Positions 1 through 34,735 of a stretch of DNA of 34,735 bases are shown here, in pieces. The notes below the pieces were generated by a model. That model saw only the letters and a list, made by a program, of their open reading frames with translations. It was not told the DNA's origin and made no database searches. Made by a program: the position numbers and the translations under genes. Position 1 is the stretch's first letter. Each line of letters begins with the position of its first letter. Origin of the DNA: Planctomycetaceae bacterium (GTDB lineage: Bacteria; Planctomycetota; Planctomycetia; Planctomycetales; Planctomycetaceae); assembly GCA_021732785.1 (NCBI GenBank), contig JAKFUG010000038.1:1-34735 (forward strand), written 5' to 3'.

Positions 1-149
1 CATCGTTCGCGAATTGCGTCCGGACCAAACTGCGACCGCACGTCGATGGCCAGCAAGCCCTGCAAGCGATTCAAATCGCCGACGCGATCAACCGCCGCGT
101 CGCCGCCCACCAATGGGACGGCCACGGTCAGGGAAACATCGGCCCACAA
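1..149 (-). CDS. Possible N-terminal fragment of a gene running off the left edge
   Basis: Only one minus-strand frame is open from the left edge past base 250. From about base 149 leftward its translation looks protein-like, with hydrophobic beta-type segments such as SLTVAVPLVGG followed by VDRVGDLNRLQGLLAIDVRSQ. Above base 149 the same frame becomes rich in Arg, Trp and Lys and looks non-coding. There is no ATG in frame. A TTG at 149 or a GTG near 125 could be the start. I do not recognise a family. The fragment is too short to decide whether it is a gene, and the start is a guess. Confidence 0.3.
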   Translation of the reverse strand, partial: MWADVSLTVAVPLVGGDAAVDRVGDLNRLQGLLAIDVRSQFGPDAIRER

Positions 150-225
150 CGCCGCCCCAGCCCTCTCCGCGTGGTCGCATAATTTGGTAGCGATACACTT
201 TCGCCAAAAAACGTATCGCCAGATC

Positions 226-253
226 TTGAATTGTCTCTCAATCCGAATAAGAT
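226..253 (+). promoter_or_regulatory. Candidate sigma70-like promoter for the first DUF1559 gene
   Basis: TTGAAT at 226-231 and TAAGAT at 248-253 are separated by 16 bases and lie about 175 bases upstream of the start at 428. This is a consensus match by eye only, in an AT-richer stretch of the intergenic region. A long 5' leader with a small GTTGCG/CGCAAC hairpin (348-353 and 362-367) would follow. Confidence 0.3.
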
Positions 254-427
254 GGTATCGTGCTCGTCTCGACACGGTCCGTGTACTGAATTCGCGTTCT
301 GAGAATTCGGGTCTTCTTTCGGTTCATATTGCAGCCTTTTCGGTTTCGTTGCGGGGCTCCTCGCAACGGTGTTCAATTCTGTGACCTGTTCTGGCGTCAT
401 CTTTTTTTCAGAAAGTCGAGGCTTCAC

Positions 428-1390
428 ATGCGTCGTCGTGGGTTTACGCTCATCGAACTGCTGGTGGTAATTGCGATCATCGCAATTCTCATTGCCCTGC
501 TGTTGCCGGCTGTGCAACAAGCCCGTGAGGCCGCCCGGCGGACTCAGTGCAAGAACAATCTGAAGCAGATCGGGTTGGCCCTCCACAACTACCATGACAA
601 CTTCCTCACGTTCCCCATGGGGAACACCAATCACACTGGCGGCGGCTGGGGGCAATCCTGGTGGGTCGCGGTCCTGCCGTTCTTGGATCAAGCCCCGCTC
701 TACAATGGTTGGGACCATTCCAATGTGAATTCCGGTTACGTCGGGAACGTCGCCTATTACGACGGGAAAGGATTCGCGGCGCGGTTGTGCCCTTCGAGCC
801 CGATGGGACAGTACGAGTGGTCGCCGCATAATGGCGGGAACACGGGAGCCGCGGTGAGTCACTACACTGGAATTTCGGGTGCTTTCCCCGATCCGGCAGA
901 TTCGGCGCGGAATGCACTTTGGACGAACGGTCAATATGGCACAGGCGGCGTGCTGTATTACCGCAGCCGCATTCGCATTGGTGATATTACCGACGGAACT
1001 TCCAACTGCATGATTGTTGCCGAGCAGTCCGATTGGTGTACGGAAACGGCGACGGGACAAAAGCGGATCGCCATTTCGGCTTGGCCGCACGGGATGTGGA
1101 TGGGTAGCCCCGGCAATGACCGACAGTTCAATACGGCCACGCTCCGTTACCGCCCGGGCTATAAGCAAGCCGAGGGGGGACACAACTTTTACGGCTGTGG
1201 TAGCGGCGGGTTGATGACCGGCGTCTGCGGAAACTCGGGAAATAATAACCCCATTCAGTCCGCTCATACGGGTGGTGTGCATGTCCTGATCGCCGACGGC
1301 ACTGTCCGCTTCATCGGTGAAAACATCAATCTCGATACGTGGCTCCGCCTCGGTATTCGCGATGATGGGAAGCCGTTGACCGATTTCTAG
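428..1390 (+). CDS. DUF1559 domain protein with pilin-like N-terminus
   Basis: 320 aa. The N-terminus is RRRG followed by [16 protein letters not shown], a type IV prepilin/pseudopilin signal. Cleavage is expected after the Gly, giving Phe+1 and Glu+5, and the hydrophobic helix anchors the protein in the inner membrane. The conserved continuation [14 protein letters not shown] and then [17 protein letters not shown] defines the planctomycetal DUF1559 (SBP_bac_10-type) family. The C-terminus carries the usual [16 protein letters not shown] motif. The start at 428 has GAGG at 418-421, six bases upstream; a longer in-frame ORF from 329 would bury the prepilin signal. The next gene is a small lipoprotein, a pairing seen twice more in this window. 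The family's function is not established; surface or extracellular assembly is suspected from the pilin-like leader. Confidence 0.93.
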
Positions 1391-1421
1391 TTACTGACGC
1401 GGCTCTCTGATACGATAGAAA

Positions 1422-1452
1422 CCGGACACCATCGACCTGCGATGGTGTCCGG
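1422..1452 (+). terminator. Hairpin between DUF1559 gene and lipoprotein gene
   Basis: A perfect 13-bp stem (1422-1434 with 1440-1452) encloses a 5-base loop, 31 bases after the DUF1559 stop. The arms are flanked by GAAA on the left and ATTTCC on the right, so the stem can extend past one bulged base. The T-run is weak. It could be an attenuating or processing hairpin that reduces expression of the downstream lipoprotein rather than a full terminator. Confidence 0.6.
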
Positions 1453-1514
1453 ATTTCCGTTTGACCATGTTGCTCGTCGCCGGTTCCTGGTTTCGTCCTT
1501 TGAGGTGTTGTCGT

Positions 1515-1961
1515 ATGTGTGGGTCTGCCTTTTCGCGGGGATTGTTGTGGTGTCTCGCCACCCTGTGTTGTATGGGTTGTGGCGGCGGTGGTTTGAAAAA
1601 AGCCACGGGGACGGTTTCCGGTACCGTGACGTTGAAGGGCGCTCCAGTCACAAGCGGAACGGTGATCTTTTTTGCGGAAAATGACGGCGATACGGCAATT
1701 GGACTCCTGCAGAGTGATGGAACATACACCTTAAAGTACGGGAAAAGCTTTGCCGTCCCAATCGGTGACTACCGTGTGGCCATTACCGAAGGACCACCCC
1801 CCGGCACACAATCCGCCTCGCCGGAAGAAATTATGAAGAACCCTCCGAAAGCGAACGCCGAGTCCAAGATCCCGGCGAAATACCGTACCGCAAAAGACAG
1901 TGGCCTGATCGCCGTGGTGGAAGCCGGCAAGAATTCGGGAACGGACTTCGATCTCAAGTAA
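1515..1961 (+). CDS. Small lipoprotein with carboxypeptidase-regulatory-like fold
   Basis: 148 aa from the ATG at 1515, chosen because GAGGTG lies at 1502-1507 with normal spacing. In-frame ATGs at 1461 and 1467 would add a Cys/Trp-rich leader without a clear ribosome site. The N-terminus is a short hydrophobic segment ending CCMGC, a plausible lipobox followed by a Gly run typical of exported lipoproteins. The mature part reads GTVSGTVTLKGAPVTSGTVIF, then a YRVAITEGPPPG segment and an IPAKYRTAKDSGL segment. This is the transthyretin-like domain pattern common in planctomycetal lipoproteins that follow DUF1559 genes. The role is unknown. A partner role for the DUF1559 protein is inferred from linkage only. 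Confidence 0.85.
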   Translation: MCGSAFSRGLLWCLATLCCMGCGGGGLKKATGTVSGTVTLKGAPVTSGTVIFFAENDGDTAIGLLQSDGTYTLKYGKSFAVPIGDYRVAITEGPPPGTQSASPEEIMKNPPKANAESKIPAKYRTAKDSGLIAVVEAGKNSGTDFDLK

Positions 1962-1983
1962 TCGAAATCCAATCCAGCAATTT

Positions 1984-2020
1984 AAAAGGGACGGTCAACA
2001 ATGACCGGTCCTTTTTTTTA
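1984..2020 (+). terminator. Rho-independent terminator after the lipoprotein gene
   Basis: The left arm AAAAGGGACGGTCA and right arm TGACCGGTCCTTTT pair with a two-base internal mismatch around a short loop, and eight T residues follow. It lies about 20 bases after the lipoprotein stop. It also faces the end of the convergent TPR gene, so it may serve both strands. Confidence 0.85.
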
Positions 2021-2081
2021 TTCGAGGTAAATCTGTCTGTCGCACGGAATGGTCATTCATGGCAATCAGCGCAGGCATCCG

Positions 2082-3269
2082 TCAGGGCTGCGCGCGACGT
2101 TCCCACATCCGTGCCTCTTGAGCCCGTCCGAGCTGATGCAGAATTCGGGCAATCTCTGCCGCCAGCTTGGGAGACCGTTCCGTGTTCCATGCAAACTGTG
2201 CGTTCAAGAGATCGCGCTGGAGTTGACTGAGACGTTGTGCCTCCTGCTCCTGGGACACCGCGGCTTCCCAGTTCTGCTGCTCGCGGAGAAGGAGCGCATA
2301 GCGATGCCGCGGCTCGGGCAGATACGGCTTGCGTTCGATCACGCGGCGCAAGATCACGGCGGCCTCGTCGTTCTTTCCGGAATCGACCAGCAAAGTCGCA
2401 TGCAATACGGTCACCCGTTCGTCATCCGGAGCCACTTGGACGGCGACCTCGATTGTCGAGAGCGCCTCCGCGGTATTCCCCTGGCTACGCAGGACTGTGG
2501 CATGGCGGCGCAGCGCCCCGGCGTCGTTCGGTTGGCTCGCCAGTTCGCTTGCGACGAGCGGTGCGGCGGCATCAAACTCCCCCAGATCAATCAGCAATTG
2601 AGCCCACCGCGGCGTCATTTCACGACGTTGCTGCTCGCTCAGAGCCGTTGCTTTGGCGTCCGCCGCACGGCGAAAAGCCTCTGCCGCAAGCGGAAAGCGA
2701 TTCAATGCGAAATGCGCTTCGGCGATGGCCATCCAGGTCGGACCATGATCACCAGCCAAGGGAATCAACCCGTCGGCTTCGATCGCCACACGATCCCATT
2801 TTTGGTCGTGCGTGGAGAGCATGAGTCGCTGCGTCAGCCAAATTCGACGATTCCGATTCGACCGTTCGGCGGCCGCATTGGCCCATTCGGCCAGTCGCCA
2901 TTCCCGAATGTTGAGGGCTGCATCGGCGAGCGCCAACAGGTCATCTTGAGAAGCCCGATTCGGCCGCGCGGCATTCGACCAGCAGCCGTAGGCTTCCGGG
3001 ATTTCGTCCGACAACAGGCAACACCGTCCGCGAACGATCCATGCAGTCTCGCGCTGGAATGACCAATTCAACGTCGCCTCGGCAGCGATTTGCTCGGCGC
3101 GCAGGGGATTGCGCAGCAGTTCATCGCGGGCTCTGGCCAAACAGCGTGCTGTCGACCATTCCCATCCGCCCCAACCGGCACCTGTCAGCAGGACAAGCCC
3201 GATCACCAGACGGGCGATGCGGCGATGAGAGCGCGGTCGGTTAGCGGGAAGGTTTCGGCGTGGCGACAT
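2082..3269 (-). CDS. Membrane-anchored TPR protein
   Basis: 395 aa from the ATG at 3269, which has AAGGA eight bases upstream. A GTG 15 bases further up is an alternative. A basic N-terminus (RRNLPANRPRSHRR) precedes one membrane segment at about residues 19-38, so most of the protein is probably periplasmic. The rest is alpha-helical and Ala/Leu-rich with the TPR spacing: for example residues around WIVRGRCCLL, LPLAAEAFRRAADAKA, and NTAEALSTIEVAVQVAPDDE. The start lies inside the end of the upstream CRTAC1-like gene (29-bp overlap), so translation is probably coupled. CRTAC1-like and TPR proteins are frequent partners in planctomycetes. The binding partner is unknown. Confidence 0.85.
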   Translation of the reverse strand: MSPRRNLPANRPRSHRRIARLVIGLVLLTGAGWGGWEWSTARCLARARDELLRNPLRAEQIAAEATLNWSFQRETAWIVRGRCCLLSDEIPEAYGCWSNAARPNRASQDDLLALADAALNIREWRLAEWANAAAERSNRNRRIWLTQRLMLSTHDQKWDRVAIEADGLIPLAGDHGPTWMAIAEAHFALNRFPLAAEAFRRAADAKATALSEQQRREMTPRWAQLLIDLGEFDAAAPLVASELASQPNDAGALRRHATVLRSQGNTAEALSTIEVAVQVAPDDERVTVLHATLLVDSGKNDEAAVILRRVIERKPYLPEPRHRYALLLREQQNWEAAVSQEQEAQRLSQLQRDLLNAQFAWNTERSPKLAAEIARILHQLGRAQEARMWERRAQP

Positions 3270-5022
3270 GGCCGGTTCCTTCACGCAGGTGATGCCGTCG
3301 ATTCGCGGCCAAGGGTCCGAATTGTTCGGTTTGCCGTGAAGGCCAGGTTACCGTGACTGTGACGGCATCGCTGGTCAACAAGGTGCCGTGCCATTCACAG
3401 GGGCTGTGCGAGGCAAATCCCGCCCCGCGCTGCGGCGACCATTGAACCGTACGGCGACCCGTCGGAATGGTCACCTGCGCACCAATCCCGGTCGGGTCTC
3501 CCCCCTGTGGAGCGAGGCTGATCCGTAACCAATGCGAGGGAGAACGTGTGCCTTGCAGAATCCGCACCGAGTCGACGAGATCGACGAGGACCAGATCCTG
3601 GCCGCCATCGCCATCAAGATCGATAACGGCACAACCACGGCCGCAATGCGCCGATCGAAAGTAGCTGCCGCCCCGCTCGCTCACGTTGCGAAAGCGTTTT
3701 CCGGCTTCGTTGCGATATAGCGCGGGGCGCTGCTGGAATGGCGAACGCGGCGAGTGATAGACGACATGGCCGCTGAGCGCGAACAGATCGGGCCAGCCAT
3801 CGGAATCAAAATCGACGGAGCCCGCTCCAAAGCGGACGTCGAGCCGAGCCTGGCCTGCTAATCCTGAAGCCACCGTTGCGTGCTGAAACAACCCATTGCC
3901 CAGTCCACGGTACAGCGAGTTGTCTTCGAGTTCAAAATTCGTGACAAACAGGTCCGCTTGACCATCGCCGTCAAAGTCATCCCACGCCAGTCCCATGCTT
4001 CCCTCAGCGGCACCGGCTTCGTTCGTCGCCACGCCCGATGCAATCCCCGCTTCCACCCAGGGGAACTCCAAACCTCCCAGATAAAGGTGATTCGGATCCC
4101 CGTCGTTGGCGACATAGAGATCGGCTAAACCATCCCCGTTGAAGTCTGCGGCAAGAACTCCCAAACCGCGGCCGGTTGGCAGCAGGCCGGCCGCTTCTGT
4201 GACTTCGGTGAAAGTCCCGTCGCCGTTGTTCATCCACAGATGATCGCGTTGGGCGGCGAAGCGTTGCGGCGGGCAAACATCGGGCTGGGGGGGAGTACCT
4301 TGCGGACAGGGACGACTGGTCTGCGGGTCGAACTCCACATAAGCGGCGACACACAAGTCCAACCAGCCATCGTGATTGGCATCGAGAAAGACGCCGGAGG
4401 TATCCCACGTCCGACTCCGGACACCGGCGTAGGACGACACATCGACGAACCGCTCGCCATCCTCGTTTCGCAGAATGGCAGTGCTTTCAAATCCCATCAA
4501 TGCAAAATCATCGTCGCCGTCTCGGTCATAGTCCCCGACGGCCCAGCCGTGCGAGTAAGGCCAACTCGCGGAAACCAGCCGGTGCGATGCGTTCGTAAAG
4601 CGGCCGGTGGTATCGTTGAGAAAAAGACCGGGAGCCGTGCCCGTCACTTTGCCGGACGAGGAATCGATTGCGCCGCCGCCTGCCAGCAGCAAATCGGTAT
4701 CCCCGTCGCGATCGATATCGACGGCAGCCACGCCGCCACCCAAAGTTTCCAGCAACGTGAAACGCCCCGCATCCCGCCCCGTTTCTGGTGCGAAGCGCAC
4801 ACCGCTCCGCTCGGTCACATCGCGGAACCAGTCTTCGGGTTGCTCGGCAGCGCCGGGAGAGCTCTCCAATGGGAGAGCGTTCGCCGCACGGTCTACCGTT
4901 TTCGACGAATGCGTCTCGCACCCAGCCGCCCATGCCAGAAGTGCGACTGCAATCGCGCGCATCATCCGATCGGATTGCATCGGCACCACTCTCATGTTTG
5001 TCGACTTTCTCGAAGCCAACAT
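3241..5022 (-). CDS. CRTAC1-like lipoprotein: FG-GAP/VCBS repeats plus ASPIC/UnbV domain
   Basis: Up to 593 aa. Several in-frame ATGs exist (5022, 4995, 4980, 4965, 4962); those nearest the signal peptide give MRAIAVALLAWAAGC, a classic lipobox with Cys35 in the long numbering. Seven Asp-rich calcium-binding repeats follow, beginning near residues 102, 164, 214, 293, 349, 404 and 468; all fit DxDxDGxxD or close variants such as DFNGDGLAD and DFDGDGQAD. Such repeats build a beta-propeller. Residues about 495-580 (HWLRISL, then GIGAQVTI and TVTVTWPS) match the ASPIC/UnbV domain that closes this family. It is probably an exported, lipid-anchored binding protein. It overlaps the downstream TPR gene, forming a two-gene unit. 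The ligand is unknown. Confidence 0.9.
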   Translation of the reverse strand: MLASRKSTNMRVVPMQSDRMMRAIAVALLAWAAGCETHSSKTVDRAANALPLESSPGAAEQPEDWFRDVTERSGVRFAPETGRDAGRFTLLETLGGGVAAVDIDRDGDTDLLLAGGGAIDSSSGKVTGTAPGLFLNDTTGRFTNASHRLVSASWPYSHGWAVGDYDRDGDDDFALMGFESTAILRNEDGERFVDVSSYAGVRSRTWDTSGVFLDANHDGWLDLCVAAYVEFDPQTSRPCPQGTPPQPDVCPPQRFAAQRDHLWMNNGDGTFTEVTEAAGLLPTGRGLGVLAADFNGDGLADLYVANDGDPNHLYLGGLEFPWVEAGIASGVATNEAGAAEGSMGLAWDDFDGDGQADLFVTNFELEDNSLYRGLGNGLFQHATVASGLAGQARLDVRFGAGSVDFDSDGWPDLFALSGHVVYHSPRSPFQQRPALYRNEAGKRFRNVSERGGSYFRSAHCGRGCAVIDLDGDGGQDLVLVDLVDSVRILQGTRSPSHWLRISLAPQGGDPTGIGAQVTIPTGRRTVQWSPQRGAGFASHSPCEWHGTLLTSDAVTVTVTWPSRQTEQFGPLAANRRHHLREGTGHVATPKPSR

Positions 5023-5076
5023 GATACCACGCTGCCCCGGCAGCTCACTTCGCCGCTGCGGAAAGGACTCGGACCT

Positions 5077-6135
5077 CTATGGCGTGAAATCGTCCGTCGG
5101 TGCCAGGTCGGCGCAAAACTTGGCGATCAATTCGGCCGCCTGGTCGAGATCGTTGAGGGAAACCATTTCGACCGGGCTGTGCATGTAACGGTTCGGGATG
5201 CACACCAATCCCACGGCGACCCCACTCCGGGCGAGCTGTAACTCCGCGGCATCGTTACTGCCCGCTCCGGCCAAAGCGTTGAGTTGCACCGGCATTTGTG
5301 CCGTCTTGGCGAGAGAACGGAGCCGATCGAGAACGACCGGGTTGACGTTGGGTCCGCGGTACAATACCGGGCCCTGGCCGAGTTTGATCTGACCGTATTG
5401 ATTCGGATCAATCGTCGGACAATCCGTCGCATGAGTCACATCGACGACGATCCCGATTTGAGGATCAACACTGTGCGCACTCGTTTGCACACCGCGCAGT
5501 CCGATTTCTTCCTGCACGGTTGAGACGGCGTAAATCGCGGCCTGCGGATTTCGCTCGGCCGCGCGCTTGGCGGCCGTCATCACGGTCCAGACGCCGACTT
5601 TGTTGTCCATCGCGGCCCCGGAGGCGAGGCCGTTCCGCAGTTCGGTCCAACCGAGAACCACGGTGACCGGATCGCCGATGGTCACGATCGACCGTGCTTC
5701 TTCACCGTCTTTAACAGCGATATCCACCCAGAGGTTTTTGATCTCGGGGACAACCTTGCGTTCTTCCGTTGTCAGCAGATGAATTGGCTTCCGCGCAATC
5801 ACCCCGTTGACGGGACCGGCTGAGGTCCAGACCTGGACGCGTTGGCCGAGCAAGACTTGCGGATCCCATCCGCCGATCGCGTGGACCCAGAGGAACCCGC
5901 GATCATCGATGTTTTTGACGATTAGACCAATCTGATCACAGTGCCCGGCCAGCATGATTCGCGGACTGCCCTCGGGATTCACGGCCACAATCACGTTGCC
6001 GTGCGAATCGGTGCGCACCGTCGCATTGAACCCCGCCGCGAACTTGCGAACCACGTCCTGGACCGGCCGCTCGAAACCCGACGGGCTGGGAGCATGCAGC
6101 AAGTCGGAAAGGAATTGCCGTTCGTCAGCATTCAT
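5077..6135 (-). CDS. M42 family metallopeptidase (aminopeptidase / endoglucanase-M type)
   Basis: 352 aa, the usual length for the M42 family, which forms large tetrahedral aminopeptidase assemblies in the cytoplasm that trim peptides. The dinuclear metal ligands are visible: His65 in AGHCDQIG, Asp177 in AAMDNKVG, the catalytic Glu209 and ligand Glu210 in VQEEIGLRG, Asp232 in VVDVTHATD and His319 in RYMHSPVEM. The N-terminal LLHAPSPSGFE motif is also typical. No strong ribosome site precedes the ATG at 6135, but the alignment to family N-termini supports it. It lies 54 bases upstream of the CRTAC1-like gene on the same strand and could be co-transcribed. Substrate preference cannot be read from the sequence. 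Confidence 0.92.
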   Translation of the reverse strand: MNADERQFLSDLLHAPSPSGFERPVQDVVRKFAAGFNATVRTDSHGNVIVAVNPEGSPRIMLAGHCDQIGLIVKNIDDRGFLWVHAIGGWDPQVLLGQRVQVWTSAGPVNGVIARKPIHLLTTEERKVVPEIKNLWVDIAVKDGEEARSIVTIGDPVTVVLGWTELRNGLASGAAMDNKVGVWTVMTAAKRAAERNPQAAIYAVSTVQEEIGLRGVQTSAHSVDPQIGIVVDVTHATDCPTIDPNQYGQIKLGQGPVLYRGPNVNPVVLDRLRSLAKTAQMPVQLNALAGAGSNDAAELQLARSGVAVGLVCIPNRYMHSPVEMVSLNDLDQAAELIAKFCADLAPTDDFTP

Positions 6136-6611
6136 GGAAACACTTTGCTTTCAGGAATTGGAATCAAATTCGCATTAGGCCGGGCAAACTGCGGTGGATG
6201 GGAAGCCATCTTCTTGCCGTTCTGAGGGGGATACTCTCCCTGCCTCTATTTTGAGCATTTTCCTTCCAATTTGGAAAATGAACGGCTTTTCTTTTGACCA
6301 TTCGATCGGGGAGTATTAGAACAGAAACGAAGTGGTTTCACGATGAGCCCGGAGTTCCTCACCCAGGATGGAAGACGTCTGAGGAACTTGTTCGAGCGTG
6401 CATCGAAATGGAAGCCTGTCGAGTTGGATGGATTCTCAAGGATGAGTGAAACCAGCATTTCTGTCTGATGACCTCGACCGCACCCGATGAACGCAGCGCT
6501 CATTCCATGGAATGCGCTGTCACCAATTCGGTGGAAGCCCATCAGAAAGACATGGCTGAGTCTTTGCACTTGGGGAATAAAAGTGCCGAGTTTCGCGTGA
6601 AGGAGTCACTG
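6136..6611. other. Divergent intergenic region, no convincing gene
   Basis: 476 bases between the M42 peptidase (minus) and the BON protein (plus); it should hold both promoters. The only clear structure is a hairpin with arms CATTTTCC (6256-6263) and GGAAAATG (6273-6280) around a 9-base AT-rich loop. Open frames here on both strands give composition unlike the neighbours and no family resemblance. Confidence 0.6.
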
Positions 6612-6845
6612 ATGCCCATCGAATTGTATGCACCGAACTCGCAAACTGTCGCCGAACGCGTGGAGCAAACGGTATTGGCGCGGACCGGAGGCCGGATTCG
6701 TGGCCTTCGCGTCCAACTGAGCGGTGATCGGCTGGTGATCACCGGCCGGACGTCAACGTACTACAGCAAGCAACTCGCCACGCATGCCGCGATCGATGCG
6801 GCGGAAACGGCGTTCGGCGTGCAGAACGAAGTCGAAGTCTGCTGA
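6612..6845 (+). CDS. Small BON-domain protein
   Basis: 77 aa from the ATG at 6612, which has a strong AAGGAG at 6600-6605. An upstream in-frame ATG at 6468 would add 48 residues without domain character. The body fits a single BON domain: an N-terminal helix with VAERVEQTVLARTGG, then beta strands LRVQLSGDRLVITGRTSTYYSKQLA, then a helix and a final EVEV strand. BON domains usually bind membranes or polymers. There is no signal peptide or membrane segment in this version, so it may be cytosolic. It stands alone, divergent from the peptidase and convergent with plsY. Confidence 0.8.
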   Translation: MPIELYAPNSQTVAERVEQTVLARTGGRIRGLRVQLSGDRLVITGRTSTYYSKQLATHAAIDAAETAFGVQNEVEVC

Positions 6846-6873
6846 CGGCGGATTTTACACGTGGATGAAGAGA

Positions 6874-6895
6874 CCCAGGCATAGGAATGCCTGGG
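6874..6895. terminator. Hairpin between the convergent BON and plsY genes
   Basis: A perfect 9-bp stem (6874-6882 with 6887-6895) closes a 4-base AGGA loop, 28 bases after the BON stop and 12 bases before the end of plsY. It is flanked by AGA on the left and CTTCT on the right. Position and symmetry suggest a bidirectional terminator for both genes. Confidence 0.7.
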
Positions 6896-6907
6896 CTTCT
6901 GGTGGAA

Positions 6908-7567
6908 TTATTGTGCGGGCGGTAGGGGCTCGGACGGTGCCGCTGACAATCCGTGTTCTTGCCCACGGAGCAACCGCTGCAGATTGCTCCGATGCCACAC
7001 GATGATGAGCGTGGGAATGATCGCGCTGAATGCGGTCAGGCTCCATCGAACGCTGCTCAACCAGTCTGGTGACAGCAACCAGGCCTGCATCCCCGCAAAG
7101 ACGGCGGCACCCAGTACCGAGCCAAGCGAAACAATGCGCGTGGTGGCAAACACCAGCGCAAATGCAACGGCCGTAGCGAGCGTCGCCCACGGAGCGAGCA
7201 CGCTGGCCACTCCCAATGCCGTCGCAACGCCCTTTCCGCCGCGAAAGCCGAGCCAGACCGGAAACACATGGCCGAGAATCGCACACGTTCCCGCAAGAAC
7301 TCTTGCGTGTGAGGCTCCGAGTTCCGCACCGCAGACGCGCCACAACAACAGCGTCGGCAACAATCCCTTGCAGACGTCCAGCAGGAGCACGATCGTGCCC
7401 CACTTTTTGCCTAACACCCGGCTGGCGTTAGTGGCACCAATGTTGCCGCTGCCGAAAGTACGCAGATCCACGCCTTTGATCCACCGCGTACACAGTAAAC
7501 CAAAGGGGATCGAGCCCACAAAGTAGCTCACGACGGCGATCACCATCGCGGCAGTGAACGGTGTCAT
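6908..7567 (-). CDS. plsY: Acyl-phosphate:glycerol-3-phosphate acyltransferase PlsY
   Basis: 219 aa from the ATG at 7567; an ATG at 7612 would add 15 residues. PlsY transfers an acyl group from acyl-phosphate to glycerol-3-phosphate, the first acylation step in bacterial phospholipid synthesis, in the inner membrane. The family motifs are clear: GSIPFG after the first membrane segment, FGSGNIGATNASRVLG (phosphate-binding loop), and GHVFPVWLGFRGGKGVATALG. About five hydrophobic segments follow the family layout. The C-terminal tail after HRSNLQRLLRG is short and polar. It lies 101 bases downstream of the TolC-family gene on the same strand; the two are probably not functionally linked. Confidence 0.95.
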   Translation of the reverse strand: MTPFTAAMVIAVVSYFVGSIPFGLLCTRWIKGVDLRTFGSGNIGATNASRVLGKKWGTIVLLLDVCKGLLPTLLLWRVCGAELGASHARVLAGTCAILGHVFPVWLGFRGGKGVATALGVASVLAPWATLATAVAFALVFATTRIVSLGSVLGAAVFAGMQAWLLSPDWLSSVRWSLTAFSAIIPTLIIVWHRSNLQRLLRGQEHGLSAAPSEPLPPAQ

Positions 7568-7668
7568 CGACAAAGAATTCGGTCCCGGCAAAACCGCTTC
7601 ACAAACAAGCACAGTTCGCTATTCAAACCAAAAACCAGCGAAGCCGCCAACCAACGGCCCGAACAACG

Positions 7669-9696
7669 CTAGGGAACGGTCGCGGCGGCCGGTTCTCCAC
7701 TGCTCCCCAGAGGCGACGGGGTGGGCGACGGAACTTCAGGAATCGTGGCGTTCATCGGCACGCCGGGGAAAAGATCGTTCTTGGGATACGGCACCGGCGA
7801 TGAGAATTCTGCGGGTTCCGTATCCAGTTTTTCGTTCGGCTTCGCATAGCTGCGGGCCCACGCTCGGCGGAGGGCTTCCTGCTGAGCGGCCGGCGTCCAT
7901 TCGCCTTCCGCCAGCGAGACATTGTTGACATCCAACACCGTCCCGCGGCGTTGGTGCAGTTCGATGATGGCTTTGTTGTAATTCACGAGGCTGGTGAAGT
8001 AGGCAATCTCCGCCACGGCCTTGCTCGCCTGTGCTCGCAGCACGAGGTCCACGGTGGCGTCGCGCACACCGGCTTCGTACTCGGCTTGCGTGGCCTGGAC
8101 ACGACGCTCGGAAGCCACGCGGCGGTCGAAGTTGGTGCGAGCATTCGCATAAGCGATATCGACCCGTTGAATGGCTTCCGCCAATTCGTGGCTGATATCG
8201 AGTTCCTGTGCCGCCAACCCGGTACGGGCCTTGATCAATTGCAGTTCGGTATTTTCCAACTGCGCCCGTGCGGCCCGCAGACCGATGGGCATCGCAAATT
8301 GCAGTCCCAGAGTCCAACTGGTTTGATCGCCGCGGCCCAATGTGCCGTAGGCGCTGTTGAATCCCTGGGAAGTCACGCCATCGTTGTTCGTGGACGAGAT
8401 CAGCTTATCACCGAACCCGTTCACACCGTAACTGGAGACGAAGTTCAATTGTGGATTGCAGGCGTTCTCGGCCGCGATGCGTTGTAATTCCAGACTTTTC
8501 ACTTGCCATTTTTGACGTCGCAATTCCACGCGCCTCGTCAAAGACTCGGCCAGTGACATCTCCCAGTTCACATGATATTCGGCTTCCAGCGGGTTATCCG
8601 CCGGGCGAATGATGCGGCCATCATTGACGGGGAGTCCCATCAGGCGGCGAAACTGGTTTTCGGTGACATAAATGTTGTTCAACGCCAGTTCGACGCGGGC
8701 CCGGGTGTCAAAATAGTTTTCCCGCGCCTGCGCTTCCGCGGCGGCATTGCCGCCGCTGGCACCGACCTCCATCTTGGCACGGACTTCACGCCAGCTACGG
8801 AGAGCGCTATCGCGGTTGGCGTTTTCCGCATCGTATTGCCGGTAGGCGAGGAAGAGATCCCAATAGAGATCTTCCACGTCGCGCAACATCGTGATGACGG
8901 AACTTTCGAAGTCTGCCACCGAGATGTCTTCGTTAATCCGGGCGATTGTCACCCCCTGGTTGACACCGAGCAGACCGCCCAGGCCTTGTCGTGACGGACC
9001 GGCGATGCGTGTGAATTCCACACCGGAACCCGCCCACAACGGTTGTGTAAAGGCGGCTTGTAGATTGCCGGCATAAGAAGAGGGGAACAATGCCGAGGGC
9101 GAATTCGTCCCGAGATAATTCCAGTTGTGGCTGACGCTGACGTTCCCGCCGGTCGCGATGGCCTTACCAATCGACGAATTGAAAACCCCGGTTTCGCTGG
9201 TATTCACCTGATTCGGAAGCGCGGCCAGATTCGCAAAGGCTTCGTTGCGTCCCCAGAGCATGGACGTGGAGAAGTTGGCATCGAAATCGGCCAGGGCCGC
9301 TTCCACGCCGCGGTTTCCGAAGAGGAACCCGGTCGCGCGCAGCGACGGATCGTAAACGGACGGCGAATTCGTCGGATTCGCCAGTAATTGCGCGGTCCCG
9401 GCCCGCGTGCGAATCATTTTGTTATTCGCCAGCGCCGTCGCAATGGCTTCCGCTAACGGCATGTCCCAGGCGACGATTTCTTCTTCGTCTTTGACCGTGC
9501 GCGGCCGGATGGAATGCACCACCCCTGCGGGCGTTTCCTGGTCGACATTGGGGTAGTCGACTTCCAGCGCATTGTTTCGATAATGCTGCAGATCGGCGTC
9601 ACCGAGATACTTGATCTCTTTGGGAGTGTGGCAGCCCACCATCGCTCCGCCGACCATCAGCGCGTTGATCCATCGGATCGACTTCGCCCACCGCAT
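7669..9696 (-). CDS. TolC-family outer membrane lipoprotein
   Basis: 675 aa from the ATG at 9696, which has a GGGGGGAC purine run upstream and gives a signal peptide ending AMVGC (lipid-modified Cys22). An ATG at 9768 is less likely. The family is the outer-membrane efflux channel of RND, ABC or type I systems. Evidence is the long amphipathic helical repeats, such as ARENYFDTRARVELALNN, then LTRRVELRRQKWQVKSLELQ, and ELDISHELAEAIQRVDIAYANARTN, with a QFAMPIGLRAARAQLENTELQL strand-helix junction typical of TolC. It is longer than the usual 430-500 residues, with an N-terminal extension of about 100 residues and a Pro-rich C-terminal tail. No pump or adaptor gene is adjacent. Confidence 0.88.
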   Translation of the reverse strand: MRWAKSIRWINALMVGGAMVGCHTPKEIKYLGDADLQHYRNNALEVDYPNVDQETPAGVVHSIRPRTVKDEEEIVAWDMPLAEAIATALANNKMIRTRAGTAQLLANPTNSPSVYDPSLRATGFLFGNRGVEAALADFDANFSTSMLWGRNEAFANLAALPNQVNTSETGVFNSSIGKAIATGGNVSVSHNWNYLGTNSPSALFPSSYAGNLQAAFTQPLWAGSGVEFTRIAGPSRQGLGGLLGVNQGVTIARINEDISVADFESSVITMLRDVEDLYWDLFLAYRQYDAENANRDSALRSWREVRAKMEVGASGGNAAAEAQARENYFDTRARVELALNNIYVTENQFRRLMGLPVNDGRIIRPADNPLEAEYHVNWEMSLAESLTRRVELRRQKWQVKSLELQRIAAENACNPQLNFVSSYGVNGFGDKLISSTNNDGVTSQGFNSAYGTLGRGDQTSWTLGLQFAMPIGLRAARAQLENTELQLIKARTGLAAQELDISHELAEAIQRVDIAYANARTNFDRRVASERRVQATQAEYEAGVRDATVDLVLRAQASKAVAEIAYFTSLVNYNKAIIELHQRRGTVLDVNNVSLAEGEWTPAAQQEALRRAWARSYAKPNEKLDTEPAEFSSPVPYPKNDLFPGVPMNATIPEVPSPTPSPLGSSGEPAAATVP

Positions 9697-9840
9697 CCGT
9701 GCGTCCCCCCCGAGACGGATGAGAAGTGCGCTGTCGCCAATTGACGACCGCCTGCTCCCCATTTCCACAGTTCTGCGTAAATGCCCCCGTCCTTAGGAGC
9801 TTCCACAGAATCCGCACTTTGGGTATCGGCGGTAACTTCC

Positions 9841-10155
9841 TCATTTCTCTATTTGTTTCGTCCGCGGGATCACAGCCACGTAAGGCATCCCTAAGGCCTT
9901 TTTGACCAAAATCGTTTCCCCCGCGTCGTTTCCCTCAATGGCATGCCCGACGAATTGTAGTACATATCCCAATACGAACGCCCCGATGGCCCAATCCCAC
10001 TTCGCTTGCCAGGCAAAGACCAGCGAGACAATGAACGTCATCGGAACTCCAATCACATGCAGGATTTGGTTCACGGGATGCTGATGGCGTTCGATGTAAT
10101 TCTGGATGAAATTCAGCACGGATCGGACTTTCGCTGAAGGGTCTACAGGGGACAC
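9841..10155 (-). CDS. DUF962 / Mpo1-like small membrane protein
   Basis: 104 aa starting at a GTG (10155). The sequence shows the DUF962 signature: RHQHPVNQILHVIGVP near the N-terminus and GYVLQFVGHAIEGN in the middle, with two hydrophobic segments at about residues 37-47 and 54-68. In yeast the homologue Mpo1 is a dioxygenase in fatty-acid alpha-oxidation that uses conserved His residues as iron ligands. The corresponding His residues (HP, LHVIG, GHAIEG) are present here. The bacterial role is not established. It ends 145 bases upstream of the TolC-family start on the same strand. Confidence 0.85.
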   Translation of the reverse strand: MSPVDPSAKVRSVLNFIQNYIERHQHPVNQILHVIGVPMTFIVSLVFAWQAKWDWAIGAFVLGYVLQFVGHAIEGNDAGETILVKKALGMPYVAVIPRTKQIEK

Positions 10156-10213
10156 GGTCTGATTGATCGACCGGTATGCCTCATTGGAGTTTAGTCCAAT
10201 TGGACCGAAACGC

Positions 10214-10246
10214 CAGAAGCCCGGAGGTTATCCCCCCGGGCTTCTG
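10214..10246 (-). terminator. Hairpin terminator after the secreted coiled-coil gene
   Basis: An 11-bp stem CAGAAGCCCGG/CCGGGCTTCTG (10214-10224 with 10236-10246) lies 36 bases beyond the stop of the coiled-coil gene at 10282 on the minus strand. The arm sequence resembles the hairpin after groEL. The 12-bp palindrome GTCCAATTGGAC at 10194-10205 lies next to it. Confidence 0.75.
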
Positions 10247-10281
10247 TGAGATTTCATCGTCAAAGTTCGCCCACCGGCAAA

Positions 10282-11928
10282 CTACTGAGCGAGCATGGTC
10301 CGCAATTCCACTAAAGCCGGGGTGACGCGGGACGAAATGCGGCCGAGCGTCGGCCGGTCTTCCGTCTGGCACTTCACGAGATAACCGTAAGTTTCACGCC
10401 AGAGGTTGTAGATGCTGTCGATCTCCCGGCGAAGATTGCTGGTCGAACCACCGGCCACCAGGTCCTGGTGCAATTGCAACGTTTCTTCGCGCAACTGAGC
10501 AATCGCCTCCAGACATTGACGCGAGAACTGCTGACGATCGCGGGCCAACCAGCGCTTTGCGGCGTATTCGAGCTGATCGGTCAAACCTTCCACGTTTGCC
10601 GCCAGTTCAATGGCCTGCTGGCGGTTCAGATCGCCGCTTTGCACTTGCAGCGATTGCCCCAGGGCCGTGATCGTTTGCTCGATCTGCCCCAAAGCGTTGA
10701 GGGCATCGTCACTTTCCAGATCGCCAAAGACGACCGAGAAATTGCGTTGTGCCTGTTCGATGTAATGGTAGGCATCCACCAGTTCGTCGTGATTGGCTCC
10801 ACTCTTCACGATGTCCACGAAGTGCTCGTTCACCCCGTAGAACTCGGTCGCCACTCCGGCCACGCGGTCGGCATGCTTGAGGTGCATCAACAACTTGAGC
10901 GACATGCGGTCGAAGAATTCGTCGATATTCTTCTTCAATGCCGACGTGAGGTAGACCAATTCGCCGGAGTCGACTTTCGTGGGCAACAGCAGCAATTGAT
11001 GGATTTCGCCATCACCCTGGGTGATGCGTCGCAGGCTGCGTTCGAGGTAACTGTTATTCAATTCCTGCAACTTGGCGCGTTGCGGGTACCAGATTTCCTG
11101 GAAGCGGGTGTACTCGTTGACGACGTCATCCATATTGCCGGCCGGATCATCCACCAGCGATGCCAGATTCAAAACCTGTTGCCGTGCGCGATTCAAATCG
11201 ACCTGATACTTCCGCGATTCGGCTCCGCGGATTTCGGCCTGAACGTCTTCGGTGAGATTCCTCAGATCCAGCGCGAGGTTGTTGGTCTTCTGGACCAATT
11301 CCTGGCGGTTCACCTGCGGCCGCATTCCAATCGAGTCGCGAATTTGCGTTTCGAGATCGCTGAGGGAGGCGACTTCTTCACGGACGTCTTTCGAGAGTCC
11401 GCGGACGGCTTCCAAACGGTAAGACAGCTCGCGCCAAGCCGCATCGAATTGCTCGAATTCCTGAATCAATTGCCGATGGTCGTTCAATTTCTGGGCGTGC
11501 TTGTCGAGGCTGATTGCCATCGCGGCCATCGAAGTGGCATCATTCACCATCGTGCGAATGTTCGGCAAACGGCGCTGTTCATCGGACAGGAGATACGTCA
11601 ACTGCGGAACTTCTGTCGCGAAGTCCTTGATCAGCGGTCGCACTTTTCGCATTTCGGCGGTGAGGGACGTCCCCGGTGTCGTCGGGGGGAATGTACCACC
11701 GCCCGGTCGCGTCCGACGGAGCGAGAAGTCGTCGTCCATCATCCCCGACAGATCTTCAATCGACTGCCGGGCTTGATCGCGGGTGAAGCTGGCGGGTGCG
11801 GTGCGCGGTTGGGCCTGGACCGTCGAAGTGAAGACGCCCACGGTCGCACAAACCAGAGCCGAGTACCCCAGCAGAGAAAGAACGGATGCGACCGGCCGGC
11901 CGATCCCCAAAGACGAACAGCGCACCAT
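10282..11928 (-). CDS. Secreted coiled-coil protein of unknown function
   Basis: 548 aa from the ATG at 11928, supported by AAAGGA nine bases upstream; a longer frame reaches 11967. The N-terminus has a basic start, a hydrophobic core (VASVLSLLGYSALVCATVGVF) and an AQA cleavage site, so export is expected. The mature protein starts with a disordered Arg/Gly/Pro/Thr segment, then is almost wholly helical with long heptad-like stretches such as LVQKTNNLALDLRNLTEDV and LNRQQAIELAANVEGLTDQ. No enzymatic motif is visible and I do not recognise a family. It is the last gene of the minus-strand block headed by bactofilin, 205 bases after the kinase, so membership in the operon is uncertain. Confidence 0.8.
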   Translation of the reverse strand: MVRCSSLGIGRPVASVLSLLGYSALVCATVGVFTSTVQAQPRTAPASFTRDQARQSIEDLSGMMDDDFSLRRTRPGGGTFPPTTPGTSLTAEMRKVRPLIKDFATEVPQLTYLLSDEQRRLPNIRTMVNDATSMAAMAISLDKHAQKLNDHRQLIQEFEQFDAAWRELSYRLEAVRGLSKDVREEVASLSDLETQIRDSIGMRPQVNRQELVQKTNNLALDLRNLTEDVQAEIRGAESRKYQVDLNRARQQVLNLASLVDDPAGNMDDVVNEYTRFQEIWYPQRAKLQELNNSYLERSLRRITQGDGEIHQLLLLPTKVDSGELVYLTSALKKNIDEFFDRMSLKLLMHLKHADRVAGVATEFYGVNEHFVDIVKSGANHDELVDAYHYIEQAQRNFSVVFGDLESDDALNALGQIEQTITALGQSLQVQSGDLNRQQAIELAANVEGLTDQLEYAAKRWLARDRQQFSRQCLEAIAQLREETLQLHQDLVAGGSTSNLRREIDSIYNLWRETYGYLVKCQTEDRPTLGRISSRVTPALVELRTMLAQ

Positions 11929-12133
11929 GGTGCAGAATCCTTTCTGAAGTCCGACCGGAAAACTCATCCGTGACCTGCGCCGATCCCGCAGGTTCTATAT
12001 GTCGCGGCACTCTACCGGAAGACTTTGCCGGTTCCTAGATGAGTTTCGCTGACATTCCATCCAGCAAGTCGATTTCCTCGAAAACTGATCTTGCTCAAAT
12101 CGCGAGTTTGTGATTTCGCCACCAGCGATGCTG

Positions 12134-13738
12134 CTATTGCGGACCGTTGTTGCCGGAGCGTTCCGTCGTTTGCGTGGAAGGAGCATTCGCGGGATCGCTG
12201 TTCGTGGCGGTGAGCGCTCCCTGATTGGCTCCGAACAGCCAGACTCCAATCATGATCACGACCACGGTCCCCAACGAAAGCAGCCCAATCGCGAGGGTCT
12301 TTTCCCAATCCCAGGGACGTTTTGGCGCGACGACGGGAACCGCTTGAGTACCGCGGACATTGATCGTTCGTCGCGATAAATCGGTGGCATTCTTGGCGAC
12401 CACCGTGGCCTTGGCGGAATCGCGTGCTGGTTTGGGAGCGATGGGCTCGACGCGGGGCGTCATCGGTTCCGGAGATCGTGGGACGGCCATGGCCGGTGCT
12501 TCGGCTTCCATCACCACCGCATCGTCCGTGACATTCAACTGCGGGGAGGCATACGCCACGGCGGGTCTTCCGCTGGGGGAAGACGCAGGCTTTGCCGACG
12601 GGACCGTCGGGTTCGCCGGTCGCGCAACGGTGTGCAACCCCGCATACTTGGCGACCAGTGCCGCATGGGATTCGCGCCAATCGTTGCCACCGTGATCGAC
12701 CAACCAGCGGCCGAGTGTTTCGGCCACATCGGCGGCGGTCTGATAACGATCGCCCGGCTTTTTGGCCATCATCTTTTCAACAATGGCCAGCAAGTCTTCC
12801 GGGATATCGGGCCGGTCGTACTTGATCGAAGGCGGCCGCCGCGTTTGATGGGCGAGCAAGCGTTGAACGAGCGAACCATCCGTAAACGGCGGATGCCCGG
12901 TGAGTGCGTAATACAGCGTGCAGCCGAGGCTGTAGATATCCGCCCGCAAATCGACCTTGTGACTGTCGATCGCTTGTTCGGGCGCGAGAAAATCGGCGGT
13001 CCCAAGGACTTTTTCATCGTGTTTGATCGTCAGCGATTCTTCATCGGACGCATTGAAGAACCGTGCGAGACCGAGGTCGAGCAGTTTCACAACGCCCGTT
13101 TGATCGATCAACAGATTTTCCGGCTTGATATCGCGGTGGACCAACCCGGCTTCGTGGGCGTGATGCAACCCGTCGGCACCCTGACGGATGTAGTCCACCA
13201 GTTCGATATACGGCAGCGGACCCTTTTCGAGCACCATCTTGCCGAGGTTCTTCCCGCTGACATACTCCATCACCAGGAAGTGAATTTCCGCGGCCCCTTC
13301 GTTCTGCTTGTCGACATCGAACGCCTTGACGATGTTCGGATGATTGAGTGAAGCGACGGCGCGGGCTTCGCGATGGAAGCGACCGAGATACGACGTATCC
13401 TGCACCTTGTTCGCCGGAAGCACTTTGATGGCGCAGCGGCGTTCCATCATGATGTGCTCGGCGAGGTAGACCGCCGACATTTCGCCGGTGCCCAGCAGCG
13501 ACAGGAGTCGATAGCGGCCGAGGATGAAGCCCTTGTGTCGACCCTGCAAAAGCTTTTCGCATTGCCAATCGGTCAACACTTTTCGCGCGACGAGCGACTG
13601 GGCAATCGCCGCGGAATCGGCGAGATCGACGCCGCTGCGCTGCAGGTCGTTCAGCAACGCATCGAAGCGCGGTGCATCGATCAGGCCGCTTTGTTTGACG
13701 CCAGCCAAAAAACTTGCGGCAGTCAGTTTGAGACTCAT
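12134..13738 (-). CDS. Membrane-anchored Ser/Thr protein kinase
   Basis: 534 aa from the ATG at 13738; an in-frame ATG at 13747 adds three residues, and positions here use the 537-residue form. Residues about 11-78 are the N-terminal helical module seen in many planctomycetal kinases (VARKVLTDWQCEKLLQG). The kinase domain spans about 79-350: glycine-rich loop LGTGEMSAV, Lys108 in CAIKVL, HRDIKPEN with Asp206, DLG at 224-226 in place of DFG, APEQ, and DIYSLGCTLYY. A Pro/Ala-rich linker follows to about 478. One membrane helix (about 484-506) is followed by a short Thr/Asn-rich tail outside, so there is no large extracellular sensor. It ends the operon that begins with bactofilin. Possible substrates are its neighbours, by inference. 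Confidence 0.95.
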   Translation of the reverse strand: MSLKLTAASFLAGVKQSGLIDAPRFDALLNDLQRSGVDLADSAAIAQSLVARKVLTDWQCEKLLQGRHKGFILGRYRLLSLLGTGEMSAVYLAEHIMMERRCAIKVLPANKVQDTSYLGRFHREARAVASLNHPNIVKAFDVDKQNEGAAEIHFLVMEYVSGKNLGKMVLEKGPLPYIELVDYIRQGADGLHHAHEAGLVHRDIKPENLLIDQTGVVKLLDLGLARFFNASDEESLTIKHDEKVLGTADFLAPEQAIDSHKVDLRADIYSLGCTLYYALTGHPPFTDGSLVQRLLAHQTRRPPSIKYDRPDIPEDLLAIVEKMMAKKPGDRYQTAADVAETLGRWLVDHGGNDWRESHAALVAKYAGLHTVARPANPTVPSAKPASSPSGRPAVAYASPQLNVTDDAVVMEAEAPAMAVPRSPEPMTPRVEPIAPKPARDSAKATVVAKNATDLSRRTINVRGTQAVPVVAPKRPWDWEKTLAIGLLSLGTVVVIMIGVWLFGANQGALTATNSDPANAPSTQTTERSGNNGPQ

Positions 13739-13852
13739 AGTATCCACGTCCTTCGCGGTCGATTGGCGAATGCCAACTCTGTTGCTCGCGGTCTTCGTTC
13801 AGTATTTTGCGTCCGAGCGAGTGCTCAGACCGGGGGTTCACTTCGCGTTGTC

Positions 13853-14308
13853 TCAACCAAAAATGCTGTCGACCGGGCCTTGTTGACCGATGCCGACGAC
13901 TTTCAACTCGTACACCAGCGTTTCTCCCGCCAACGGATGATTGGCGTCGAGCGTCACTTCTTCGTTATGAAACGATCGAATCCACACGTGCAAGGTTTCT
14001 TCGCCAATGACGGCGGCGACTTGATCCCCTTCGACAACGCGATCCGGCAATCCGCTGCGTGGTGCCGTCTGCTGCCAGCGCGCATCGCGGTACCCGAAGG
14101 CATGCTCGGGCATGACCGGGACCTTCTTCTGCTCGCCGAGTTTCATCCCGACGACTGCGCGATCCACGCCATCCACGACTTCGCCCGAACCGGCGATGAA
14201 GCTCATCGGCTCGCGATTCTGCGAGGTTTCAATCACGCATTGATCGTGCGAATACGTCGTGTAATGCACACGCACGCGGTCGCCCGGTTTCACCACATTG
14301 ATCGCCAT
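13853..14308 (-). CDS. FKBP-type peptidyl-prolyl isomerase, SlyD-like
   Basis: 151 aa from the ATG at 14308, which has AGGAAG upstream. The FKBP half-domains are recognisable: GDRVRVHYTTY, then GSGEVVDGVDRAVVGMKLGE and a PEHAFGYRD segment, followed by an inserted flap-like region and the C-terminal NHPLAGETLVYELKVVGI. NHPLAG is the hallmark of SlyD-type FKBPs. The insert has the position of the SlyD chaperone flap. There is no His-rich metal-binding tail and no signal peptide, so it should act in the cytoplasm as a folding helper. It starts 10 bases after the TPR gene and lies 114 bases upstream of the kinase, so it is probably part of the same transcript. Confidence 0.92.
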   Translation of the reverse strand: MAINVVKPGDRVRVHYTTYSHDQCVIETSQNREPMSFIAGSGEVVDGVDRAVVGMKLGEQKKVPVMPEHAFGYRDARWQQTAPRSGLPDRVVEGDQVAAVIGEETLHVWIRSFHNEEVTLDANHPLAGETLVYELKVVGIGQQGPVDSIFG

Positions 14309-14318
14309 CAATTGCTTC

Positions 14319-16289
14319 CTATAACAAATCGCCCAGGACGTGCGCGTTGCGATTCCGTCGATTCGAAACCTCTTCCGCCAGTTGCAACGCCTCGTCGAGA
14401 CGACCGGCCGATTCCAGCATGCCGACAAATTCCTCGAGCGTTTGTGCGGTCCGCGCCGTTGTCTGCGGGTCCGCTTCGTCATCCATTAATTTCAAGGCTC
14501 GCTGCATCCACGGGCGGAACTCCTGGAAATTCTGCTGCAACAATTGCAGCCGCGCCAGTCGTTCGACGCAGGCGGCAATGTCTTTCGGCGTGGCCCCCGG
14601 CATCCGCTCCGTCAAGGTCATCGCCCGGCGGAAGTACGCTTCGGCGTCCTGCGGGCGACCGCTCGCAACGAGGGCATCGCCGATCCGCATTAACGCGCCG
14701 CGCAAGCTGGGATGATCCAGTCCGATGAGTCCCTCGCGCAGTGCCAGTTCCTGCCTTGAGAACGATTCTGCATGGGCAAAGTCCGCGTGATGCCATGCCG
14801 ATTCGGCGAGCACTCCCGCCAGTTCGGCCATCTCGGGGGCCGTTCGTTCGAGCAAGCGCTCGGCTACGGCGAACGCCTTCCGCGAGTTTCGCGAAGCCTG
14901 GTCCCAGTTCCCGCAACCGAGTGCGACCTGAGCGCGGAGGCGGTAGACGGTCACCAGATCCGGGTGATTGAATTCCGTGATCGCCTTCAACAACTCCCCG
15001 GCCCGTTGCAATGCCGAGGACGCGAGTGCCCATTCCCCCGCCGCGCAGAGGGCTTCCCCTTCCGTGAGAGCCGCGAGCGCCACATCGACGTCATTCGCAT
15101 CGGTCGCACCATCGAGTTCGCGAACGGCGAGCGATGCGTGTCGCAATGCCGCTAGATGTTCTCTTCGCGCCAGCGCGATCTGCGCGAGCATTCGGAGTGT
15201 CGCCGAAAGAGAGATATCCCGGCGGGGCAAAAGTTCTTCCTGGATCGACAAGGCTTGTTGCGCGAGGCGTTCGGCATTGGCGATGCGCCCCCGGCCGAGA
15301 TAAACCCGTGCTTGCGAGCAAAGCACCAAGGCCACTTGCGCATGCCGCGGCCCCAAGACGTCTTCGAGAATCCGCGACGACTCATCGAGCAACGGTTCGG
15401 CTTCGGCCCATTTGCCGCGACGAATGAGCACATCGGCGAGCAATCGTAACGACCGGGCCAATTGCGGGTGCTTCTCGGAAAGTGCCCGTCGTCGAAGTGC
15501 CAGCGCGTCGCGGAAATATTTTTCGCTTTGACACCAGGCGCCCATGGCACAGCGAATTTCCCCCAGTTCGGTCAGCGACTGGGCGGTCAGCGGATGATTT
15601 TCCGTGAGTCGTGTTTGCGCGATCTGCAACGCGCGCTGACTGTTGATCTCGGCATCGGTAAACCGTCGTTGCTGCCGCTGACAGACCGACAGATTGTGCA
15701 GCGGAGCCATTAAACGGGGATCGGTCACCCCCAGCAATTTTTCGAGTGAGACGAGGTTGCGCCGGAAGAGCCGTTCGGCCAGCACGTACTCACGCTGGGA
15801 CAGATGGAGTGCCGCGAGATTATTGCGCGTACGCAACACGTCAACGTGATCGTCGGGGAGTTGGCCGATCAGCAATGCCGCTGCGCTGCGGGCGGCTTGC
15901 CATGCTTCCGGGTACCGTTCCTGTGCGAAATAAACTTCCGTGAGCTGGTTGTTCGCCTGTGCGAACTCCATCGTCGTATCGGCGCGATCTTCCCGCAGCA
16001 GCGCGACGGCTTCGTGCAGTCGCGTTTCTGCGGCGGTCAAGTCGCCGTCGCGCATGGCCAGCGTCGCGGCTTGCATGCGGATGACAGCCCGATCGGGAAG
16101 GGTCGCCTCGACCGATTGATCCATGTCCGCGATGACGGCATCCCATGCGATGCGGCTCTCGCCAACGCGGTCCTCATCGAGCAGCGATTCCGCCAGCCGT
16201 TGGAGCGCCTTGAGCACGCGCGGATCGCCCACGTCCCCGTGCGCACGGGCCGCGGCAATCTGCTGCTGCAACTGGCTGTCTCCCGTCAT
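14319..16289 (-). CDS. Large TPR protein (kinesin-light-chain-like repeats)
   Basis: 656 aa from the ATG at 16289; a GTG at 16295 directly after the preceding stop is an alternative. The protein consists of TPR repeats throughout, many of the 42-44-residue kinesin-light-chain type: for example LHEAVALLREDR, AERLFRRNLVSLEKLLG, DAEINSQRALQIAQTRL and YFRDALALRRRALSEKHPQLA. No signal peptide or membrane segment is visible, so it should be a cytoplasmic protein-protein scaffold. It abuts the 908-aa gene without a gap, indicating translational coupling, and precedes the FKBP gene by 10 bases. It may hold the operon's other products together, by inference. Confidence 0.9.
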   Translation of the reverse strand: MTGDSQLQQQIAAARAHGDVGDPRVLKALQRLAESLLDEDRVGESRIAWDAVIADMDQSVEATLPDRAVIRMQAATLAMRDGDLTAAETRLHEAVALLREDRADTTMEFAQANNQLTEVYFAQERYPEAWQAARSAAALLIGQLPDDHVDVLRTRNNLAALHLSQREYVLAERLFRRNLVSLEKLLGVTDPRLMAPLHNLSVCQRQQRRFTDAEINSQRALQIAQTRLTENHPLTAQSLTELGEIRCAMGAWCQSEKYFRDALALRRRALSEKHPQLARSLRLLADVLIRRGKWAEAEPLLDESSRILEDVLGPRHAQVALVLCSQARVYLGRGRIANAERLAQQALSIQEELLPRRDISLSATLRMLAQIALARREHLAALRHASLAVRELDGATDANDVDVALAALTEGEALCAAGEWALASSALQRAGELLKAITEFNHPDLVTVYRLRAQVALGCGNWDQASRNSRKAFAVAERLLERTAPEMAELAGVLAESAWHHADFAHAESFSRQELALREGLIGLDHPSLRGALMRIGDALVASGRPQDAEAYFRRAMTLTERMPGATPKDIAACVERLARLQLLQQNFQEFRPWMQRALKLMDDEADPQTTARTAQTLEEFVGMLESAGRLDEALQLAEEVSNRRNRNAHVLGDLL

Positions 16290-16295
16290 CGTCAC

Positions 16296-19022
16296 CTATT
16301 CCTCAAGGAAGACCCATTGTTCGGAGTTTTCCGGTAACGCGTCGGCCGCTTCCGTCGCAGTCTTTACCGCCGCCGTGAGCGCGGGAAGAATGCCGAAATC
16401 GTCTTTCAGCAAGGGACCGGCCAGCTCGGGGTTCCGGACATCGCCGGTGACCTGCCGCCGCCATTGCTCCCGGTAGCGATCCAGCCGCGCGCGGAGCGCC
16501 GCAAACGACAGCACTTGCGGGATCGCCGCGCGAAGGCGTTCCAGACGGAGGTTCAACTCGGTTCGGCCCGCGTCCAATTCGGGCCGGTCATGGGCATCCA
16601 GCGCGACTTGCGAAGCGAGTTCGTCCAGCTCGCGCATCGCCGATTGCCGCGCACGATGCAGTTCTTCTCCGCGCCGACGGTGTAACTCCGCCAGCGTTTC
16701 CGGGTCCGTCCAGACGGGCAAATCGAGCACGCGGGATGACGCCAGATGATCCTCCTGCTGGCATTGCAGTGCAAAGGCCGAGAGCCAGTCGGCCCAGCCG
16801 GAACTCAAGTGTTCGAGAATCGCCTGCTCCTGCTCCGCGGGTTCGCCCATCGGCTGCCAGGTTTCGTCCAACTCCATGTGCGGCATCTTTAGAAACTCGC
16901 CGTACAGCACATGGCGGACATCGGGTTCGTGCAACGCGAGCGGAACTTCGCCCGCACACAGGCGACGAATTTGTTCAACAGTGCGGCGGCAGGCCCCCAC
17001 ACCGGTCTGTACGATGTCGGCCGAACGGGTCCGCGCGATGACGTCGAGTTCGGCAACGACGCCGCTCGATCGTTCCAAAAGTTCGGTCCGCAATTCTTCG
17101 GCTTGTTGCGGTGCCAGGTTCAACCCGCGCGACGGGGTCGACGACTGCAACCGCAACCAGCGATTGGCCAGATCGATCGCTTCCAAAAGGACGTTCCGCA
17201 TCGGCTCGGTAAGCGGCATGGATCCGCGACTGCCCGCTGCTTTTGCCGTTTCCGGACCTTCCGCCTGCACCATCGCCGTCGCACGGGAGAGTTCGACGCG
17301 CACCGCATTCCGTTCGGCGGTGCCATCCCACATGGGACGCAACATCCGATGCGCGTTCAGCAACACTTCCTGCCACTTGGCCCATTCCATCACTTCGTGA
17401 GGGTGCCTTTGCGTCGGACTCGCCAGCACCGTCCAATGGGCGTGCAGAAACAAGGGGGATGACCGCTGGTAATTGACGCTCCGTTTGACGAACTGCGTGA
17501 GCCAATCGCGGACTTCCGTTTGCAACTGTTTCCGTTCGGCATGCCATTGCGTTTGCTCCGCCGGGGCCTGGAACAATTCCACGGCCTGGCTTTGCAGGCG
17601 TTCGCCAAACGCCGCGACTCGACTGCAATAGTTATAAAGGTGACTCAGGCCGGGCTCGATCGCGAACGAACGCAACACCGCCGACGCCGACGGCGAAGCC
17701 CCCAGCAATGCGGGCAACAAGGCGGCAGCCCGCTGGATTAAGCCGAGCCCGAGTAATTCATCGTCCCCTGCCGTCGCTGCGGGTGCGGAGGAGACAAAGG
17801 GTTTCAGTTCCAACTCGACTTCGCGAGCCAGTTCACCCCGGGAATACGACAGCGATCGCCCCAGCAACAAGGCGCGCAGCAAGCCCGCGGGGGGGACGAT
17901 GCCGCGACCGGAGGGAAAGCGTTCTCCCCCGCGCGCAAGATGCGCCGCCAGGGCCAGACGGTCATCCCGCACCAGTTGTCGAACGAGAGCGCTCGTGCGG
18001 ACTGCGGTCCGGGGAGCTTCGGCGGCAATCTCGCGCGCCATTTGCGCGGTTTGATCGGTATGCCAGATCGGCTTGGACAGTTCGAGATCGATCGCGGGCG
18101 GCGGCGATTCGGTCGTCGCCTCGGGAGAAGCCGCGGTGCCTTCGTCCGCCATCGTCGTGATGACATTCGCATCCGAAGCCGCTACTCCGGGCAGAATGCT
18201 CGAGCCCGAGGAGAACCAGCGCGTGGACGTGTCCGGGTCGGTCGCCATCGCGTCGTGCGGACCGGATTTCGCCGCCTCAACGATGACGGTCGGCTTGAGT
18301 TCGACGGTTTGACGAATGTGTGAGCCGGCCAGTGCATGAATCGAAGGCAACTCATCGACGGCTACCGGCGGTTCGGATTGTGGAACGGGACGACTTGATT
18401 CCGGCACGTTCACCGCGGAGGCCAGCGTCTCCGTCGTTGCCGCGCGGCGAATCCGTCCCCGAGCCAGTGCCGCGGCGAGGTTGCGACCGTAAGCACTCGC
18501 CACCACATCCTGTAACCGGTTCCAGTCGTCATCGGACAAATCGGCGGCCGGATCGCTCAACGTCAGCACGGCTTGCAATTCGTGCTCGCGGGCCAGCAGG
18601 CGGGCTTGTTCGTCATCACCGGGGTCGAGGGCCGACAGCAACCGCTGTTGACACCGCCGGGCCTCTTCCCGGCAACGTTCGAGTGGCGCATAGTGCGGAT
18701 CGTCGACGTGCGACAGCATGGCCACGACATCGAGCTCTCGCACCAGTGCTTCGCGCTGCTGCGACTTTTGAAAATTCTCTTCGAGCGATTCCAGCGACAG
18801 GCGAACATCGATCGCCGGAGGACGGCCGGTAATCTGCGTCGCCAGCGATCGCATCCGCTGGCGATAGTCCATCAGGTCGGCAAGAAGTTCGTCATCGGGA
18901 ACCACACCCGACGATTCGAGTTGGCCAGCTCCGTGCGCCAGCGCAGCCGACAGGCGACTGCGCCAATCGGCCAGTCGGTCAATTTCCTGCCGGACGCGTC
19001 CTGTTGTCCAAACACCGCTCAT
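16296..19022 (-). CDS. Unrecognised 908-aa protein, N-terminal module shared with the 203-aa neighbour
   Basis: 908 aa; the ATG at 19022 follows a purine-rich AAAAAGG. I do not recognise a family. Three parts are visible. Residues about 10-200 are helical and resemble the whole 203-aa protein two genes upstream: LSDDDWNRLQDVVASAYGRN then LAAALARGRI here, against a LNDDEWGHAMATVTSALGRD and FATALARGRL pair there. Residues about 200-340 are a low-complexity Ser/Thr/Pro/Ala linker. The remainder is helical and Leu/Arg/Glu-rich with no membrane segment. No catalytic motif is visible. It is co-oriented and abutting with the TPR gene. A structural or adaptor role in the bactofilin-kinase cluster is inferred. 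Confidence 0.85.
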   Translation of the reverse strand: MSGVWTTGRVRQEIDRLADWRSRLSAALAHGAGQLESSGVVPDDELLADLMDYRQRMRSLATQITGRPPAIDVRLSLESLEENFQKSQQREALVRELDVVAMLSHVDDPHYAPLERCREEARRCQQRLLSALDPGDDEQARLLAREHELQAVLTLSDPAADLSDDDWNRLQDVVASAYGRNLAAALARGRIRRAATTETLASAVNVPESSRPVPQSEPPVAVDELPSIHALAGSHIRQTVELKPTVIVEAAKSGPHDAMATDPDTSTRWFSSGSSILPGVAASDANVITTMADEGTAASPEATTESPPPAIDLELSKPIWHTDQTAQMAREIAAEAPRTAVRTSALVRQLVRDDRLALAAHLARGGERFPSGRGIVPPAGLLRALLLGRSLSYSRGELAREVELELKPFVSSAPAATAGDDELLGLGLIQRAAALLPALLGASPSASAVLRSFAIEPGLSHLYNYCSRVAAFGERLQSQAVELFQAPAEQTQWHAERKQLQTEVRDWLTQFVKRSVNYQRSSPLFLHAHWTVLASPTQRHPHEVMEWAKWQEVLLNAHRMLRPMWDGTAERNAVRVELSRATAMVQAEGPETAKAAGSRGSMPLTEPMRNVLLEAIDLANRWLRLQSSTPSRGLNLAPQQAEELRTELLERSSGVVAELDVIARTRSADIVQTGVGACRRTVEQIRRLCAGEVPLALHEPDVRHVLYGEFLKMPHMELDETWQPMGEPAEQEQAILEHLSSGWADWLSAFALQCQQEDHLASSRVLDLPVWTDPETLAELHRRRGEELHRARQSAMRELDELASQVALDAHDRPELDAGRTELNLRLERLRAAIPQVLSFAALRARLDRYREQWRRQVTGDVRNPELAGPLLKDDFGILPALTAAVKTATEAADALPENSEQWVFLEE

Positions 19023-19071
19023 GCCAAGCCTTTTTGCCGGAAGCCGACCACATCTTCACAGTCTGAATCGA

Positions 19072-19362
19072 TCAACCTTTCGGACTCACGGCGTGAATGC
19101 TGTCGCCACTCACCAGGTCGAGTTCAATATCAACGTCACTGTTTGCAGAGACCTGGTCGACGAGATTCTTCAACTCGGCCACGCTGCGCACATCGTCTTT
19201 CCGTGGCAGCGGAGGCACCCCTTCCTGCTCCATGCGGATTCGCAAGGCCTGCATCAAATCCTGATACACCGACTCCTGGACAACCGGCGAGTCAAACGCA
19301 TTCACCACCGTGGCCATTCCCGGCAGATACGAAAGCAGGGTTTTGTAGCGACATTGAGCCAT
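19072..19362 (-). CDS. Small conserved-looking protein of unknown function
   Basis: 96 aa; the ATG at 19362 has GGAGA six bases upstream, a strong ribosome site. It is soluble, with a helical centre (VVQESVYQDLMQALRIRMEQEG) and a second helix (VAELKNLVDQVSA), then a short acidic strand DVDIELDLVSGD. It has no Cys motif, membrane segment or signal peptide. I do not recognise a family. It lies 52 bases after the 203-aa gene and 49 bases before the 908-aa gene, so it belongs to the same transcript; the spacing and strong ribosome site argue that it is a real gene. Confidence 0.75.
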   Translation of the reverse strand: MAQCRYKTLLSYLPGMATVVNAFDSPVVQESVYQDLMQALRIRMEQEGVPPLPRKDDVRSVAELKNLVDQVSANSDVDIELDLVSGDSIHAVSPKG

Positions 19363-19414
19363 TGGTCTTCTCCAGGAGCGAAACTCAATCGAGGTTTGTC
19401 AGGCTGCGGTTCGT

Positions 19415-20026
19415 TCAAGAATTCGAAAGGGTTTCGATGGGCTCGTCGCTCAGCGTCAGACGACCGCGGGCGAGAGCGGTGGCGAAGTCGCGACCTAATG
19501 CCGAGGTCACGGTTGCCATCGCGTGGCCCCATTCGTCGTCATTCAGGTTGTCGGCGTCGTCCACTAACCGCACGGCCATCACCAGCGGGTGGTCACCCGC
19601 GTGCAACGAATGCACGAGTTCGTCGGACGGCGCGGGGGAAGTCAGATCGGCTTTCACCGTCGAGATTTCATTCCGCCATCGGTCCAACATGGGACTTGCC
19701 GCGTCACCAGCCGTGCCGTGCAATCGCGACGCCGTGTTGACACGGTCGAGGGCTGTTGCGAGTTGTTCACGCCGCGCCAGTTCGCCGTCGAGTTCCTGAA
19801 GGGAGACAATCCGCGACGATCCCCCGCCGCGGCCTTCCAATACGCACTCGCGCAAACGCCGGAAGTCCGCCCGATATTGTTGCATCTGCTGCAACAAGCT
19901 CTCGGACGGTTCCCAGCCTTGCTCACGCAGTTCAACCGCACCGCGCGCCATCGCCTCGCTGAGTTGCCGGCCCACGTGGCGCAACTGCTGCAATTCCTCT
20001 TGCCAAACCTCTAAACCCGCGATCAT
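19415..20026 (-). CDS. Coiled-coil protein, paralogue of the N-terminus of the 908-aa protein
   Basis: 203 aa; the ATG at 20026 is preceded by a GGGGGC run. It starts with a helix-rich segment, LEVWQEELQQLRHVGRQLSEA, followed by LLQQMQQYRADFRRLRECVLEG and SLQELDGELARREQLATALDRV. It ends with LNDDEWGHAMATVTSALGRD then FATALARGRL. The same order of elements (W/DWRSRLSAAL, DLMDYRQRMRSLA, SLESLEENFQ, then DDDW and ALARGR) occurs in residues 10-200 of the 908-aa protein, so the two are paralogues by eye. It has no signal peptide or membrane segment. It is the second gene after bactofilin, 59 bases downstream. Function is unknown. Confidence 0.82.
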   Translation of the reverse strand: MIAGLEVWQEELQQLRHVGRQLSEAMARGAVELREQGWEPSESLLQQMQQYRADFRRLRECVLEGRGGGSSRIVSLQELDGELARREQLATALDRVNTASRLHGTAGDAASPMLDRWRNEISTVKADLTSPAPSDELVHSLHAGDHPLVMAVRLVDDADNLNDDEWGHAMATVTSALGRDFATALARGRLTLSDEPIETLSNS

Positions 20027-20085
20027 GGTGCCCCCGAAATCCGCCGTGCCGTCGTGAGAGGGGAACGGTGCGAAAGCTCAGTGAA

Positions 20086-20589
20086 TTACACTTTGGCAGC
20101 GACGGGAGCGGCATCGCGCATCCCGCTCTCGACGGCGGGTTTGGCCACCGATTCCACCTTGCCGCCCACCTGGAAGCGACCATTGAATGTCGAACCCGAT
20201 TCGACGTTGAGATTCTTCGTGATCACGTCGCCATCAATCACGCTGCTGGCTTTGATGATCAGCAGACCGGAGGCCTGCACGGTGCCGCGAACGCGTCCGG
20301 CCACCTCGGCGTGGTCGGCAAGGATGTTTCCTTCCACGACGGAGTGGGTGCCGACCACGAGTTTGGTCTTCGTGGTGACGTCACCGCGGACGATCCCTTC
20401 GAGCATGAGATCCCCGTCGGCAATGATATTGCCTTCGATGATGGTCCCCTTGCCAATAACGTTGGTGGTTTCCATGCGCAGGGAATTCGTGTCGGCATTA
20501 AAATTGTTCTTCGACGGTGCGGGGGCGACAGGCACAGGAACCTCGTTCACCACCCCTTTCTTCGGGACTGATCCAAACATCGTGGCCAT
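20086..20589 (-). CDS. Bactofilin family cytoskeletal protein
   Basis: 167 aa from the ATG at 20589, which has GGAG eight bases upstream. A longer open frame to 21099 runs through the repeat element and is not supported. Residues about 44-145 are the bactofilin (DUF583) beta-helix: short repeated strands with Gly turns, such as VIGKGTIIEGNIIADGDLML, EGIVRGDVTTKTKLVVG, and SSVIDGDVITKNLNVESG. It is flanked by Pro/Ala-rich disordered tails at both ends, as usual. Bactofilins polymerise without nucleotide into membrane-associated filaments that position other proteins. It is the first gene of the minus-strand cluster and divergent from a DUF1559 gene, so its promoter lies within 20590-20980. Confidence 0.93.
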   Translation of the reverse strand: MATMFGSVPKKGVVNEVPVPVAPAPSKNNFNADTNSLRMETTNVIGKGTIIEGNIIADGDLMLEGIVRGDVTTKTKLVVGTHSVVEGNILADHAEVAGRVRGTVQASGLLIIKASSVIDGDVITKNLNVESGSTFNGRFQVGGKVESVAKPAVESGMRDAAPVAAKV

Positions 20590-20979
20590 CGCATTGACTC
20601 CAGAAGCAATGAATGAAGGCACCGACAGAGGCGCGGCCTCTGCGTGTTGAGAAAACGCCTCACACGGGACGGGATTTCGGTGTCGTAGAGTGTCTCCGCA
20701 ATTCCCGTTCGTGGAACGGCCAAGATTCACATTCGCGGCGCTCGTCTCGAACCTTTGCGGTGAATTTGCCGATTGTGCCGACTTTGCGGGCACATCAGCC
20801 CCCGGATTACTCGCGGCGGGCAAGAGGCCGCTGACATTCCGCTGTTGAATGACAAGCAACACGTCCGGACCGGCCCAACCAACGTTGCAAATGCACAACA
20901 TGCGGAGCGCCGCCATCACCGTGCCGTTATGAGCCAGACCTGTCAGCGTGGAAGCCGACTCGCAATCAGAAGAGGTTGC
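20590..20979. other. Intergenic region upstream of bactofilin
   Basis: 390 bases between the bactofilin start and the dispersed repeat element. It should contain the bactofilin promoter. The minus-strand frame that continues from bactofilin stays open through it, but its composition (mixed Asn/Ser/Arg, no domain) does not look like protein. No hairpin or repeat stands out. Confidence 0.5.
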
Positions 20980-21280
20980 ATTCGGTGACGGGTGGTCGCG
21001 GAATGGTTGGCCTTCAGTCCCGAAGGGGCGGAATTCGACAGCCCAGCGGCGCAGCGTCTTCGCACAGCCCTGGGACAACGGATCAAAAGACATCACCAAG
21101 CCCCCACGGGGCGCGACAAACGCATGAAAGAGTCACGCCCCGGTGGGGCTGCGGGTGCCTCGCAATCACAAACCCAGCCCTCCGGAAGACCTCGGACTGG
21201 GCTATCAAATGTCACCCCGGTGGGGCTCCGGAGTCCGGAATTGTTCACGGATGTTCCTCACCAGTCACGGAATGCACCCA
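20980..21280 (+). repeat. Dispersed hairpin-rich repeat element, copy 1
   Basis: About 300 bases matching 31559-31867 over the full length, roughly three quarters or more identical by eye with a few small gaps. Conserved internal blocks include GCGTCTTCGC, AGAGTCACGCCCCGGTGGGG and the end GGCTCCGGAGTCCGGAATTG. It holds near-complementary arms at 21099-21113 and 21136-21150, plus a further CACCCCGGTGGGGCT at 21213-21227. It lies between the divergent bactofilin and DUF1559 genes. Frames that stay open in this copy are broken by indels in the other, so it is probably not coding. No transposase or clear terminal target duplication is visible. Confidence 0.8.
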
Positions 21281-21306
21281 TCTGAAAAATTCCATCAAGC
21301 CAACAC

Positions 21307-21333
21307 TTGATTTTGAATAGGCAAAACTATATT
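21307..21333 (+). promoter_or_regulatory. Candidate promoter for the second DUF1559 gene
   Basis: TTGATT (21307-21312) and TATATT (21328-21333) are separated by 15 bases in an AT-rich stretch directly after the repeat element and 51 bases before the start at 21384. The spacer is slightly short. A TTGATT/TAAAAT pair with the same spacer occurs upstream of groES, also after a copy of the repeat. Support is by eye only. Confidence 0.35.
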
Positions 21334-21383
21334 TTTAGATCGATATCAAATGAATATCGCACCCTCTAATCCCGAGTGAAGAG

Positions 21384-22427
21384 ATGTCAAAACGGCGCGG
21401 ATTTACTCTGATCGAGCTCCTCGTGGTCATCGCGATCATTGCGATCCTCATTTCGTTGTTGCTGCCCGCAGTGCAGCAAGCCCGCGAAGCCGCCCGACGG
21501 ACGCAGTGCCGTAACAATCTGAAACAATTGGGGTTAGCACTTCACAACTACCACGACCAGCACCTCGTCTTCCCCCCGGCGTACGTGGGACATCCGACGG
21601 CGACCGGGACCCTTTTCGGTGTGACCTATCCCGATGACAACGCCAACGGACCGTCCGGGTTCGGCTGGGGATCGCTGCTGCTCCCGCAGTTGGATCAATC
21701 GCCGCTCTTCAACCAGCTCAATTTCTCGCTCCCCTGCTGGGCACCCCAACACGCCGCGGCGGCCAAAACCAAACTCACGGCGTTTCTGTGTCCGTCGGCA
21801 ACCGGCGGGAGCGACGGCTTTGTGGTCGAACGCTGGACGGTCGGTTCGTCGGCGGCTCCCAGCAGCCCGGTCCCTTACACCCCGGCCTTGTTCTTCAGTC
21901 ATGCCCACTATGTGACGAATGCGGGAATTCACCAGCCGTGGGGGCGGGGTCCGGCCTATTCACTCGATTTCTCGCAGCCCGAACCCATTCCCTCGACGGG
22001 CCAATCGGTGGTACAGGAAGGGCCGTTCTATCGCAACTCACGGATTCGTGTCGCCGACGTGACCGACGGGATGTCGAATACGGTCTTTCTCGGCGAACAC
22101 TCTTCCCGACTGAGCAACAAGACGTGGTACGGCACGGTCCCGTATGCCGCCACGTGTCCCAAACCGGGTTGGCCGTCGGAATGCAACAGCGCGGGCTGCC
22201 TGTTTGGTGCCCACAGTGGTCCCGATACCCACGACCATCCGCAGGTCATCATTCACGCGCCGAATCATCCGTTCGGACACACGGACGAGATGTACTCGGA
22301 ACATGTCGGCGGAGCGCATGTGATGCTCGGCGACGGTTCTGTCCGCTTCATGTCCCAGTTCATGGACCCGTTCCTCTGGGTGGCCTTGTCGACACGGGCG
22401 CAACAGGAAGTGGTCGGGGAATTCTAA
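21384..22427 (+). CDS. DUF1559 domain protein with pilin-like N-terminus
   Basis: 347 aa. MSKRRG is followed by [16 protein letters not shown], the prepilin cleavage and helix signal, then [14 protein letters not shown] and [17 protein letters not shown]. The C-terminal motif is [24 protein letters not shown] sits just before the start; the ribosome site GAAGAG lies a few bases upstream. The stop overlaps the start of the next gene, a lipoprotein, by one base (TAATG), so the two are translationally coupled. Compared with the other two DUF1559 genes here, the N-terminal protein sequence is almost identical while many third codon positions differ. Confidence 0.93.
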
Positions 22428-22753
22428 TGCGGAGCACACAACGCTTTCTGAGCTGTCTCTTGGTTTCAGCAATCACCCTTTCTGTTCTCGGATGTGGACG
22501 TGCCCCCCAAATCGGCGAAGATGAGACCGCGTGGAAAGAAGTGGAAGCGCTCTACACGGCGGTGACTGCACGGCGTAAGGATCTCGTGGAAGCCAGTCTG
22601 AAACGGATGCAGACGTTGCACGACGAGGGCCGCATGTCGAAGCCGGCTTTCGATCGCGCCCACCGCATCGCCAGTCAGGCCCAGTCGGGCGAATGGGAGC
22701 CCGCGGCCCAGGCGTTGTGGCAGTTCATGCGCGGACAACGCAAATCTCGCTGA
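22427..22753 (+). CDS. Small helical lipoprotein coupled to the DUF1559 gene
   Basis: 108 aa; the ATG shares its A with the TAA of the preceding gene. The signal peptide RFLSCLLVSAITLSVLGC ends in a clear lipobox (LSVLGC). The mature part is short and helical: WKEVEALYTAVTARRKDLVE followed by a LKRMQTLHDEGRMS segment and a GEWEPAAQALWQFMRGQRK tail. This is a different type from the transthyretin-like lipoproteins paired with the other DUF1559 genes. A longer frame starting at 21788 is a shadow of the DUF1559 gene. I do not recognise a named family. Translational coupling suggests a shared location or complex with the DUF1559 product, by inference. Confidence 0.85.
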   Translation: MRSTQRFLSCLLVSAITLSVLGCGRAPQIGEDETAWKEVEALYTAVTARRKDLVEASLKRMQTLHDEGRMSKPAFDRAHRIASQAQSGEWEPAAQALWQFMRGQRKSR

Positions 22754-22942
22754 TTTCATGGCGTGATTCGCCGCGAGCGAACATTGGCAAATCTTTGTCA
22801 GCCAATTTCGCCGGATTTGCGCCGGCAACATCAATTCTTCACAACGATGATTTACTTTCCTCGGCGCGCACGATAGGAAAGAGTCTATCTGCAGTGCAGG
22901 ATTCTACTGCGCTTCGTCGTTCTGACAAATTGAGGACATCCC

Positions 22943-24025
22943 ATGCTCCACACGCGCTCGCGTACTCGTCCGGGATTTACGCTCATCGAACTGCTGGTCG
23001 TCATCGCCATCATCGCGATTTTGATCGCGCTGTTATTGCCCGCGGTCCAGCAGGCGCGCGAAGCCGCCCGGAGAACCCAGTGCAAGAACCATTTGAAACA
23101 GATGGGGCTGGCGCTGCACAGCTACCACGACACATTTCAGCGTTTTCCGCTCCCCGGCCTCTTGTGCGTGAACCCCGGAACCGGCGCGGGGGTCGGCGGC
23201 CTGTTGACCACCAGCAATTGGTCCTTGGCCACCCTGCCTTATATGGATCAGGCACCACTCTACAACCAGTACAATTTCAACTTTTCCGCTTATGAAGCGG
23301 TCAACACCGCCGCCGTTCAAGCACGAATTCCAGCGTATCTCTGCCCATCGGCGGCTCGCACCGATTCCGTGATCAGTTACACCCTGCCGGCAGCTCTCGC
23401 AGGGGGGTTGGTAACGGCGAATCTGACGCTCACCAACGCCGGAGCGACCGATTACGTAGCAATCACGCGCGTTCGACCCGCATTCCTGAATATCGTGCTG
23501 AATACCAGTGGGACAACGGATCTCGATGGCTGGGCCAAGGGAGGGATTACATCGCAGAACCCGGCGTTAGCTGGCTCGCAAACGCAGCCAAACGGCGGAC
23601 GGATCGGGGATATGACGGATGGTTCTTCCAACACGCTCATGATCGGAGAACTTTCGGGAAGAAACCAGCTCTATCGGACAGGCCGGAAACTGATCCCTCC
23701 GGCCTCCGCATCCGATGAAGCGGCCGTGAATGCGGTCGCCGGGGGAGGTGCCTGGGCGGACCCCTTCAACGGCGTGTGGGAATTAACCGGACGAGCGTAT
23801 GATGGGACCGGTACGGCGGGACCCTGCGGCATCAATTGTTCCAATGCGCGCGTGACGAATACCAGTCTGACCCAAAATGCCGGGGGACTGTTTTCGTGGC
23901 ATGTTGGCGGCACACACGTATTGCTGGGCGATGGGACGGTGCGATTCCTGAGCGAGAACCTGTCCGGCGTGACTCTCGCGGCTCTCATCTCCCGCGCCAA
24001 TGGAGAAACGACGAGCGAGTTCTAA
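22943..24025 (+). CDS. DUF1559 domain protein with pilin-like N-terminus
   Basis: 360 aa; the ATG at 22943 has GAGG about eight bases upstream. The N-terminus RTRPG then [16 protein letters not shown] is the prepilin signal, followed by [14 protein letters not shown] and [17 protein letters not shown]. The C-terminus has [20 protein letters not shown]. The middle section differs strongly from the other two copies: it is rich in Ala, Asn and Thr with [19 protein letters not shown], the variable region expected to be surface-exposed. It follows the DUF1559/lipoprotein pair by 189 bases and precedes another lipoprotein by 135 bases. Confidence 0.93.
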
Positions 24026-24160
24026 TCTACGAGGACTCACGCCCCGAACGCATGCGCCATCCGGTCCTGCCAATCCTTCCGCGTTTCTGCTGTTGCGCAC
24101 GCGTCGTGGAAATCGGTATTTTTTGACATCCCTGTAAACATCAGCAGCAAGAAAATCGAG

Positions 24161-24598
24161 ATGACCAGACGCTTTCTCGGTTACGGATTTGTATTCGTTG
24201 CCATGCTCTTTGTCGTAGGTTGCTCCCGACCGCAGCGTGGAGGGCCGCGGTTGGCGACGAGCCCCGTGTTTGGCACCGTCAATGTCGACGGCCAGCCGAC
24301 GGAAATGGTCGAAGTCAATTGCCATCCCGAGGGCGACACGTCGAAGATCAAGTACACGGTTACATCCATGACCGACAAGGCGGGCAAGTTCACACTGGGT
24401 ACCTACGAAGGGGGCGATGGCCTGCCGGAAGGGACATACACCCTCTCGTTCAAATGGATCGAAACCGGCTTTGCCCCCAAGGATAAATTCAAAGGGGCCT
24501 ACGCCGACCCTGCCAAGTCCGAGCATAAAATCACAATCCATGGTGGCAAGGCGGAGAAGATCGATTTGGGAGTCATCGAATTGAAATCAAAGAAGTAG
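24161..24598 (+). CDS. Lipoprotein with transthyretin/carboxypeptidase-regulatory-like domain
   Basis: 145 aa. The signal peptide [19 protein letters not shown] has a clear lipobox (FVVGC). The mature region [20 protein letters not shown], then [20 protein letters not shown] and GTYTLSFKW, is the beta-sandwich pattern of transthyretin-like (CarboxypepD_reg-like) domains. The tail is Lys-rich. It is the same architecture as the lipoprotein at 1515-1961, again directly after a DUF1559 gene. Cell-surface or periplasmic location is expected; function is unknown. Confidence 0.87.
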
Positions 24599-24603
24599 AC
24601 CAT

Positions 24604-24636
24604 GGCCATCGGCGTGTTTCGTCGATGGCTCTTTTT
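24604..24636 (+). terminator. Rho-independent terminator after the lipoprotein gene
   Basis: Arms GCCATCG (24605-24611) and CGATGGC (24623-24629) close an 11-base loop, with TCTTTTTG following. It starts six bases after the lipoprotein stop. The hairpin covers the ATG at 24625 of the next open frame, which argues that the hydrolase gene starts further downstream. Confidence 0.75.
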
Positions 24637-24690
24637 GTGAATGGACAAGAGATTTCCGTCTCCACGTTGGGCTCGAACAGGAACAGAAAC

Positions 24691-26031
24691 TTGAAATCGT
24701 GGCTGATTCTCGGTGGGTTAGTGTGTGCGGGTTGGTTCGTGACCGCGGTGTCCGCGGGCGATGCAGTGCTCCCCGCCGTTGTTGACGACAACATCCCGAA
24801 TTCGCTCTACAAGTATGTTTCCCGTCCGGAAGCGGCTTACGGCTGGACCGTCGAAGAACAGACGATGGTCGCCGGGGTGAAAGCCACGCGCCTGAAGCTG
24901 ACCTCGCAGACTTGGCAGAACATCGTCTGGACGCACCCGCTTTACATCTTCGAGCCGGCGGACCTGAAGCACCCCGAGCATGTGCTGCTCTATGTCACCG
25001 GTGGTGGAATCGGCAAGCTGCCTGGCAATGAAGATCTCGCGCTGGGCGCCGGCTTGGCGAAACTGTGTGGAGCGCGCGTGGCCACGCTGCACACCGTGCC
25101 CAATCAGCCGTTGTTCGAGAACCGCGTGGAAGACGATCTCATCACCGATACGTGGCTGAAGTATCTCGATTCCGGCGACGAAAACTGGCCGCTGTTGTTC
25201 CCGATGACGAAGTCGGCCGTGAAGGCCATGGACGCCGTGCAGGAATTCTCACGGAAGGAAAACAAGACGGAAATCCGCGGGTTCGTGGTGACCGGGGCCT
25301 CCAAGCGAGGCTGGACAAGCTGGCTCACCGGGGCTGCTGACCGCCGCGTGATCGGCATTGCCCCGATGGTCATCGATACGCTGAATTTCCCCAAGCAAAT
25401 GGCTCACCAGAAGGCCACCTGGGGCTTCTACAGCGAACAGATTGACGACTACACCAGCAAAGGTCTCGTCAAGCCGGATGGAGTCGCTCAGACCGAACGG
25501 GAACAGCGGTTGTGGAAAATGATGGACCCGCTCACTTATCGGTATCAGCTCACGTTGCCCAAACTGCTCGTCGTCGGTGCGAACGATCGGTATTGGGTCC
25601 ACGATGCGATGAATCTCTATTGGGATGATCTTGTCGGCCCCAAGCACCTGCTGCGAATCCCGAATGCCGGCCACAATCTGAAAGGGGGCCGCGAGCTGGT
25701 CCTGTCGACCATCGCCGCGTTCTTCCGCCGGACGGCGTCGGGCAAACCGATGCCGACGGTGACGTGGGACTACAACAAGGGGGCCGAATTCCTGGAACTC
25801 CGCATCAAAACCACGGGCACTCCGGCCGCAGTCCGTGTCTGGACGGCCACCGCCATGACCCCCGACTTCCGCGAGTCCAAGTGGACATCGCAAACTCTCA
25901 GCAGCGAAGACGAGAATTATCTCGCCAAGGTTCCGCGTCCTTCCGCGGGTCATGTCGCGCTGTTTGGTGAAGTCCACGATAATGATGAATTTCTTCCGTT
26001 CTCGATCAACACCCTGCTCTATTGGGAATAG
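24691..26031 (+). CDS. PhoPQ-activated pathogenicity-related protein family (secreted alpha/beta-hydrolase)
   Basis: 446 aa from a TTG at 24691 with AGGAA seven bases upstream. The ATG at 24625 would add 22 residues but lies inside the terminator hairpin. The TTG start gives a proper signal peptide, [23 protein letters not shown]. The family (PF10142, PqaA-like) has an alpha/beta-hydrolase core: oxyanion-side VTGGG, nucleophile Ser in [12 protein letters not shown], acid Asp in VVGANDRYW, and His in [11 protein letters not shown] (226, 321 and 350 counted from the ATG at 24625). [15 protein letters not shown] near the N-terminus is characteristic. The name comes from Salmonella regulation; in environmental bacteria the substrate is unknown and no PhoPQ genes are nearby. 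Confidence 0.9.
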
Positions 26032-26208
26032 CGCGAAGCCAGATAAACTCGCACGCCGCGCTCGGGGAAAACGTCGAAAGCGAGCGTAAATCTGGCGGGT
26101 GATTGGTTGACGCATGCCGGTGGGTTGGTATCGTTTTGTGCAAAGCCATCGCGATGGAGAAGTCAGGGCGATGGCCGAGTGGAACGAATCCGCCAGCAAG
26201 GGTGCATG

Positions 26209-26709
26209 ATGCCAACAGTTGCCAGTCTCGTCCGCGTCGGACGAGTGACGTTCGGTCGGGGGGTGTTTGCCCAGAAGTCGATCGAAAAAGGAATTGTGGT
26301 GGGGCAGGTCCTCGGCAAAGTGATCGACGACCCCAATTACGCCACGTCGTACTGCATCGATCTCGGCGGTTCGCATTCACTGGAACCCCGGGCTCCGTTC
26401 CGCTATCTCAACCACTGCTGCACGCCCAATTGCCGGCTCGTGCTGACGGAATGTGAATACGAAGACGGCTCACCGGCTCCTGCGGAAGTCCATGTGGAAG
26501 CCCTTGCCGAGGTTCCCGAGGGTGCCGAACTGACGATTGATTACGCCTGGAGCGCCGAGGGAGCGATTCCCTGCTTGTGCGGCAGCGTTCAATGCCGCGG
26601 CTGGGTTGTCGACAAAAGCGAACTGGCGAAGGTGCGACGGTCTTCTCGCCGGGCGGCAATTCCGACGCCGAAATCGCCGCCGAGCCGCATGCCCCGCAAG
26701 CCCCGTTGA
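26209..26709 (+). CDS. SET-domain protein (putative lysine methyltransferase)
   Basis: 166 aa from the ATG at 26209 (a second ATG at 26206), with AAGGG at 26198-26202. Visible SET elements are FGRGVFA at the N-terminus, RYLNHCCTPNC (the NHxCxPN motif, Asn68-Asn74), ELTIDYAW with the catalytic-type Tyr112, and a post-SET CLCGSVQCRG (Cys122, Cys124, Cys129). With Cys71 these could bind one zinc, as in eukaryotic and viral SET enzymes. SET enzymes transfer methyl from S-adenosylmethionine to lysine. A basic tail of about 25 residues (RRSSRRAAIPTPKS then PRKPR) could bind nucleic acid or the substrate. It is followed after 31 bases by a lipoprotein gene. The bacterial target is unknown. Confidence 0.88.
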   Translation: MPTVASLVRVGRVTFGRGVFAQKSIEKGIVVGQVLGKVIDDPNYATSYCIDLGGSHSLEPRAPFRYLNHCCTPNCRLVLTECEYEDGSPAPAEVHVEALAEVPEGAELTIDYAWSAEGAIPCLCGSVQCRGWVVDKSELAKVRRSSRRAAIPTPKSPPSRMPRKPR

Positions 26710-26722
26710 CAAGCCCCGTTGA
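26697..26722 (+). repeat. Perfect 13-bp tandem duplication across the stop codon of the SET gene
   Basis: CAAGCCCCGTTGA occurs at 26697-26709 and again at 26710-26722. The first unit contains the stop codon TGA of the SET gene and the second carries another TGA in the 3' region. It looks like a recent slippage duplication; deletion of one unit would leave the protein unchanged. Confidence 0.85.
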
Positions 26723-26740
26723 ATAGAGAGAACAATCGAG

Positions 26741-27349
26741 ATGATGCGTGCCGCGACCGGTGTTTTGGTGGTTTTGCTGATTGCGGGTTGTGAATCCGCG
26801 AAGCCGCCGGAGAGTGCCGAGTCGCCCGTCCCCACTGCCCCGCCGATTTCATCGGGAACGTTGCCCGCCGGCAAGAGCAGCACCGGTTCGGCCAGCACGG
26901 AGGCCACGAAAAAGGCGTTCGAAGGGATCACGCTCACCATTCCCGCGGGCTGGGAGGAACAACCCCCGCCGAATGACATCATTCAAGCCGAGTATCGCAT
27001 CGGCACCAAGGCGGGATCGATTCGCGTGACGATGTCTTCCGCAGGGGGAAGCAAAGAAGCCAATGTTCAACGTTGGCGCGGGCAATTCTCACGCGAAGCC
27101 AACGATCCCGAACCGCAGCAGGAAACCGTCGTCATTGACGGCGAAGAGGCGATCCTTGTGGAACTGGTGGGGACCTTCCGCGATGGCTTCGGCGGAGGCG
27201 GCGAGCAACGCAAGCATTGCATGCTGGGAGCCGTCATTCCCACCGGTCCGGCGAACTTCTTCGTCAAAATGACGGGCCCGCGCGAAGCCGTGCTCGAACA
27301 CCGCGAAGAATTTCGCACGCTGGTGATAAGTGCGAAGTTCGGCAAGTAG
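26741..27349 (+). CDS. Lipoprotein of unknown function
   Basis: 202 aa. MRAATGVLVVLLIAGC is a textbook lipoprotein signal (LLIAGC). A Ser/Pro/Ala-rich linker of about 40 residues follows, then a compact domain: FEGITLTIPAGWEEQPP, then IQAEYRIGTKAGSIRVTMSS, VQRWRGQFSREANDPE, and GPANFFVKMTGPREAVLEHR with EEFRTLVISAKFGK at the end. The pattern (an IPAGW start and a FFVKMTGP segment) is a recurring planctomycetal lipoprotein type without a known role. It is close to the SET gene and ends 15 bases from the convergent ketosynthase gene. Confidence 0.85.
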   Translation: MMRAATGVLVVLLIAGCESAKPPESAESPVPTAPPISSGTLPAGKSSTGSASTEATKKAFEGITLTIPAGWEEQPPPNDIIQAEYRIGTKAGSIRVTMSSAGGSKEANVQRWRGQFSREANDPEPQQETVVIDGEEAILVELVGTFRDGFGGGGEQRKHCMLGAVIPTGPANFFVKMTGPREAVLEHREEFRTLVISAKFGK

Positions 27350-27364
27350 CCTGCGTCGCACGAA

Positions 27365-28585
27365 TCACTGCGGCCGTCGCAACATGATGGCGGCTTGATG
27401 GCCGCCGAAGCCGAGCGAGAGCTTGAGCACCGTCCGAATTGGTCTTTTCGCCGGGGCGTGTTGCACAAACGGCAACGCACATTCGGGATCGAGTTCGTCC
27501 AGATTGGCACACGCGGCGATGGTCTGATCGCGCAAGGAAAGGCACGCCAGAGCGGCCTCCACGCTGCCGGCGGCACCCAGCAAATGACCGAGAGCGCCTT
27601 TCACACTCGAGTGCAGGATCCCGTCTGCCCGGTCACCAAACACTTGTCGGACCGCACGACACTCGGCGGAATCGTTAAGCCGCGTTCCCGTACCGTGCAG
27701 TTGGATGTGATCCGGACATTCGCCTCGACACGCCATCTCGATCAGCCGCGCGAGAGCATGACCGGCACCATCGAGTTGCGTCATCCCGGCCGGATCGGTC
27801 GCCAACCGGCCGGCTACTATTTCGGCATACCAGTTCACTCCGCGTCGCTCGGCGTGGGAACGACGTTCCAGAACCAGGCATCCGGCCCCAGCCCCCACCA
27901 CAAAACCGTTCCGTGTGCGATCGTAAGGTCGACACGCGGCGGCGGGGTCCGCATGCCGGGCAAGTACGCCCAACCGTTGAAAGGATGCAAGCACGCCGGG
28001 ATGCAACGAGTCATCAGCACTTCCGGTCAACACGACGTCGCATTCCCCCGCTACAATGGCGGCGACACCGCGGAGAATCGCTACCACTCCCGTCGCACAG
28101 GCTGCAACAGGGGCGATGCACGGTCCGCGAAGATCGAACATCGTGGCGAGCCCTGACGCCGTTGCCGAGGGCCAGGCATCGGTCCAATGACCGGTGTCGC
28201 GAGCCGTGTCGAACGTGTGCAAGCCCCCTTTGCTCGTGCCGACAACGCAGCCCATGCGCTCGGGATGGAGCACAGCCTGTGAGAGACGGGCGTCATCCCA
28301 CGCTTCCAGCGCAGCGAGCACGCCGAGTCGAATCACGCGATCGGTAATCTCCACCGGCAGACGCACATCGTGTCGAATCACCGCTGGATTGCCCGACCAA
28401 CGATGGTCGGACAAGGGTGGCATCGCTCCGAGATCATGACTTGTCAGCCATTGCCCGGCCCGTTGACCGGCGAGCAACGCCGACCACGATGATTCACGAT
28501 CACCACCCAGCGGCGTCACCAAGCCGATGCCGGAAATGACGACCGGATCGTTGTCCTCGGCGACGGCGCGATTAGCCACAGCCAT
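27365..28585 (-). CDS. Beta-ketoacyl synthase (FabF/KAS II-like)
   Basis: 406 aa, near the typical length. It is a thiolase-fold condensing enzyme that joins an acyl group to malonyl-ACP. The active site is complete: Cys163 in PVAACATGVVAI, His297 in LHGTGTRLND, and Lys329 with His334 in SVKGALGHLLGAAG. The start VISGIGLVTPLGGD and the end LKLSLGFGGHQAAIM fit. It is a divergent member: the usual dimer-site DTACSS-type motif is PVAACATG and the usual GFGGHNA is GFGGHQA. No acyl carrier protein or reductase is adjacent, so it may be a housekeeping duplicate or part of a specialised pathway elsewhere. It is downstream of a 65-aa membrane protein. Confidence 0.9.
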   Translation of the reverse strand: MAVANRAVAEDNDPVVISGIGLVTPLGGDRESSWSALLAGQRAGQWLTSHDLGAMPPLSDHRWSGNPAVIRHDVRLPVEITDRVIRLGVLAALEAWDDARLSQAVLHPERMGCVVGTSKGGLHTFDTARDTGHWTDAWPSATASGLATMFDLRGPCIAPVAACATGVVAILRGVAAIVAGECDVVLTGSADDSLHPGVLASFQRLGVLARHADPAAACRPYDRTRNGFVVGAGAGCLVLERRSHAERRGVNWYAEIVAGRLATDPAGMTQLDGAGHALARLIEMACRGECPDHIQLHGTGTRLNDSAECRAVRQVFGDRADGILHSSVKGALGHLLGAAGSVEAALACLSLRDQTIAACANLDELDPECALPFVQHAPAKRPIRTVLKLSLGFGGHQAAIMLRRPQ

Positions 28586-28624
28586 GGCAGTGCCGCCCGC
28601 GATGCCGACGTGTCCTGCTGCCGA

Positions 28625-28822
28625 TCATACGCGCTGACTGGTGCGGCAGACCGCGAAGATCGCCCCGCCTGCCAGGACAGCGAAGATCGCAGCATCGACC
28701 ATGGGGTTGCGGATGGAGACATAGGGCGCGGGTGTCGGAGCCGGAATCGGTGCGGTTCCCTGCGCCCAGACCGACGCGGTCATGAGACCGCACAGCAAAA
28801 ATGCTCCCAGCCACACTTTCAT
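28625..28822 (-). CDS. Small two-segment membrane protein
   Basis: 65 aa from the ATG at 28822; an upstream in-frame ATG at 28870 adds 16 polar residues. A signal-like segment KVWLGAFLLCGLMTASVWAQ ends with an AQ cleavage site, then a Pro/Ala-rich stretch (PIPAPTPAPY) and a second hydrophobic segment DAAIFAVLAGGAIFAVC, with a short basic end. It lies 39 bases upstream of the ketosynthase gene and 132 after the aminopeptidase gene, so it is probably in the same transcript. No family is recognised. Confidence 0.65.
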   Translation of the reverse strand: MKVWLGAFLLCGLMTASVWAQGTAPIPAPTPAPYVSIRNPMVDAAIFAVLAGGAIFAVCRTSQRV

Positions 28823-28954
28823 TGCGGTCTTTCCATCGTGTTGCGGTGTCGTTAAATCGGACGAGAACACGAATCATCCCCGTTACGGCGTCAACTATTC
28901 AACTCGCCCACCGAGGAGTGGTCAAGTCGCGCGGGTTGATCCGCCAGGGAAAGG

Positions 28955-30448
28955 TCACGACTTCACAACCGTCCGTTGCAGCAATTCCACCAACGTGCGG
29001 ACATACGCTCCGGTCGCTCCGGCTTCGCGGTACGGTTTCGTGCTGGAGGCGAACGCCGGGCCGGCAATATCAAGATGGACCCACGGTTTGCCGCCGACAA
29101 AGCGCTGCAGGAACTTCGCCGCGGAAATCGCTCCGCCCCAGCGACCACCGGTGTTCTTGATGTCGCCGACGTCTCCCTTAATAAGCTCGTCGTACAAGTC
29201 GAACATCGGCAGTTGCCACAAGTTTTCGCCCGCCGCTTTGGCAGCCGTCAGAACCTGGTCGCACCACGGTTGATCGTTCGTCATGGCCCCCGCGACGTCT
29301 TCACCGAGCGCCACCACGCAGGCCCCGGTCAACGTCGCGAGATCCACAATGCGATCAACGCCGAGGTCCACGGCATAGCTCAACACATCGGCGAGAACCA
29401 AGCGGCCTTCAGCGTCGGTGTTGAGAACTTCAATGGTAACCCCGTTCCGTGCAGTGAGAATATCCCCCAATTTGAAGGCGTTGCCGCCGATCATATTTTC
29501 CACCAGCCCCATGAACCCGATAACGTTCACCGGCAGTTTCAGGCGGGCGATGGCGACCGTCGCGGCCAGCACCGTTGCGGCTCCGGCCATGTCGCATTTC
29601 ATGGTGATCATGGAATCGGACGGCTTGAGCGACAACCCGCCACTGTCGAATGTGACCCCTTTGCCTACCAGGGCGATCGTTGGCTGGTCGGCTCCGCCAC
29701 CCCGATAGTTCAGCCGGACCAGCCGCGGCGCTTGCGGACTTCCTTGTGACACGGCGAGCATCGCCCGCATCCGCTCCTGCACGAGACGAGGCTGGTCCCA
29801 GATTTCACAGTCGATGCCGTAGGTCTTCGCCACTTGCGCGGCCCGGGCGGCAAACGCAACCGGCGTGATTTCCGCGGGAGGGCGATTCACCAGATCGCGT
29901 GCCAGATTCATGGCATCACCCAGGATATCGCCCCGAGTTGCCGCCGCCTGAAGGTCCGCGGTGACCGGATTCGTCGTGACCACGGAGAGCGACGCCAACG
30001 GATACCGGCCCCGTTCGGCTTTGTAGAGATCCTGTCCCACACCGGCGAGATGCCCGGCTTGCAGCGCGGCGGCAACAAAATCGGCAGGACTGAGCGATCC
30101 CATGTCTTGCGCGGGAACCATCACCGCCACTCGCAAATTGGGTTTGTCGGTGATGGCACGCAGGGCGGACATCAGGGCACGGTCGATGGTCGCCGTACTC
30201 AAAGTTCCTACGACCCCGAGCCCAACGAGCAACAGCCGCGGCGCGGCGCCCGTCAGACCGCGCAAACCCAAGACGGCACCCAGTTTCGTCGGCAATTCCC
30301 CGGCGGCATCGAGTCGGGCGAGAATTCCCCCCAACGCCGTGTCCAGCCCCTTTAACGGCTCCGACCAAACGACGGGGTCGGACAGCGGAACGACCAACCA
30401 GTCCGCCGAAACCTGCGACCATGGACTTTGAACGACCGCGAACTCCAT
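28955..30448 (-). CDS. pepA: Leucyl aminopeptidase (M17, PepA type)
   Basis: 497 aa from the ATG at 30448, which has GGGGAG six bases upstream. The M17 signature NTDAEGRL is present, and the two-metal site is complete: Lys263 and Asp268 in VGKGVTFDSGGLSLKPS, Asp286 in KCDMAGA, and Asp345 with Glu347 in NTDAEGRL; Lys275 and Arg349 are the catalytic residues. This enzyme removes N-terminal residues from peptides in the cytoplasm as a hexamer. In E. coli PepA also binds DNA; that function cannot be judged here. It lies 168 bases after the TPR gene and is followed by the small membrane protein and the ketosynthase. Confidence 0.95.
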   Translation of the reverse strand: MEFAVVQSPWSQVSADWLVVPLSDPVVWSEPLKGLDTALGGILARLDAAGELPTKLGAVLGLRGLTGAAPRLLLVGLGVVGTLSTATIDRALMSALRAITDKPNLRVAVMVPAQDMGSLSPADFVAAALQAGHLAGVGQDLYKAERGRYPLASLSVVTTNPVTADLQAAATRGDILGDAMNLARDLVNRPPAEITPVAFAARAAQVAKTYGIDCEIWDQPRLVQERMRAMLAVSQGSPQAPRLVRLNYRGGGADQPTIALVGKGVTFDSGGLSLKPSDSMITMKCDMAGAATVLAATVAIARLKLPVNVIGFMGLVENMIGGNAFKLGDILTARNGVTIEVLNTDAEGRLVLADVLSYAVDLGVDRIVDLATLTGACVVALGEDVAGAMTNDQPWCDQVLTAAKAAGENLWQLPMFDLYDELIKGDVGDIKNTGGRWGGAISAAKFLQRFVGGKPWVHLDIAGPAFASSTKPYREAGATGAYVRTLVELLQRTVVKS

Positions 30449-30615
30449 GCGACTCCCCTTCGCCCACCTGCACCCAACGACACCCGCATTGCCCGATGGC
30501 AGCGCGGATGGCCATTTCATCGGGTTCGCGTGGCGGGCTCAAGTCCCGAAGCCGATTTCTCTCTAGCTTTTCCAAACTGGACGCGCTGCACGCCCATTCG
30601 ACAGACGGGGCACCG

Positions 30616-31398
30616 TCAATTGAGAGAGGCGTCGAAATCGACGAGATGTTCCATTCGTTCCAGACGGTCGGCGCGTCGAAGTGCCTCCGCCTTCCAGATC
30701 GGCTGGGCACAATTTTGAAAATGGGTCGCGGCTTCATCGAGACAGCGCCGGGCCGCGGGGAGGCGGTGCATCAGTTGAAACGCCTCGGCGGCATTCAGCA
30801 GATCGCGACCCGCACCGGCTTCATCGCCCATTTGCAGGTGGGCCCGATACGCCGTCAGTAACCCGCGGCGGGCAATCCGCGGGGCACCGCGCCGCAACGC
30901 AATCACTCCGTGCGTTGCGAAGACTTCCGCTTGCAGTCGCGGATCGTCCCCCAACAAATCGCCGATCGAATCGAGTAACGACTCGGCGAGTTCAAAATGT
31001 CCGCCGGCGATGGCATCGTTGGCGAGATGAAGCAGGTCTTCCGCCCCGAAATCGTCTTGATAGCGGAGCGCCTGCTGCTGAAATCGACGAGCTAATGCGG
31101 CATCGCCGAGTTCGCGGTAGGTCGCGGCCAGGTTCGAGTACACCGCGGCCAGGAGATCGAGTCGACCTTGCTGTCCCGCGGGTTCAACCACACCAGTCCA
31201 CGCCGCAATAGCATCGTGATAATGTTGACGCTCGAATAGCAGAGCACCGAGTGTGACCTGCAGTTCCAGCCAGCCGGTACGGGCAATGAGCGCCCGAAGC
31301 GTGGCGACGGCATCTCCCCAGCGTCCCGCATCCAACAAGTTTTTCAGATGTGGCCAGAAGTCGGCCAGAAGATCGCAATCAGGTTGGGAGGTAGGCAT
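30616..31398 (-). CDS. TPR protein of unknown function
   Basis: 260 aa, soluble. TPR-like helix pairs run through it: RWGDAVATLRALIARTG, then YHDAIAAWTGVVEPAGQQ, LAATYRELGDAALARRFQQQ, ELAESLLDSIGDLLGDDP, HLQMGDEAGAGRDLLNAAEA and LPAARRCLDEAATHFQ. No signal peptide or membrane segment is visible. It is the first gene of the minus-strand group that leads to the aminopeptidase, and divergent from groES across a long intergenic region. Partner proteins are unknown. Confidence 0.85.
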   Translation of the reverse strand: MPTSQPDCDLLADFWPHLKNLLDAGRWGDAVATLRALIARTGWLELQVTLGALLFERQHYHDAIAAWTGVVEPAGQQGRLDLLAAVYSNLAATYRELGDAALARRFQQQALRYQDDFGAEDLLHLANDAIAGGHFELAESLLDSIGDLLGDDPRLQAEVFATHGVIALRRGAPRIARRGLLTAYRAHLQMGDEAGAGRDLLNAAEAFQLMHRLPAARRCLDEAATHFQNCAQPIWKAEALRRADRLERMEHLVDFDASLN

Positions 31399-31558
31399 CT
31401 ATGGGTCTCGTCTGCGAAGGAATCGGGCAAACGAGGCGTGAATTCCCTACCGATGAGCCACGGACGGCTTCGGAATTCGACGACCTGAGAGGTTATTGAG
31501 TTTAGAGAATCCACAGAAGATTTCAAGTCTCGTTGATGCGGACAATCACGCCCAGGTC

Positions 31559-31867
31559 CATCCGGTAACTGGTGGTTGCGGAAAGGTTAGCCTTCAGCCC
31601 CGCAGAGGGCGCAATTCGACAGCCAGCGGCGAAGCGTCTTCGCGCAGCCCTGGGTCAACGGATCGGAGGACCTTCCCAAGCCCCAACGGGGCGCGACGGT
31701 GTTGTTCGGAAAGAGTCACGCCCCGGTGGGGCTACGCGTGCCTGTCCGATTGCGAACCCAGCCCTTCGGATGACCTCGGGCTGGGCTATCGAATCTCACC
31801 CCGTCGGGGCTCCGGAGTCCGGAATTGTTTAAGGATGTTCCCCACCAAACACCGGATGCGCCCCTCA
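31559..31867 (+). repeat. Dispersed hairpin-rich repeat element, copy 2
   Basis: About 308 bases, in the same orientation as 20980-21280. Near-complementary arms lie at 31679-31693 and 31719-31733, and a perfect 8-bp pair CCCAGCCC/GGGCTGGG at 31757-31764 and 31778-31785. In copy 1 that second pair carries one mismatch. A CACCCCGTCGGGGCT unit at 31797-31811 repeats the first motif. The frame reading NPALR...GAPESGIV and the frame reading RRG...ERVTPRWG are one frame in copy 1 but two frames here, so a protein product is unlikely. It lies between the TPR gene (minus) and groES (plus). Confidence 0.8.
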
Positions 31868-31935
31868 CGCCCGGAATTCTCACCAACCTGCAACGGTTCT
31901 TGCGTCGAAGTCGTATTCAATCAGGCTTTACGCTT

Positions 31936-31990
31936 TGCCAGAATGGCAGGGAATGGGTGAAATCCAGACTCTTGCCAGCGCGGGCTGGCA
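31936..31990 (+). promoter_or_regulatory. Two TGCCA/TGGCA inverted repeats upstream of groES
   Basis: TGCCA-GAA-TGGCA lies at 31936-31948 and TGCCAGC-GCGG-GCTGGCA at 31973-31990. Their centres are about 39.5 bases apart, roughly four helical turns. No CIRCE element (TTAGCACTC with GAGTGCTAA) is visible upstream of groES, so these could be the operator for another heat-shock regulator. No regulator gene lies in the window. Confidence 0.4.
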
Positions 31991-32005
31991 GTCGCCGCAG
32001 GACAA

Positions 32006-32032
32006 TTGATTTCCATAAGCATCTATTAAAAT
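32006..32032 (+). promoter_or_regulatory. Candidate groES promoter
   Basis: TTGATT (32006-32011) and TAAAAT (32027-32032), with a 15-base spacer, sit in the only AT-rich stretch of the region, 16 bases after the second inverted repeat and about 120 bases upstream of groES. Support is by eye only. Confidence 0.3.
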
Positions 32033-32150
32033 ACAACTTACAGATTACGCCGCAATAGGCACGGCGAATGCACACAGGCTGCGGCAACGTTGTTCTTCAT
32101 CGAGACACCCGCGCTGCGCGCTTTTTGCGGCAGCCACAGGAGAAAAATGC

Positions 32151-32471
32151 ATGGCGAAGAAGGCGGACAAGGCCTCGGTGGACCTCAAGTTGGCCCCGCT
32201 CGGCGATCGCGTGGTCGTGAAGCGTGCGGCTGCGGAAAAGAAGACCGTTGGCGGGATCGTGTTGCCGGAGTCGGCGACCGACAAGCCCCAACGGGGGGAA
32301 ATCCTCGCCGTTGGCGAAGGTCATACGAAGAACAACGGCCTGAAAGTGGCCCTGACGGTTCGCCCCGGCGATCTGGTCGTCTTCAGCAGCTACGCCGGTG
32401 ACGAATTCAAGGTCAACGAAGAAACCTATCTGCTCATGCGCGAGAGCGACATCCTCGCTGTGTATGCGTAA
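32151..32471 (+). CDS. groES: Co-chaperonin GroES
   Basis: 106 aa, slightly longer than the usual 95-100 because of an N-terminal extension (KKADKASVDLK). It is the lid of the GroEL folding chamber. LAPLGDRVVVKR opens the beta-barrel; the mobile loop reads KKTVGGIVLPESATDKPQ with the GIVLP residues that bind GroEL. RPGDLVVFSSYAGDEFKV and YLLMRESDILAVY close the fold. The start at 32151 has AGGAG (32138-32142) at good spacing. groEL follows after 214 bases that contain an inverted repeat. Confidence 0.97.
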   Translation: MAKKADKASVDLKLAPLGDRVVVKRAAAEKKTVGGIVLPESATDKPQRGEILAVGEGHTKNNGLKVALTVRPGDLVVFSSYAGDEFKVNEETYLLMRESDILAVYA

Positions 32472-32630
32472 TTCAAATCCGAAATTCGAAGCACGAAATC
32501 CGAAGGAAGCACGAAATCCAAAAGGGGGGAACATCATTGTCACCTGCGAAGATTTCACTATGGTTTGCTCCGTTCGGATTTAGGATTTCCTTCGGATTTC
32601 GAATTTAGTGCTTCGGATTTCTGCGACGAG
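32472..32630. repeat. Inverted array of 'aaatccgaa' units between groES and groEL
   Basis: The left half (about 32473-32522) has units such as AAATCCGAA, ATTCGAAGCACGAAATCC and CGAAATCCGAAGGAA. The right half (about 32573-32621) contains their reverse complements: TTCGGATTTAGGATTT, CCTTCGGATTTCGAATTT and GTGCTTCGGATTTC. The two can fold into a long imperfect stem around a loop of about 50 bases. It begins one base after the groES stop. Similar unit arrays are, to my knowledge, common in intergenic regions of planctomycetes. It may act as an attenuator or an RNA-processing site between the two genes. Confidence 0.8.
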
Positions 32631-32685
32631 AGAGTCGCCCCAAATTCACTGAAATCAACGTTCCCTCAACGGAGACTGACTCGCA

Positions 32686-34299
<1,614 letters not shown>

Positions 34300-34327
34300 C
34301 CGATTCGGTTAGTCGCTGCTCAAAGCG

Positions 34328-34361
34328 AGAAGCCCGGCATCCTCGAAGGTGCCGGGCTTCT
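34328..34361 (+). terminator. groEL terminator
   Basis: A 12-bp stem AGAAGCCCGGCA/TGCCGGGCTTCT (34328-34339 with 34350-34361) closes a 10-base loop, 28 bases after the groEL stop. The following T content is low (TGCGTTTCG). The arm shares AGAAGCCCGG with the hairpin at 10214-10246. Confidence 0.85.
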
Positions 34362-34511
34362 GCGTTTCGTGAGGGATGTTGGCCTTGCATTGCCAGTCGG
34401 TAGCGCAAGCAGGCGACGCTCCAGAGTGAAAGTAAGCCACACGCTTGCCATCAGCGTGATCGTTCCGCGACGAGGGATACTTCTTTCTGGTCCCATGCTC
34501 ATCATCAATGA

Positions 34512-34549
34512 AAGCGGCCCTCGTCACGGCGGTGTGACGGGGGCCGCTT
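34512..34549. terminator. Second hairpin downstream of groEL
   Basis: A 16-bp stem (34512-34527 with 34534-34549) with one G-U pair and a 6-base loop. It is flanked by GAA on the left and TCGTTGTG on the right. The associated gene is not clear; it could be a back-up terminator for groEL or belong to the minus strand. Confidence 0.65.
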
Positions 34550-34653
34550 CGTTGTGTGGCGGACCGATTTCATTCATTGCGGGGCGCTTGGCGGAGACCA
34601 CAGGCCGCGTCCTCCGCGGTTGCGGACATGGGTCAAGCGGATTCTGAAAACGC

Positions 34654-34689
34654 CACCACCCCGGGGATCTGACGATCCCCGGGGTGGTG
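34654..34689 (-). terminator. Strong hairpin, probably ending a minus-strand gene beyond the right edge
   Basis: A perfect 16-bp stem (34654-34669 with 34674-34689) closes a 4-base TGAC loop. On the minus strand it is followed by GCGTTTTC, a modest T-run; on the plus strand no T-run follows. It therefore most likely terminates a gene entering from the right. Confidence 0.7.
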
Positions 34690-34735
34690 AGCTATGCAAT
34701 TGGTTGGTGGAATTTTGAGGGACTTTGCATGGGTC

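What the first reader, a model, noticed from the sequence alone, without database searches (positions are those of the whole stretch)
12134..20589. Bactofilin-headed operon with coiled-coil, TPR, isomerase and membrane kinase genes
Seven minus-strand genes run in order with gaps of 59, 52, 49, 0-6, 10 and 114 bases: bactofilin, 203-aa coiled-coil protein, 96-aa protein, 908-aa protein, 656-aa TPR protein, FKBP-type isomerase, membrane Ser/Thr kinase; a secreted coiled-coil protein follows. Bactofilins form filaments that localise other proteins (known). Four of the seven proteins have no family I recognise or only generic TPRs. The set could be a kinase-controlled, bactofilin-scaffolded assembly at the inner membrane (inference).
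Basis: partly seen in the sequence, partly recalled or inferred. Interest (0 to 1): 0.75.

Follow-up and report, generated by a model that had tools for sequence, protein, structure and literature searches.

The report
Kinase–bactofilin scaffold cassette in planctomycetes
Seven neighbouring genes in this planctomycete stay together in a fixed order in distant relatives; they join a bactofilin filament protein and a membrane kinase to three new protein families, one of which resembles the front half of giant ATPases found near bacterial defence genes, and what they do together is not yet known.

Summary
The order bactofilin, p203, p96, p908, TPR, FKBP, kinase is complete in 10 genomes of 6 genera of one planctomycete family (FKBP inverted in 3 of the 10). 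Other window genes are shared, at most, with one same-genus locus. A smaller core (bactofilin, p96, kinase, mostly with TPR) occurs in two more genera. All 22 of 170 genomes with a strong bactofilin also have p96; in 21 of 22 the two genes are adjacent or one gene apart. Bactofilin is optional: five otherwise complete loci lack it. New: p203 and the first 190 residues of p908 are paralogous; p96 is a predicted helical hairpin with a conserved C-terminal motif (DLVEGDSIH); p908 matches, over its length, the front half of giant P-loop NTPases of other phyla but has no P-loop. One such giant carries part of a pPIWI-RE protein. Most likely a membrane signalling scaffold: bactofilin gives position, kinase control, p96 is the adaptor, p203/p908/TPR the assembled layer. 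No interaction or phosphorylation was tested. The downstream coiled-coil gene does not belong.

The parts
20086..20589 (-). bactofilin (start 20589, or 20580 giving MFGSVPKKG...)
   Evidence: PF04519 87 bits; the only PF04519 match in the genome; N-terminus resembles the published bactofilin membrane-targeting consensus MFSKKKK (passages of PMC12448750)
19415..20026 (-). p203: stand-alone copy of the p203 helical domain
   Evidence: 33% identical to p908 residues 11-191, E 2e-16; no Pfam, PADLOC or NCBIfam family
19072..19362 (-). p96: adaptor candidate; N-terminal LPxMAxVVNxFxSPxVQ region and C-terminal DLVEGDSIH motif
   Evidence: alignment A2; 30 of 170 family genomes, one match in each; AF2 helices 2-21 and 26-46 with a low-confidence tail
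16296..19022 (-). p908: p203-type N-domain (2-195), disordered linker (196-321), helical C-domain (323-860); no P-loop
   Evidence: AF2 mean pLDDT 77.4; related to the front half of giant NTPases; no P-loop motif
14319..16289 (-). TPR protein, 656 aa
   Evidence: TPR_12 186 bits; closest NCBIfam model FxSxx_TPR far below its cut-off (109.9 vs 300)
13853..14308 (-). FKBP-type peptidyl-prolyl isomerase, 151 aa
   Evidence: FKBP_C 63 bits, cut-off 21.1; gene inverted in five relatives
12134..13738 (-). Ser/Thr protein kinase with one hydrophobic (probable TM) segment near the C-terminus, 534 aa
   Evidence: Pkinase 166.7 bits; HRD..N and DLG in 25 of 25 cassette kinases, hydrophobic segment in 23 of 25

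Best explanation
The locus is a conserved signalling-scaffold cassette. Shown: the genes stay together in fixed order at 24-36% protein identity (p203, p908, TPR) while the window's flanking genes are not shared; p96 and the kinase are the constant parts, bactofilin is frequent, and p203, p908, TPR and FKBP are add-on parts. Inferred: the bactofilin polymerises on the inner membrane through its MFGxxxKK-like N-terminus and marks a site. The kinase is held at the same membrane by its C-terminal segment with its catalytic domain in the cytoplasm. p96 is the adaptor: its helical hairpin binds one partner and its flexible tail with the DLVEGDSIH motif docks on another (kinase or bactofilin, the only other cassette proteins in the smallest version). 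p203 and p908 bind each other through their paralogous domains; the long linker of p908 lets its helical C-domain, with the TPR protein, form the assembled layer. The FKBP helps fold or remodel it. Kinase activity switches assembly on or off.
For: Fixed order, complete in 10 genomes of 6 genera. Flank control. p96 in 30 of 170 family genomes, one match in each; in 28 of the 30 at least one other cassette gene lies beside it, the exceptions being G103 (dispersed) and G142 (remnant). All 22 genomes with a strong bactofilin have p96: Fisher P 2e-21 over genomes, 2e-8 over genera, neither corrected for phylogeny. Core versions: bactofilin-p96-TPR-kinase in six uncut loci (p96 frame broken by a stop in one, G132) and one cut by a contig end, and bactofilin-p96-kinase in G110. 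Catalytic motifs in 25 of 25 cassette kinases, hydrophobic C-terminal segment in 23 of 25, MF-type bactofilin N-termini. The p203 domain often comes as a tandem pair, one free and one fused: with p908 in the cassette, with TPR in G292, G301 and one locus of G271, and in G121 with a long repeat protein; G286, the second G271 locus and G307 have only one copy, and in G259 the fusion state is cut off. TPR and p203 domains are fused outside the family. AF2 model of p908: two helical domains and a disordered linker.
Against: No interaction, localisation, transcript or phosphorylation data. Bactofilin is absent from five otherwise complete loci, so the rest works without it. FKBP is inverted in G036, G106, G107, G108 and G184, so the cassette is not always one transcript; TPR is missing in G031 and G114. 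S88 of the p96 motif is N in 2 of 26 rows, against it being an obligatory phospho-site. The promoter/terminator scan was no better than shuffles. In G103 bactofilin, p96 and p203-p908-FKBP lie on different contigs and its bactofilin looks divergent. In the p203-domain tree 17 of 49 inner branches are open, so a single origin of the p203/p908 pair is not shown. AF2 confidence for p96 is only moderate (69).
Confidence: 0.42

Rival explanations
1. Morphogenesis module: the bactofilin-p96-kinase core positions envelope growth (bud, stalk or pole), as bactofilins do elsewhere, and p203/p908/TPR are its local machinery.
For: Caulobacter BacA recruits a cell-wall synthase for stalk growth (passages of PMC12448750); membrane-type N-termini and hydrophobic kinase segment.
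Against: No cell-wall enzyme is in the conserved cassette. 140 of 170 genomes of the family have neither p96 nor a strong bactofilin, so it cannot be a general need for budding or stalks.
Confidence: 0.25
2. Conflict or stress sensor platform: p908 is a domesticated sensing half of a giant defence-type NTPase, held at the membrane by bactofilin and read out by the kinase.
For: The p908 profile matches a Brasilonema plasmid giant over positions 3-852 and a Salinibacter plasmid giant over 4-517 and 605-846. One related giant (L079) lies near a DEAD/DUF559 helicase and a RAMP gene; the Azospirillum giant carries part of a pPIWI-RE RNaseH domain and follows pPIWI-RE genes; the Brasilonema giant has an MzaA-like stretch, E 1e-49.
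Against: No effector (nuclease, TIR, peptidase) was found in the cassette. PADLOC gives nothing for p203, p908, bactofilin and FKBP, and only a Cas11 hit at E 0.015 for p96; the PD-T4-6 hits of the kinase and the TPR hit are generic. Mobile-element context was not examined systematically. Shared ancestry need not keep function.
Confidence: 0.15
3. An ordinary neighbourhood of unrelated housekeeping genes.
For: TPR, FKBP and kinase are generic families; the own genome has 51 places that match the kinase, itself included, and the best other one is 57% identical over residues 6-400, close to what some cassette kinases of other genera reach over longer alignments (51-57%).
Against: Order conserved across genera while the window's flanks are not; p96 is found beside other cassette genes in 28 of 30 genomes; in the 10 other-genus loci whose kinase alignment is confined to about residues 4-396 identity is 63-74%.
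Confidence: 0.03

Closest known systems
Bactofilin BacA with its client PbpC (Caulobacter; passages of PMC12448750)
   Same: membrane-bound bactofilin polymer that recruits a client; MF..K..K type N-terminus
   Different: no kinase, p96, p203 or p908 (recalled for Caulobacter); here no cell-wall enzyme is in the cassette
Bactofilins BacN/O/P with PadC and ParABS (Myxococcus; recalled, no call)
   Same: bactofilin with a dedicated partner protein
   Different: partner and cargo differ; no kinase-p96 core
Giant P-loop NTPases of islands and plasmids (Brasilonema QDL19264.1, Salinibacter WP_162892365.1, L079, L080)
   Same: helical C-domain of p908, and in the first two the p203-type N-domain as well
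   Different: p908 lacks the NTPase half and its P-loop; the giants lie in other neighbourhoods
NTP-dependent conflict systems of Kaur et al. 2020 (PMC7159879, passages only)
   Same: kinase, TPR and inactive-NTPase themes; planctomycetes among the carriers
   Different: bactofilin and FKBP are not mentioned in the main text; no MoxR-vWA pair among the cassette genes
FxSxx-COOH TPR proteins (NF040586)
   Same: TPR repeats of the same broad type
   Different: score 109.9 against a cut-off of 300

Membership tests
Bactofilin (PF04519) | bactofilin domain | tested here: met
   87 bits, cut-off 27.9
Bactofilin (PF04519) | membrane-targeting N-terminus | tested here: inconclusive
   by sequence: MFGSVPKKG at 20580 and MF-type starts in relatives resemble the published consensus, but the start codon is not proven and binding was not tested
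Bactofilin (PF04519) | forms filaments | not testable with these tools
   needs microscopy or biochemistry
Hanks-type Ser/Thr kinase | kinase domain with catalytic motifs | tested here: met
   PF00069 166.7 bits, cut-off 31.7; HRD and DLG in 25 of 25 cassette kinases; activity not tested
FKBP-type isomerase | FKBP_C domain | tested here: met
   63 bits, cut-off 21.1; activity not tested; no NCBIfam equivalog reached
FxSxx-COOH system | TPR protein above the NF040586 cut-off | tested here: not met
   109.9 bits, cut-off 300
Giant P-loop NTPase | P-loop NTPase domain | tested here: not met
   no [GA]xxxxGK[ST] in any of 21 family p908 sequences, three of them short or partial; present in 8 of 8 giants
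Giant P-loop NTPase | homology of the N-terminal half | tested here: met
   E 1e-148 over profile positions 3-852 in L155
Known anti-phage defence system | system-specific protein in PADLOC-DB | tested here: inconclusive
   p203, p908, bactofilin, FKBP none; p96 Cas11 at E 0.015; kinase and TPR only generic matches

The most novel reading that the evidence does not exclude
A defence-type giant NTPase lost its motor half, and the remaining sensor or scaffold half (p908) was recruited to a membrane-anchored bactofilin filament, where a dedicated membrane kinase and the small adaptor p96 replace the NTPase as the switch: a bacterial signalosome anchored on a cytoskeleton.
Probability: 0.15. Interest if true: 0.85.

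Novelty: new variant of a known kind. Interest (0 to 1): 0.62.

Why it matters
Bactofilins are scaffolds whose clients are often unknown. In this family the strong bactofilins sit, in 21 of 22 genomes, beside one small new protein and, where the contig reaches far enough, one membrane kinase. That names candidate partners and makes kinase control of a bactofilin directly testable. p96, p203 and p908 have no match above a family cut-off in Pfam or NCBIfam and no convincing relative among solved structures (for p908 and p203). The kinship of p908 with giant NTPases found near defence-type genes suggests a route by which a conflict-type protein may become a scaffold part.

Tried and rejected

Literature: six searches, bactofilin + Planctomycet (7 papers); bactofilin + membrane-targeting + N-terminal (3); bactofilin + protein kinase + TPR + operon (4); STAND + Planctomycet + tetratricopeptide + conflict systems (5); bactofilin + gene cluster + partner + scaffold (9); bactofilin + phosphorylat + kinase (25, of which 15 listed). 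I saw listings with abstract starts, and passages only of PMC12448750 and PMC7159879. None of the titles or abstract starts describes this cassette; most subscription papers are not in the library.

Rows dropped or limits: of 32 genomes with PF04519 at E <= 0.001, 10 with E above 1e-6 were left out of the 22 'strong' ones (G059 and G151 are just over the curated cut-off). The genome searches scored only part of their first-look candidates (up to 30, 5, 2), so 'one copy' and 'absent' hold for what was scored. The 30 p96 genomes include partial or broken copies (G018, G103, G132, G142). A2 holds 26 of the 28 p96 frames (L023 and L090 left out); A3 holds 35 of the p203-type frames found. G018, G019, G100, G112 and G135 are fragments or cut by contig ends and were not used to say that a gene is missing. 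The large 'gaps' before TPR in L022, L025, L061-L063, L066 and L072 come from my choice of start inside long TPR frames. The TM statement rests on a Kyte-Doolittle window, not on a TM predictor.
Full report
OBSERVATION. The seven minus-strand genes exist as described, with gaps of 59, 52, 49, 6, 10 and 114 bases. Pfam assigns bactofilin, TPR, FKBP and kinase domains; p203 and p96 match nothing and p908 only a sub-threshold hit. NCBIfam gives nothing for these three; PADLOC nothing for p203 and p908 and, for p96, a Cas11 hit at E 0.015 that I take as chance. The genome has one PF04519 match, this one.

HIDDEN PARALOGY. p203 and residues 11-191 of p908 align at 33% identity, E 2e-16. The same pairing, a short p203 gene and then a long gene with a p203-type front, recurs in relatives.

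CONSERVATION. A p908 match was found in 23 of 170 genomes of the family, in 24 of 397 sampled from the class and, by profile, in 8 of 392 sampled from the phylum; all these counts include the window's own genome. I fetched up to 20 kb around family matches, class matches and bactofilins without a p908 match, and searched all open frames with iterated HMMs of each cassette protein. All seven genes in the same order occur in G000, G002, G013, G028, G036, G106, G107, G162, G165 and G173: 10 genomes, 6 genera; FKBP is inverted in G036, G106 and G107. G031 and G114 lack TPR. G001, G033, G108, G120 and G184 lack bactofilin (FKBP also inverted in G108 and G184; the p908 of G184 lacks the p203-type front). 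Genus g72 has bactofilin-p96-TPR-kinase (six loci, plus G135 cut by a contig end) and G110 has bactofilin-p96-kinase. Identity to the window proteins, with the same-genus L021 left out, is 24-34% for p203-type hits, 26-36% for p908, 24-34% for TPR and 51-74% for kinase.

CONTROLS. The 16 other window genes tested are absent from 25 of 26 family loci; ten of them are in the same-genus locus L021. Strong bactofilins (E < 1e-20) are in 22 of 170 genomes and p96 in 30 of 170, one match in each. All 22 bactofilin genomes are among the 30. In 21 of the 22 the two genes are adjacent or one gene apart; the exception is G103, whose divergent-looking bactofilin, p96 and p203-p908-FKBP are on different contigs. 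Fisher P is 2e-21 over genomes; over genera, all 10 bactofilin genera lie among the 14 p96 genera of 58, P 2e-8. Neither is corrected for phylogeny. In G142 the p96 frame has lost its C-terminal motif, no other cassette gene is in its 13.5-kb contig, and the genome is not among the bactofilin matches. In the class sample p96 was found only in this family (20 of 397). In genome contigs 20 of 78 pattern matches encode p96; all 20 are metagenome-assembled genomes, 19 with planctomycete names in the title (one as Candidatus Kuenenia stuttgartiensis) and one titled only 'bacterium'.

PARTS. p96: 13 invariant columns over 26 sequences, in an N-terminal LPxMAxVVNxFxSPxVQ region and a C-terminal motif with invariant G, I and H; AlphaFold2 gives a helical hairpin (2-21, 26-46) and a low-confidence tail (mean pLDDT 69). 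p908: N-domain 2-195 and C-domain 323-860, both helical and mostly confident except short stretches (520-537, 595-599); linker 196-321 and the end 864-908 are disordered. No PDB relative was established by sequence or fold. Most cassette bactofilins start MFGxKxKK or similar, like the MFSKKKK consensus reported for bactofilin membrane targeting (PMC12448750, passages). Cassette kinases have HRD and DLG in 25 of 25 and a hydrophobic C-terminal segment in 23 of 25 (weak in G184, absent from the 410-aa frame of G028). The own genome has 51 places that match the kinase, itself included; the best other one is 57% identical over residues 6-400. Kinases of other genera in the cassette are 63-74% identical in the ten loci where the alignment is confined to about residues 4-396, and 51-57% in the four where it runs into the tail, so the cassette kinase is a recognisable but not sharply separate lineage.

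WHERE p908 AND p203 COME FROM. The C-domain of p908 is part of 1,790- and 1,913-aa proteins in G310 and G266 whose later part has an AAA_22 P-loop domain. Relatives lie on plasmids of Brasilonema, Salinibacter, Thiodictyon and Azospirillum. The Brasilonema giant matches the p908 profile over positions 3-852 and the Salinibacter giant over 4-517 and 605-846, so both include the p203-type domain. All 8 giants examined carry GGR(Q/R)LGKT; none of 21 family p908 sequences, three of them short or partial, has a P-loop motif. The L079 giant lies near a DEAD/DUF559 helicase and a RAMP gene. The Azospirillum giant carries the end of a pPIWI-RE RNaseH domain and follows pPIWI-RE genes, and the Brasilonema giant has an MzaA-like stretch. 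Outside the family the p203 domain is joined to TPR repeats in G292, G286, G301 and G271 and, in G121, to what I read as HEAT-like and propeller-like repeats (sequence; no domain scan was run on it).

MECHANISM. Shown: conservation of order, core versus add-on genes, domain kinships, membrane features predicted from sequence. Inferred: that bactofilin provides position, the kinase control, p96 an adaptor function, and p203/p908/TPR an assembled layer. The pairing of one free and one fused p203 domain suggests, but does not show, that p203 binds p908. The smallest version (bactofilin-p96-kinase, one genome) suggests that the partners of p96 are the bactofilin and the kinase. Loci without bactofilin show that the filament is replaceable or dispensable, so 'bactofilin-headed' fits most but not all members.

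VERDICT. A real cassette that none of my six literature searches turned up; a new variant of the known theme of bactofilin scaffolds, with new protein families and a kinase at its core. Function is open.

Noticed in passing
L079:8919-14312, L080:8422-14196, L151:7708-12468, L152:4606-10773, L155:9646-16515, L156:10987-16770, L157:9985-16101, L158:6347-13558: A family of giant (about 1,600-2,400 aa) P-loop NTPases with GGR(Q/R)LGKT; in five of the eight (L080, L151, L152, L156, L157) a related gene of about 377-442 aa follows directly. Looks like an island system that I cannot name.
   Followed up: partly
L158:379-13558: On an Azospirillum plasmid the giant carries the end of the pPIWI-RE RNaseH domain, split from the preceding pPIWI-RE gene, with a pPIWI_RE_Z-like gene upstream.
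   Followed up: partly
L079:16548-18864: About 2 kb downstream of the G310 giant lie a kinase in two overlapping frames and a TPR gene, the same two gene kinds as in the cassette.
   Followed up: no
L081, L082, L083, L085, L086: Outside the family the p203 domain is the C-terminal part of TPR proteins, in three of these five loci followed by a second stand-alone p203-type gene.
   Followed up: partly
L067:5039-9526 and 9523-10170: In G121 a 1,495-aa protein joins a p203-type domain to what read like HEAT and propeller repeats, next to a stand-alone p203-type gene; no bactofilin or p96 in the region.
   Followed up: no
L159:3619-3990: p96 remnant in G142 that has lost its C-terminal motif, with what looks like a transposase-type frame nearby and no other cassette gene on the contig.
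   Followed up: partly
L154:8745-12380 (own genome, contig C22): Closest paralogue of the cassette kinase, 57% identical over residues 6-400, in a 1,212-aa frame.
   Followed up: no
window 20580-20589: Bactofilin start ambiguous: 20589 has a GGAG upstream, 20580 gives the MFG-type N-terminus of the relatives.
   Followed up: partly
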